45,881 bases of DNA from Komagataeibacter xylinus. GTDB taxonomy: Bacteria; Pseudomonadota; Alphaproteobacteria; Acetobacterales; Acetobacteraceae. Where the stretch lies: assembly GCF_004302915.1 (NCBI RefSeq), contig NZ_QQBI01000025.1:1-45881 (forward strand). Direction: 5' to 3'. A model generated the notes under the pieces. That model saw only the letters and a list, made by a program, of their open reading frames with translations. It searched no databases and was not told the origin of the DNA. Position numbers and translations under genes: made by a program. Position 1 is the first letter of the stretch. Every line of letters starts with the position of its first letter. This document shows, piece after piece, positions 1 through 45,881 of this stretch.

Positions 1-66
1 AGAATGGTCAGCATCCTGTGAATCACATTTTTAAACCGATGGGTACCCCGTGAGTCAGGCCAAACA

Positions 67-2514
67 ATGGTTGGTATAAACGCGGCCGCGTTCTTTGATG
101 GCAGACCGGCCCTGACGCTGATGGTCCGTGCCCAGCCGGGGGCCAATCTGGTCGGCATCGTCGATGCGGTGAAAGCACGTCTGCCACAACTGCGCACGCT
201 CATGCCGTCGAGGGCCGATATTGCCGTGGCGCGGGATGGCTCGGCGGTGATCCGCTCCTCCCTGCACCATACACTGGTGACGCTGCTGGCGTCCTGCCTG
301 CTGGCGCTGGCTGTGGTCTGGGTATTCCTGCGGTCATGGACGGCATCCGTGGCAGCCGCGGTCATCGTGCCGTGCTGCCTGATCGCCAGCCTCGGGCCGA
401 TGCATCTGGCGGGCTTCGGGCTGGACAATCTCTCGCTCATGGCGCTGACAGTGGTGACAGGGCTGGTGGTGGATGACGCCATCGTGGTGATCGAGAACAT
501 CATCCGCATGCGTGAGCGGGGTCTTCCCATCGACGAGGCTGCCATTGCCGGGGCCAGCGAGGTGGCATTTACGCTGCTCTCCATTACCGTGTCGGTACTG
601 GCGGTGTTCCTGCCGATCGGGCTGGCCTCGGGGCTGACGGGACGGCTGTTCCGGGAGTTTGCGGGCACCGTTGGCATTGCCGTCACGGTGTCGCTGATCC
701 TGTCCTGTGTGGTGACGCCGTGCCTGACGGCGCTGTGCATGCGGTTTGCCGAAAACAGCGCCGCCATTCATCCGGAAGTGGATGCCGCCGATTTTCTGGA
801 TCATGAAAAACACAGTGGCAGTCAGTATCGCCGCACTCTGGAAGTCTGCCTGACCCACCCCGGCAAGACCGCGCTGCTTCTGCCATTGACCCTGCTAGTG
901 GGCGTCTTTCTGTTCACCCGCATGCCCAGGGTCGTGTTCCCGCGTCAGGATATCGGCATCGTCTCAGGCGGTTCGCGCGGCAGCGGCAGTTCACTGGCGC
1001 AGACCAGGGCCCGGCTGGAGCGATTCAGCAGGGTGCTGCTGGAGGATCCCGCCGTGACGCATGTGATCGCCTATCTGGATACCAGCGAAGGCTCCAGCCA
1101 TGGCATGATATTCGCCACACTGCGCGACCTGTCCACCGGGCGGGCGTCGGGAACAGAGGTGGCCGCTCGCGTCGTGGCCCGGATGGGGAAAGACATCCAC
1201 GCCGAATACCATGCCCAGGCACCCGGCAACATCATGATGCGGGTGGGCTCGAACAGCAGCGGGATCAGTTACATCCTGCGCAGCGAGGATGACCGGTTGC
1301 TGGGGCCAGCCACGCGGAAACTGGCGAAAGCCCTGCGCCGTCATCGGGAGTTCACGGACGTGGACCCGGACGTCGATCCACCGGGACAGGGGATCACGCT
1401 CGCGATTGACCGCGACACCGCCGCCCGCGTTGGCGTCACGCCGCAGGTGATCGGCAACACCCTGTCCGATGCGCTTGGTCAGACTACGGCCTCGGTCGTC
1501 TACACCACACACGGGCAATACAACGTGGTGCTGACCGTGGAAAACCGCTTCCAGCGTGATCCGGAGATCCTGAAACAGTTCTGGGTCAGCCCGTCCGGTG
1601 GATCGGCCTCGGGCAGTTCGGCGTCCAACACCATCCGGGTGGTCACGTCGGCCACGGCCAGCGCCACGGCCTCGACCGGTGCGACGGCATTTCGGAACCA
1701 GATCGCCAATTCGCTGGCGGGTGGCGCCAATGCGTCGACCGGATCTGCGGTCGCCACGGGGGCGGAGACGCTGGTGCCGCTGTCGGTGGTGGCGCGAATT
1801 ACCCCCAGTCTCGACCCGGTGGCCGTGACCCATATCGGCTACGCCAGTTCCGCCGCGCTAGCGCTGGAACTGGCGCCGGGTGTCAGCTTGTCGCAGGCAC
1901 AATCCGTTATCGATCAGGAATGGCGCAGCCTGCATCTGCCGGAGACCATCACCGGGGAATTGCAGAGCGATGAAGGGGATGTTGGAAAAAGCACCCATGA
2001 CAGCGAGATCCTGATCGTCGCGGCCATCCTGGCTGTCTGGATCACGCTGGGCATGCTCTATGAAAGCGTGTGGCACCCGCTGACCATTCTCTCCACCATT
2101 CCCTCGGCCGGGATCGGAGCCATCCTGGCGCTCAATCTGTTCGGGCTACCGTTCTCGGGCATGGCGGTGATCGCCATGCTGCTGCTGACCGGCATCTCGC
2201 TCAAGAACGCGATCCTGCTGGTGGATTTCGCCATCCACGCCGAACGCGAACGCGGCCTGACGCCGCGGGACGCCATTCGTGAGGCCTGCCTGCTGCGGCT
2301 GCGGCCGATTGTCATGACCACCTTTGCGGCGGCCCTTGGGGCACTTCCGCTGGTGCTGATGGGCGGCTACGGGATGGAACTACGCCAACCGCTCGGGATC
2401 GCGCTGATCGGTGGCCTTCTCGTCAGTCAGGCCCAGACCATGTTCACCACGCCGGCCCTGTATTTGTTGGTGGGGCGATGCGCCTCTTTTTTCAGGAAAG
2501 CAGAAACATCATGA
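67..2514 (+). CDS. RND efflux transporter permease, 5'-truncated (probable pseudogene)
   Basis: Inner-membrane proton/drug antiporter of the RND (HAE1, MdtB/MdtC-like) family. The visible protein starts within the first porter domain (GRPALTLMV, then QPGAN), which sits near residue 280-300 in full-length members of about 1,040 residues. It keeps the TM2-TM6 block with the proton-relay Asp pair in GLVVDDAIVVIEN (about residue 138), the second porter half and TM8-TM12 to a normal C-terminus. TM1 and most of the first porter subdomain are missing. An in-frame stop at 19-21 shows the loss is real and not a window-edge effect. A Ser/Ala/Thr/Gly-rich insertion of about 50 residues lies near residues 510-570. 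Without TM1 a working pump is unlikely. No membrane-fusion or outer-membrane partner is visible. Confidence 0.85.
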   Translation: MVGINAAAFFDGRPALTLMVRAQPGANLVGIVDAVKARLPQLRTLMPSRADIAVARDGSAVIRSSLHHTLVTLLASCLLALAVVWVFLRSWTASVAAAVIVPCCLIASLGPMHLAGFGLDNLSLMALTVVTGLVVDDAIVVIENIIRMRERGLPIDEAAIAGASEVAFTLLSITVSVLAVFLPIGLASGLTGRLFREFAGTVGIAVTVSLILSCVVTPCLTALCMRFAENSAAIHPEVDAADFLDHEKHSGSQYRRTLEVCLTHPGKTALLLPLTLLVGVFLFTRMPRVVFPRQDIGIVSGGSRGSGSSLAQTRARLERFSRVLLEDPAVTHVIAYLDTSEGSSHGMIFATLRDLSTGRASGTEVAARVVARMGKDIHAEYHAQAPGNIMMRVGSNSSGISYILRSEDDRLLGPATRKLAKALRRHREFTDVDPDVDPPGQGITLAIDRDTAARVGVTPQVIGNTLSDALGQTTASVVYTTHGQYNVVLTVENRFQRDPEILKQFWVSPSGGSASGSSASNTIRVVTSATASATASTGATAFRNQIANSLAGGANASTGSAVATGAETLVPLSVVARITPSLDPVAVTHIGYASSAALALELAPGVSLSQAQSVIDQEWRSLHLPETITGELQSDEGDVGKSTHDSEILIVAAILAVWITLGMLYESVWHPLTILSTIPSAGIGAILALNLFGLPFSGMAVIAMLLLTGISLKNAILLVDFAIHAERERGLTPRDAIREACLLRLRPIVMTTFAAALGALPLVLMGGYGMELRQPLGIALIGGLLVSQAQTMFTTPALYLLVGRCASFFRKAETS

Positions 2515-2607
2515 GATTTTCCGGTCATGCGATCAGGGCAGGGGACTGACGGATGGACTGCCTGCGGCGGCTGAAAGGGCGGGTTTATCGGGAATGATAA
2601 AAATATA

Positions 2608-2640
2608 TTCCGATATATCTTGACGTAAGATATATCGGAA
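2608..2640. promoter_or_regulatory. Perfect inverted repeat, likely PadR operator
   Basis: Two perfect 14-bp arms (TTCCGATATATCTT and its complement) separated by 5 bp, ending 15 bp before the start of the PadR-type gene. A further half-site (TATATCGG) follows at 2643-2650. Long AT-rich palindromes of this kind are typical PadR-family operators and suggest autorepression. The function is inferred from position. Confidence 0.75.
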
Positions 2641-2655
2641 CGTATATCGGTAAGC

Positions 2656-3255
2656 ATGAAACACAGAAACAGACACGCAGGCGGTCGTAACCGCCAGACT
2701 TTCTCCCCCGAAGGCATGGCCAGCGGTGGGGAACCCCGCCGCCATCACGGTCGCGGTGGACACCACGGCGGTGGTCGCCGTGGCGGGCGTCACCGGCTGT
2801 TCGATTATGGCGAGATGCGGCTTCTGGTCCTCTCGCTGATCGCTCAAAAACCAACCTACGGCTACGAACTGATCCGCATGATCGAGGAAAAGTTCGGTGG
2901 CAGCTACGCCCCCAGCCCCGGCGTGATCTACCCCACGCTGACCTGGCTGGATGAAGCGGGCTATGCCCGGATTGTCGAAGCCGACGGTCGCAAGAACTAC
3001 CGCATCACGCCGGAAGGCGAGGCCTTCCTTGCCGCCAGCCGTGCGGCCCTTGAGGAAATACTGGCCCGCGCCGCGACCGGCGCGGCAGAGGGCAGGGGTG
3101 GGCGCAAGGATGTCCCGATGCCGGTCATGCGCGGCATGGAAAACCTGCGCACGGCACTGCGCCTGAGGCTGCGCAACGGCGGCCTTGATACGGAAGCCGA
3201 AGAAAAGATCGCAGCCCTGCTGGATGACGCCGCCCGGGCGATCGGACAGGTCTGA
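2656..3255 (+). CDS. PadR-family transcriptional regulator with His/Gly-rich N-terminus
   Basis: DNA-binding regulator of 199 residues. The winged-helix PadR domain runs from about residue 50 (FDYGEMRLLVLSLIAQKPTYGYELI) through the signature PSPGVIYPTLTWLDEAGY to about residue 125. A C-terminal helical dimerisation segment follows (about 155-195). The first 47 residues are dominated by His, Gly and Arg (RRHHGRGGHHGGGRRGGRH), which might bind metal or nucleic acid. The start at 2656 follows directly on the palindromic operator; the SD is weak, so a start at 2716 is possible. The gene lies 141 bp after the truncated RND permease on the same strand, and PadR regulators often control efflux or stress genes. 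The ligand is unknown. Confidence 0.85.
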   Translation: MKHRNRHAGGRNRQTFSPEGMASGGEPRRHHGRGGHHGGGRRGGRHRLFDYGEMRLLVLSLIAQKPTYGYELIRMIEEKFGGSYAPSPGVIYPTLTWLDEAGYARIVEADGRKNYRITPEGEAFLAASRAALEEILARAATGAAEGRGGRKDVPMPVMRGMENLRTALRLRLRNGGLDTEAEEKIAALLDDAARAIGQV

Positions 3256-3558
3256 AAGCGAGATTTCCTGCCCCGGTTGGCCAACAGGTCGCCCGGGCAG
3301 GGAACCCCCCATAATCCCGCCATGTATGGATCTGTTGTTTATGGAATGTCATGGCGTGGTTTGTGAGTAACCGGACAAACGTTGCTCACGTTCCAGAATA
3401 TCCATCCGGCTATCTGGAACATTCACCGCAATAGTCCTGGCCCATGAAGGAACATCAGTTCCGGCCCGGATATTCCCGATACTGCCCATTACATCATACG
3501 ACCTCACATTCCAGTCCCCATGGCGCGACGGACCCGAGGTCGGATTGAAGGATATATC
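3256..3558. other. Intergenic region, no gene seen
   Basis: About 300 bp without a convincing reading frame. It holds one inverted repeat, GTTCCAGA at 3390-3397 with its exact complement at 3413-3420 (15-bp spacer), possibly an operator or hairpin. Just before the next gene is the octamer GATATATC (3551-3558), also present in both arms of the PadR palindrome. Confidence 0.6.
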
Positions 3559-3945
3559 ATGAAGCGTTCAATTCTGTTTGCCCTTGCCCTTGGCATCTCC
3601 CTTCCGCTGGCAGCCCAGGCCCAGTCCCCTGACCAGAACCAGGGCAGCGGGCAGGGCGAACATCGTGGCCATGGCGGTCACGGCCATCACGGTGGCAGGC
3701 ATGGCGGCCACGGCAACCATGGGGGCCAGGGCGGCGACCGCCAGAATGGTGGTGACCAGAACGACGGTCCCGGTGGCCAGCGTGATGATCGCGGTGGTGA
3801 AAACCGCGGCGACCAGAACAATGGCCCCGGCGAGCGCGGCAACCGTGGTGGCGGCAGCCAGAATGGCAACTGGGGTGAACACGGCGGTGGTCGTGGCGGC
3901 GACCGCAATGGCGGTTGGAACCAGAACAGCAGCAGTTCCAACTGA
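3559..3945 (+). CDS. Secreted Gly/Asn/His-rich protein
   Basis: Small exported protein of 128 residues. Residues 1-21 form a signal peptide (MKRS, hydrophobic core LFALALGISLPLA, cleavage after AQA). The mature part is low-complexity: a His/Gly block (HGGHGHHGGRHGGHGNHGG, about residues 37-55), then Gly/Asn/Asp/Arg repeats ending in SSSSN. No enzymatic domain is visible; metal binding or a disordered periplasmic role is possible but unproven. The start at 3559 is preferred because GAAGGA lies just upstream and the signal peptide begins there. It is closely followed by an intrinsic terminator. The His-rich stretch resembles the N-terminus of the nearby PadR protein. Confidence 0.7.
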   Translation: MKRSILFALALGISLPLAAQAQSPDQNQGSGQGEHRGHGGHGHHGGRHGGHGNHGGQGGDRQNGGDQNDGPGGQRDDRGGENRGDQNNGPGERGNRGGGSQNGNWGEHGGGRGGDRNGGWNQNSSSSN

Positions 3946-3964
3946 TCCCGTCCCTCAAGCGGAA

Positions 3965-3991
3965 GGCCCGGCGTATTGCCGGGCCTTTTTT
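3965..3991 (+). terminator. Rho-independent terminator
   Basis: Perfect 8-bp stem GGCCCGGC/GCCGGGCC with a 5-nt loop, followed by six T residues. It lies 20 bp after the stop of the secreted protein gene. Confidence 0.9.
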
Positions 3992-4132
3992 GTTGAAAAC
4001 ACCGGAGACGCGCCATGCTGCCCGGTCATTGTGAACACACCCGGCAGAAAAGCACGCTGACAGGCAGGAACGCGCATGCAACCTGTCACCGGCCCTTTCC
4101 GTTGCACGTGGACCTGTCAGAGGAGGAACGTC

Positions 4133-4378
4133 ATGTTCAGGATGCAGGTCAGAAATAATCCGGATATTCCCGTGCCGTCTGAACCGCCGACCACGGTGCC
4201 ACCACCCACACCCATTCCGGATCCCGGGCCTGACCCGGATGACGGTCCGCTGGATGATCCCCAACCGGATATACCGGACTGGGGCAGTGATGACGAACCG
4301 CTTGATCCGCCCACGGATGACCCGCTTGATCCGTTTGCACCCAATGAGAAAGACAGGGGAAGCGTCGAAGACTGGTAA
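4133..4378 (+). CDS. Small Pro/Asp-rich acidic protein
   Basis: Hypothetical protein of 81 residues. After a short basic start (MFRMQVRNN) it is almost entirely Pro, Asp and Glu, with repeats such as DPGPDPDDGPLDDP and DPLDPF. It is therefore probably disordered and strongly acidic. There is no signal peptide or known domain. The start at 4133 is chosen because a strong SD, AGAGGAGG, lies 8-14 bp upstream; an upstream start at 4076 lacks this. The terminator before it suggests a separate transcript. Confidence 0.6.
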   Translation: MFRMQVRNNPDIPVPSEPPTTVPPPTPIPDPGPDPDDGPLDDPQPDIPDWGSDDEPLDPPTDDPLDPFAPNEKDRGSVEDW

Positions 4379-4449
4379 GCTGCGGGTTTACATTTCGTGA
4401 CGGGAACACAGCCGGTTAGCGGATTAAGGTTGGGGTTCCAACAGGTGAG

Positions 4450-4914
4450 ATGCCTCTACTCTCCATGTCCAACCATAATACAGGACGTGTCTTCACGTTC
4501 TTCGTACCTGTCCTCGTGATGGCTATATCAGGCTGTCACCAACTGCCCGACCATACCGATAAATGCTGGCGCGCGCCATCGTCGCACAATAGTAGCGTGC
4601 ATGGCAGCATAACCACGGGCTTTGGCGTCGGCAGCGGGCACGGCATGATGGGTGGTTTTCCCATGGGCGGCATGACAGGCGCAGGCGGTATGCCCGGCCC
4701 GATGCCGACGGGTATGGGGCCCGGCATGGAGCAGAGCAGTCCCTTCACGGAAGAACAGACCGCTAGGAACAGCCTGCCAAAAGACTGCATGCCGCCTGAT
4801 TTCCCCATGCGCGCACAAAGTTCCGCCCACCAGACGACCACCCCGCCAACCCAGCCTGCGGTCCAGCAGGTTCCCGATACGGTAGACGTATCCGGCATCC
4901 GCATCGGTCCGTGA
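4450..4914 (+). CDS. Putative lipoprotein, Gly/Met-rich
   Basis: Predicted lipoprotein of 154 residues. A hydrophobic segment (FTFFVPVLVMAISGC) ends in a lipobox with the acylated Cys at about residue 29. The mature chain holds a Gly/Met-rich region (about residues 60-92, e.g. GMMGGFPMGGMTGAGGMPG) and a Pro/Thr/Gln-rich tail. No family is recognised. AGGTGAG precedes the start. Together with the two preceding small genes it forms a same-strand cluster of envelope or low-complexity proteins of unknown role. Confidence 0.6.
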   Translation: MPLLSMSNHNTGRVFTFFVPVLVMAISGCHQLPDHTDKCWRAPSSHNSSVHGSITTGFGVGSGHGMMGGFPMGGMTGAGGMPGPMPTGMGPGMEQSSPFTEEQTARNSLPKDCMPPDFPMRAQSSAHQTTTPPTQPAVQQVPDTVDVSGIRIGP

Positions 4915-5503
4915 ACTGATCCATGTCTTATATCCATTCTGAATGGAAATGATCAGTTCTCATGTCGCATATACAGTACAGTCGCGACATAGAGTCAGAG
5001 GGCTGCGCGGGAGTTCGTGACGGGATGAGAAGAGGGGAGAGAGGCTCGCCTGCGCCCGTCATGGAGTTCACCGTCATGACGATCCGAATGCCTGGATCAG
5101 CCAGGCCCCTGTCTGATCCGTTAAAGCCGATGTGCGATATCCGACTTCTGCCTCATCAGTCAGGCAATCGGCCTGCAACCCGAAAACTCGGGGCAGGACA
5201 TCCGGCACGACCGTTTTTCAGACCGAAACCGGACAGGATTCCCATGGAGATCCTGCAGTCCAAGCAGGCTGCCGCCTGCAAGTCTTTCTATCCGGTTCCC
5301 CTATCACCGGCCAGATCGGTTGCGGCCGCGTAGCTTCGTGCCGTCTTAATCAGTTCCGTTCCGTAACTGCTTCACAGGCAGTCGGGAACACTCCGGTATG
5401 CCCCGGAAGCAGCATGGCATCGCCATTCATACCGGGAAGTCCTGCAGACATCAGGAACACGAAACAGATTGATCCCAACAGACAAGACATGGAGGATCTG
5501 AAC
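4915..5503. other. Intergenic region, no gene supported
   Basis: Nearly 590 bp in which open frames exist but lack an SD, a start context or a recognisable product. The frame that runs into the AlpA-like gene from further upstream is judged a non-coding extension. No tRNA, IS end or strong repeat was seen. Confidence 0.5.
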
Positions 5504-5710
5504 ATGGACGCAACGGAATACAGACCCGACAACAGACTTCTACGTCTACGGGAGGTTACTGAAAGAACCGGACTGAGCCGGGCAACCATTTACCGGCATA
5601 TCAGTAAAGGGACGTTCCCCAGACCACGCAAACTGTCCAGCGGCACAATTCGCTGGCATTCCGGCATTATCGAGGACTGGATCAACACCGCTGGAACATC
5701 AGGCACCTGA
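5504..5710 (+). CDS. AlpA-family DNA-binding regulator
   Basis: Small MerR-like HTH protein of 68 residues of the AlpA/prophage regulator family. The motif LLRLREVTERTGLSRATIYR (about residues 12-31), followed by the wing HISKGTFPRPRKL and IRWHSGIIEDWI, is typical. AlpA proteins in P4-type elements control expression of the integrase or excision. GGAGGA lies at 5491-5496, 7 bp before the ATG. The gene is convergent with the integrase and their 3' ends overlap by 12 bp, supporting one integration module. Confidence 0.85.
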   Translation: MDATEYRPDNRLLRLREVTERTGLSRATIYRHISKGTFPRPRKLSSGTIRWHSGIIEDWINTAGTSGT

Positions 5711-6928
5711 CCGGCGTTTTGTCGCAATCAGTTCCCCGAGGCTGACCTGGCCTTCGCTGACCAGGTCAGCCCAGACCTGCGCCAGTTCACGCCGCCGCTC
5801 CAGATAGATCGCCCGATTGTACGCGCCTTCCACTTTATCCTTGAGCGAATGGGCCAGCATCACATCGATCACCTGCCGGTCACTTCTGAAACGCTCGTTC
5901 ATGATGGTGGAAAACGATGCCCGGAAGCCATGCGGTACATGGCAGTGATGGAAACCCGCACGGTTAAGCAGATAACCCAGTGCATTTTCACTCATGACCT
6001 GTCTGGGGCGACGCGTATTGGGAAACAGATGCGGCCATCGCCCGCTGAATGGCCGGAGCGCCTCAAGGGTCGCAACGGCCTGCCGGGAAAGCGGCACCAG
6101 ATGGTCGCGCTTCATTTTCATCCGTTCCGCCGGAATATTCCACAGGGGCTTTGGTCCATCGAGACCCTCAAAGTCAGCCCATTGTGCGAACCGTAATTCG
6201 CCTGGCCTGACAGCCGTGAGATAGAGCAGCCGCAAGGCCAGAAGGGTCACGGGATGAGCCTCTTCGGCTTCTGTCCTGTGGACGAGGCTGCGTAAGCCTT
6301 CCAGATCCGTAATGGCGGGCTGCCGACCTCGTATGACGGGACGAAGGGCAGGCGCTACAACCGCAGCAGGATCGGAGGAACCACAACCAGATGCGATGGC
6401 ATGCACAAACACATCGCTCATGCGCTGACGGATGCGGTGGGCCGTCTCGATTGCCCCACGATCCTCGATCTGCCTCAGCACTGCAAGGACGACGGGAGGG
6501 GTAATCCCATTGATCGGAACATGACCGAGTTTGGGAAAAATATCCCGTTCCAGACTGCGGATCACATCAAATGCATGGCGCGTGGCCCACAGAACCTTGC
6601 GCTGTTCATACCATTCGCGCGCGACAGCTTCAAAGGTCGTTGCCGTATTCACACGCGCGGCAAGGCGCACGATCTTTGCCTCCATCGAAGGATCACGACC
6701 TTCGCGAAGAATACGCCGGGCTTCTTCCCGCTCGGCCCGCGCTTCGGCCAGCGAGACACCAGGATAATGCCCGAGCGTCAGCAGTTTCTCCCGCTTTTCG
6801 AATTTGTAGCGGTACCGCCAGATCTTCTTTCCCGCCGGGGTGATATGCACGAATAGTCCGCCCGTGTCTGCCAGTCGCCAGGCCCTGTCTGCCGGCTTGG
6901 CCGAGCGGATTTTTGCGTCGGTCAGCAT
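5699..6928 (-). CDS. int: P4-type tyrosine integrase
   Basis: Site-specific recombinase of 409 residues. Residues 1-90 form the DUF4102 arm-binding domain (LTDAKIRSAKPADRAWRLAD, LGHYPGVSLAEAR). A SAM-like core-binding domain follows, then the catalytic domain with R241 (TAVRPGELR), H333 and R336 (PHGFR), H360 (MLAHS) and the nucleophile Y370 (GAYNR). All key residues are present, so it should be active. The start at 6928 is preferred over 6940 because GGAG lies 6 bp upstream. Such integrases usually recombine into the 3' ends of tRNA genes, and a tRNA-Ser 3' fragment lies 165 bp upstream. The polarity of that fragment argues that this integrase belongs to an element extending leftwards, not to the prophage on the right. 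Confidence 0.92.
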   Translation of the reverse strand: MLTDAKIRSAKPADRAWRLADTGGLFVHITPAGKKIWRYRYKFEKREKLLTLGHYPGVSLAEARAEREEARRILREGRDPSMEAKIVRLAARVNTATTFEAVAREWYEQRKVLWATRHAFDVIRSLERDIFPKLGHVPINGITPPVVLAVLRQIEDRGAIETAHRIRQRMSDVFVHAIASGCGSSDPAAVVAPALRPVIRGRQPAITDLEGLRSLVHRTEAEEAHPVTLLALRLLYLTAVRPGELRFAQWADFEGLDGPKPLWNIPAERMKMKRDHLVPLSRQAVATLEALRPFSGRWPHLFPNTRRPRQVMSENALGYLLNRAGFHHCHVPHGFRASFSTIMNERFRSDRQVIDVMLAHSLKDKVEGAYNRAIYLERRRELAQVWADLVSEGQVSLGELIATKRRSGA

Positions 6929-7092
6929 CGCAATCTCCATACCCGCTATGCCTGTTCTTCATACCCGCTCCATACCCGCTTTCTGACGAGATAGGATGAG
7001 ACAAAACAGGAACTTTCGAGATGAAGAATGCGCCAAAACTGGCTGAAAACCAAGCTTTTTGACGCTATTTCACATTGTCTGAGAAGGAAAAT

Positions 7093-7157
7093 TGGCGGAG
7101 GGGAAGGGATTCGAACCCTCGATACGACTTGACATCGTATAACGGTTTAGCAAACCA
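7093..7157 (-). other. 3' half of tRNA-Ser(GCU): phage attachment-site remnant
   Basis: Read on the - strand, this contains the anticodon loop TTGCTAA (anticodon GCT at 7149-7151), a variable arm with a 6-bp stem (ATACGA/TCGTAT), a T-arm with TTCGAAT, the 3' acceptor strand CCCCTCC, the discriminator G and an encoded CCA (7093-7095). No D-arm or 5' acceptor strand is found to the right; that side is AT-rich. It is therefore a fragment beginning in the anticodon arm, a common crossover position for tRNA-targeting integrases. Because its 5' side is the broken one, the inserted element should lie to the right. Confidence 0.85.
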
Positions 7158-7179
7158 GAAATAGATTATAAGGCACCAA

Positions 7180-7192
7180 TAACTTATTGATA
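7180..7192 (-). promoter_or_regulatory. IHF consensus site in attachment arm
   Basis: The - strand reads TATCAATAAGTTA, an exact match to the IHF consensus WATCAANNNNTTR, about 25 bp from the tRNA core in an AT-rich stretch (7158-7260). IHF sites in this position are typical of the arms of phage attP. The function is inferred. Confidence 0.55.
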
Positions 7193-7278
7193 TTAAATAC
7201 ATTTAAAACGCAGGAAATGCAGAAAACGCTTAAATAAATAGAGCGCATCCCCACAATTTTCCCCACAACCTTTTAAGC

Positions 7279-7313
7279 CGAGACGGCAGGCACTTCACGT
7301 TTTTACCGTCTCG
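7279..7313 (-). promoter_or_regulatory. Inverted repeat downstream of antirepressor
   Basis: CGAGACGG and its exact complement flank a 19-nt loop just after the stop of the antirepressor gene. It could be a weak terminator or mRNA 3' hairpin, but no T-run follows on either strand. Confidence 0.4.
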
Positions 7314-7322
7314 ACTCGTGCT

Positions 7323-8045
7323 TTAGGCGGCCTTATCGCGTGCTAAAAAAATATCGCGCAGCGCATTGATACCCGCTTGGTTATATCGGAATGCCTCAAC
7401 CTGCTTTGTAGAGTGTCGAGACTTATCCATCACGAAAATTCCGTAATGAGATGTCTTGAGACCATGAGCCTTCGCGGTGCGTCCGACCAGGTTGGCAGAG
7501 ATACCGCCCAGCATCTTGCCGACCTCTGTCGCCGTGTAGGTGCGTTCATCAATCGTAGGCAGGGGCAGGACTGGGCGTCCAAACGCTACCTCGGCCACAT
7601 TGGCAATCATACACTGGCGGCTAATCTGGGAGAGGTTGGGAAACTGAGAAAGAACTAAAGCGATGAAATTGGTCGGATCGAATGCATGATTGCTATTCGC
7701 GGCTGATATATTGCCCTGCATTAGATCATCGAAAGCTCGGATTACCATCAGGTGAAACTTGGCACTGATCCACATGGCATAGGCATATACCAACTCTTTG
7801 CAAGCGAAGGTTCCGCGCCTATCGTTTGGCCCTGCAGTAACCACATTGATGGGTGTCGGGATATTTCCCGACACCCTTATTTCTCCGATGAGAGCTTTAG
7901 TCTGTGCGTTCTTTACCCATTCAGATGGAGCCTTGCCCGGCTCGCCACCTGCTGCCTTATGGCAATCATTTAGGCAGTAGCGTCCTTCGCTATCCTGGCG
8001 AATTGAGGTTCCCAGAACGGAAAGGGATATGTTAGGGTCACCCAT
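7323..8045 (-). CDS. KilA-N domain phage antirepressor
   Basis: DNA-binding phage protein of 240 residues. An N-terminal KilA-N domain spans about residues 8-110 (GRYCLNDCHKAAGGE, SEWVKNAQT, GTFACKELVYAYAMWISAKF). The C-terminal part (about 165-240: TYTATEVGKMLGG, GLKTSHYGIFV, NQAGINALRDIF) resembles the C-terminal domain of phage antirepressors. Such proteins counteract the lysogeny repressor and promote induction. The gene lies at the att-proximal end of the prophage, beyond the late genes, and is preceded by a structured leader with two hairpins. Its base composition is more AT-rich than the structural genes, so it may be a later acquisition. Confidence 0.85.
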   Translation of the reverse strand: MGDPNISLSVLGTSIRQDSEGRYCLNDCHKAAGGEPGKAPSEWVKNAQTKALIGEIRVSGNIPTPINVVTAGPNDRRGTFACKELVYAYAMWISAKFHLMVIRAFDDLMQGNISAANSNHAFDPTNFIALVLSQFPNLSQISRQCMIANVAEVAFGRPVLPLPTIDERTYTATEVGKMLGGISANLVGRTAKAHGLKTSHYGIFVMDKSRHSTKQVEAFRYNQAGINALRDIFLARDKAA

Positions 8046-8364
8046 AGGAAATTGCGTTCCTTGCTTAACGTGTTTTCTTAGGCCTCGACTGGTAATCGAG
8101 ACCGGCTCCCGGGCAGCAAGGTGAGGTCCGTCAAAACATCAACCTTGCGCCCGGCTCAACTAGCTCTATCGCTGCTGATATTTCCAATAATACCGGCATG
8201 AATGTTGCTTTGCACTAGCTAATGTTGGCGCCAAAAAACTATTGTCGGCGACGATAAATGGCGCATTTTCCGAATCAGCGGATGAGCTCACGTCAAGTAC
8301 CAAAATAAAGAATATTTTTTCCTTCACCCGCCTTCGCAAGCAAGCCGATGAAGCTAGCAGCGGA
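8046..8364 (-). promoter_or_regulatory. Structured leader of the antirepressor gene
   Basis: This 319-bp gap holds no gene but has two hairpins upstream of the antirepressor. The first pairs CCGGGC+GCAAGGT (8109-8114, 8116-8122) with ACCTTGCGCCCGG (8142-8154), 13 bp with one bulged A. The second pairs CTCGA (8084-8088) with TCGAG (8096-8100) around a 7-nt loop, with two more outer pairs. The start codon lies about 40 nt downstream. This could be an attenuator, a thermosensor-like leader or the target of a small RNA. Confidence 0.5.
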
Positions 8365-8973
8365 TCATTGTCGATTCCCTACGAACGGAACGTCGGGCTT
8401 GTGCCTGACACACTTTATGGCGACCCAAGTGTCGATAAGCAGCTGCATCCGTTTTCTAAGGTGTTCGCGGTCGGCGATCAGTCGATCCGCTTCCCTATGG
8501 CGAGTATCATCGTTCTGAGCCAGCATCTCGGTCTCGTAAGCAATCTGCCGGGACATCTCCACGTCAGGCATGGACGACAACGGCGCATAGGCCACCGGCA
8601 GGCTGATCGTCTGCCCGCGCGTCCGGCTGGCATCCGCCTGCACCCCGAACGTGGGCACTGTGGTGGCCGCATTTACGCTGAACTGACCGTCCTGCGTAAA
8701 CTGGCCGGAGAGCTGCAGCGTCACATCTCCGGCAATCATGCCCACCACCGGGTCGGGCGTATGCTGGCTGCACTGGGCGGCGCGCACGGCGCGCATGAAA
8801 CGGGCATCCTGCTCCGCCGTCCAGTCGCCCGCATGCGATACCGACACCACCCCAGCCTGCGCCAAGCTGGACTGGATGCCCGCCATGGCTGCCGGGATCG
8901 TGGTCTGCACGGGCGCCTGATGGGCGCAGGCAGATAGGCCGAGGGCGCAGGCCAGTGCCAAGACCGCCCTCAC
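8365..8973 (-). CDS. Phage-encoded lipoprotein
   Basis: Predicted lipoprotein of 202 residues. The signal MRAVLALACALGLSAC has a lipobox with the acylated Cys at residue 16. The mature chain has no domain I recognise; its C-terminal third (about 150-190) is helical and charged. The gene overlaps the preceding papain-like gene by 4 bp (ATGA), so the two are translationally coupled and probably work together. Late-operon lipoproteins in phages include Rz1-type spanins and superinfection-exclusion proteins, but this one is long and matches neither by eye. Confidence 0.75.
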   Translation of the reverse strand: MRAVLALACALGLSACAHQAPVQTTIPAAMAGIQSSLAQAGVVSVSHAGDWTAEQDARFMRAVRAAQCSQHTPDPVVGMIAGDVTLQLSGQFTQDGQFSVNAATTVPTFGVQADASRTRGQTISLPVAYAPLSSMPDVEMSRQIAYETEMLAQNDDTRHREADRLIADREHLRKRMQLLIDTWVAIKCVRHKPDVPFVGNRQ

Positions 8974-9788
8974 GCCACCCCCCGCAGATAGGCATCATTG
9001 GCCGCGACCAGCGCCTCCCAGTCCGGCTGGCTCGGTGCCAGAGCCGAGGCGGGCAGCAGCTGGCGCCACGCCAGCGCATGGGCTTCCATGATCCTGCTGC
9101 GCACCCAGCGCCAGGTCGCGCGCTGCGTGGTGCCCCAGGTGAGCAGGGTCACGATGTCCGTGTCATCCGTGCCGGTGTAATCCCAGCCCAGCAGGCAATG
9201 GCCGTTCGCGGGGTTGGGGTTCGGGTCACCGTGTCCGGCCGGGATGTCTGTATCCCACACCGGAGCCAGCGCGCCGTTCTCATCCTCCCACAGATCGGCG
9301 TCGGCCAGCTGCACGCCGAGATAGGCCGTCGATAGGCCTGCCATGACATTGCGCACGCCGTTCAGGTCAGCCGGATCCGCGCTGCCCCAGAGGGGGAATA
9401 GGGTCTGGTTGGTCACGGCATACCCATCGCGTAGCGCGGTGGTCAGTACATCGACCTCCACGCCGCCGCGATCCGTGCCCGGGTTGCCCGGCACGTAGCC
9501 AGTGGAGCGGGAATAGAACGCCACGGCCTGTAACGTGGTGATGCCGGTCTGGAACCCGTTCAGGGCGGACGTGGCGCGGATGTGGTTGCCAATCCCGGCC
9601 GAGGTACAATCTCCCAGCACGTCATTACCCAGCAGCAGTGGGGCAGGATCGATATGGCTGCGGTCCAGCCGGGCAGGGGCCTGCCGGGCCATGAAGCCAC
9701 GCATGGCCGACATGGAGGGCTGACCCGGGCGCGTCTGCGCAGGGCGACAGCCCAGCTTGCGGATTTGCGCAAGTTTGCGATTTGTCAT
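8970..9788 (-). CDS. Papain-like (C1-type) fold protein, possibly non-catalytic
   Basis: Protein of 272 residues with a papain-like arrangement. A Cys at residue 61 sits in LGDCTSAGIGNH, the His position is at 197 in ANGHCLLGWDY, and LLTWGT (about 215-220) replaces the usual NSWG, so the catalytic Asn appears to be lost. It has no signal peptide. It might be a peptidase, an amidase-like lysis factor or a structural relative of such enzymes. It is coupled to the downstream lipoprotein, and an IS element sits 12 bp upstream of its start, which cuts it off from the rest of the late operon. The fold assignment is by motif only. Confidence 0.6.
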   Translation of the reverse strand: MTNRKLAQIRKLGCRPAQTRPGQPSMSAMRGFMARQAPARLDRSHIDPAPLLLGNDVLGDCTSAGIGNHIRATSALNGFQTGITTLQAVAFYSRSTGYVPGNPGTDRGGVEVDVLTTALRDGYAVTNQTLFPLWGSADPADLNGVRNVMAGLSTAYLGVQLADADLWEDENGALAPVWDTDIPAGHGDPNPNPANGHCLLGWDYTGTDDTDIVTLLTWGTTQRATWRWVRSRIMEAHALAWRQLLPASALAPSQPDWEALVAANDAYLRGVA

Positions 9789-9812
9789 GGTGTTTCCAGG
9801 GTCTGTTGGGAA

Positions 9813-10178
9813 TTACTGTGAATTGATGATTGCGGCGGTGAGATAAATCATCGCTGCGAAAGATCTATCTGTCTTGTCGCTTCGCATGGCGATGCGCTTG
9901 AACTCCTTGAGCTTGCAGAAGAAGTTCTCGATAAGATGGCGCGCCTTGAACAGGGCTCCATCGAAGGGGCGCCTGTCGAGGCGGTTCCGACGCTGGGGAA
10001 TGACCACGCGGGCCCCTTGCGCGCGCAGGGCGTCCACGATCCAGTGCACATCGAATGCCTTGTCAGCAAGAAGCGCCCCAAAATCTGCCGGTTTGAGAAG
10101 CGGCGCCACCCCGACCGTGTCGTAATGCTGGCCGGGGACAAGCGTAAAGCGGACCAGATTGCCCACGGCGTCGGTCAT
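9813..10178 (-). CDS. IS5-family transposase, C-terminal frame (orfB)
   Basis: 121 residues from an internal Met, but the frame is open back to the shift site near 10240. It carries the second catalytic Asp (LLADKAFDVHWIVDALR) and the Glu region (RHLIENFFCKLKEFKRIAMR) of the DDE domain. It is expected to be made as a fusion with the upstream frame. Both frames look intact, so the element may be active. Confidence 0.88.
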   Translation of the reverse strand: MTDAVGNLVRFTLVPGQHYDTVGVAPLLKPADFGALLADKAFDVHWIVDALRAQGARVVIPQRRNRLDRRPFDGALFKARHLIENFFCKLKEFKRIAMRSDKTDRSFAAMIYLTAAIINSQ

Positions 10179-10204
10179 GGCGATGATCTTGGTCGACCAC
10201 CCCG

Positions 10205-10564
10205 TTACACTGCGTCCGATCGCCTGGTTTCGGGTCCCCCTTTTGCGCCCTGGCCGTGGCGGTGAACCCGGACCACCGTGCCATCGATCATCGCATATTC
10301 CATGTCCGCCTCGTCAGAAACAGCTTCAAAAAGCCGTTTGAAAACACCGGCTTTCATCCAGTCGCTGTAACGGGAATAGACGGAATTCCAATGTCCGAAA
10401 TACGTCGGAAGATCCCGCCATGGACTGCCGGTCCGGGCAATCCATAAGACTGCCTCGATGAAAAGACGGTTGTCCTGCCCGCTGCGCCCCCGGTCCGTTT
10501 TCTTGCCAAGGCACAGCGGTTCCATTTTCGCCCATTGGGCATCTGTCAGTATGAAGCGATCCAT
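10205..10564 (-). CDS. IS5-family transposase, N-terminal frame (orfA)
   Basis: 119 residues of a DDE transposase, starting MDRFILTDAQWAKMEPL. It holds the DUF4096-type domain (WIARTGSPWRDLP, about residues 42-54) and the first catalytic Asp in MEYAMIDGTVV (about residue 94). The frame ends early after GQGAKGG. A -1 shift on the AAAAGGGGG stretch (- strand, top 10236-10244) continues into TRNQAIGRS and the second frame, as expected for programmed frameshifting in this IS group. Confidence 0.9.
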   Translation of the reverse strand: MDRFILTDAQWAKMEPLCLGKKTDRGRSGQDNRLFIEAVLWIARTGSPWRDLPTYFGHWNSVYSRYSDWMKAGVFKRLFEAVSDEADMEYAMIDGTVVRVHRHGQGAKGGPETRRSDAV

Positions 10565-10623
10565 GCGGCGTTTGAATCACATTCAGATGCTTGAAAAAAG
10601 CATAATTCCCAACAGACCCCAAT

Positions 10624-10651
10624 AAAAAAGGCAGCTCCGGAGAGCCGCCTT
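10624..10651 (-). terminator. Intrinsic terminator, - strand, late operon
   Basis: The - strand reads AAGGCGGCTC, a CCGG-type loop, then GAGCTGCC with a run of T residues (A at 10624-10629 on top). One mismatch interrupts the stem. Before the IS insertion it would have stood directly upstream of the papain-like gene, like the other terminators of this operon. Confidence 0.75.
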
Positions 10652-10719
10652 GTGGTTGTATAATACGATTGATTGTTCTGATCGGATATGCGCCGTTAGC
10701 GTACTGTTTCCCTTGCGAA

Positions 10720-10740
10720 CTATACGCTTCTAGCGTATAG
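10720..10740. promoter_or_regulatory. Palindromic operator of the toxin-antitoxin genes
   Basis: Arms CTATACGC and GCGTATAG around 5 bp, ending just before the toxin start. A further partial copy, TAGCGTA, lies at 10697-10703. This is the expected place for autoregulation by the antitoxin. Confidence 0.65.
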
Positions 10741-10747
10741 GATGCCT

Positions 10748-11026
10748 ATGACGGCAACACATCACGCCTTTGACTGGCACGATGAAAAAAGCGCAGCGTG
10801 CCTTTCCACCCGTGGTTTCGATTTCATTTACGCTGCCCGCATTTTTCTTGGGGACGTGATCGAACGCGAAGACACCCGCAAGGATTACGGTGAAACACGG
10901 ATTCAGGCAGTCGGGATGATCGAAGGATGCCGTTACATGGTCGTCTACACGCGTCGCGGCGATGTGACGTGGATCATCTCTGCGCGCCGCATGCACGAGA
11001 AGGAGTGGAAGAAATGGCAAGGATGA
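10748..11026 (+). CDS. brnT: BrnT-family toxin
   Basis: Ribonuclease-type toxin of 92 residues (RelE/BrnT fold). The sequence runs FDWHDEKSAACLSTRGFDF, then RIFLGDVIEREDTRKDYGETRIQAVG and VVYTRRGDVTWIISARRMHEKE, matching the BrnT pattern including the final RR/KE residues of the active-site region. The start at 10748 is preferred over 10742 because AGGA (10739-10742) gives an SD. The toxin precedes its antitoxin, as in brnTA loci, and overlaps it by 13 bp. It reads against the prophage late operon, suggesting an inserted cassette. Confidence 0.85.
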   Translation: MTATHHAFDWHDEKSAACLSTRGFDFIYAARIFLGDVIEREDTRKDYGETRIQAVGMIEGCRYMVVYTRRGDVTWIISARRMHEKEWKKWQG

Positions 11027-11355
11027 CATTGCATCAGATCGCCCGGCACGGTGGAACCATCGACCGGGACAAGGTGAACGCCACCACGGAAGCTGATATC
11101 GACCGTCAGGCCCGTGAGGATGGGACGAATGATACAAGCCATCTGTCCGCCCCATACCCGACGCCCGCAACCGTGCGGAAGACCCTGCACATGACCCAGA
11201 AACAGATCGCGGATCTGACCGGCATACCTGTGGCGACATGGCGCAACTGGGAACAGGGGCGTGTGGGGCTGGATCCGGCTGTGCAGGCGTTGCTGCGTAT
11301 TCTGGGGCGGGAACCAGATGCGGCGCGCCGGGCATTGGATATGGCGGCGGAATAG
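11014..11355 (+). CDS. Antitoxin with XRE-type HTH, BrnA-like partner
   Basis: 113 residues. The N-terminal half is a linker that probably wraps the toxin. The C-terminal half is an XRE/HigA-like HTH (MTQKQIADLTGIPVATWRNWEQGR, about residues 60-83), followed by DPAVQALLRILGREPDAARRAL. It should neutralise the BrnT toxin and bind the palindrome upstream of the operon. Classic BrnA antitoxins carry a ribbon-helix-helix-type domain, so an XRE partner is a variant pairing. The start at 11014 lies inside the toxin gene. Confidence 0.75.
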   Translation: MARMTLHQIARHGGTIDRDKVNATTEADIDRQAREDGTNDTSHLSAPYPTPATVRKTLHMTQKQIADLTGIPVATWRNWEQGRVGLDPAVQALLRILGREPDAARRALDMAAE

Positions 11356-11469
11356 CGCGGACGCTACATTCTTCTCAATCGTTCGATGGTTCTGGCGCAG
11401 GCGGCCCAAGCGTGTCGTCAATCTGGCGTTTGCGCCGGGCCTTCTGTCACTCTGCCGAGTGCGTGAACA

Positions 11470-11600
11470 GTCATCGTGAATTGCGCGCCAAATAGGCCAG
11501 CAGGATGAAGCCCCCGAGCACGCCGCCAATGGTAATGGCAGCCCAGAGGGCGAAGATGCCGCCGGGCGTCATACCGTCACCCCCAGCATCCTGAGCGCCT
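11470..11600. repeat. 131-bp direct repeat, copy A
   Basis: Aligns without gaps to 12291-12421 with about 13 mismatches (about 90% identity by eye). It carries the last codons of the Tat-lipoprotein gene and a complete copy of the 33-residue membrane gene. Together the copies bracket the NTF2-like gene. Confidence 0.85.
11471..11572 (-). CDS. 33-residue membrane protein, duplicated copy
   Basis: Reads MTPGGIFALWAAITIGGVLG then GFILLAYLARNSR, one transmembrane helix with a basic C-terminus. It is a near copy of the protein at 12292-12393. The gene that should follow it by ATGA overlap is destroyed: that frame runs MTVHALGRV and stops after about 18 codons. This may be a relic of the duplication, or it may still be expressed. 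Confidence 0.5.
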   Translation of the reverse strand: MTPGGIFALWAAITIGGVLGGFILLAYLARNSR

Positions 11601-11610
11601 CCCAAGGTAT

Positions 11611-11991
11611 TTACTTGTCGAACTGAAGAAAAGCTTTGGAAAATACTGACCATTTTCCGTCTGTTTTGATCAGATTGACATATTCACAGCAGTCGGAGCC
11701 AATAGCATCATTTTCGATGATAATGCGTGCCACCGCCGTGACAGGGGTTATGTCGAGTATATCGATATGAGATGTAATTTCTGGGGAAGCTCCGTTGATC
11801 CTGACGAATTCGGCTGCCAGATTGCCCGTTCCCCCCACAAGTTCACCATCGACAATGCCATGCGTCACGACATCCTTATGAAATATGCCGGACATCATAT
11901 CGACACTGCCAGTGCGTAAGGCCTCGACATATCTCTCAAGGAGATCGCGAACATTTTTATATTCACTTACCGGTATATTTTTCTTGTTCAT
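11611..11991 (-). CDS. NTF2-like / lumazine-binding-like small protein
   Basis: 126 residues with the cone-shaped NTF2/SnoaL-type fold signature: an N-terminal helix VRDLLERYVEALRTGSVDMM, IFHKDVVTHGIVDGEL, and C-terminal strands ending EYVNLIKTDGKWSVFSKAF, close to the Lumazine_bd_2 group. The substrate is unknown. The start at 11991 has AAAGGA 7 bp upstream. The gene is AT-richer than its neighbours and sits between two diverged 131-bp repeats, so it looks like cargo inserted in the lysis region. It is not a usual phage function. Confidence 0.7.
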   Translation of the reverse strand: MNKKNIPVSEYKNVRDLLERYVEALRTGSVDMMSGIFHKDVVTHGIVDGELVGGTGNLAAEFVRINGASPEITSHIDILDITPVTAVARIIIENDAIGSDCCEYVNLIKTDGKWSVFSKAFLQFDK

Positions 11992-12160
11992 GATCAGTCC
12001 TTTTTTTGATCCAGTACATAACGACAGGCATAGAATTTTACATCTGTTACGAAAGGGTAGCAACATGAGTATTCCATGCGGTGCCTCTCATCGGTATTGG
12101 AGCGTATCGATATTCACCTTATCCACAACGAGGTGGTAGCAAAGGCGGTATTTTTAACCG

Positions 12161-12295
12161 CTACTCCAGCCCACGATTCCGCAACTGCGCCGCCACATAA
12201 AGCGCATGCAGCTTGAGCGGGACCGTGACCAGCAACCCGATGAGGACGACAACGCCGCCCGCACCGGAGATGACGCCCTCCATGAAGGGCGTCAT
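12161..12295 (-). CDS. 44-residue membrane protein of the lysis region
   Basis: Starts MTPFMEGVISGAGGVVVLIG and continues LLVTVPLKLHALYVAAQLRNRGLE. One transmembrane helix is followed by an amphipathic basic tail. Its ATG overlaps the stop of the preceding gene (ATGA), so it is translationally coupled. A holin or accessory lysis role is plausible from size and position but not shown. Confidence 0.55.
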   Translation of the reverse strand: MTPFMEGVISGAGGVVVLIGLLVTVPLKLHALYVAAQLRNRGLE

Positions 12296-12421
12296 CGTGA
12301 ATTGCTCGCCAGATAGGCCAGCAGGATGAAGCCCGCCAGCACGCCGCCGATGGTGCTGGCGGCCCAGAGGGCGAAGATGCCGGTGCGCGTCATGCCGTCA
12401 CCCCCAGCACCCTGAGCGCCT
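12291..12421. repeat. 131-bp direct repeat, copy B
   Basis: The partner of 11470-11600. Here the genes on either side are intact, so this looks like the resident copy. Confidence 0.85.
12292..12393 (-). CDS. 33-residue membrane protein of the lysis region
   Basis: Reads MTRTGIFALWAASTIGGVLA then GFILLAYLASNSR: one membrane helix and a short polar tail. It is coupled by ATGA overlaps to both the Tat-lipoprotein gene upstream and the 44-residue gene downstream. The size and the cluster of tiny membrane proteins fit pinholin or holin accessory genes. The function is inferred. Confidence 0.6.
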   Translation of the reverse strand: MTRTGIFALWAASTIGGVLAGFILLAYLASNSR

Positions 12422-12980
12422 GCTGCACCTGTGCCTGCGAGGGAGCAGGCGTGGCGCTGGCCATGGCCCCGACAGGGCGCCGCACGGCCACGCTGTCCAG
12501 CAGGGCCTTGAAGGCCGACACGATGGTGGCCAGCGCGTTCAGGGCGGTGTTGGCGTTGGAGAGATCGGTGCTGGCGACCTTGGTCTCCACGCCGGTGATG
12601 GCGGCGCTCAGGTCTTTCTCGACCGTGCCGAGGGCAGAGAGCACGCTGTCCACCCGGCTTTTCCAGTTCGTATCATCGTAGGTGATGGTCAGCGTGGATC
12701 CGGCAGCATTGGAGAAGGCGTTCAGGGCCGCGCCCAGGGCGGTATCACCCGCATTGATGATGGCCACGGTCGGCGTGCCGATGGCGCTGGCGAGGGCTGC
12801 GATGCTCAGGATGGTCGAGACGGCATTGAGGCCTGCCTGCCCGTAATCCTTAATGGCGGCCACGTTGAGCGTGAGGGTGGTGACGTCACCGTTTTTCGTG
12901 ACCGTGCAGGCCGTCAGGGCCACGCCTGCGACCAGGGCGGATGAACCGCGCAGGAAGGCGCGGCGGGTGGGGTTATGCAT
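12390..12980 (-). CDS. Tat-exported phage lipoprotein
   Basis: 196 residues. The N-terminus TRRAFLRGSSALVAGVALTAC combines a twin-arginine motif with a lipobox (Cys at residue 25), so export by Tat and lipid anchoring are predicted. The mature part is Ala-rich and helical, with a possible coiled region (about 110-165) and a Pro/Ala linker before the C-terminal VQQALRVLGVTA. No domain is recognised. It begins the small membrane-protein cluster and follows a structured intergenic element with a terminator. A host-envelope function such as exclusion or lysis timing is possible. Confidence 0.7.
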   Translation of the reverse strand: MHNPTRRAFLRGSSALVAGVALTACTVTKNGDVTTLTLNVAAIKDYGQAGLNAVSTILSIAALASAIGTPTVAIINAGDTALGAALNAFSNAAGSTLTITYDDTNWKSRVDSVLSALGTVEKDLSAAITGVETKVASTDLSNANTALNALATIVSAFKALLDSVAVRRPVGAMASATPAPSQAQVQQALRVLGVTA

Positions 12981-12998
12981 GGAGGACTCCCGTTCAAA

Positions 12999-13121
12999 AA
13001 CCGCCCGGCTGTGGGGCGGTTACTTTGGGTTGCAATTCAGGACATATTTTCGCCCTAAAGTTGCATATGATGAGAAGTGCAGCCCCGGAGTGCATCGGCC
13101 ATCCACCTAGCACCGGGGCTG
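12999..13121 (-). ncRNA. Structured intergenic element A (hairpin plus terminator)
   Basis: Read on the - strand: a hairpin with a 9-bp stem (top CAGCCCCGG 13080-13088 with CCGGGGCTG 13113-13121), three more pairs after a bulge, and a loop containing TGGATGGCCGAT. A linker with two GCAAC motifs follows, then an intrinsic terminator (AACCGCCC 12999-13006 with GGGCGGTT 13014-13021). A related element lies at 13505-13630 with the same loop and a different stem. The RNA nature is inferred. Confidence 0.55.
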
Positions 13122-13157
13122 TCTTCCTTAAATTCTGCGACCGTTCAGGCCCGCCGC

Positions 13158-13487
13158 TCAGCGCAGCGGCTGGCCGGGCACGACCGGGCGCGGGGCCTCG
13201 ACCTTTTCCGCCGCAGGCGCTGCGGCCGGGGTCGCGCTGGCCGTGGCAGGCTTGGTCTCGATCGCCGTTTTCAGGTCGGTGATGCCGGTGAGGATCTTCG
13301 TCACGGCGGCATCGATGCCCGCCAGATCGAGGTTGGGCGCGGCGCGGGCCACGATCACCGGCACCAGCGTTTGCAGCAGGGTGCCTGTCAGCTGGATGTC
13401 GGCCTGTGCCGTAGCCGTGTCGCGCTTGCCCAGCGCGGTCTCGATCAGGGTCTCGAGGGCAGGGATGGCGGTGGTTGCGTCAGCCAT
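13158..13487 (-). CDS. Phage protein of unknown function, Ala-rich
   Basis: 109 residues, mostly helical, with a Pro/Ala-rich tail (about 80-109). It has no signal or membrane segment. The start at 13487 follows GGAGAGACC within 10 bp of a terminator. It lies between the two structured intergenic elements, in the lysis/late region. The function is not recognised. Confidence 0.55.
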   Translation of the reverse strand: MADATTAIPALETLIETALGKRDTATAQADIQLTGTLLQTLVPVIVARAAPNLDLAGIDAAVTKILTGITDLKTAIETKPATASATPAAAPAAEKVEAPRPVVPGQPLR

Positions 13488-13504
13488 GGGTGGTCTCTCC
13501 CAAT

Positions 13505-13630
13505 AAAAAACCGCCTCACGGGCGGTTACTTTAGGTTGTATTTTGTTGCACGAAGTCGCGCTCAGGTTGCGTATCGTGCCCGCGCAGTCCCGGCCCTTAT
13601 CGGCCATCCAACCATGGGGCCGGGGCTGCG
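13505..13630 (-). ncRNA. Structured intergenic element B (hairpin plus terminator)
   Basis: Has the same layout as element A. A 14-bp stem (13583-13596 with 13617-13630, one wobble pair) carries a loop with the identical TGGATGGCCGAT. A linker with GCAACCT and ACAACCT motifs follows, then the terminator AACCGCC (509-515) / GGCGGTT (521-527) with T-run. It stands directly after the stop of the holin-like gene and ends just before the SD of the next gene. Confidence 0.55.
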
Positions 13631-13634
13631 CCAG

Positions 13635-13973
13635 TCAGGCAGGCGGGGAAGCCCGCGCTGGCGGCTTGCCGGGGCGCGTGGAGCCGGGCGGCACATCGAG
13701 GCGTTGCTCGACCGCGCTGCGCGGAACTGTTGCCGGGACCATCGCGGCCTTTTTGCCCGGCTGGTAGGCAGGCAGGTTCCACCCGCGCGCCTGGGCAATG
13801 GCGGTGACCACGGTCCAGACCAGCACCCATTTCGAGGTAGGGTCAGGCGGCCGCCAGAACCGCGCGATCAGCGCGCAGGTCGAGATCAGGAACGACAGGA
13901 CCACCACGACATCCCCGGCATACTGGGCCGGGAGCATCGAGAGCACATCCTGCAGCAGCGAGAAGGGGTCCAT
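13635..13973 (-). CDS. Holin-like membrane protein
   Basis: 112 residues. It has one clear transmembrane helix (GDVVVVLSFLISTCALIARF, about 20-39), a second hydrophobic segment (WVLVWTVVTAIAQA, about 49-62) and a long basic/Pro-rich cytoplasmic tail (TRPGKPPARASPPA). Position directly after the lysin gene and topology suggest a class II holin that lets the lysin reach the murein. No family signature is certain. Confidence 0.6.
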   Translation of the reverse strand: MDPFSLLQDVLSMLPAQYAGDVVVVLSFLISTCALIARFWRPPDPTSKWVLVWTVVTAIAQARGWNLPAYQPGKKAAMVPATVPRSAVEQRLDVPPGSTRPGKPPARASPPA

Positions 13974-13974
13974 G

Positions 13975-14406
13975 TCAGGCCTCGGCAGGCTGGGGCAGGG
14001 CAGGCAGGCCGTGCAGCGCCTGGTCGATCTGGGGCAGGGTGATGTGCCCCGGCCCGTTCTCCATCAGCGTGATGCCAAGGATCAGCTGCCGCATGGTCTG
14101 CGCATCGTTCAGGTCCAGCACGGTGCCGGGCTGCACGCCCATCCGGCTGCACAGGACATGAATGTAGGCCCCGGTGGGGTTCTCGCCGGGCGGCGCATAG
14201 ACGGAAATAATGCTGGCCACCGTGCTCAGGCCCCGCTGGCCGTAGTGCAGCAGCTGCTCGCGCAGCGCGCGGATGCCATCCGCCATGGTGGGGAAGGCGG
14301 CAAAGCGCGGGCAGGGCACGCCGGTTTCCAGATGCGCGCCGGGCTGGCGGGCAAAGTCGAGATTGCCGGGGTTGTTGTTGCGGATGCCGCGCGGGAGTTC
14401 GCTCAT
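13975..14406 (-). CDS. Lysin-like / 'structural protein P5'-type murein hydrolase
   Basis: 143 residues of the phage family starting RGIRNNNPGNLDF, with FPTMADGIRALREQLL, YAPPGENPTGAYI, MGVQPGTVLDL and a C-terminal ENG motif. Members occur in lysis or virion regions of many proteobacterial phages and are annotated as lytic transglycosylase or P5-like. It probably cleaves peptidoglycan during lysis. The start at 14406 is taken where this family begins; AAGGAA lies upstream. It sits between a coiled-coil membrane protein and the holin-like gene. Confidence 0.75.
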   Translation of the reverse strand: MSELPRGIRNNNPGNLDFARQPGAHLETGVPCPRFAAFPTMADGIRALREQLLHYGQRGLSTVASIISVYAPPGENPTGAYIHVLCSRMGVQPGTVLDLNDAQTMRQLILGITLMENGPGHITLPQIDQALHGLPALPQPAEA

Positions 14407-14441
14407 GGCGTCAGGTTCCTTATTCGGGGCATTGCCTGGGC

Positions 14442-14750
14442 TCATGGATGTCCACCGTGCAGGAGCTGGCCGAACCAGTCGCAAAACGGCGGATAGGCGA
14501 ACAGGGCGGCGGCGACGGTGCCGATCACGGTGATCAGGCCGACAATGGCCGCCCCGATCTGCTTGATGGCCTTCATGCCGCCGATGATCTGGCCCATGCA
14601 CTCGCGCATCTCGGTCGACAGGTCGCGCACCTCGCCGCGCAGGGCGCGCAGGTCGGTCTCGGTTGATTCGACCTTGGTCTCGACGCGGACCAGCCGGTCG
14701 CGCAGCTGGGGGTCATCACCGAACCCCAGCACTCTCCACAGAATGAACAT
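14442..14750 (-). CDS. Coiled-coil membrane protein (XhlA/holin-like)
   Basis: 102 residues from MFILWRVLGFG. A heptad-rich helix (RVETKVESTETDLRALRGEV, about 20-39) is followed by a C-terminal membrane helix (IGAAIVGLITVIGTVAAALF, about 66-85). This is the topology of hemolysin XhlA-type and related phage lysis accessory proteins. The start at 14750 is chosen because TGGAA lies upstream. An intrinsic terminator ends 17 bp before the start. Confidence 0.6.
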   Translation of the reverse strand: MFILWRVLGFGDDPQLRDRLVRVETKVESTETDLRALRGEVRDLSTEMRECMGQIIGGMKAIKQIGAAIVGLITVIGTVAAALFAYPPFCDWFGQLLHGGHP

Positions 14751-14766
14751 CAGATTTCCAGGCAAT

Positions 14767-14789
14767 AAAAAACCGCCTCAAAGGGCGGT
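14767..14789 (-). terminator. Intrinsic terminator between tail and lysis genes
   Basis: ACCGCC (14772-14777) and GGCGGT (14784-14789) pair, with a run of six A on top (T on the - strand). It lies after the tail-fibre accessory gene and just upstream of the next SD. Confidence 0.85.
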
Positions 14790-14816
14790 CGGGCAGGCGC
14801 GGGTTATGCGGCCGGG

Positions 14817-15239
14817 TCAGGTCGTGGTGGTGGCCGTGCTGGCCGTCATCACATCCGTGGGCTGGGCGGGCAGCGCGGTGCTGGTGGTGTCGGTGCCGTT
14901 GGCGATGGCAGCGATGGCCAGTACGTAGGCCTTCATGTCTGCCGTGAAGGTTTCACCCATCGCGGTGGCGAGACTGGCCTGCTGGCTGATCCACGATTGC
15001 GCCGCTGTCGCCTGCTGGGCAAGGGAAACCGTTGCCGCAACCGGGGCTGCAAACGACCACACGCCCGCCGCTGATTTCGTGGCGGTCCAGTGATCGGCAG
15101 GCTGCGGGGTGACTGCCGTCACATCCACGCAGGCCGCGACAAAATCAGGCGCGTAGAGGGTGGAGAGGTCCGCATCGGTCGTAATGACCTGGCCAACCGT
15201 TCCTCGCGCGTTGATCCATGCGTAGGTTTTCTGCGCCAT
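14817..15239 (-). CDS. Tail-fibre assembly or accessory protein
   Basis: 140 residues from MAQKTYAWINARGTVGQV. The first 60 residues resemble small fibre-associated proteins (YAPDFVAACVDVT). The middle is helical, and the last 15 are Ala/Thr-rich. It overlaps the fibre gene stop and so is co-translated with it. A role in fibre folding or as a fibre subunit is inferred from position; no family is certain. Confidence 0.6.
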   Translation of the reverse strand: MAQKTYAWINARGTVGQVITTDADLSTLYAPDFVAACVDVTAVTPQPADHWTATKSAAGVWSFAAPVAATVSLAQQATAAQSWISQQASLATAMGETFTADMKAYVLAIAAIANGTDTTSTALPAQPTDVMTASTATTTT

Positions 15240-16630
15240 CATGCGAACTCCCTGATTATAGCAATCCCGTCCACGCCCAGACCGCCCGGACCGCCTGTTG
15301 CGCTAACCCCTGCGGGCAGTCCGGAACCGCCCGCGCCAGGGCCGTTCCCGTTCTGGGCCGTGACATTGGCTACGCCATAGGCGCCCCCAGCCGAAATGGG
15401 GCCGCCGCCCGTTCCGAACAGGCTGCTGCCGCCCTGTCCGCTCATGATGCCGCCGCCCAGATCGAACTGCATGTCCGCAGGGCCGCCGCGCACGGAAAAT
15501 ACAATTCCCGTCCCGGTCGGCGCATCGCCGGGCGTGCCCAGCGCGAACTGGAAATAGGCATTCTCATTCGCCGCAACGCCGTATTTCCCCCCGTATCCGC
15601 CCGGAGCCGTTGCCAGGCTACCGAATGAGGACGCTCCCCCATTACCGCCCGACTCATTCAGGGGCGAGACGGCACCCGCTGCACCGACAGTAATGTTGAG
15701 GCCCGCAGTAATGTCAGCCTGTATGTCGGAGATTTTGTAGGCGGCGCGGCAAAAGCTCCCTGCACCCCCAGCGGTCGAGCATGAAACGTATGCGGAGCTG
15801 GTGCCGTATGCGTAGCCCCCGGATCCACCGCCACCCTGAATATCAACCTCGATACGGGTCGTGCCCGGCGTGGGCGTGTAAGGGTAGGTGCCCGCAGTGT
15901 CGAACACCTGCGTGTTCAGCAGCCTGCCCGGCGTCAGCCCGGCAAGCTGTCCAAACACGACCGGCTGCTGCGGCAGCGTGGCGTCCGGGAGCAGCGTGGA
16001 CTTGACGCCGGACAGGTCGAGCGTGCCGGTTTCGAGCGCCAGCGTGCCCGCGTTCGCGGTGCCCGGCGTGCCACCGGTCGCGGTCAGGGTGGCGTCAGGC
16101 GTGGCGTTACCCGTGGTGGGTGCCCCTGCCGACCAGAAGCGGTGTGTGACCGTATTGGCTGCGGTTTTGAGGCCCCAGTCCATCGCGCCGGTGACGTTGC
16201 CGCCGCCCAGCGGCAGGTAATCGCCCAGCGCCGAGGTCAGGGCCGTAGTGGTGGCCAGCCCCACGGTCGTGCTGCCGTAGGTGAAGGCAGGCGCTGCCAG
16301 GGCTGCGGAATAGTAGAGCACCGCCCCCGCTACATCACCCGTGGCCAGAACGCCGGGGGAGCCGAGCACGGCGCCGCTCGCGGCCTGTTTGGCCAGGGCC
16401 TTGATGGCGGCCGAGAGCTGCCCCCAGTTGGCGGGGTCCAGCGTCAGGCCCGCATCGAGGATGGGCTGGATGACCTCGGCCATGAGCATGTTGTAGTGCG
16501 CGGCCGGGAAGTCGGTGGCGGGGATGGTGGCCGCCGGGTTGCCATCCGTGGCCCAGCCGGGCGTGCCGGTGGCGGGCATGGTGTCGCGGCTGGCCTCGGC
16601 GACCGTGCCGGTGCCGATGATGAGGTCCAT
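15239..16630 (-). CDS. Tail fibre protein
   Basis: 463 residues. The N-terminus (MDLIIGTGTVAEASRDTMPA, then GWATDGNPAATIPATDFPA, AEVIQPILDAGLTLDPANWGQL) is the anchor domain common to Mu/P2-like fibres. The middle is repetitive and Thr/Gly-rich, and the last 190 residues are Gly-rich (QGGGGSGGYAYG, GGNGGASSFG, GPGAGGSGLPAG), as in many receptor-binding fibre tips. It should bind the host surface. It is the last gene of the Mu-type baseplate block, 3 bp after the gp48 homologue. Confidence 0.85.
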   Translation of the reverse strand: MDLIIGTGTVAEASRDTMPATGTPGWATDGNPAATIPATDFPAAHYNMLMAEVIQPILDAGLTLDPANWGQLSAAIKALAKQAASGAVLGSPGVLATGDVAGAVLYYSAALAAPAFTYGSTTVGLATTTALTSALGDYLPLGGGNVTGAMDWGLKTAANTVTHRFWSAGAPTTGNATPDATLTATGGTPGTANAGTLALETGTLDLSGVKSTLLPDATLPQQPVVFGQLAGLTPGRLLNTQVFDTAGTYPYTPTPGTTRIEVDIQGGGGSGGYAYGTSSAYVSCSTAGGAGSFCRAAYKISDIQADITAGLNITVGAAGAVSPLNESGGNGGASSFGSLATAPGGYGGKYGVAANENAYFQFALGTPGDAPTGTGIVFSVRGGPADMQFDLGGGIMSGQGGSSLFGTGGGPISAGGAYGVANVTAQNGNGPGAGGSGLPAGVSATGGPGGLGVDGIAIIREFA

Positions 16631-16633
16631 CGG

Positions 16634-17230
16634 TTATCCTTCGCTGTAGTTGAAGATCAGGATGGTGTGGGCGGGCTTGCGCGCGGTCAGCTCGCATTGC
16701 AGGACCGTGCTGCCCCAGGTGGCGAAGGGCTCGCCAAAGGCATTGCCGAAGCGCAGGGGGGTGACCGTGAACTGCGGGGCGTTGACCTGCCACGTATGCG
16801 CCCAGGCATCGCCGCCGAAGGGCGTGCCGAACTTCCGGCCAAAGCGGCTGGGCGCGAACTCGGTGATGGTGATGTCAAACCCGAGGGTTTTGGCAAACGC
16901 GATGAAGTAGGCGACGGACGCCCCGCCATTATCGGTCAGCCGGGCCACCACCTGCGCGCGCCGTAGCTCCACCGTGGGGCTCTCGCCCGCGCAGGGATCG
17001 GGCAGGCCGAGGGTGGCCTCCCATTCCGGCAGCAGGTTGGCCGTAGTCGAGGGGAAGGCATCGGCGATCAGCTCACCGGCCGACTGCCCGCTGCGCTGGA
17101 AGGTGGGCGCCCACACGCCCGCGATCTGGTAGGGCATGCCGTCAGGCTCACGCGACCAGATGCGCCCGCGTGGCAGCAGGTTGAGCAGGGCCGTGCGGAA
17201 ATCCGACGTGGCAAAAATGGGCGCTACCAT
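16634..17230 (-). CDS. Mu gp48-like baseplate protein (DUF2313/YmfQ)
   Basis: 198 residues. The pattern FRTALLNLLPRGRIWSREPDG at the start, then LLPEWEATLGLPDPCAG and RRAQVVARLTDNGGASVAYF, matches YmfQ/DUF2313. The product joins the baseplate wedge and connects it to the fibre. It overlaps the Baseplate_J gene by 7 bp. Confidence 0.9.
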   Translation of the reverse strand: MVAPIFATSDFRTALLNLLPRGRIWSREPDGMPYQIAGVWAPTFQRSGQSAGELIADAFPSTTANLLPEWEATLGLPDPCAGESPTVELRRAQVVARLTDNGGASVAYFIAFAKTLGFDITITEFAPSRFGRKFGTPFGGDAWAHTWQVNAPQFTVTPLRFGNAFGEPFATWGSTVLQCELTARKPAHTILIFNYSEG

Positions 17231-18348
17231 GCCACGCCATCCGTGCCGCTGACCGTGCCCAGCACCGGCATGCTGCCCTGGTTGGCGCCGACCACGGGAT
17301 CGGTCGGGCTTTTGACCTCGAAGCTGTCCAGCCCGATGGCGGCGATGGCCTCCTGCCAGTCATTGGGGTTGATGGTGCCGCCGGGGGCGGATACGCGCTG
17401 GAACATGTCGGCCAGCGCGGTCTTGATGGCGGTATGGTTGGCCGTGGTATCGCCCGTGCCGAGGTCGGTGATGACGAAGTCCACCGGCTGGGCGATGGGC
17501 GCGCAGACAATGACCAGCGCGGTGACGGGCCGCTCGTCCTGAATCGCGTTGGCTACGGTCAGCTGGTCGCCGGTGGCGGTGGTGTAGCGGGGATCGCCTG
17601 CTGCCGTGCCATCGGTGCCGACCGGGAAACCGCCCGTGGCGGCGTTGGCCTCATCGAGCATGACGTAGACCACTACCGTGCCCGCGCCGAAGCCGTTGCC
17701 CACGCACCAGGCGCGGGTGACGCCGGTCACGGCCTCGGCCCAGTCCACGTAATCCGCCTGCTTGCCATCCTCCCCCTGCGCCTGGAACGCCTCCATCACG
17801 CGGGTGCGGAAGTCATCCTCATCCTCGATGTCGGCCCCGCTGACCGTCACCCCCGTGACCGTGCCGCTGGTCTGGATGCCGGGCACCGGGCTGGACAGGG
17901 TGACGATGGTGCCCAGCGTGACGCCCGCGCTGCCGGTGCTGCTGGCGGTCCAGCTGACCACGGTCGCACCATCGGCCGTGACACTCTCGGCCGAGGCCGT
18001 GGCCAGCACGCCGCCCTGGAGTGCTAACTGCGTGCCTGCGGGGATGGTGCTGGTGCCGGTGGCGGGGAAGGTGGCCGTGCCGGTCGCAGCCGTGGCCCCC
18101 TTGCGGTACACGCCCTTGAGCGCGCCCCATGCGGCCAGGTATTCATCCGTGGCCGTCCACGGCACGGATTGCAGGGAAACCCAGTCGATATAGCCGTAAT
18201 GCAGCCACGCCAGCCCGGCCAGCACCATGGCCAGCACATACAGCACGGAGAAGCGCAGCACGGCCACGACGCCGGGGATGCCACCGCTGACAACATCCTG
18301 CAGGGCCTGCTGGCGCAGCTGCGACAGGGTGGGGCGTGGATAGGCCAT
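17224..18348 (-). CDS. Baseplate protein J family (Mu gp47-like)
   Basis: 374 residues. The N-terminal part starts YPRPTLSQLRQQALQDV; the middle holds the Baseplate_J core (RKGATAATGTATFPATGTST, then DIEDEDDFRTRVMEAFQAQG and WAEAVTGVTRAWCVGNGFGAG). It forms the main wedge of the contractile-tail baseplate. The length is normal for the family. The stop lies 2 bp from the start region of the next-upstream gene's end, giving a tight operon. Confidence 0.93.
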   Translation of the reverse strand: MAYPRPTLSQLRQQALQDVVSGGIPGVVAVLRFSVLYVLAMVLAGLAWLHYGYIDWVSLQSVPWTATDEYLAAWGALKGVYRKGATAATGTATFPATGTSTIPAGTQLALQGGVLATASAESVTADGATVVSWTASSTGSAGVTLGTIVTLSSPVPGIQTSGTVTGVTVSGADIEDEDDFRTRVMEAFQAQGEDGKQADYVDWAEAVTGVTRAWCVGNGFGAGTVVVYVMLDEANAATGGFPVGTDGTAAGDPRYTTATGDQLTVANAIQDERPVTALVIVCAPIAQPVDFVITDLGTGDTTANHTAIKTALADMFQRVSAPGGTINPNDWQEAIAAIGLDSFEVKSPTDPVVGANQGSMPVLGTVSGTDGVAW

Positions 18349-18349
18349 A

Positions 18350-18850
18350 TCAGGTCAGGCCCTCCCAGGCCCATGAGAAGGTAAATGTCTGGGGCGTGCT
18401 GTTGCCCGGCTGGGTGAGAGTGACGGAGAACTCGGCCATGGTGGGGATGGTGGCGCTCCACCACGCACTGACCGCGATCGAGCACACCACGCCATCATCG
18501 ACCAGCCATTGCAGGGCCTCGGTGCAGATGCTCTCGATCTCGCGCGGGATAGCCCGGGTGCCGACCTTCACCGCGCGCTTCAGCTGCCACAGGCGCGAGC
18601 CGATGGGCAGGTCGGCAAAGGCATCGCCCCACCAGCCGCGCCGGTCAGCCGCAGCCGTGCCGGGCGCGCCGCCGGGCGACTGGATGCCTGCCGCCGTGTC
18701 GGCTGATGAGGGCTGCTCGGGGGCCACGCGATCGGTGAACAGCGAGACCATGACGGCCGTGCGCAGCGGGTTGTCGAGTGCCAGGTCACCGGACACGATG
18801 GGCCAGTCGCCGCGCGCCTCGCGGACGTTCCAGGTGATTGCGATATCCAT
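18350..18850 (-). CDS. Mu gp46-like baseplate protein (GP46 family)
   Basis: 166 residues. WPIVSGDLALDNPLRTAVMVSLFTDR at the start, then GWWGDAFADLPIGSRLWQL and TEALQWLVDDGVV, are typical of the GP46 (gp25-like wedge) family. It is a wedge component that starts sheath polymerisation. It is complete. Confidence 0.92.
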   Translation of the reverse strand: MDIAITWNVREARGDWPIVSGDLALDNPLRTAVMVSLFTDRVAPEQPSSADTAAGIQSPGGAPGTAAADRRGWWGDAFADLPIGSRLWQLKRAVKVGTRAIPREIESICTEALQWLVDDGVVCSIAVSAWWSATIPTMAEFSVTLTQPGNSTPQTFTFSWAWEGLT

Positions 18851-18873
18851 GGAGAAAGCCTGTATTCTGCGGC

Positions 18874-19383
18874 CTAGCTGGCCTCGGGCGCACCGGACTT
18901 GCCGCTGCCCGGCGTGACGCCGCCATGCGGGTGTGTGGAAAGCTTGATGCCCTGCGCCACGACTTCATTGCCGGTGATGGTGCCGGTGGCCGTCAGGTCG
19001 CCGGTCAGGGCTGTCTTGCCGTTGGCGGGAATGATGGCGATGGAGCCATCCGCCTTGAGCCAGATCCGGCTGCCGGTTCTGGGGTGGTAGAGGCAGACCT
19101 CCCCGGGCTGCAGGTCAGTCGGCCTGCCGCGCTGGTCGCCCGTGGCGACGACAACGCCGCGCTTGCGGTCGCCGCCAATGAAGACCGTAACCACGTCAGA
19201 CCCGGGCACCGGCCGACTGGCCAGCCCGTATTCCTGCACCATCGGCATGTCAGGTCGCAGTTCACCTGCCGTTATTGCGGCCTGTAGCGTTGGCGTGCCG
19301 GTCTGTTCGTTCGTGTCGGATGTCTGCCGTCCGATGCCCACCAGCATCATCAGGCCGCGTGCGATGCGGGGAAGGGACGGCAT
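18874..19383 (-). CDS. Baseplate assembly protein V / spike (Mu gp45-like)
   Basis: 169 residues from MPSLPRIARGLMML. It contains an OB-fold spike base (VQEYGLASRPVPGSDVVTVF, GDRKRGVVVATGDQRGRP) and a beta-helical needle-like C-terminus (KTALTGDLTATGTITGNEVV) with HPHGGV near the tip, which may hold metal. This is the membrane-piercing spike. Its ATG overlaps the stop of the gp44 homologue by one base. Confidence 0.9.
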   Translation of the reverse strand: MPSLPRIARGLMMLVGIGRQTSDTNEQTGTPTLQAAITAGELRPDMPMVQEYGLASRPVPGSDVVTVFIGGDRKRGVVVATGDQRGRPTDLQPGEVCLYHPRTGSRIWLKADGSIAIIPANGKTALTGDLTATGTITGNEVVAQGIKLSTHPHGGVTPGSGKSGAPEAS

Positions 19384-20576
19384 TATGAGGATCCCTGCGT
19401 GGCCTGTCCCTGACCGGAGAGCCATGCCTGGTAGAATGGATCCTGATAGATCGGGTTGACGACCGGTTGCGGAAGGAAGGCCTTGGGGTCCATCAGCGTG
19501 ACATCGACATGCGTGCCTTCCCCGATTGCCTGCCGCAGGACCATCTCACCAATCAGCAGTTCAAGCTGCTGCGTGCCTCCCATGGTCGAGACAGGCACCA
19601 ATGTATTCGGCAGCCAGAGGTTTCCTGCTTTGTCGCGCCAACTGTCGCTTGTCACCATAACGGGATAGGCGCGGGCATACCGGCGGTTGACCTCCCATTG
19701 CACGCGCTGGCGGGCAATGGCGTAATCAGGGTCGCCGATTTCGACCGGGATCAGCATGTTGCGTGTGCGATTGACGCCCTTGTCAAAGGCCTGCGCGTTG
19801 AAGGGCGCGGTATTGGCCGTCATCTGGTTGACCAGATTGCTTTCATCGGGCGTCTCGAACAGGGTGATGGCCCCGATATTAATGGCCTGCACGCTGGAAA
19901 AGCGCCCGGCCATGCTGCGCACGCGCTGTATGCGCTCGATATTATCGCCCAGCACGAAGCCGCTGGCGGCACGGCGCGAACCTGCCTGCGACATACAGAT
20001 GTTTCCATCCGGCCGGTCATAGAACAGCACGGCGGCGAGGCGGGTGACGCGCTCGATCATCTCATAGGCGGTTTCCGTCAGGATGGCGGAGAAGGCCTTG
20101 ATGTCAGTGTCCCCCGCGCCATCCACCGAGATCACCTGTATGCCCGCGAAGGCGGAGACAGCACGGGCGATGGCCAGCGCGTTCGTGCTGTTCATCTGGA
20201 ATGTGCTGAACTCCGCCGCGCATTCCACCAGGTCGATACTTTTCGACGCCAGTTGCACCTCGATGCTGTGCTGGCCGGGTGCGATGTCCTCCACAATGGT
20301 CTGGACATAGCCGGTGAATACCAGCGTGCTGCCGATCAGGAGCTGGCAGCTATCGCCTTCCACAAGGTCGATCGTGGTGGCGGCGTCCGGCCCCTGCGTG
20401 GTCATGGACAGGGTTGCCGTCCAGGGCATGATTTCCACGCCCATGCGGATGGTCGCGGCCGTCCATGTGCTGATGGCCCATGCCTTCGTGCCGCGCAGGA
20501 TGATGACCGAGACCTGGTCGGACGGCTCGGGCGTCCAGCCCACGAAGTCGGACAGGGCAGAGAGTGCGCCGCTCAT
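19383..20576 (-). CDS. Baseplate hub protein (Mu gp44 / gpD-like)
   Basis: 397 residues. PSDQVSVIILRGTKAWAISTW near the start, then ATTIDLVEGDSCQLLIGSTL and QHSIEVQLASKSIDLVECA, match the hub family shared with T4 gp27 and P2 gpD. It should trimerise to hold the spike. It overlaps the DNA-circularisation gene by 4 bp. Confidence 0.9.
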   Translation of the reverse strand: MSGALSALSDFVGWTPEPSDQVSVIILRGTKAWAISTWTAATIRMGVEIMPWTATLSMTTQGPDAATTIDLVEGDSCQLLIGSTLVFTGYVQTIVEDIAPGQHSIEVQLASKSIDLVECAAEFSTFQMNSTNALAIARAVSAFAGIQVISVDGAGDTDIKAFSAILTETAYEMIERVTRLAAVLFYDRPDGNICMSQAGSRRAASGFVLGDNIERIQRVRSMAGRFSSVQAINIGAITLFETPDESNLVNQMTANTAPFNAQAFDKGVNRTRNMLIPVEIGDPDYAIARQRVQWEVNRRYARAYPVMVTSDSWRDKAGNLWLPNTLVPVSTMGGTQQLELLIGEMVLRQAIGEGTHVDVTLMDPKAFLPQPVVNPIYQDPFYQAWLSGQGQATQGSS

Positions 20577-21871
20577 GATGATAACGCCTCGAAACTGGTG
20601 GGCATGAAAGCCGGGTGAATGGGGTTTGCCCGCCGGATCAGGTCGGGCGCGCGGGAGCCGTTGGCATAGACCTGCTGGGCCAGCACCAGCGCGGGCAGGG
20701 GGGCGTTGCGGGTTATCGTGACCAGATCGGGCAGGCGGGCGGCACGGTCGGCCAGGTCCTGCAATACCTGTGCGCGCAGGTTGCGCAGGGCCTGAAAGGT
20801 GGTCCCGTCACCGGCATCGGCCGCGATTACCGCCTCATCATCGAGCATGGCGCCGATGCGTGCGCGCATGGCCTGCGCCTCATCCGACGTGGCGGGCTGC
20901 CAGTCGGCCAGGGCGTAGGCCAGCGAGAGCAGGGCGGCCTGCCTGCACAGCGTTGCAGTGGCGGTCTGTGCCGTTGCAATCGCGCCGCCGATCGGTGCGC
21001 CCGAGGCCACGACCGATGGGCCGTAGGTGGCCAGCGGCATGAGCACGGCAATCTGTCCGGCGGGATCGGCGATGGCCGAGCGGATGGATTCAGGCACCAC
21101 GAGGATGGCAGCAGCCAGCGCGGATGCATCGCCCGCATCGGCCAGCGCGGCCACGTTATCGCTGACCGTCTGGGCGCTGGCGGTGAGCCCGGCGAGGATG
21201 GTATCGACCGTAGCGCTTTCATCCACCACGGCCCCGCTGCCGTTGGCGTAGCGCCCGATATTGCCGGGCAATGCCGCCATGGCACCAGCGAAGGCGCGGG
21301 GGGAGCGGATGGCGCTGTTGGCTCCGTTGCCCCAGTCGGACGCCACATCGCGCCCGGCATGCAGCACGGTTGCGCCATAGCTGTAGGGGGTGAGCGTGGT
21401 GGCGGCGTAATCGGACGAGATGGCCGAGCCGAACGCCACGGCGGCAACGGCTACGGCAGCATGCAGTGCCAGCAGGATGGTGGAGGACAGGTAGGAGCTG
21501 GCCTCCATGAACTCCAGTTCGATGTCGATGACATGCATCACTCCATCGCGGGCGTACCAGTCGCACCGCAGCAGGCTGGCCTGTATGGCGCCAATGACCG
21601 GATGGATCAGCAGGCCCGTGCCACTGGTCTCGGCCGCCATGACCAGCAGGTCACGCTGCGCCCAGCATTCCGGCCCGATCAGGAAGCCCCGGAAGCGGTA
21701 GGGACGCGGGGCGCGGCCCATGTCTTCCACCCACGGCGTGGGGTTGTAGGGGTAGACATGCAGCGCCGTGTTGCGACCGTTCTGGCCACCGCTGCCCACC
21801 ACCACGAACGGGACGCCCCGGAAGGAGGCCTGCAGGTATTCCTCGGCCAGTGTGGTGAGGGTGCCGGACAT
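20573..21871 (-). CDS. Mu gpN-like DNA circularisation / tail protein
   Basis: 432 residues. The N-terminal DNA_circ_N domain is clear (EYLQASFRGVPFVVVGSGGQ, GRAPRPYRFRGFLIG, about 10-130); the rest is an Ala-rich helical region. In Mu, gpN is a baseplate/tail component originally named for DNA circularisation. It sits directly after the tape measure, as in Mu. Confidence 0.9.
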   Translation of the reverse strand: MSGTLTTLAEEYLQASFRGVPFVVVGSGGQNGRNTALHVYPYNPTPWVEDMGRAPRPYRFRGFLIGPECWAQRDLLVMAAETSGTGLLIHPVIGAIQASLLRCDWYARDGVMHVIDIELEFMEASSYLSSTILLALHAAVAVAAVAFGSAISSDYAATTLTPYSYGATVLHAGRDVASDWGNGANSAIRSPRAFAGAMAALPGNIGRYANGSGAVVDESATVDTILAGLTASAQTVSDNVAALADAGDASALAAAILVVPESIRSAIADPAGQIAVLMPLATYGPSVVASGAPIGGAIATAQTATATLCRQAALLSLAYALADWQPATSDEAQAMRARIGAMLDDEAVIAADAGDGTTFQALRNLRAQVLQDLADRAARLPDLVTITRNAPLPALVLAQQVYANGSRAPDLIRRANPIHPAFMPTSFEALSS

Positions 21872-21872
21872 G

Positions 21873-23867
21873 TCAGCTTCCTGTTGCGGTTATCTCGGGT
21901 GGCATGGCCCGCTGGACCTGCGTTTGATGGGTGACGCTGGCACCCGGGGGCGCGCGGGTTACCTTGGCTGTCGTGCCGGGTGCGCCCCGGGTTTCAACCA
22001 CGATGTGCATGTTCTGGTCTGGCGCGGCGCTGCCGCCATCGCTCCCACTGGAGGGGAGGGAGACCGGCGGCCCGGATTTGAAGCCGGACATCTTGGCGAT
22101 CGAGCTGACATAATCCTGCGTCTCGGCCGGGAGGGCCGAGAGATCATGCGTCCGGGCGAACTGCTGCACGGCCCTGCTGTTCGGGCCTGCGTTGTATGCC
22201 GCGTCCGCCGCAGCATAATCGCCCCGGTAGCGGGTCAGGATCTGTTTGTAATACCGCGCGCCGCCATCGAGGTTCTGCTGCCAGCTATAACCTGGCGCAT
22301 CGACCGAGTCTGGCAGCCCCAGGTCCCGCGCGGTTTTGGGCATAAGCTGGCTGGGGCCGAAGGCGCCTGCTGGCGAGACGTTGCGCATCCCTCCATGCTC
22401 CTTGCGGAGAAGGGCCACGTAATGATTCGGGTCCAGCCCATATTTCTGGGCAGCCTGAAGCGCTGCGGCCTGCACCGGCTGATCGAGCGGAGCAACAGCC
22501 GCGCCGGACATGCGGTCCCACCACCGACTGAAGCGGGTATAACCGGGGACGTGATCAAGCAGACCTTCCCCTTCGCCTGAAATCTGAACGCCATCCCTGT
22601 GGGCCTGATAGAGAGTGGTGGCGAAATTCAGCAGCCCGAACATGCCTGCGGCAGAAGGGCGAAGCGGCGCGCGCCCTGCGCCACCACGCCCACCGGCACC
22701 GGGCGGAAACTGAGAGGCAACCTGCGCATCCCTTGCCGCTGCGCCCATTTCCTTGAAGGCGCGGGCAATCCCCACAATTGACAGCGCAAGACTGGCCAGA
22801 CCCGCCAGAACTGGCACGGAATATAGAAGCCCGATGGCGATCAGGGCTTTTTTCCCCGCTGATTCCCATCCGCCCAACTTATCGACCACATCAGATACGG
22901 CATGCGCCGCGCCTTCGATGTCGGCCTTGATCTTGTCCCATCCGCCGTTGCGGAACCAGTAGGAGAACTGCTTGACGTAGCTGCCTATGTCCTGCGCGAT
23001 CCAGTCACGGTTGGTGTCGATCAGATCGGTCAGGAAGTGGTTGAGGTCAACCAGGGCAGGAGAAGCGGCATCGGCTATGACATCGCCGAAATGTTCGACA
23101 GAAAGGGTCAGGTCGGACTGGGATTCCCGATAGGCGTCAGCCCGATCGGCCATCTCCTTTGTCATCCATGACTGGCGTTCGCCCTCTTTACGGTGACGCT
23201 GCCATGCTTCGTCCGTTTCTTGCAGGACTGTCTGCAACTGTTCTCCCGCACCACCCAGAAGCGCGGTTGCCGCTATTGTACGGGCGACAGGATCACGTAA
23301 GCCGCGAATAGAATGTGCAACGCGATCAAAGAATTTGTCTATCGGCTCCTTGGAGAGCTTTTCGAGATCGAGATGCATGGCGCTGAACTGCGCCGCCGCG
23401 CGCGGATCCATGCCATGCAGGGCATTCCACCGCGTTTGTGACAGCGTCTGGAGCGCGCCGGTCATGGCCTCGGCGGAACTGCCGGACAGGCGGGCGGCGT
23501 TCTGCATGGCCTGCAGCTTCTGGGGCGCCATGCCCATGCTGCCCGATACCGTGCGCAGCTGGGTGCCGAACTGCCCCCATACCCCCACGAGCCGGTACAT
23601 GCCCGCAAGGCTGGCCGAGCCGGTGATGGCGCCCAGCACCGGCACGATCTGGCCGATGTAGCGGAAGGCACCCAGCGCCTCGCGCGCCAGCCCCACGAAG
23701 CCGTTTTTCAGGCGTGTGAGGCCGGACAGCGAGGCAAACCGCCCGAAGGCGGCCTGCGCGCGGCGCACGGGGGCCTGTAGACCCGCAATGCGCTTGTTGA
23801 TCTTTTCCAGTGTGGAGCTGGCCCGGTCGGCTGCCGAGATGGTAACCTTAACGCCGCTGTTTGCCAC
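21873..23867 (-). CDS. Tail tape measure protein with lytic transglycosylase domain
   Basis: 664 residues. The N-terminal part (VTISAADRASSTLEKINKRI) starts a long helical tape with hydrophobic segments (about 110-135 and 315-345). Near the C-terminus (about 470-610) is an SLT-type domain: catalytic Glu in LLRKEHGG, GPSQLMP and AAYNAGP. It sets tail length and may cut murein during DNA entry. The length is close to that of the Mu tape measure, predicting a similar tail. Its start overlaps the frameshifted chaperone product by 20 bp. Confidence 0.9.
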   Translation of the reverse strand: MANSGVKVTISAADRASSTLEKINKRIAGLQAPVRRAQAAFGRFASLSGLTRLKNGFVGLAREALGAFRYIGQIVPVLGAITGSASLAGMYRLVGVWGQFGTQLRTVSGSMGMAPQKLQAMQNAARLSGSSAEAMTGALQTLSQTRWNALHGMDPRAAAQFSAMHLDLEKLSKEPIDKFFDRVAHSIRGLRDPVARTIAATALLGGAGEQLQTVLQETDEAWQRHRKEGERQSWMTKEMADRADAYRESQSDLTLSVEHFGDVIADAASPALVDLNHFLTDLIDTNRDWIAQDIGSYVKQFSYWFRNGGWDKIKADIEGAAHAVSDVVDKLGGWESAGKKALIAIGLLYSVPVLAGLASLALSIVGIARAFKEMGAAARDAQVASQFPPGAGGRGGAGRAPLRPSAAGMFGLLNFATTLYQAHRDGVQISGEGEGLLDHVPGYTRFSRWWDRMSGAAVAPLDQPVQAAALQAAQKYGLDPNHYVALLRKEHGGMRNVSPAGAFGPSQLMPKTARDLGLPDSVDAPGYSWQQNLDGGARYYKQILTRYRGDYAAADAAYNAGPNSRAVQQFARTHDLSALPAETQDYVSSIAKMSGFKSGPPVSLPSSGSDGGSAAPDQNMHIVVETRGAPGTTAKVTRAPPGASVTHQTQVQRAMPPEITATGS

Positions 23868-23996
23868 GTGCAGCCTCCCGCTTGCGGTGTTCGTTTATCC
23901 GGATGGCCTTGTCGAACAGGTCGAGCATGCGCTCACCGGTCAGGTCCTCGACATCCCTGAGCGTGAAGCCCGGGCAGAACACGCACAGATCCGGGC

Positions 23997-24665
23997 CTAT
24001 GTCGGCCCAGTTGCCGGGCCACTGCGAAAAAAACCGGTCAGGTAATCCGCCGCCCGCGCGAACTTGCTGATCGGCATCTTGAGGACGGCAGCCTTGGGCC
24101 ATTCGCCGATGGCCTCGACCAGGGCGATCTCGGCCAGCATGAAGCCTTCTGGCGTGCCACGCGCCTCGAAGGCCTGCGCCGTGCGGCGTTCCTTCACCTT
24201 GGGCGGCCGCAGCTCCAGGGTGGTGAAGGTGCGCCCCACCGCCTCGATCGGCTCATCGAAAATTAAAGTCAGGGATGGGGACAGGTCGGGCGGCACATCA
24301 TCCGGCCGACGGGCCTCATCCTGAAAATGCGTGACGTAGGCGACGGCGCGGTCCAGCACATGGCTGGGCAGTTCGCCCGTGGCCAGCGGCGGCCAGCCGC
24401 TGACCAGTTCGACCAGCCGGATCTGGGAGCTGTAGACCGTCTCGATGCTGGGGCGCTTGCCGATGACCTGCGCTGCCGAGAGGATGTGAAAGACGTTGGG
24501 CTCGCCCAGGTCGATCTCGGCATACTCCCGGCCATCCCTGAGGGTGATCGGGTCATCAAGCACGATCACGCTGTCATCCGTGCGCGCGGGCAGCTCTTCA
24601 TCGGGCTGGCCCAGCGCTGCCATGACTTCCGCATCGGTCATGTTTTTCGGGTGGGGATGGGTCAC
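23997..24665 (-). CDS. Tail assembly chaperone with two gp41-like domains; -1 frameshift extension to 23848
   Basis: 222 residues in the zero frame. Two similar units follow each other: VIVLDDPITLRDGREYAEIDL to VELVSGWP (about 33-95) and LTLIFDEPIEAVGRTFTTLEL to VEAIGEWP (about 130-190), both Mu gp41-like TAC domains, so this is a tandem duplication. Near the end a T TTT TTT heptamer allows a -1 shift after GFF into SQWPGNWADIGPDL, ending at 23848 (about 272 residues). The extension holds VEDLTGERMLDLFDKAIR and a basic tail. This corresponds to the G/GT pair of lambda. The product loads the tape measure. Confidence 0.88.
   Translation of the reverse strand: MTHPHPKNMTDAEVMAALGQPDEELPARTDDSVIVLDDPITLRDGREYAEIDLGEPNVFHILSAAQVIGKRPSIETVYSSQIRLVELVSGWPPLATGELPSHVLDRAVAYVTHFQDEARRPDDVPPDLSPSLTLIFDEPIEAVGRTFTTLELRPPKVKERRTAQAFEARGTPEGFMLAEIALVEAIGEWPKAAVLKMPISKFARAADYLTGFFRSGPATGPT
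24027..24033 (-). promoter_or_regulatory. Slippery heptamer for -1 programmed frameshift
   Basis: Seven T residues on the - strand, phased as T TTT TTT in the chaperone frame. A -1 slip leads to an open frame that ends just inside the tape measure start. The zero frame stops nine codons later. Confidence 0.8.
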
Positions 24666-25045
24666 GAGACGGTGTCCTCGGTTACGGTGGCGCTGTCGAC
24701 GTGGAACTCGAAGGTGCCTTCCTGCGTGTTCACGGCGATGCGCTCGGTGTGCCAGGCGTCGTTGGCGGTGATGACCTTGCCGTTGGCGTTGACCAGCACG
24801 ACGGTCAGGCCGGATGCGCCCTGCAGGGCACTGACGGCAAAGTCCCGCCGGTCACGCAGGGTGGCCTGGATGAAGCCTTCGCCCGGCATGGCGGTGAAGC
24901 CTTCGACCGCGCTCTGGCCCTTGGCGGTTTCATTGACATCACCCGAGGCCTGCCACTGGGCTTCGCCCACGACATTGAAGGGGATGCCGTTGATGGTGAG
25001 GGTCGCGAGGCCGCCAAGCGGCCCGCGATAGACGGTTCCGGACAT
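24662..25045 (-). CDS. Tail tube protein (Mu gpM-like)
   Basis: 127 residues. Hallmarks are GGLATLTINGIPFNVVGEAQW and the phrase GFTAMPGEGFIQATL of the Phage_tail_tube family. It polymerises as the inner tube of the contractile tail. Its stop overlaps the chaperone start (ATGA). The length is normal. Confidence 0.93.
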   Translation of the reverse strand: MSGTVYRGPLGGLATLTINGIPFNVVGEAQWQASGDVNETAKGQSAVEGFTAMPGEGFIQATLRDRRDFAVSALQGASGLTVVLVNANGKVITANDAWHTERIAVNTQEGTFEFHVDSATVTEDTVS

Positions 25046-25054
25046 GGCGGCTCC

Positions 25055-26542
25055 TTACGATTTGACGAACTGGCAGTTGCCAGCAATGACCCAGAGCTGG
25101 TTGGCGAAGTCATAGGGCATGAGCAGGAAGACCTGGCCGCCGCCCTGATTCTGCGCCTGCAGGTTGGCCGCGAAGGTGGCGGCGTTCTGTGCCCAGAACT
25201 GCGTGCACTGCCAGCGGTAGCGGGCAGCACAGGCCTTGCCGATCAGCTGGGCCGTGGTCGCTTTCGCGCCTGCCGGGATCTTCGTGCCATCGGCTACCAG
25301 GATGAAGCCGCCGAACATCGAGGCGAGGAAGATGCGCATGTCCTGCAGGCAGATCATGGCGGTCATCAGCGTCTCGATGTCGAGGTAGCTGTTATCGGGC
25401 ACGCCGTCGGCGTTTTCCTGATAGGTGGTGAGCAGGCGCTCGATGTTGACCGTGCCGCTGTCATCCACCGTAAACGTGCTCATGCCATCCCACAGCAGGC
25501 TGTTGCGCTGGGGCAGCGTGAAGCGCCCGGCATCGGTGGGGGGCATGACGGTCAGGGCAACGCCCGTGACCGGCAGGGCCGGGTTGATGCGGACGCTGGC
25601 CGCCACCTGCGCGCCGATCTGGGCCGCCCAGACCATGGGGCTGGAGGGGCTGTCCGAGATGGGCATGATGGTGGTGTGCGGGTCGTTCTGGGTCTGGCCG
25701 AAGGCTGTGGCCTCGCCATACGTGCCCCGGTAGGCGGTGATGCCGTGGCCGTAGAGCTGCTCCATCGGTGCCCAGCGGCCATCGGTATTGTTGAACACGT
25801 TCTTGAACGCGGTCAGGCTGGCCGTGTCGGTGTAGGGATGGATGAACAGGTCATAGACGCGGTCACCCAGCCCGGCGAGTGCCATGGCCAGTGTGGTGGG
25901 GTTCTGCGTTCCGCCTGCCATCTGGCCCAGCGTTACGGCAACGCCCGTGGGCAGGGACTGGCCGCCAGCGGTGCCAAGCAGGTTGACGCCGAGCAGGATG
26001 TCATTGCCGCACAGGCCTTTGTTCAGCGCCGTGACGTTGATCTGGCCTGCCGTGGTGGCATCGACCGCCAGCGTGACCGGCAGGCCGGTGACCGCCTGGG
26101 CTGCGGTGACCACGTTCTCGGCAATGGTGGCCGCCGTGTCGCCTGCCGTAACCAGCGTGGGGATGAGCTGGTCACCCACATACAGGCACAGCGTGCCGGA
26201 CGCGGATGCGGGACCGGTGATGGCGATCGTGCCCTTGGCTGCCACGGATGCGGCATCATCGGCCAGCGGCAGCACCCAGACCTCGCCCAGCGGGTCGATG
26301 GCAAAATACTGCGCGACCATGATCGCGGCCTGCGAGCCCACGCCATACAGGCCCTCGGCATCGGTGATGCCTGCGGACAGGCGCGCCGTGCCAGCAAGGG
26401 CAGCGCCCGTGGTGGTCTGGGCGACGATCAGGACGCGGCGGGCATAGGAGGCGGTATTCGCCTTGGAATTATCGAGGGCAAAATAAAAGCCGGGCACCCG
26501 GTTGTTGGTCGGGTAGCCCGGCACCGTGATGGAGCCGCTCAT
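25055..26542 (-). CDS. Tail sheath protein (Mu gpL-like)
   Basis: 495 residues of the contractile sheath family: VPGFYFALDNSKANTASYAR at the start, a variable middle, and the conserved C-terminal region (LPVTGVALTVMPPTDAGRF, LLTTYQENADGVPDNSYLDI). It shows the tail is contractile (myovirus). It overlaps the DUF2635 gene by 4 bp. Confidence 0.94.
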   Translation of the reverse strand: MSGSITVPGYPTNNRVPGFYFALDNSKANTASYARRVLIVAQTTTGAALAGTARLSAGITDAEGLYGVGSQAAIMVAQYFAIDPLGEVWVLPLADDAASVAAKGTIAITGPASASGTLCLYVGDQLIPTLVTAGDTAATIAENVVTAAQAVTGLPVTLAVDATTAGQINVTALNKGLCGNDILLGVNLLGTAGGQSLPTGVAVTLGQMAGGTQNPTTLAMALAGLGDRVYDLFIHPYTDTASLTAFKNVFNNTDGRWAPMEQLYGHGITAYRGTYGEATAFGQTQNDPHTTIMPISDSPSSPMVWAAQIGAQVAASVRINPALPVTGVALTVMPPTDAGRFTLPQRNSLLWDGMSTFTVDDSGTVNIERLLTTYQENADGVPDNSYLDIETLMTAMICLQDMRIFLASMFGGFILVADGTKIPAGAKATTAQLIGKACAARYRWQCTQFWAQNAATFAANLQAQNQGGGQVFLLMPYDFANQLWVIAGNCQFVKS

Positions 26543-26778
26543 GCGTGGGCCTCGGCAGGTTCAGGGGTGGCGGTTGCGCCGCCACTGGCGGGCGCAGGCG
26601 AGGGGGCCGGGATGGCCGGTGCTGCAGATGCGGCGGGCGGCGTGGCCTGCACCACATCGCCATTGCGCAGGAGCAGGAGCCAGAAGCCGGTTTCGGGCAC
26701 GGTCTCGCCCTGCGCCTTGAGCAGACGCATCGTGCCGGGCCACCGCACTGCGCGGCTCGGGGCGGGTTTTACAAACAT
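26539..26778 (-). CDS. DUF2635 protein (Mu gp38-like)
   Basis: 79 residues. MFVKPAPSRAVRWPGTMRLL and FWLLLLRNGDVV fit DUF2635, found next to the sheath gene in Mu-like phages. The last 30 residues are Ala/Pro-rich and probably disordered. It is likely a minor tail assembly protein of unknown mechanism. Confidence 0.85.
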   Translation of the reverse strand: MFVKPAPSRAVRWPGTMRLLKAQGETVPETGFWLLLLRNGDVVQATPPAASAAPAIPAPSPAPASGGATATPEPAEAHA

Positions 26779-26795
26779 GGGGAAGGGCCTCGGTT

Positions 26796-27320
26796 TTAGG
26801 TGGTGGGGACCTGCATACCGGCGAAATCCGTGTTGCCGTTCGCGGTCATGGTGCCGGTGATCTCGGTCAGGGCAGGGCCGTTGGCCTGGTAGTATTCGTC
26901 GAACTCCAGCCCCATGCGGATGGTGACCACGCCCAGATGGCGCGAGCCGCTGCTGTCGATCGAGAGACGGGTATCGATTTCCGTGACCTGCTGGATCTGG
27001 GCCTGAAAGCTGGCATCCTGCATCAGGGCGTATTCGATCTGGGCTGCCAGCAGGTCGAGCGTGTCCTCGACCTTGGCCGGAGTGCCGCCAGTCACGCGCC
27101 CCTCGATCTGGAGATAGGCCACGCGCCGGAAACCCGGCTGCGACCGCCCGAGACTGGTGCCCTGATCGATGGGCACCTGCAGGTAGACGTTGGGCAGGTC
27201 CTCGATCGTGGAGGGCAGGCTGCGGGCGGTATAGATTTTCTGCCCGGCCATGGTGCCCGCGTTCAGCAGGACCGCAGCCGCTGCCTCACGAAGGATTACC
27301 CGGTATGGGGTCATTTTCAT
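26796..27320 (-). CDS. Tail completion/terminator-like protein (Mu gp37 position)
   Basis: 174 residues. It includes a helical N-terminus (REAAAAVLLNAGTMAGQKIY), LPSTIEDLPNVYLQVPIDQG, and AQIEYALMQDASFQAQIQQV; the alpha/beta pattern resembles tail terminator proteins that cap the tail before head joining. The start at 27320 overlaps the upstream gene by 35 bp; Met at 27314 is an alternative. Confidence 0.7.
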   Translation of the reverse strand: MKMTPYRVILREAAAAVLLNAGTMAGQKIYTARSLPSTIEDLPNVYLQVPIDQGTSLGRSQPGFRRVAYLQIEGRVTGGTPAKVEDTLDLLAAQIEYALMQDASFQAQIQQVTEIDTRLSIDSSGSRHLGVVTIRMGLEFDEYYQANGPALTEITGTMTANGNTDFAGMQVPTT

Positions 27321-27648
27321 GGTCCGCGTTGTTGAGGGTCAGCAGCATGCCGCCCCGGCCATCGGGCTGGGTTTCACGCACGCGGTAAAGGATGCCCCCC
27401 ATGGTCAGCAGGTCGCCCTGCGCGGGCGTGAAGGCGAGCTGCGACAGCTGGATGCCCACGACCGCATCATCGCTGATGATGTTGGTGGGCGTAAGGCCAT
27501 CGATCTGGTCAGCGAAGGCCGGTCTGTAGGGCACATCCGGTATGCCGGTGATGGTGTATGAGCCGCCTGCGGCTGGCTGATAGACGATGTCCTCGCCGAA
27601 GGTGCCCATGCAGGGACCAAGGGCGAGGGCATCGAAATCAACACTCAT
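27286..27648 (-). CDS. Head-tail joining protein (lambda FII / Gifsy-2-like)
   Basis: 120 residues. TFGEDIVYQPAAGGSYTITG, VGIQLSQLAFTPAQGDLLTM and ILYRVRETQPDGRGGMLLTL match the Phage_attach / 'ATP-binding sugar transporter-like' family, which forms the head side of the head-tail joint. It marks the border between the lambda-type head and Mu-type tail modules. Confidence 0.8.
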   Translation of the reverse strand: MSVDFDALALGPCMGTFGEDIVYQPAAGGSYTITGIPDVPYRPAFADQIDGLTPTNIISDDAVVGIQLSQLAFTPAQGDLLTMGGILYRVRETQPDGRGGMLLTLNNADHENDPIPGNPS

Positions 27649-27863
27649 GCACCTTCCGTGCCGCCAGCAGGCGGCGCATCAGGGGCAGGCGTTTCCTGCT
27701 GCGGCGGCGTGTCCGGTTCATACAGGCGTACATGGCCGAGGCGGATCAGGTGATCCGCCTCATCTGCGGGCAGGTCGAAAGGCACGCCGACCGGAACCTT
27801 TTTCCTGCCGTTGAACAGGGTGCGGCCGGGCAGCTTGACGACTGTTTTCGTGGCTTCGGGCAT
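27645..27863 (-). CDS. Small phage protein between capsid and FII genes
   Basis: 72 residues from MPEATKTVVKLPGRTLF. It reads NGRKKVPVGVPFDLPADEAD, then HLIRLGHVRLYEP, followed by a Pro/Ala/Gln-rich tail. Similar short proteins lie at this point in lambda-type head clusters; the family resembles DUF7210-like or FI-like neck proteins, but I am not sure. The ATG lies 3 bp from the capsid stop. Confidence 0.6.
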   Translation of the reverse strand: MPEATKTVVKLPGRTLFNGRKKVPVGVPFDLPADEADHLIRLGHVRLYEPDTPPQQETPAPDAPPAGGTEGA

Positions 27864-27865
27864 GA

Positions 27866-28942
27866 TCAGTCCGCCGATGATGTGACAGTGGCCACCAGGC
27901 ACGCATTGACCCGGCTGGGGATGACGACGGGTGCTGACTGGAGCATGAGGAACCGCTGGGCCGGGTCTTGCTGCAGCCACGACTTGGGCGCGTAGGCCAT
28001 GGCGCCATAAGCGAAGGCGGGATCCTTGATCGCGCCATAGGCACGGGTGCCATTCATCTGGCTGGAGACGGCGAGCACGGTGCCATCGGGGATCATGGGC
28101 TGCTCGACGTTGTCGTCATCGACGTACCAGTCGTTATACAGCCATACGCGGTAGGTGCCCCAGTAGCCCATCAGCACGGCACCCATATCGGCCAGAGGAC
28201 CGAGGATCAGCCGGGCTTCGTCATTGGCGCGGATGGAGGTGTTCAGGATGGCGTTCTTGACTTCGTCATCCTTGATCAGGGTGTTGTAGGGCGTGCTCGT
28301 GAACACCAGATCGGTCACGCGCGCACCGCTGATCTTGAGCACCATGGTCTGCCACAGGCGCACGTCATCGGTGGGGTTGGCCACCGTGGCTGCAGCATCC
28401 CACAGGCCGGTGCCGGTCTTGACCACGGTCAGGCTGGCATCGCGCCCGAAATCGATGACGCTGGTGGGGAAGCCCTCGCCCGAGACGGTCAGCTTGCCGG
28501 TGACAAGCGCCTGGGCGGCCATCCATTCCTGCCGCCGCTTGAGCATGTCGACCTGGTCGGCCAGCTCAAAGACCAGGTTGGCCTCCATGCGCTCCTGCGG
28601 TGTCATCTCGCCGCCGCCGTTGATCATCTCGCCGCCCGCGATGCGCTCGCCCAGCATGCGGCGCACGGGGCGCAGCAGGTCGGGGGCACGCTTGTCCTTG
28701 ACGTAAGGCGGCTCGAAGGTGGAGGTGGCGATACGACGCTGCTCGACCAGCTTGCCTTCGACCATGGGGCTGACGAAGGGCGACATGCGCCGCTTGCCGA
28801 CATCCACGTCGATCGAGACATACTGCGTGTCGCTCTCGACGATGTTGGGGAAGAACGTGTCGAGCAAGAAGGTCTGGGCCACCTTGAGGTTGCTGACGAC
28901 CTGCACGAGCACGTTGGTGTCATAAATTGTGGGAAAGCTCAC
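27866..28942 (-). CDS. Major capsid protein (lambda gpE family)
   Basis: 358 residues of Phage_cap_E: LLDTFFPNIVESDTQYVSID, VEGKLVEQRRIATSTFEPPY, RMEANLVFELADQ and the C-terminal QDPAQRFLMLQSAPVVIPSR. It builds the icosahedral shell. The length is close to lambda gpE (341). It follows the decoration protein gene, as in lambda. Confidence 0.95.
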   Translation of the reverse strand: MSFPTIYDTNVLVQVVSNLKVAQTFLLDTFFPNIVESDTQYVSIDVDVGKRRMSPFVSPMVEGKLVEQRRIATSTFEPPYVKDKRAPDLLRPVRRMLGERIAGGEMINGGGEMTPQERMEANLVFELADQVDMLKRRQEWMAAQALVTGKLTVSGEGFPTSVIDFGRDASLTVVKTGTGLWDAAATVANPTDDVRLWQTMVLKISGARVTDLVFTSTPYNTLIKDDEVKNAILNTSIRANDEARLILGPLADMGAVLMGYWGTYRVWLYNDWYVDDDNVEQPMIPDGTVLAVSSQMNGTRAYGAIKDPAFAYGAMAYAPKSWLQQDPAQRFLMLQSAPVVIPSRVNACLVATVTSSAD

Positions 28943-28955
28943 CGCATTTGCTCCG

Positions 28956-29378
28956 TCAGGTCGGGTCTGCCGCGGTCACGGCATTCTTGAGGTAGATGTT
29001 GGCAGGCCGCAGGGCGGCGGCCAGTGTGGCGGCCGTCCAGCCCGTGCCCATGGTGACGGCGTTCTGGTTGAACTCGCCGCTGAAGTAGCAGCCAGCACCG
29101 GCCACATCGCCTGCCGTGGTGTCATAGGTATCGGCAAGCACGGCGATGGGTGTCTGGCTGCCATCGGTCGCAGCCGAAGTGGACACGACATATTTGCCGG
29201 TGGCCGTGACCACGCCGAGCACCGTGCCGCGCACGAGCACGCCCTGGGCACCGGCGAGGGTGACGTTTTCGGTCACGCGCGGGTAGACGCCCGCGATCAG
29301 CTGGTCGGGCTGGTAGGTGGCGTCAAAGGCGGCAGGGGTCTGCGGCCAGATGCCGTTAACTGTGGTGGAACCACTCAT
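28956..29378 (-). CDS. Head decoration protein (lambda gpD family)
   Basis: 140 residues. AGVYPRVTENVTLAGAQGVL, VRGTVLGVVTATGKYV and AGCYFSGEFNQNAVTMG match the HDPD family. Trimers stabilise the expanded capsid. Directly upstream of the capsid gene. Confidence 0.92.
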   Translation of the reverse strand: MSGSTTVNGIWPQTPAAFDATYQPDQLIAGVYPRVTENVTLAGAQGVLVRGTVLGVVTATGKYVVSTSAATDGSQTPIAVLADTYDTTAGDVAGAGCYFSGEFNQNAVTMGTGWTAATLAAALRPANIYLKNAVTAADPT

Positions 29379-29390
29379 GGTCTGGGGTCC

Positions 29391-30020
29391 TTACTTGCCG
29401 GTGAGGGATTTGTGCCGCTGCATCATGCGGTTGGCGAGGGCCGTGGCGTCATCGCCGCCGCCGTTCTGACGGCTCGATTCCCGCCGCGTGGGCACGGGCT
29501 GCACCCGGCTGCTGGCCATGCGCTCATCAAGCCGGTTGAGCGCCGAGGGTGCGGTGGCCTGCACGGGGGCCTGCGGCATGGCGCTGGCGGTGACGCGCAG
29601 CAGGTTGATGGCGGCCGAGCGGGGCATGTTGGTGTTGAACGCCAGTTCGGCGGCCGCGACCGGGTTCAGGGCTGCGGCGGGATCGCTGAAGATGGCGGCG
29701 CAGCGGCCACGCTCGCGGGCACGGGCACTGGCCTTTTCCTCATCGTCCTCATCTTCCGCATCGGCGTCATCATCGCCTGCATCGTCGTCGCCTGCGTCTT
29801 CGCCATCGTCCTCGGCCTTTTTCGCTTTACCGGCTTTCTTCGCCTTCTTGGACTTGCGGCTTTTGCGGGGCGGGGAATCATCCTCGCCGTCTTCGTCTTC
29901 ACCGTCCTCGGGGTCTTCGCCTTCGGCGCGGCGGGCGTTCTGGTCTTCGTCCTCGTCATCCGTGGCGGCGCGGGGCGTGCCGAACAGATGGGCAAACCGG
30001 GATGTCTTGCGCATGGACAT
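29391..30020 (-). CDS. Acidic/lysine-rich head assembly (scaffold-like) protein
   Basis: 209 residues from MSMRKTSRFAHLF. The middle (about 25-100) is low-complexity Asp/Glu with a Lys block (RKSRKSKKAKKAGKAKKA), then RARERGRCAAIFSDPAAALN and AELAFNTNMPRSAAINLLR. The C-terminal motif (SDPAAALNP..A..LAF...MP...A...L) is seen in the C-terminal extension of S49 phage proteases and in scaffolds such as lambda Nu3. Here it is a separate gene after the protease. It probably scaffolds the prohead. The start at 30020 follows GGAG and a terminator. Confidence 0.7.
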   Translation of the reverse strand: MSMRKTSRFAHLFGTPRAATDDEDEDQNARRAEGEDPEDGEDEDGEDDSPPRKSRKSKKAKKAGKAKKAEDDGEDAGDDDAGDDDADAEDEDDEEKASARARERGRCAAIFSDPAAALNPVAAAELAFNTNMPRSAAINLLRVTASAMPQAPVQATAPSALNRLDERMASSRVQPVPTRRESSRQNGGGDDATALANRMMQRHKSLTGK

Positions 30021-30033
30021 GGGCTGGGCTCCA

Positions 30034-30058
30034 TAAAAAAAGGCCCCGTTAGGGGCCT
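30034..30058 (-). terminator. Intrinsic terminator between protease and scaffold genes
   Basis: AGGCCCC (30041-30047) and GGGGCCT (30052-30058) form a perfect 7-bp stem with a GTTA-type loop, followed on the - strand by seven T. It lies within the head operon, so read-through or antitermination would be needed. Confidence 0.88.
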
Positions 30059-30083
30059 GCATGGTGGGGGTGACCGGGAGCGG

Positions 30084-30878
30084 TCAGAGCTTCATGAAGG
30101 CCGCGATGGCCTCCTCGGGCGTGGCGATCTGGTCCGCCAGCCCGAGATCGATGCCGCGACCGCCGAGGAAGGTCCCGGCCTGCGTGTCGCGGACGGTGCC
30201 CGGGTCGAGATCGCGGTTGCGGGCGACCTGGGAGACGAACAGCTCCCCCATCTCATCGATCATGGCCTGCATGCGCTTGCGCGAGCCATCGGTGAGCGGG
30301 GTTGTGGAGGCGCCGTCGGTCTTCTGGGCGCCATACTGGAAGGTGGTGACAAGGATGCCCGCCTTTTCCAGCGCCTGGGTGATGTCGACATGCATGCCGA
30401 CGCACCCGATGGAACCGACGCCGCCCACGCGGGGCACCGTGATGAAATCAGCCGATGAGGCCAGCGCGTAGGCGGCGGAATAGGCGGTGTCATCGAGCAC
30501 GGCCCAGATGGGCTTCTGGCCGCGTGCGGCGTAGATCACATCCGCCGTATCGGCGCATTCCGACACCGTGCCGCCGGGGCTGTTGATCAGCAGGGCGATC
30601 TTGGACACGTCGGGGTTGTCCAGCGCATCGGCCAGGGATGAGCGGATGGTGCTGTAGTAGGTGACGCCCGACCACGACCAGCCGCGACCGGGCAGCAGCA
30701 CGCCGGAGACGGGAATGACGGCGATGCCCTTGTGGATCTCGTAAGGGGTATCGTCATTCACCTTGTCGCCGAAGAAGGATTCAGCCGATGCGCCATCACG
30801 GAACAGCCGGGCCATGATGGCCGTGCGGCTGGCCGAGAGCGCCAGCGGCTGGTTGAGCAGCAGGGTGGAGGGGTGCAT
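30084..30878 (-). CDS. S49-family head maturation protease (lambda gpC-like)
   Basis: 264 residues. The ClpP/SppA fold is visible: IAVIPVSGVLLPG, ALLINSPGGTVSECADTADV (about 95-114), catalytic Ser156 in GGVGSIGCVGMHVDI, and a Lys in FQYGAQKTDGAS (about 186) as the likely general base. It should process scaffold and portal proteins during prohead maturation. The start at 30878 overlaps the portal stop (TGATG). Confidence 0.92.
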   Translation of the reverse strand: MHPSTLLLNQPLALSASRTAIMARLFRDGASAESFFGDKVNDDTPYEIHKGIAVIPVSGVLLPGRGWSWSGVTYYSTIRSSLADALDNPDVSKIALLINSPGGTVSECADTADVIYAARGQKPIWAVLDDTAYSAAYALASSADFITVPRVGGVGSIGCVGMHVDITQALEKAGILVTTFQYGAQKTDGASTTPLTDGSRKRMQAMIDEMGELFVSQVARNRDLDPGTVRDTQAGTFLGGRGIDLGLADQIATPEEAIAAFMKL

Positions 30879-32560
30879 CAGCTTGCATCCGGTTTCTGTG
30901 GTGGTGTTGCGGTCTGGGTGGCGGTCTGGTTCTGGCCGCCGGACCAGTCGGGCGGGGTGAGGCCGCATTCCTGGAACTTGCGGACCTCGACGGCGCGCTG
31001 GTCGACATATTCCTCCCAATCGCCACCGGCGTTTTCCGCCACTTCATTCTCGAGCGTGGACAGGCCCGCATCCATGCCGAGGATCGAGCCCTGCCGTTCG
31101 GCCACGGGATCGAGCCAGCCACGGCCCGGACCGAGCCACCGGCAGCGCGCCAGCGGGGTCTTGATGGCCGCGAAGTAGCGCGAGAGGAAATCAGGCGGGC
31201 AGCCGCGAGGCAGCGGCAGGTCATTGAGCGCCACGCATTCCTCAAGCCATGCGGCCCGGATGCCGGATGCGAAGCCCTTGGAGACGTTTTCGCGCCGCCG
31301 GGACAGGGTTTTCCATGCCTCGCCCAGCGCACCGCGTGCGGAGCTGTAATTCACATCCGACCAGTTGTTGCTGACCTGCATGGAGGCCACGCCTGCGCCG
31401 GATGCGACATTGCGGAGCATGGCGTTCTCGAACTGCTCGAAATTGGAATCCGGCCGGGCAGCGGACACGGTGCCGATTTTCTCGCCGGGGGCAAGGATCG
31501 GCATGCGGGCATTGCCCAGCATGACGGAATTTCCGCCGTGGAAATCCGTGCGCAGGGCCTGATAGCCGCTGACCACCTCATCGCCGCCCAGTGCGTCTTC
31601 CACCAGGGCGGGATCATAGGGTGATTCCACGAACGCGCCGAAAATGGCGTTGATGATGGCGGCATCGAGTTCGGTGCCGTCATACTTGATCAGCATCTTT
31701 AACCGCTGGACCACGGGGGCGAGGATGCCCGCGCCACCGCGATGCTGGTCGGCGCGTTCGGTCTGGAAGTAGTGGACGATATTGGCCCGGCCCCAGTCGG
31801 TTTCACGCGGGATGTAATCCCAGATCACGGTATCGGCGGCCTGCATCCAGTCGCCCTGGTGGGCGCGGCAGATGTGGTAGCCGACGGGCGCGCCGTAATC
31901 ATCGATCTCGACGCCGCCCCGGATGTGCTTGAGGTCCCAGTTATACTGGGGGTTGGAGAGGCGGTCGGGATCGATCAGGTGGAAGGCCGTGGCGTATTCC
32001 GCGCCACCGGCGCGCACGCGCTCGGGGATCCAGCAGACCTGCGCCAGGCAGTCGCCATCGACAAGGTAATGGCGGAAGGCCACCCACATCATCTGGGTGA
32101 AGGTCAGGCGGCGCCCTGCATCGCAGAAGCGGTCCTCATCCTCGGCCCAGCAGCGCCAGTGGGCATCGACCTCGCGCGCCCATTCCTCGGCCCACAGGGC
32201 ATCGAAGCTGTAGCCGGTGCGCACGCGCAGGCTGCGGTAATCGGGCTTTGTGATCGGGCGGAAGGTGCCGCCGATGGCGTTGTCGAGCACGCGGGTGACG
32301 GTGCCCGAGGCCCAGCCATCATTGCGCACCAGGTCGCGGATGCGCGAGACGATGCGGTCACGGAAGACGTTGAGCTCGACATCGGGCGACCACAGCAGCG
32401 GGTTCCATGCCGCCATGTGCGGACTGGTGATGTCCGCCGCATCGTATGGGGTCTGGCCGAAACCGCCGGACAGGGCCGAAGCCCGGCGCGGGCGGGGGCG
32501 CTGGACCGGCGGTAGCGGCCTGCCATCCGGCCCGAGTATCCTGACCGTGGGTTGTGTCAT
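30878..32560 (-). CDS. Portal protein (lambda gpB family)
   Basis: 560 residues. Landmarks are RDLVRNDGWASGTVTRVLDN, IGGTFRPITKPDYR, VDGDCLAQVCWIPE and SSARGALGEAWKTLSRRREN of the lambda-type portal family. It forms the dodecameric gate for DNA at one vertex. The C-terminal tail is Gln/Thr/Pro-rich. The length is close to lambda gpB (533). Confidence 0.95.
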   Translation of the reverse strand: MTQPTVRILGPDGRPLPPVQRPRPRRASALSGGFGQTPYDAADITSPHMAAWNPLLWSPDVELNVFRDRIVSRIRDLVRNDGWASGTVTRVLDNAIGGTFRPITKPDYRSLRVRTGYSFDALWAEEWAREVDAHWRCWAEDEDRFCDAGRRLTFTQMMWVAFRHYLVDGDCLAQVCWIPERVRAGGAEYATAFHLIDPDRLSNPQYNWDLKHIRGGVEIDDYGAPVGYHICRAHQGDWMQAADTVIWDYIPRETDWGRANIVHYFQTERADQHRGGAGILAPVVQRLKMLIKYDGTELDAAIINAIFGAFVESPYDPALVEDALGGDEVVSGYQALRTDFHGGNSVMLGNARMPILAPGEKIGTVSAARPDSNFEQFENAMLRNVASGAGVASMQVSNNWSDVNYSSARGALGEAWKTLSRRRENVSKGFASGIRAAWLEECVALNDLPLPRGCPPDFLSRYFAAIKTPLARCRWLGPGRGWLDPVAERQGSILGMDAGLSTLENEVAENAGGDWEEYVDQRAVEVRKFQECGLTPPDWSGGQNQTATQTATPPQKPDAS

Positions 32561-32835
32561 CGGTAGATGAACCTGACAGGCCTGCGCCGGTTGGTCCCCA
32601 GGGTGGTCTGGAGAAGCTGGATATAGGCGGTGAGGTCGGCCCGGTTGGCCGAGGTGTAGGTGACGGAGCGCGACCCGTTGACCTGCGAGAAGGACACCGA
32701 GACCGGCTTGCCGCCGATCATGAGGTCATGCATGGCCTGCTGGGCCGCTGCCAGGTTGGCCTGCAGCTGCTCGCGCGTGAGGCCGGACAGGATGGTCTGC
32801 TGCGGCCTGATGGGCGGATAGGCTGTGAATGTCAT
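32557..32835 (-). CDS. Head-tail connector (lambda gpW family)
   Basis: 92 residues. LTREQLQANLAAAQQAMHDL, MIGGKPVSVSFSQVNGSRSV and TSANRADLTAYIQLLQTTLG are the gpW signature, here with an N-terminal extension relative to lambda gpW (68). It binds below the portal after packaging. Both ends overlap neighbours by 4 bp. Confidence 0.92.
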   Translation of the reverse strand: MTFTAYPPIRPQQTILSGLTREQLQANLAAAQQAMHDLMIGGKPVSVSFSQVNGSRSVTYTSANRADLTAYIQLLQTTLGTNRRRPVRFIYR

Positions 32836-33581
32836 TCGAGGCGCTTTCGTATGGCGTAGCGAACGGCCTTGCCGATCATGGCTTCGGTGTTCTGGTCGAC
32901 CGCGTCCTGCACGATCTGCTCGACCGGCAGCACGGCGCGGTAGGTGGGCTGGCGGACAAAGATGAGGATGGGCACCACGTTGCCGGGGCCGATGAGCTTG
33001 TAGATGCCCTTGGCCCGGCCGTTCCCTTTCTCGCGGGCGATGAAGTATTCCGAGCGCTGGGCGCGGGCGTTCTGGCCCTTGCGGGCTAGCCGTTTTGCCG
33101 TGCGGTCGGTCATGTTCTGCAGCGGGTCCTGCATCAGGCCCAGGCGGCTGAGGATGCGCACGATCTCGCCGCGCTGGATGTTGCCATAGGCATCGAGCGG
33201 CGCGCCGCGACCGGGCACCCAGTACTGGTCGCCCACGATGGGGCGGAGCGCCTTTTCTGATTTCTTCATGGGGCGCGGGCCGCCGAAGATTTCAGGGCGC
33301 AGGTAGTCATAGGCTGCGGTGCCGCCGGGGGCGAAGTCGCGGGTGGCGACCCATGCCGTGTGGTCCTGCGGCGTTGCCGTGCGCACGAAGAAGGCGTTTT
33401 TCGTCCACGGCTTGGGGTTGTTGAATACCTCTTCCATGCGGGACTGGACCGCGCGCTTGGCAACGCCTGCCACGCGGTTCAGGCCATGGGCGATGGCGCC
33501 GGGCAGTTCATCCTGCGTGAGCTGGGCGAATGCCTGGAACAGGGCCGAGCCATCGACGGATACCTTGAGATCGAGTGGCAC
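32832..33581 (-). CDS. Minor tail protein Z-like
   Basis: 249 residues from a GTG start (GTG CCA CTC GAT) with GGAGGG 4 bp upstream, chosen because the frame further upstream lies inside the terminase gene. LKVSVDGSALFQAFAQL and GAIAHGLNRVAGVAKRAVQ, then KPWTKNAFFVRTATPQDH, resemble lambda gpZ (Minor_tail_Z). Placement between terminase and gpW is unlike lambda, where Z follows FII, so the role at the head-tail joint is inferred. Confidence 0.7.
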   Translation of the reverse strand: MPLDLKVSVDGSALFQAFAQLTQDELPGAIAHGLNRVAGVAKRAVQSRMEEVFNNPKPWTKNAFFVRTATPQDHTAWVATRDFAPGGTAAYDYLRPEIFGGPRPMKKSEKALRPIVGDQYWVPGRGAPLDAYGNIQRGEIVRILSRLGLMQDPLQNMTDRTAKRLARKGQNARAQRSEYFIAREKGNGRAKGIYKLIGPGNVVPILIFVRQPTYRAVLPVEQIVQDAVDQNTEAMIGKAVRYAIRKRLE

Positions 33582-33595
33582 GGTGCCCTCCCATT

Positions 33596-35752
33596 CTAGC
33601 GGGCCAGTTGCGAGGCCAGCCTCTTGCGGCGTTCCTCGCGCGATGTGGCGGATGGCGCAGACGTGGATACGGCCTGCGCTGCGGCCTTCATGCCAGCCGC
33701 GAGGGCGGTGGCGTTTCGTGCCGCCGTCTCTTCCTCCATGGACACGACCAGGGTGTTGACATCCCATGGCGCGGCCCAGCCGGGCGGGCTTTCCCACGGC
33801 ATGCGGGGGAGGCCGAACAGGAAGGCCATGACGTTGGTCATGGTCATGAGGTCGAGGGCTTCGTTGCGGGCGTTGGGCGATACCTTGGCCCAGCGCCCGT
33901 CGCTGGAACGCTGCTCGGCCACCAGCTGGTCGAAGAACGGGTGAGGGGGCTCGGCTGCGCGCAGCCCGGCCGGGAAATGCACGCACCATGGTCCCGGTTC
34001 CGCCACCTGCATCTGGGTCGAGGCGGCATCCTTGAAGGCGTTCGGGTTGAACAGGCCGACCGGCACCTCGCCCCGCGCGCCTGCCGTGCGGTCGCGGCGC
34101 TTGCTCTCGGGGTAGGTCAGGTTCAGGAGCGGGGCGTTGACGCTGCCATTGCCCTTGAGCGGCAGAATGGACCACGCGTGACGCCCGTCGATACTGCCGT
34201 ATTTGCGGGCCGTGCGGCGCTTGCGCGCACGGCGCCAGGCATCATAGGCCTGCAGGGTCACGCCTTCCTGCCCGCCACTGTCGAAGCCGATGGCCATGAT
34301 CTTCATGGCGCGGCCTGAACCGTCGGTCAGGGGGTAGAGCGCATCCTCCAGGCTCTTGAGCATGTCATCCCAGTCGCCGGGGCTGGTCGCGGGATCAGCG
34401 GTTACCTTGCGGTAGTCGATGATCCAGCTTTCGCCGCCGACGCCCCACGCGCGGACGAGAATTTCAAAACGGTTGCCCTGAATGTCGACCGCAGCCGTTA
34501 TGAAGCGCGCGCCCTCGGGCACGTAGCCGAGGCGCAGGCCGGGTTCGGCGCGATCGGCAAGCGCCTTCGCATCGAGGCTGCCCACGGCCTTGGGCGGCTG
34601 GAATGGCAGGCCCCAGCGCTTGACGGTTACGTCCTTGAGCTGCTGGACCGCACCTTCCTCACAGGCCTCGACCGCGCGCCGGGCCTTGGCCATGACGCGC
34701 GCCAGGGCGCCGATGCCGCCGATGACGAAGGGCGACATGGCCCCGGTGATCCAGTAGCCCGCTACCTTGCTCGAGGTGAGCTGGCCGGTGACCTCGCCAT
34801 CCTCGCTGATTTCCTGACCGGCACCGACCCACAGGCCGTCGCGGTTCATGGCGCGGCGCCAGCGGTCCTCGATCAGGCCACCGCAGGATGGGCAGACAAG
34901 GCGGGCGGCCTGCTCGATCTCATCCAGCGGGGCATCCTGCGGCCAGTCCAGCGTCATGACGCGCGCGGCCGTCGGGTTGAGCGGGGCCGAGAAGGCGTTG
35001 CAGTGCGGGCAAGGCCAGTACCAGACATGCCGGTCACTGTCGGCATAGAGCTTCATGATGCCCGCGTTCCAGTCAGACGGATCCGCACCACCCGCGCTGT
35101 CAGGATGGCTTTCGGCCAGCAGCATGGACTCATAGCCGAAGGTCTGGCGGCGGATATCGGCCAGCTCGAACGGATCACCCTTGGCCGTGTCGAATGCGTC
35201 CAGCTCCATCATGACGATGCGCGGGGCGGATTTGCCGATCAGGTTCTTGTAGGTGCCGCCGAGGAACTGGACCCACATGCCCTGAAACTTCTTGAACCCC
35301 ATAGACCGGTCTTTCGGCCTGCGGCCAAGGCGGTCGCGCAGGATGGGGTGTGCCTCGATCATGGGCTCGATCTCGGCCTTGACGTATTCCTCTATGAAGC
35401 CCTCGGTCTGGGCGTAGACCAGCATGTCTGCCGGGTCGACGCCGACCGACTGGAGCATCCAGTTCTGCCCCAGCGCGGTCTTGCCGGATCGGGCAGGCCC
35501 CACCACGGCGGTGGTCAGGCGGTTGCGATCGGTGAGGGAGCACATGGGGCCGACGAGATAGGGGGCCTCATCATGGTTCCATCTGCCGACATAGCCGCCG
35601 CCCCGGTTGTCGAGGTAGCGGTTGCTGGCGGCGTAATCCGCCACGTTGATCTGCTCGGGCGGGAGGAAGGCGCGCAGGGCGGCGGCAATGATGGCGCGGG
35701 GATCGGCAAACAGGACCTCATCAGGCGAGGTGTAGCTGTCGATCATCGGCAT
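33596..35752 (-). CDS. Terminase large subunit (lambda gpA family)
   Basis: 718 residues. The ATPase has Walker A at 85-92 (GPARSGKT), adjacent to RLTTAVV, and Walker B in RIVMMELDAFD (about 190). A Zn ribbon (CPHC about 259, CPSC about 298) lies between the ATPase and the nuclease part, which includes FITAAVDIQGNRFEILVRAW and GFDSGGQEG. It powers DNA packaging and cuts cos ends. Its start lies inside the end of the small subunit gene (32-bp overlap), indicating coupling. Confidence 0.95.
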   Translation of the reverse strand: MPMIDSYTSPDEVLFADPRAIIAAALRAFLPPEQINVADYAASNRYLDNRGGGYVGRWNHDEAPYLVGPMCSLTDRNRLTTAVVGPARSGKTALGQNWMLQSVGVDPADMLVYAQTEGFIEEYVKAEIEPMIEAHPILRDRLGRRPKDRSMGFKKFQGMWVQFLGGTYKNLIGKSAPRIVMMELDAFDTAKGDPFELADIRRQTFGYESMLLAESHPDSAGGADPSDWNAGIMKLYADSDRHVWYWPCPHCNAFSAPLNPTAARVMTLDWPQDAPLDEIEQAARLVCPSCGGLIEDRWRRAMNRDGLWVGAGQEISEDGEVTGQLTSSKVAGYWITGAMSPFVIGGIGALARVMAKARRAVEACEEGAVQQLKDVTVKRWGLPFQPPKAVGSLDAKALADRAEPGLRLGYVPEGARFITAAVDIQGNRFEILVRAWGVGGESWIIDYRKVTADPATSPGDWDDMLKSLEDALYPLTDGSGRAMKIMAIGFDSGGQEGVTLQAYDAWRRARKRRTARKYGSIDGRHAWSILPLKGNGSVNAPLLNLTYPESKRRDRTAGARGEVPVGLFNPNAFKDAASTQMQVAEPGPWCVHFPAGLRAAEPPHPFFDQLVAEQRSSDGRWAKVSPNARNEALDLMTMTNVMAFLFGLPRMPWESPPGWAAPWDVNTLVVSMEEETAARNATALAAGMKAAAQAVSTSAPSATSREERRKRLASQLAR

Positions 35753-36335
35753 GGGGTTCGTCAGTCTCCAGCGCGCGGAGCGCGTCAGTTACGGATTTGC
35801 GCTGCATATCGGCCAGCTTGGCCTCGGCCTGCCGGATCATGGCGTCAGGCCAGCCCTGCTCGCGGCCGGTCTGGCGGATGTAGACGGCAATATCGCGGGA
35901 AAGCCGGGCCACGGCAGAGGTGAACATCTCCTGCACGTCCGCCGCGATGACAAGCGTGCCGCAGCGCTCGGCTTCCTTGCGCTTGAGGTCGCGCAGCTTC
36001 CATGCGTCGATCTGTTCCTTGACCGACATGCGGCTGCCCGGTGCCGGTTGGGGATCTGGCGGCAGGAGCGCATCGAAAGAGAGCTGCAGGTCGAGCAGCT
36101 GCTGGTCGTGGCCTGCCTTGGACTGCGCCTCTTCTTCACGCCGGTCAGCCAGAAAGGCAAAGACCTCCTCGAGGGAGAATGCCCAGCTGACACCATTCCC
36201 ACCACGCGAGACGACGGGGAAATCCTCCCAGCGATCGATCCAGTTGGTCAGGGTCGGCAGCGAAACGCGCAGGCGCTTGGCAAGCTCGCGTTTGTTGACA
36301 GGCGGGGTGTCACCGCTTCCGTCAGGCTGGTCCAT
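35721..36335 (-). CDS. Terminase small subunit (Nu1-like)
   Basis: 204 residues. An N-terminal winged HTH (VNKRELAKRLRVSLPTLTNW, about 13-32) binds the packaging site. A linker (SRMSVKEQIDAWKLRDLKRK) and a helical C-terminal part (MFTSAVARLSRDIAVYIRQ) that contacts the large subunit follow. It fits the Nu1/DUF1441 family. The non-coding segment upstream is the natural place for cos. Confidence 0.9.
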   Translation of the reverse strand: MDQPDGSGDTPPVNKRELAKRLRVSLPTLTNWIDRWEDFPVVSRGGNGVSWAFSLEEVFAFLADRREEEAQSKAGHDQQLLDLQLSFDALLPPDPQPAPGSRMSVKEQIDAWKLRDLKRKEAERCGTLVIAADVQEMFTSAVARLSRDIAVYIRQTGREQGWPDAMIRQAEAKLADMQRKSVTDALRALETDEPHADDRQLHLA

Positions 36336-36552
36336 CAGTATTCCCCCGACAGCAACAACAACAACACAAAGCCTTTTTTGATTTTATCAAATACAGAGAC
36401 ACACCAGGGTGCGAATTACCCCCGGTGGGCTACCCTCCCAGGAGGGACCCACGAGATATGCGTCAGGGCATGGGGTTGCGGGGCAGTCGATGCGCCATGC
36501 GCATGACTCGGCGGCATGTAACCGGCAGGGAGAGGCGACCAGTCCCACAACG
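36336..36552. other. Non-coding segment upstream of terminase, candidate cos/packaging region
   Basis: No gene is supported here. An AT-rich patch (36357-36395) lies near the terminase gene. A palindrome, CCCTCC/GGAGGG around a CA centre, lies at about 36432-36445, and repeated ATGCGC-type motifs lie near 36490-36502. In lambda-type phages cos sits just before Nu1. The exact cut site cannot be fixed from this sequence alone. Confidence 0.4.
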
Positions 36553-36584
36553 AAAAACGGCGTGAACCCCGAAGGATGCACGCC
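36553..36584 (-). terminator. Intrinsic terminator at end of replication operon
   Basis: On the - strand: GGCGTG (top 36579-36584), an inner CC-TTCG-GG hairpin, CACGCC (top 36559-36564) and GTTTTTCG. It separates the early/replication genes from the packaging genes. Confidence 0.75.
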
Positions 36585-36602
36585 GCCTCAACATAACAAC
36601 CG

Positions 36603-37085
36603 CTATGCGGCAAAATGGGGAATATGGGAAGTGGAAAATGCAGATTGTGCGATTTTTCTGGCTATGTCCGCTACGGCCAGCTGGTGCCATGACTTGGCCG
36701 TGTGATGGTCAATGTGCAGTTGATTGGCGATTTTCCGCCACGTCCAGCGGTATCGATGCGAGATCGGATGCACGACCAAGCGCAGGCAGATCACCTTGCG
36801 CCAGTTCAGCCGGTCATCACCGATCAGGCCGATCCATGACAGGGCTTCATCCATGCGCGTGATGGCCGCCGAGCCGGGGCGGGGTGGTCGCATGTCCTCG
36901 GCCGGGCAGGCGTTGATCCAGTCGAGGTCGGCATCCTCCAGCATCTCGGGCCATGCCACGCGCACGCCGCCGGGTTTCAGGCCGTGCGCAGGCAGGGCTG
37001 CCAGCGTGCATCCGGCCTCAAACAGCCGCTGGCCGACCACATCGGCCACGGCCAGACCCTCGGGGATGGTGAGGGAAGGCCTCAT
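36603..37085 (-). CDS. Phage HTH protein (DUF6362-like)
   Basis: 160 residues from MRPSLTIPEGLAVADVV. The C-terminal half holds ITRMDEALSWIGLI, then WRKVICLRLVVHPIS and WTWRKIANQLHIDHHTAKSW, a sigma-70 region-4-like HTH (about residues 115-150). It may act as a late transcription activator or a packaging-site factor. It is the last gene of the replication operon, coupled by a 4-bp overlap. The family assignment is tentative. Confidence 0.6.
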   Translation of the reverse strand: MRPSLTIPEGLAVADVVGQRLFEAGCTLAALPAHGLKPGGVRVAWPEMLEDADLDWINACPAEDMRPPRPGSAAITRMDEALSWIGLIGDDRLNWRKVICLRLVVHPISHRYRWTWRKIANQLHIDHHTAKSWHQLAVADIARKIAQSAFSTSHIPHFAA

Positions 37086-38023
37086 GCCGCTGCCCGCGCG
37101 CTGGCAATGAAGTCCTCGCGGCGCGGCTGGGGCGCATCGCTGCCGTTGGCTGCAGCCAGCACCCACTGGCGGTGCGCTTCCACGTAGGCTGCTTCCGCCG
37201 CGAACTCGGCTTCCGTGGTGCAGACCAGGGCAGGGATGTCGCGGGTCTTGATCGCCTGTTCGATTGCAGCGTTGAAGTAACCCATGTGCTTGATCGCGAG
37301 GCCTTTCTGGCGTTGGCGGTCGGTCACCTTGGCCACCACGTCCATCACCAGCCGCTCGGTCTCGGCAGCGCTTAGCCCCTCGGCCAGCGCATCGGCCACC
37401 CACTGGCGCACCTGACCCCAGTTGCCGCGATCACGCGCCGGATCGAAACCGGCCGCCTCCCATGCCTTGCGCCCAAGAGCCTTGAACACCGCATCAACGT
37501 CCTGTGCCGCAGGCTTAGCTTTAAGATTATTACTAACCTCTAAGCTAAGCTTAGGATCGTGGGTTTCGCGTTGGGTTTCGGTGGCCATGTCTTTTCCTCC
37601 TGCAATGCCCATGATGGCGGTGCGCTGGCGCGGATCGTGCTGCGGTTTCGGATTGGCTTTCGTTGGCGGCCTTCCGCCCTTTTTCCCGTTCTCACGCGCG
37701 GCCAGCGCCTTGCGTGAGGGCATGAGCGCGCCGGGCAGCCCGATGGTGCCGCTGGCGGCGTCGTGGGTTACCAGCTGGGTTTCGGCGTAGGTTTCCAGAT
37801 GGGTTACCAGTTGGGTTACATCCATGCGCAACCCGACCTCGGCAATCTCGGCCAGCGTGGGCGCGCCGTTGCTGCCGGGCACCAGCACGCCGTCGGTTCC
37901 GTATTCGATGATGTAGGAGATGAGCTGCACCCATATCCCGATGGCGGCATGCCCCAGCGCACGCAGGCGGATGTTGTGCGTCGCCATCTGGAGCATTTTC
38001 TGTTCGGTTGTCACGCGGGCCAT
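37082..38023 (-). CDS. Replication initiation protein (lambda O-like organisation)
   Basis: 313 residues. The N-terminal part is a winged-helix candidate (HAAIGIWVQLISYIIEYGTD, APTLAEIAEVGLRMDVTQLV). The middle is a basic/low-complexity linker (ENGKKGGRPPTKANPKPQHD to LSLEVSNNLKAKPA). The C-terminal part (about 175-300) is helical (GQVRQWVADALAEGLSAAET). Iteron-like repeats and an AT-rich island lie inside this gene, as in lambda O. It probably binds the origin and recruits helicase loading. The similarity is by organisation, not sequence. Confidence 0.65.
   Translation of the reverse strand: MARVTTEQKMLQMATHNIRLRALGHAAIGIWVQLISYIIEYGTDGVLVPGSNGAPTLAEIAEVGLRMDVTQLVTHLETYAETQLVTHDAASGTIGLPGALMPSRKALAARENGKKGGRPPTKANPKPQHDPRQRTAIMGIAGGKDMATETQRETHDPKLSLEVSNNLKAKPAAQDVDAVFKALGRKAWEAAGFDPARDRGNWGQVRQWVADALAEGLSAAETERLVMDVVAKVTDRQRQKGLAIKHMGYFNAAIEQAIKTRDIPALVCTTEAEFAAEAAYVEAHRQWVLAAANGSDAPQPRREDFIASARAAA
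37515..37818. other. Candidate replication origin inside the replication gene
   Basis: Two near-identical 17-bp repeats (TGGGTTACCAGCTGGGT at 37764-37780, TGGGTTACCAGTTGGGT at 37800-37816) lie 36 bp apart, with more TGGGTTTCG copies between and to the left. An AT-rich island at about 37515-37562 with TAAGC/TTA repeats could be the unwinding element. The layout parallels lambda ori. Confidence 0.45.
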
Positions 38024-38024
38024 G

Positions 38025-38309
38025 TCAGTAAGCTTTCAGGCGGTAGCCATTCCGGAAGGGCTCCAGAATGTCGAGCTGCACCAGCTGCTCGATTGCGGTG
38101 CCGACTTCGGCGGCATCAGCCGCCACAAGCCGGGTGAACTGTTCCCTGTCAGGTGCCGTGCGCACGGGTGCCCGCAGTTCCGGCATGAGATCGGCCGCGT
38201 CGGTCAGCTCCAGCCACATGGCGCGGGCCGAGAGGCCGAGCAGCCGCCAGCGGCGGTCTGTCATCAGCACGCGGGCATGTTTTCCGGGGCGTTGACGCGG
38301 CGATTTCAT
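38025..38309 (-). CDS. Winged-helix phage replication accessory protein
   Basis: 94 residues from MKSPRQRPGKHARVLMTDRR. WRLLGLSARAMWLELTDAAD and VAADAAEVGTAIEQLVQLDI look like a winged helix similar to the N-termini of replication initiators. It lies 1 bp upstream of the O-like gene, so they probably act together. The start at 38309 is chosen for the basic N-terminus and the nearby AAGGA. Confidence 0.55.
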   Translation of the reverse strand: MKSPRQRPGKHARVLMTDRRWRLLGLSARAMWLELTDAADLMPELRAPVRTAPDREQFTRLVAADAAEVGTAIEQLVQLDILEPFRNGYRLKAY

Positions 38310-38316
38310 TGCAAGG

Positions 38317-38505
38317 TCATCCTTTCCTTCGGCCCCATTGAACGAGGGCTGACAGCAGCCCATAGCCCAGCAGGAAACCGAACATCATCATGAGCGCGGC
38401 AGGCCATCTGCCTGTCACCTCACATCCGGCAAGACCGCAAACGGTGCCCAGCAGGGCGGCGCGGCCACAGTCGGCAATCGATGCCATTACGCGATACCGC
38501 ATCAT
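38317..38505 (-). CDS. Small membrane protein
   Basis: 62 residues with two hydrophobic segments (CGRAALLGTVCGLAGC, about 13-28; ALMMMFGFLLGYGLLSALVQ, about 37-56) and a basic end WGRRKG. Its start overlaps the DnaB stop. The function is unknown; an exclusion or membrane anchor role for replication is possible. Confidence 0.5.
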   Translation of the reverse strand: MMRYRVMASIADCGRAALLGTVCGLAGCEVTGRWPAALMMMFGFLLGYGLLSALVQWGRRKG

Positions 38506-40037
38506 CAGAACTCCGGCGCCGTAATGGTCCAGGCCGGACCGTTTTCGCTCTCATCCACATCGCGGAACCACGTGGTTTCGTCCTGGAACTGGAGCGCGCA
38601 GCCGCCGGTGGCGCCGTGGCGGTTCTTGGCAATGAACACGCTGGCCTTGCCCTTGCTGTCGCGCGTGCGCTGGATCAGGCTGGCGCAACGGGCGCTGTAG
38701 GCCTCATCCGTCTCGCGGTCATTGCGGGGGATGTTGCCGTCCCCCAGCTGCTTGTTCAGGTAATAATGGTCGCGGTGCAGGAACAGCACGGTGGCTGCAT
38801 CCTGCTCCAGCGATCCACTGTCACGCAGGTCGGTCAGTTCCGGCCGCTTGTCCTCGCGCTTGGCGCTCTCGCGTGAGAGCTGCGCCAGGGCGAGCACCGG
38901 GATCTCCAGTTCACCGGCAAGGTTTTTCAGGTCCTTGCTGATTTCCGTCATCTTGTGCGTCAGGTTGAACGAGCGGGAATCAGTCGAGGCACTGAGCAGC
39001 CCGACATAATCGACCACGATCAGGTTCAGCCCCTGTTTCGAGCGCTTCATGGCGCGGGCCTGCGTGCGCAGCTCCGCCACCGTGATGCCCGAGCGGTGAT
39101 CGATGCGCAGCGGCAGGCTGGCGGCGGCGTGCTCGCCTTCCTCCAGTTCACGCCACTGATAGTCGGCCAGTGGCTCGCGCTGGGTGGTGTCGGCATGGGG
39201 CGGAATGTCGTACCGCCGGCCGGTAAAGACCGACAGCGTGGAAAGACCGGCCCACGCGGCACCGGCACGCGCGCCCAGCTGGGCCGCGCGCATCTCGCCT
39301 GACCAGAACAGCACCGAATTGCCCGCCGCTGCGGAACGCACGGCAATGCCGAGCCCCAGCGCGGTCTTGCCCATGGCGGGCCGCGCGCCAAGCAGCGTCA
39401 GATCACCGGCATGCAGCCCGCCAGTCATGCGATCGAGCGCCTTGTAACCCCACGTGATGCCCGCAAGCCCGTCACCACGCTCGGCCGCAGCCCGCGCATT
39501 GAGGATGGCCTGCCCGATGGCATCGCCAATCTGCACCGTGGGCTGGATCTCCACGCTGCCGGACGCAATGCGCGTGATGCGGCTTTCCAGCATTTCCATC
39601 AATGCGCTGTCAGGCCGGTCGCCCGGCATGCAGCACAGATCGGCCGTCTCGGCGCATACATCAAACAGATTGCGCCGGAACCACGCGCTGCGGATGGCAA
39701 GGGCATAATCGGCCGCATTGGTAATGCCGACCATGCAGCCCAGCAGCGTGGTGAACACCTTGGCTGCCGTCATGTCGATGGACAGCAGCGGGTCATTTTC
39801 AAACCGGGGGCGCAGCGTGACGGGATCAGCCACGTTGCCCGCCCAGATCAGCGTGCGCATGGCGGCAAAAATCGCCCCATGCAGCGGCACATAGAAATGC
39901 TCGGGCTGGAGGATTTCCTCCACGCGCCCGAACGCTTTGTTATTGGTCAGGATCGCACCCAGCAGCGCCTGCTCGGCCGGGACGTTGGTGGGGCGCTCGC
40001 GCATGGCCGAGCCGAACAGGGGAGCCGGGCCGTTCAT
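38505..40037 (-). CDS. dnaB: Replicative DNA helicase, DnaB family
   Basis: 510 residues. The N-terminal domain (NVPAEQALLGAILTNNKAF, about 18-36) mediates hexamer and primase contacts. The RecA-like domain has Walker A with K224 (GARPAMGKTA), Walker B LIVVDYVGLLS (about 335), and ELEIPVLALAQLSRESAKRE with the Arg finger region. It is complete and intact, so the phage brings its own fork helicase. It sits in an ATGA-coupled early operon. Confidence 0.95.
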   Translation of the reverse strand: MNGPAPLFGSAMRERPTNVPAEQALLGAILTNNKAFGRVEEILQPEHFYVPLHGAIFAAMRTLIWAGNVADPVTLRPRFENDPLLSIDMTAAKVFTTLLGCMVGITNAADYALAIRSAWFRRNLFDVCAETADLCCMPGDRPDSALMEMLESRITRIASGSVEIQPTVQIGDAIGQAILNARAAAERGDGLAGITWGYKALDRMTGGLHAGDLTLLGARPAMGKTALGLGIAVRSAAAGNSVLFWSGEMRAAQLGARAGAAWAGLSTLSVFTGRRYDIPPHADTTQREPLADYQWRELEEGEHAAASLPLRIDHRSGITVAELRTQARAMKRSKQGLNLIVVDYVGLLSASTDSRSFNLTHKMTEISKDLKNLAGELEIPVLALAQLSRESAKREDKRPELTDLRDSGSLEQDAATVLFLHRDHYYLNKQLGDGNIPRNDRETDEAYSARCASLIQRTRDSKGKASVFIAKNRHGATGGCALQFQDETTWFRDVDESENGPAWTITAPEF

Positions 40038-40279
40038 GGCTGTTCATCCGTCTTGGCCGGAACAGGGAAGAATGGCTGGTACATGGTGACCGTGACCGGA
40101 CGGTAGCCCAGCGCCAGCGGCACCGATGTGCCAAGCCCCTTGTGCCCATTCACCGCGTTGGCCAGCGTGCGCATGTTCAGGCCGGTTTTATTGGCCAGTT
40201 TCTGCACGCCGCCTGCCTCGCGCACCCGCGCGTTCAGCACGACATACATTTCGGTTGTGGTCAGCATGGGGCCGCTCAT
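40034..40279 (-). CDS. Small HTH protein
   Basis: 81 residues. AGGVQKLANKTGLNMRTLAN (about 22-41) looks like an XRE/CII-type HTH, followed by AVNGHKGLGTSVPLALGYRP. It probably regulates early genes or replication. It overlaps the helicase gene by 4 bp. Confidence 0.65.
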   Translation of the reverse strand: MSGPMLTTTEMYVVLNARVREAGGVQKLANKTGLNMRTLANAVNGHKGLGTSVPLALGYRPVTVTMYQPFFPVPAKTDEQP

Positions 40280-40521
40280 GACGAACGCCTCCCGCTACGG
40301 AAGGAATACGTCGCGCGCGCCCGGCCCAGATAGGTGCGGCCAGAGGACGTGATGGACACACTGACCTGATTGCTCACGCCCAGCACCTGCATGCGCGAGC
40401 GCACCGCGCGGGCCGAGACGCCCATCTTCCGCGCCATGGTGGAAACCGAAACACCCATGCCCGCCAGCTGGCGCAGCATGGGGTCGAGCCTTTCCCAGTC
40501 AATCGATATGGCTGGCATCAT
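40276..40521 (-). CDS. Small HTH protein, second copy type
   Basis: 81 residues. IDWERLDPMLRQLAGMGVSV then STMARKMGVSARAVRSRMQV (about 28-47) forms a clear HTH, with a basic, Ser/Arg-rich C-terminus. Similar GcrA-like HTH genes occur in this early operon (see 41395-41739). The role is unknown. Confidence 0.6.
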   Translation of the reverse strand: MMPAISIDWERLDPMLRQLAGMGVSVSTMARKMGVSARAVRSRMQVLGVSNQVSVSITSSGRTYLGRARATYSFRSGRRSS

Positions 40522-40564
40522 CTTCTCCTAGCACAGGCCGGGCGCAGGCAGCGCCCTCGGCCCA

Positions 40565-40798
40565 TCAGTGAAACAGGTTCCGGCGCAGCCGAATCTTGAG
40601 GCGCGCAATGCGCTCAAGCCGTTCGGTCCTGCGCTCGAGAATGGCGGACTCCCGCAGTGCCCAGGCATCGAGCGTGCCAACGAGCAGGCGGAAAAACTTC
40701 AATACGATCCACGCGCGCCCACGGCGCATGACCAGCACCAGGCACACGGGCACGCCGAAAACCGACGCGCTGATCCAGACGTAAAAGGTGTGCGTCAC
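40565..40798 (-). CDS. Small membrane protein
   Basis: 77 residues. One N-terminal membrane helix (FYVWISASVFGVPVCLVLVM, about 5-24), then a basic amphipathic tail (LERRTERLERIARLKIRLRR). Coupled to the upstream gene by a 4-bp overlap. The function is not recognised. Confidence 0.55.
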   Translation of the reverse strand: MTHTFYVWISASVFGVPVCLVLVMRRGRAWIVLKFFRLLVGTLDAWALRESAILERRTERLERIARLKIRLRRNLFH

Positions 40799-41109
40799 AG
40801 CAGATCACGCAGTGCGGCCTGCCGCTGCCGGATGTTTTCAAGCCGCTGGCGGATCAGCGCATCTTCATGCCGCAGGCGGCTTTCCTCCTGCGCCAGGCGG
40901 GCTGCGCCGAGCGCGCGCACGGCCTGCCATTCGGCTAGGGTTACGGCACGCACCTCATGGTGCCAACACGCGCGCACACGGCGCACGGTAAAGCCGAGCG
41001 CACGCGCCACCTCAGCAAAGGCACCAGCCAGCCCGAGCCGGTCGCGGCACGCGCTGACCTCGGCACTGACAAGGTTCTGGAACTCATCGCGCAGCGCATC
41101 GGCGCACAT
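40795..41109 (-). CDS. Helical phage protein with possible HTH
   Basis: 104 residues from MCADALRDEFQNLVSAEV. A central segment FAEVARALGFTVRRVRACWH (about 31-50) looks like an HTH, and the rest is a long charged helix (ARLAQEESRLRHEDALIRQR). The start at 41109 is preferred because AGGAGG lies about 11 bp upstream. The same frame is open to 41379 through the palindrome array, but that extension has no SD. This may be the DNA-binding partner of the array. Confidence 0.6.
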   Translation of the reverse strand: MCADALRDEFQNLVSAEVSACRDRLGLAGAFAEVARALGFTVRRVRACWHHEVRAVTLAEWQAVRALGAARLAQEESRLRHEDALIRQRLENIRQRQAALRDLL

Positions 41110-41141
41110 CTTAGATCTGGCCTCCTGATCCGGACTGGATG

Positions 41142-41248
41142 CACCCGCGCGCGCGGGTGAAATGGGCAAAACGTCCGAGCGCTCGGACAAATCGGCCAAA
41201 ATACCCGCGCGCTCGGACAAAAACGGCAAAATACCCGACACCTCGGAC
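41142..41248. repeat. Array of four palindromes at exact 30-bp spacing
   Basis: Centres lie at 41150.5, 41180.5, 41210.5 and 41240.5. The first is a perfect 18-bp palindrome (CACCCGCGCGCGCGGGTG, 41142-41159), the second a perfect 16-bp palindrome (GTCCGAGCGCTCGGAC, 41173-41188). The third (41204-41218) and fourth (41234-41248) are imperfect versions. Three of the spacers share an AAA..GGC.AAAA pattern. It could be a replication iteron, a partition site or a multi-site operator of the early operon. Confidence 0.8.
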
Positions 41249-41255
41249 GCCCTCC

Positions 41256-41364
41256 CTGACATCTTCATGGATGTCAGAGGGGCGTTTCCCTCGGGTAACG
41301 AGCAAGGCAGGGAAGGGCAGGCCGCCAGCGCGCTGGACACGCATGGAAAGCTGGCGGCCTGCCC
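41256..41364. promoter_or_regulatory. Two strong hairpins between array and upstream gene
   Basis: Hairpin 1: CTGACATC (41256-41263) with its complement (41270-41277), 6-nt loop. Hairpin 2: a perfect 15-bp stem GGGCAGGCCGCCAGC (41315-41329) with its complement (41350-41364), 20-nt loop. Neither is followed by a T-run, so they are not obvious terminators. Together with the array they fill a 285-bp non-coding block. Confidence 0.65.
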
Positions 41365-41394
41365 ACCCTGAATGGACATGACAAAGCACAGGCA

Positions 41395-41739
41395 TCACTC
41401 AGCCACCCTGCGGCACGGCGCGCAGCGGAACAGGAAGCGGCTTTCAGCCACAAACGGCGCCCGGCAGCGAGAGCAGGAGCGCTTGATGCGCTCTTTCTTC
41501 ACCTTCGGCTCATATTCCGTGCCGAGGGCATCGGTGATCAGGTTCGAGGCCACATGGTTCGGCACGCGCCCCTTGCGCCCGCATTGACGCAGATGCGTGA
41601 GGCCAAGAAACCCCACGCGAAAATTGACGGCCGAATAGGTCAGCCCCAGCCTGCGCGCGATCTCGGCATAGGCCAGCCCCGCAACCAGCAGCGGCACCAG
41701 TTCGGCCCGCGCCGCATCCCAATCAACCTTCGCGCCCAT
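41395..41739 (-). CDS. HTH protein with C-terminal zinc ribbon (GcrA-like)
   Basis: 114 residues. The N-terminal HTH (ELVPLLVAGLAYAEIARRLG, then LTYSAVNFRVGFLGLTHLRQ, about 13-52) resembles GcrA-type DNA-binding domains. The C-terminal CSRC ... CAPC motif (about 88-109) is a zinc ribbon. It is probably an early or delayed-early transcription regulator. It is flanked upstream by nested palindromes and downstream by the 30-bp array. Confidence 0.7.
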   Translation of the reverse strand: MGAKVDWDAARAELVPLLVAGLAYAEIARRLGLTYSAVNFRVGFLGLTHLRQCGRKGRVPNHVASNLITDALGTEYEPKVKKERIKRSCSRCRAPFVAESRFLFRCAPCRRVAE

Positions 41740-41776
41740 CAGGTATTCACCGATGAATACCTGCCGTTACCGGCAG
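41740..41776. promoter_or_regulatory. Two adjacent palindromes upstream of the zinc-ribbon HTH gene
   Basis: CAGGTATTCA (41740-41749) with its perfect complement (41754-41763) around CCGA, followed by CTGCCG/CGGCAG (41761-41766, 41771-41776). They lie directly at the start codon of the - strand gene and in the divergent region towards 41870. Likely operator or mRNA 5' hairpins. Confidence 0.55.
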
Positions 41777-41869
41777 GCGCGAAATATCCGCCCTTACGGG
41801 TCAGCCCATTGTCAGGCCGACCCGTGCGGACCACCATGGAGTCACCACAACCAACCATGGAGGATTCAG

Positions 41870-42106
41870 ATGACGGAACAAGAAACATTGGAAAAACGCC
41901 TCGCTCGCGTCGATCAGCAAGTGAATGCGTTACAGGACGTGCTGTACAGGATATGCCGGATAATCCGGACGGACCTGCCGCCAGAAGCCCGCAAAGCCCT
42001 GATTTCTGAACTGGAAGGATCGGGTGCATCACTGAACGATTCCGAAAATGGATTGGCAGATGAGTTGGCGACTATTCTGCGGGGGCAGCCGAAACGGGCG
42101 GAGTAG
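41870..42106 (+). CDS. Small coiled-coil phage protein
   Basis: 78 residues: MTEQETLEKRLARVDQQVNA continues LQDVLYRICRIIRTDLPPEA, mainly helical with heptads in the first 35 residues. GGAGGA lies 6 bp before the ATG. It reads against the early operon and overlaps the end of the convergent gene by 35 bp. No family is recognised. Confidence 0.6.
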   Translation: MTEQETLEKRLARVDQQVNALQDVLYRICRIIRTDLPPEARKALISELEGSGASLNDSENGLADELATILRGQPKRAE

Positions 42107-42440
42107 GGGCCGCGCTTTCATATTCGGCTGCAAAAATGGTCGATCTAACTGAGGGAATGCTGAACAGGACATCCCCCAGATCAACCACCGCGCTGCGAAC
42201 CTGCTGCCGCTCGGCGGTATCAATCGGGGCATCACGGATTTCCGCAGCCTTGTCAGGGTCTATGCTGCCAAGCATCTGCAGGGCTTCGGCCTCCAGTCGC
42301 GCATATTCAGCCAACTGACGCTGCATGCGGGATTTGAATTCGTCGACAGCGCCAAGCAGCGTACGTGCCTGGACGGCACGAACACGGGCTTTTTCGATAC
42401 CGGCGATCAACTGGGTCCGAAGAGGGGATTTGTCAGTCAC
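42072..42440 (-). CDS. Helical phage protein of unknown function
   Basis: 122 residues: helix-rich (QLIAGIEKARVRAVQARTLL, EFKSRMQRQLAEYARLEAEA) with a Pro/Ala C-terminal tail. No domain is recognised. It overlaps the start of the 72-residue gene upstream by 4 bp, so both are in one early transcript. Confidence 0.55.
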   Translation of the reverse strand: MTDKSPLRTQLIAGIEKARVRAVQARTLLGAVDEFKSRMQRQLAEYARLEAEALQMLGSIDPDKAAEIRDAPIDTAERQQVRSAVVDLGDVLFSIPSVRSTIFAAEYESAAPTPPVSAAPAE

Positions 42441-42655
42441 GCCGCACCTCGCTCATTATGACGGACACAGGTAAGGGAAAGCTGAAACATCAGCAGTTGC
42501 ACGAATGCCTCCCGTGTTTCTCCGTAGGTATTCTGGTATTGTTTCTGTAATAACGACTGACATTCAGACGGCGACCTTGTCGCCAGAGCAGACCGAATCT
42601 CATTGTCCGCATCAGCGATAATGCGGCGTTCATAGGAAAGCGATTTATCAGACAT
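42437..42655 (-). CDS. Small early phage protein
   Basis: 72 residues: SYERRIIADADNEIRSALAT then SECQSLLQKQYQNTYGE and AFVQLLMFQLSLTC. Helical, unknown function. Its start codon overlaps by 2 bp the start of the divergent DUF4145 gene, an unusual tight divergent arrangement. Confidence 0.5.
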   Translation of the reverse strand: MSDKSLSYERRIIADADNEIRSALATRSPSECQSLLQKQYQNTYGETREAFVQLLMFQLSLTCVRHNERGAA

Positions 42656-43388
42656 GGGTTTGCACCAAGCTCACGAATTTCAGTATCACTGTCCGTGCTG
42701 CAATGCTGGATACGTGACTTTTCACAATGTTCGTATTGGAGAAGTATTGAATGAAGAAATGCTTGACCATACAGGCAGCATGACTTCCACATGGAGCTTG
42801 CCTCCAGAAAGACAGGCCGTTGCTACGTGCAGAAATCCTGATTGCGGAGAAATGGTGGTTTTCAACATTTCTCGCTCGAATGATATTCACAATCGGGGCC
42901 CGATCCATTTCGGCGGCGGCACATGGCGTATTTGGAAGACGGTTCCCGAAGGCAAAAAGGCTTGGGTCTCCGAACTTCTTCCTGAAAAGGTTCGTCAGTG
43001 CATGCTGGATGCAGAACAAACGCTTATCGTCGACGTAGCTCCACGCATTGCACGCACTGCATTTCGCACGGTACTGGATGTCGCGACCAAGGAAGTTTTG
43101 GCACGAAACCCCGGCTGCCTGGGCAACAAAACGCCCCAAAACCTCAGCAACCGCATCGATATGCTGGCGAAAGCGGGACTGCTTACGACCGACTTGAAAG
43201 ACTGGGCTCACGGCGTTCGCGGCATCACGAACGAAGACGTGCACACGGTCGAGCCGGTCAGCAAGGAAGAAGCACAAGAAATTGCCGAAATTACCCGGCT
43301 GATCCTGACCTACCTCTTTGAACTTCCTGAGCGGGTCAAACTGACCAAGGCTGCAGCCGAGGCTAAAAAAGCCGACGGGAACGGATAA
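42654..43388 (+). CDS. DUF4145-domain protein with zinc ribbon
   Basis: 244 residues. The N-terminal zinc ribbon uses CPCC (about 13-16) and CRNPDC (about 59-64). The C-terminal DUF4145 region (about 115-225) includes ARTAFRTVLDVATKEVL and LKDWAHGVRGITNEDVHTVE. DUF4145 domains occur in accessory and defence-associated proteins, often fused to restriction modules; the biochemical activity is unknown. The start at 42654 is kept because the Zn motif begins at once. It reads opposite to the early operon and is followed by a same-strand gene, so the two may form a cargo cassette. Confidence 0.75.
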   Translation: MGLHQAHEFQYHCPCCNAGYVTFHNVRIGEVLNEEMLDHTGSMTSTWSLPPERQAVATCRNPDCGEMVVFNISRSNDIHNRGPIHFGGGTWRIWKTVPEGKKAWVSELLPEKVRQCMLDAEQTLIVDVAPRIARTAFRTVLDVATKEVLARNPGCLGNKTPQNLSNRIDMLAKAGLLTTDLKDWAHGVRGITNEDVHTVEPVSKEEAQEIAEITRLILTYLFELPERVKLTKAAAEAKKADGNG

Positions 43389-43465
43389 GGCAGTCATGCC
43401 GCACCTCGCTCTTGCGTTGTTTCGGGGCCAAAAACCAAGGACCAATCTTTTTCAAGGAGTTGCCA

Positions 43466-43879
43466 GTGACCAAGGCAGTCGAACAAACGAATGATCACAT
43501 GCCCCGCGCAGGCGTGGACTTCCCTCGCCAGCGCTACGGCTTCATTCTCAGTAATATGAAAATATATCTTGCATATATGGATAACACCGGAGAATGTATT
43601 GATAATTTTGTATTTATTACAGAAGGGTCTTTTGTTTTTACAAAAGAATACATTCCAGAAATCGCATTTCTGAAAATACGTCAGGAAGCTACGCAAGCTG
43701 AACTTTGGGTCCCTCGGAGCCGCATACGCTCCGCAGCTAATGCCGAAACGGGCGAGGATATCCCCAATCTGGCCCAAGCATTGCTTGGGGCACGACGCAT
43801 TCGGCACGCTAAGCGTGACGCAGAGGCCCAACGGCTTAAGTGGGGTGATGCAGCGATTGCTAATTTGGTAGATTTTTAA
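43466..43879 (+). CDS. Hypothetical protein downstream of the DUF4145 gene
   Basis: 137 residues from a GTG start with AAGGAG 7 bp upstream; the ATG at 43412 lacks an SD. Features: a beta-rich centre (MKIYLAYMDNTGECIDNFVF, ITEGSFVFTKEYIPEIAFL) and a charged helical C-terminus (LGARRIRHAKRDAEAQRLKW). The middle (43540-43680) is notably AT-rich, suggesting foreign origin. The family is not recognised. It ends 2 bp before the convergent Cro-like gene. Confidence 0.55.
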   Translation: MTKAVEQTNDHMPRAGVDFPRQRYGFILSNMKIYLAYMDNTGECIDNFVFITEGSFVFTKEYIPEIAFLKIRQEATQAELWVPRSRIRSAANAETGEDIPNLAQALLGARRIRHAKRDAEAQRLKWGDAAIANLVDF

Positions 43880-43881
43880 AC

Positions 43882-44139
43882 TCATGCCGCAACCTCATTG
43901 GTAAAGGTGCGACCTTTAGTGTGTTGTTCTACAAAATCATTCGGTGTGACGGCCCCATTCGTTATGTTACGGATCGTCGCCAGCATATCCGGAGCAGGAA
44001 AACGTGACCCTTCCGCATAGCGCTGCACTGTGCGGGCACCAGAACTGTTGGAAATTCCCAACATTTCCGCGAGACCTTGATAGGTCAGGCCATGATGTTT
44101 TTTGTATTCGGCAAGGGTCATGTCACATGACGTAGCCAT
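43882..44139 (-). CDS. Cro-like early regulator
   Basis: 85 residues. The HTH is visible in LTYQGLAEMLGISNSSGARTVQRYAEG (about 18-44, split here by length). It is divergent from the S24 repressor with shared operators between them, the classical immunity-switch layout. It should repress the lysogenic promoter when the lytic cycle starts. A candidate -35 TTGGCT and -10 AATACA with 17-bp spacing (- strand, 44169-44197) overlap operators 2 and 3. Confidence 0.8.
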   Translation of the reverse strand: MATSCDMTLAEYKKHHGLTYQGLAEMLGISNSSGARTVQRYAEGSRFPAPDMLATIRNITNGAVTPNDFVEQHTKGRTFTNEVAA

Positions 44140-44205
44140 TATGGCTAGGAATGTAAAGCCAAAATGGATGTATTAATTTCCTTATGAATTTAGCCAAAAT
44201 GGCCA
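44133..44205. promoter_or_regulatory. Operator cluster between repressor and Cro-like gene
   Basis: Three 15-bp sites of the form TAGCCxxxxTGGCTA: 44133-44147 (perfect dyad), 44156-44170 and 44191-44205 (less symmetric). The third lies at the repressor start, which favours translation from 44208 over 44184. They are expected to bind the repressor and Cro-like protein. Confidence 0.75.
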
Positions 44206-44207
44206 TC

Positions 44208-44915
44208 ATGAAGGCTGAACCAACCCCTACACGTGTCCGTGAAATTAAAGAGGCGCGCGGGCTAACGTCTGCAGAGCTATCTAGACGATCCGGCATTCTT
44301 CCACCGACGCTCAGCAAAATCGAATTAGGGCAGCGGAGTGTTACGAAAAATTCGGCCCCACGCCTTGCAGAGGCACTTGGAGTTAATATCGCGGACTTAT
44401 ATGCGGACGTCGGGGCGCCTATAGTGCAAATGGAAGACACGGAGCCCGCGCCTTCCGATGACACTATCGGTCGAAAAATAGTATCTATTGAGTCGCCGAG
44501 AGTCGCACTTCCTTTGCATGTCCCTGTGTATGGTACTGCGGCCTGCAGTTCGGGGGATGGAGCGTTTCTATTGTTATCAGGGGAAGTGGTCGACCGGGCT
44601 CCTCTAGCACCGGGCATCCAGCATCGTAAGGAAGTTTATGGTCTTTACATCGAGGGCGATAGTATGGAGCCTTGGAAGAGGCCCGGACAACTCGTCTACG
44701 TTGACCCAGTCAGGGCGCCGTCAAAACGCGACCGTGTGGTTGTTGTCATCCGAGATGACAAGCGTGGAATAAATCATGCTTATATTAAAGAGTATGTGAA
44801 AAAGACTGATGATCATCTTGTGGTTATTCAGTATAATCCACCCAAAACCATCGAATGGTCTATATCTGACGTCGTCTCTTGCCACCGTATCCTAGAGCCA
44901 GAAGATATATTCTAG
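44208..44915 (+). CDS. CI-like prophage repressor (XRE HTH plus S24/LexA domain)
   Basis: 235 residues from MKAEPTPTRVREI; an in-frame ATG at 44184 would add 8 residues but covers an operator. The HTH spans about 8-60 (RGLTSAELSRRSGILPPTLS). The S24 peptidase domain has the nucleophile Ser in IEGDSMEP (about 153) and a Lys in APSKRDRVVVV (about 174). The self-cleavage region is likely near YGTAACSSG. It maintains lysogeny and should be inactivated by RecA-stimulated autocleavage, so the prophage is probably SOS-inducible. Confidence 0.9.
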   Translation: MKAEPTPTRVREIKEARGLTSAELSRRSGILPPTLSKIELGQRSVTKNSAPRLAEALGVNIADLYADVGAPIVQMEDTEPAPSDDTIGRKIVSIESPRVALPLHVPVYGTAACSSGDGAFLLLSGEVVDRAPLAPGIQHRKEVYGLYIEGDSMEPWKRPGQLVYVDPVRAPSKRDRVVVVIRDDKRGINHAYIKEYVKKTDDHLVVIQYNPPKTIEWSISDVVSCHRILEPEDIF

Positions 44916-44927
44916 ACAAAATAATTG

Positions 44928-44980
44928 TAGCCGTTTTGGACATATTTCCGCTTGACTATATAGCCATTTCGGCTATTAAT
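44928..44980 (+). promoter_or_regulatory. Repressor-controlled early promoter (second operator cluster)
   Basis: TTGACT (44952-44957) and ATTAAT (44975-44980), 17 bp apart, form a sigma-70-type promoter. An operator with perfect dyad ends (44961-44975) fills the spacer. A weaker site lies at 44928-44942. It should drive the gene at 45014 and be silent in the lysogen. Confidence 0.7.
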
Positions 44981-45012
44981 AACCTCTATCACACCACGTG
45001 ATGGAGGTTTTT
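44981..45012 (+). promoter_or_regulatory. Leader hairpin covering the SD of the early gene
   Basis: AACCTC-T-ATCAC (44981-44992) pairs with GTGAT-G-GAGGTT (44998-45009), 12 pairs including one wobble, 5-nt loop, followed by T residues. The SD GGAGG is inside the 3' arm. It could be an attenuator, an antitermination target or a translational switch. Confidence 0.6.
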
Positions 45013-45013
45013 C

Positions 45014-45313
45014 ATGTCCACCATATCCGGGCCCGGCACAGCAAAGGCCACCCAATCACTGCCTGACAGGAAAGAACAGGATCTGATCGACGCCATGAAC
45101 GTTCGGCGGCGCGCTGCGATCCAACTGGCCGACATTCTGTGCAATCATTGCACGAATGAAAAACCGCCGTCGGGCATAGATCGCGATGTACTGCAGTCAT
45201 TGTTCAATGCTTGGGAACAGGCCCTGATCAATGAAGAAAGTCTGCGTACAGGGGCCACTATCGAAAAAGCGCGTCAACGGCTTGAGATCCCCAGATTTTC
45301 CGCTGGGGGATAG
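45014..45313 (+). CDS. Early phage protein under repressor control
   Basis: 99 residues: MSTISGPGTAKATQSLPDRK, then RRAAIQLADILCNHCTNEKP and LQSLFNAWEQALINEESLRT. Helical, no known domain. It occupies the place of the first leftward early gene (the N/antiterminator position of lambda), with a repressor-regulated promoter and a leader hairpin. An antiterminator or host-takeover role is possible but not shown by sequence. Confidence 0.6.
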   Translation: MSTISGPGTAKATQSLPDRKEQDLIDAMNVRRRAAIQLADILCNHCTNEKPPSGIDRDVLQSLFNAWEQALINEESLRTGATIEKARQRLEIPRFSAGG

Positions 45314-45333
45314 GCAGCCAGACCAGATTTTTC

Positions 45334-45588
45334 CTAAATGGGGAAATAACCTTTTTGCGCCAATGCCTTTAAATCATCCAGCACCCTTGCAAATATTTCC
45401 ATGCGGTATTTTCGGGAAACAAGATGGTTGTAAATAGGGGTCGATATTGCCTCTTTTCGGGTGACACCATGCTCAAATTCTTGAGAGTCAAAGTATTCCT
45501 GCAAAAGAAGTTCATGGTCTCTATTCGCAAGAGTCGCTGCAGCCTGAATAAGGGCGGCGTTGATTTCTGGGGTTATTTCCTTGGTCAC
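45334..45588 (-). CDS. Small phage protein of unknown function
   Basis: 84 residues from GTG (VTKEITPEINAALIQAAATL) with GAGGAA 6 bp upstream. HELLLQEYFDSQEFEHGVTR and MEIFARVLDDLKALAQKGYF suggest an all-helical protein. Its start lies 11 bp from the end of the upstream gene, so the two are in one unit. Not recognised. Confidence 0.5.
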   Translation of the reverse strand: MTKEITPEINAALIQAAATLANRDHELLLQEYFDSQEFEHGVTRKEAISTPIYNHLVSRKYRMEIFARVLDDLKALAQKGYFPI

Positions 45589-45598
45589 TTTGGTTTCC

Positions 45599-45832
45599 TC
45601 ATCGAGTCTGTGCAAACCCGATGATGGAGAGTGCGGGGATGGCTGACAACAGCCGTTCCCGCATTTGAAACCAGACATTCCAATTTTCAAGCTGTTCGCG
45701 CTCCCCCGCATCGCCGGGCCTGTTGACGTGCGTCCAGTAATGGAGAGTTTCCATGTCCAAAATCATGATCATTCCCATCAGGAGAGGCCCGCCACCGAGC
45801 GCTCCTGACGTGCCCCCCGAAAATGTGCCCAT
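45599..45832 (-). CDS. Small phage protein of unknown function
   Basis: Up to 77 residues; a start at the internal MGMIMILDMETL is also possible, as the first 18 residues are Gly/Ser-rich. The core reads LHYWTHVNRPGDAGEREQLE, then NWNVWFQMRERLLSAIPALS. No domain is recognised. Confidence 0.45.
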   Translation of the reverse strand: MGTFSGGTSGALGGGPLLMGMIMILDMETLHYWTHVNRPGDAGEREQLENWNVWFQMRERLLSAIPALSIIGFAQTR

Positions 45833-45868
45833 TTTAAAGTAGAGTCCGATCGAGAAGGATACGGACGA

Positions 45869-45881
45869 ATGAAACGCAGTC
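45869..45881 (+). CDS. Start of a gene cut by the window edge
   Basis: AAGGATACGGACGA precedes ATG AAA CGC AGT at 45869, giving MKRS. Only four codons are visible, so nothing can be said of the product. The SD-like sequence supports a real start. Confidence 0.35.

Follow-up and report, generated by a model that had tools for sequence, protein, structure and literature searches.

In a prophage of Komagataeibacter xylinus, four palindromes spaced 30 bp apart lie at the start of a small helix-turn-helix (HTH) gene at the head of the replication module. We think it likely that this array is the autogenous operator of the adjacent 104-aa HTH protein and that its specificity drifts between phage lineages. 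We base this reading on the array and its conserved position, a constant unit with a variable period, a pattern of selection that is not codon-like, and a correlation between half-sites and HTH domain. Here, the window is the whole stretch of DNA that was analysed (45,881 bases), which is contig C19 of a 3.63-Mb genome. The sense strand of the array is the minus strand.

A phased palindrome array in the window

The four palindromic units are centred at 41150.5, 41180.5, 41210.5 and 41240.5, in steps of exactly 30 bp (Table 1). An earlier note on this DNA had described four palindromes with this phasing, two of them perfect over 18 and 16 bp. We re-derived the centres, and the two perfect palindromes are units 4 and 3. 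Scanning periods of 18 to 40 with a four-unit score (8 Watson-Crick pairs per 16-bp unit) ranks the array as the top four-unit palindrome array of the window, with 25 of 32 Watson-Crick pairs at period 30 and start 41143. This score is reached by none of 150 dinucleotide shuffles, for which the maximum over all periods has a mean of 21.9 and a largest value of 24. No clear further copies of the unit were found in the window: a degenerate site matches 12 times with at most two mismatches against 7.1 expected, a count that is reached by 4 of 100 shuffles and includes 3 matches from the array itself.

Table 1. Features at and around the palindrome array
Feature	Position	Strand	Description
Repressor	44184-44915	+	HTH and S24 domains
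Upstream small HTH gene	41395-41739	-	Weak GcrA and sigma70 region 4-like matches, below Pfam cut-offs
Inverted repeat	41251-41282 (arms 41251-41263, 41270-41282)	-	Directly before unit 1, overlapping a Shine-Dalgarno-like stretch
Unit 1, imperfect palindrome	41233-41248	-	Sense GTCCGAGGTGTCGGGT
Unit 2, imperfect palindrome	41203-41218	-	Sense GTCCGAGCGCGCGGGT
Unit 3, perfect palindrome, 16 bp	41173-41188	-	GTCCGAGCGCTCGGAC
Unit 4, perfect palindrome, 18 bp	41142-41159	-	CACCCGCGCGCGCGGGTG
Open frame, 94 aa	41111-41395	-	Other frame, crosses the array
Shine-Dalgarno-like AGGAGG	41121-41126	-	11 bases before the ATG at 41109; read directly
HTH gene adjoining the array, 104 aa	40795-41109	-	HTH domain, then a single 46-residue helix; preferred start ATG 41109
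DnaB-like replicative helicase	38505-40037	-	Downstream

An inverted repeat with a varying stem and a similar loop (CTCGACAA, CTCAACA and others) also lies before unit 1, 5' of the Shine-Dalgarno-like stretch, in L009, L122, L126, L141 and L172, as recognized by eye only.

Arrays at related loci

Close copies of the locus are present in two Komagataeibacter xylinus records. A DNA search with the region gave some match in 23 of 100 genomes, its own included, and covered the full 946 bases in only three besides the window. Protein alignments gave matches in 29 of 397 genomes of the family and in 8 of 385 of the class, again with its own included.

Relatives within the Acetobacteraceae carry an array at the equivalent start region, mostly with a period of 21; other groups have 22, 30 or 30/31. 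Period 30 is found in the window's group, L007, L008 and L100, period 21 in Acetobacter, Gluconobacter and other loci, and period 22 in L171, L172, L175 and L176. The steps are 30 and 31 in Ameyamaea (L021), and 21 followed by 20 in L121. Both main periods occur within the window's own genus (30 in G000, G003, G014 and G018; 21 in G004, G008 and G012). The 16-bp unit is constant while the spacer varies (4, 5, 6, 14 or 15 bp), a constancy to be read with the caveat that all scans and half-site tables used 16-bp units. We therefore argue that the unit is the candidate binding site.

Some distant homologues keep this layout with other half-site letters (TGCCAAG, GTTCGAG, TTGCGTG). At the equivalent position and with period 21, units read TGCCAAGGGCTTGGCA in L137 and GTTCGAGGTGTCGAAC in L141, while L151 has TTGCGTGATGACGCAA and then CTGCGCGACCGCGCAG. 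Half-sites are 72% identical within one array and 60% between arrays, among 34 tabulated loci that were partly picked by eye. The earlier note had proposed that symmetry and an exact 30-bp spacing seem to be kept over sequence, and had suggested looking for the same phased array in related prophages. Symmetry and the presence of arrays at the start region are borne out; the 30-bp spacing does not extend beyond some groups, the period being mostly 21 and also 22 or 30/31.

At least 12 homologues are without a clear array. From the class-wide search (8 of 385 genomes), five of the seven new loci besides L157, L159 and L160 have none, L162 being the second locus of one genome; L157, L159 and L160 themselves show single or partial repeats by eye. 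In a blind scan of 41 leaders (190 bases per leader, two-unit score, periods 21 and 30, 200 shuffles each), 18 passed one of the two tests at P ≤ 0.05, where chance would give about 4, and 23 did not; many of the 18 are closely related, and the best match in L021 is not its array. In a phage collection, a nucleotide search with 40795-41750 gave no match, and tblastn with two homologues gave none either. The array pattern matched 42 stretches of viral contigs, and most of the contexts inspected were single chance-like matches and not arrays. The long frame of L174 is broken upstream of the ATG at 1501, where the second spacer has an additional T. We read it as decay or a sequence error because the record is also frameshifted later in the gene.

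Start codons and gene neighbourhood

The array lies directly 5' of the 104-aa HTH gene or, should translation begin at an upstream start, within the gene's first codons. The 194-aa open reading frame (40795-41379) is probably over-extended, judging from the AGGAGG and the ATG at 41109 that give 104 aa. An alternative start is the in-frame GTG at 41239-41241, at the centre of unit 1, from which the protein would have 148 aa. Many relatives likewise have an ATG or GTG in the middle of unit 1, preceded by a Shine-Dalgarno-like stretch, with a second ATG in frame after the array.

The start of the 94-aa frame (TGATG) overlaps the stop of the gene at 41395 and its stop (TAAGATG) touches the start at 41109. 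It is possibly a coupling frame, and its protein varies between relatives. In 29 of 38 loci the other frame, having crossed the array, ends close to the second ATG, at TAAGATG in the window and at ATGTCTGA or ATGTCGGGTAG in other loci. This count used the nearest stop, and the MSD and MSGS start peptides bring a stop of their own. The arrangement looks like translational coupling. We therefore prefer the ATG at 41109, both starts being possible.

Minus-strand genes run in the order upstream HTH gene, array, 104-aa HTH gene, 77-aa ORF, 81-aa HTH gene, 81-aa ORF and DnaB-like helicase. Gene order is similar in L009, where a DnaB-like helicase (E 2.6e-69) is found further downstream. No Pfam family matched the 306-aa protein encoded downstream in L173. 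For the 104-aa protein, searches returned no family in PHROGs and NCBIfam, one Pfam match (MerR) below cut-off and one weak PADLOC match (SngC, E 0.018); its fold neighbours are weak.

Three small HTH genes (40276-40521, 40795-41109 and 41395-41739) cluster at the head of the module, the first and last with GcrA-like matches that are weak and below cut-off. A 24-bp palindrome (41740-41777, minus strand) immediately precedes the start codon (41739) of the upstream HTH gene and is conserved in all 7 sequences examined. Overlapping it is a second palindrome, clear in every sequence except L006. The minus strand also carries a perfect 15-bp hairpin with a 20-base loop at 41315-41364. L007 departs from the window at 8 of the 15 pairs, in each case through Watson-Crick changes on both sides, and the TCATGCGTGTCCAGCGC-like loop letters are mostly kept. 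One or two pairs differ, one-sided, in L005, L006, L100 and L018, and L004 is identical. A terminator scan of 40700-41900 gave 4 terminator-like sites where 1.5 were expected, and one of the 4 falls at the array. A terminator reading was dropped: ATTTT or GTTTT follows the units in the window and is absent in L141 and L151.

Selection on the array is not codon-like

Window and L007 differ at 21 of 106 array positions, which fall as 10, 9 and 2 on the three codon positions of the HTH frame. The corresponding numbers for the HTH gene are 13, 10 and 44, from 67 differences at 312 positions. The contrast in third positions between array and gene is significant by Fisher's test (p 7e-6 for the window against L007, 4e-6 against L008). 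Third positions hold 9 and 10 of the 21 array changes in the two non-HTH frames, so that no frame matches the two-thirds share of the gene. Selection on the array is thus not codon-like.

These counts bear on whether the spacing comes from a repeated peptide (GISPKRA, SERAGILADL), encoded either in an N-terminal extension or in the overlapping frame. In 38 of 38 loci the HTH frame has no stop across the array, the periods are mostly multiples of three, and the G-I-S/L near the start is alike in close relatives. Some translation across the array is also likely because the other frame crosses it and stops near the second ATG. However, the share of third-position changes is far from that of the gene in every frame, the period of 22 and the step of 31 break the peptide repeat, and distant peptides are dissimilar (FEVSNKV, TQLSCAT) while the palindromes remain. 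We therefore regard a coding repeat as highly improbable. The earlier note had expected such a repeat to reveal itself by a reading frame that outlasts the palindromes; what we found is palindromes kept while the peptides and, in some groups, the codon phase change.

Among nine loci with the 21-bp period, identity is 91.6% in the array, 69.5% in the HTH coding DNA and 47.9% in the 50 bases upstream, the array value being raised because the nine loci share unit-1 letters by choice.

DNA site or RNA element

Unit 3 of L008 reads GCCCGCGCGCGCGGGC and has two pairs changed on both sides relative to the window (T-A to C-G and A-T to C-G). The six other changed arm pairs between window and L008 are one-sided: three go to A-C, two from T-G to C-G and one to G-T.

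Such changes can be set against a reading in which the palindromes are tandem mRNA hairpins that control translation, the first with the start codon in its loop, and to which the HTH protein would possibly bind. Consistent with it are the location at a Shine-Dalgarno-like stretch and start codon, the central ATG or GTG of unit 1 in many relatives, and the folding of the leader (41100-41394, minus strand) far beyond its shuffles (z -7.1, 0 of 200). In the predicted fold, however, unit 2 pairs with unit 4. An RNA hairpin should clearly favour G-U, but in 40 unique units the 21 G-T mismatches do not significantly exceed the 14 A-C mismatches (p 0.31), and three of the changes in L008 go to A-C. 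In the window, Rfam gave no match at gathering; below threshold it listed only two microRNA models (E 0.04 and 0.94), whose scores fall far short of gathering. An RNA element here could still belong to a new family. We consider a purely RNA-based element unlikely and favour DNA over RNA, or both.

The latter case, with palindromes that act twice, as a DNA operator for phased HTH dimers and as mRNA hairpins holding the start codon, has in our judgement a small chance. If true, a single array would govern the leading gene of the replication module at two levels, transcription and translation, with a private code for each phage lineage. The HTH protein Aca2 binds both DNA and RNA repeats.

Half-site distance correlates with HTH-domain distance

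The distances between half-sites and those between recognition helices are correlated among 24 lineages (r 0.69). Controlling for the rest of the core leaves a partial r of 0.47 (p 0.0004); the converse partial correlation is 0.22 (p 0.03). In sliding windows the correlation is highest at starts 21-26 and 40-43 and low toward the C-terminal helix. Random column sets equal the recognition helix in 2.2% of cases, and other HTH-domain windows do as well. Together, these comparisons give moderate support to the view that half-site divergence tracks HTH-domain divergence, suggesting the HTH domain as the partner of the sites.

Discussion

Palindromic sites at a regulator's own gene, retained across its homologues, are one mark of an autogenous operator, and this is what we found, at least 12 homologues apart. 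The array is part of a single gene's start region. Where the earlier note named both flanking HTH genes as binders, the product of the gene at 40795 is the natural candidate. That note had also placed dimers 30 bp apart on roughly one face of the helix. The periods 21, 22, 30 and 31 are indeed near whole helical turns, but 30 bp amounts to 2.86 turns, and dimers at this distance would share a face only approximately.

In the operator model, binding, dimerisation, cooperation and the sign of regulation are all predictions. Homodimers of the 104-aa protein would bind the 16-bp palindromes, and adjacent dimers, about two or three helical turns apart, could cooperate. The bound protein would lower expression of its own gene, perhaps together with that of the replication genes that follow, by preventing transcription from crossing the start region or from initiating there; no promoter match was found at the array or start region. 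Lineages may have drifted to their own half-sites along with the HTH domain, as immunity regions do. An operator array at the entrance of a replication module is ordinary in principle; what is unusual is that the layout is kept while the letters drift.

The position of the array also invites comparison with a lambda-type origin, in which the palindromes would be initiator iterons at the initiator's own gene, as in lambda O, and the 104-aa protein would help to load the DnaB-like helicase. In line with this, the gene heads a replication module with a DnaB-like helicase downstream in the window and L009, and in L169 the downstream protein is a DUF1376 protein, which we take to be replication-associated. 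Against it, the protein is small, and the constant element is the 16-bp unit while the spacer varies. In lambdoid phages, the iterons lie halfway along gene O as imperfect inverted repeats of 19 bp, with an AT-rich region beside them (PMC7466680), and lambda has four such repeats (PMC3985674). The array has no clear AT-rich element: 50-base bins from -150 to +99 of the second ATG reach at most 56% AT in 21 loci, with bin means of 30 to 42%. Bins of up to 70% and 64% AT do occur in L012 and L014, but at least 300 bases upstream. GC skew carries no weight in this comparison, as it is confounded by gene strand. An origin is in our view a minor possibility. The earlier note had suggested iterons, parS-like centromeres or cooperative operators; we favour the operator, and the 50-base bins, which show no clear AT-rich element, speak against an origin.

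The operator reading provides a predicted target for each array-bearing member of an uncharacterised family of Acetobacteraceae phage HTH regulators. Several half-site types within one layout are a natural experiment on how the specificity of protein and operator drifts. The reading would also place a control element where the replication module begins, in prophages of cellulose- and vinegar-making bacteria. Among the titles and abstract beginnings listed by literature searches, none describes such an array, which is no proof of absence in print. In the main texts of two papers on phages of acetic acid bacteria (PMC8566455, PMC9379143), a word search for palindrom, operator, inverted repeat and helix-turn-helix gave no hit.

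Among known systems, Aca autorepressors have one or two inverted repeats in the promoter region, whereas the arrays described here have two to four phased units, located at the start region and without a promoter match. Compared with the C proteins of restriction-modification systems, such as C.Esp1396I, the array has more units and a different spacing. Like our locus, lambda O combines a phage DNA-binding protein of the replication module with several inverted repeats at its gene. It differs in that here the array is at the 5' end of the gene and not in its middle, the unit is 16 and not 19 bp, the protein is small and a clear AT-rich element is absent. Lambda CII is a short HTH protein whose gene lies between cro and the replication genes and whose sites overlap its own start region (the PRE promoter). 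Our system resembles it in the short HTH protein, the sites over its own start region and the proximity to replication genes; CII, however, binds direct TTGC repeats at one promoter, while the sites described here are arrays of palindromes without a promoter match.
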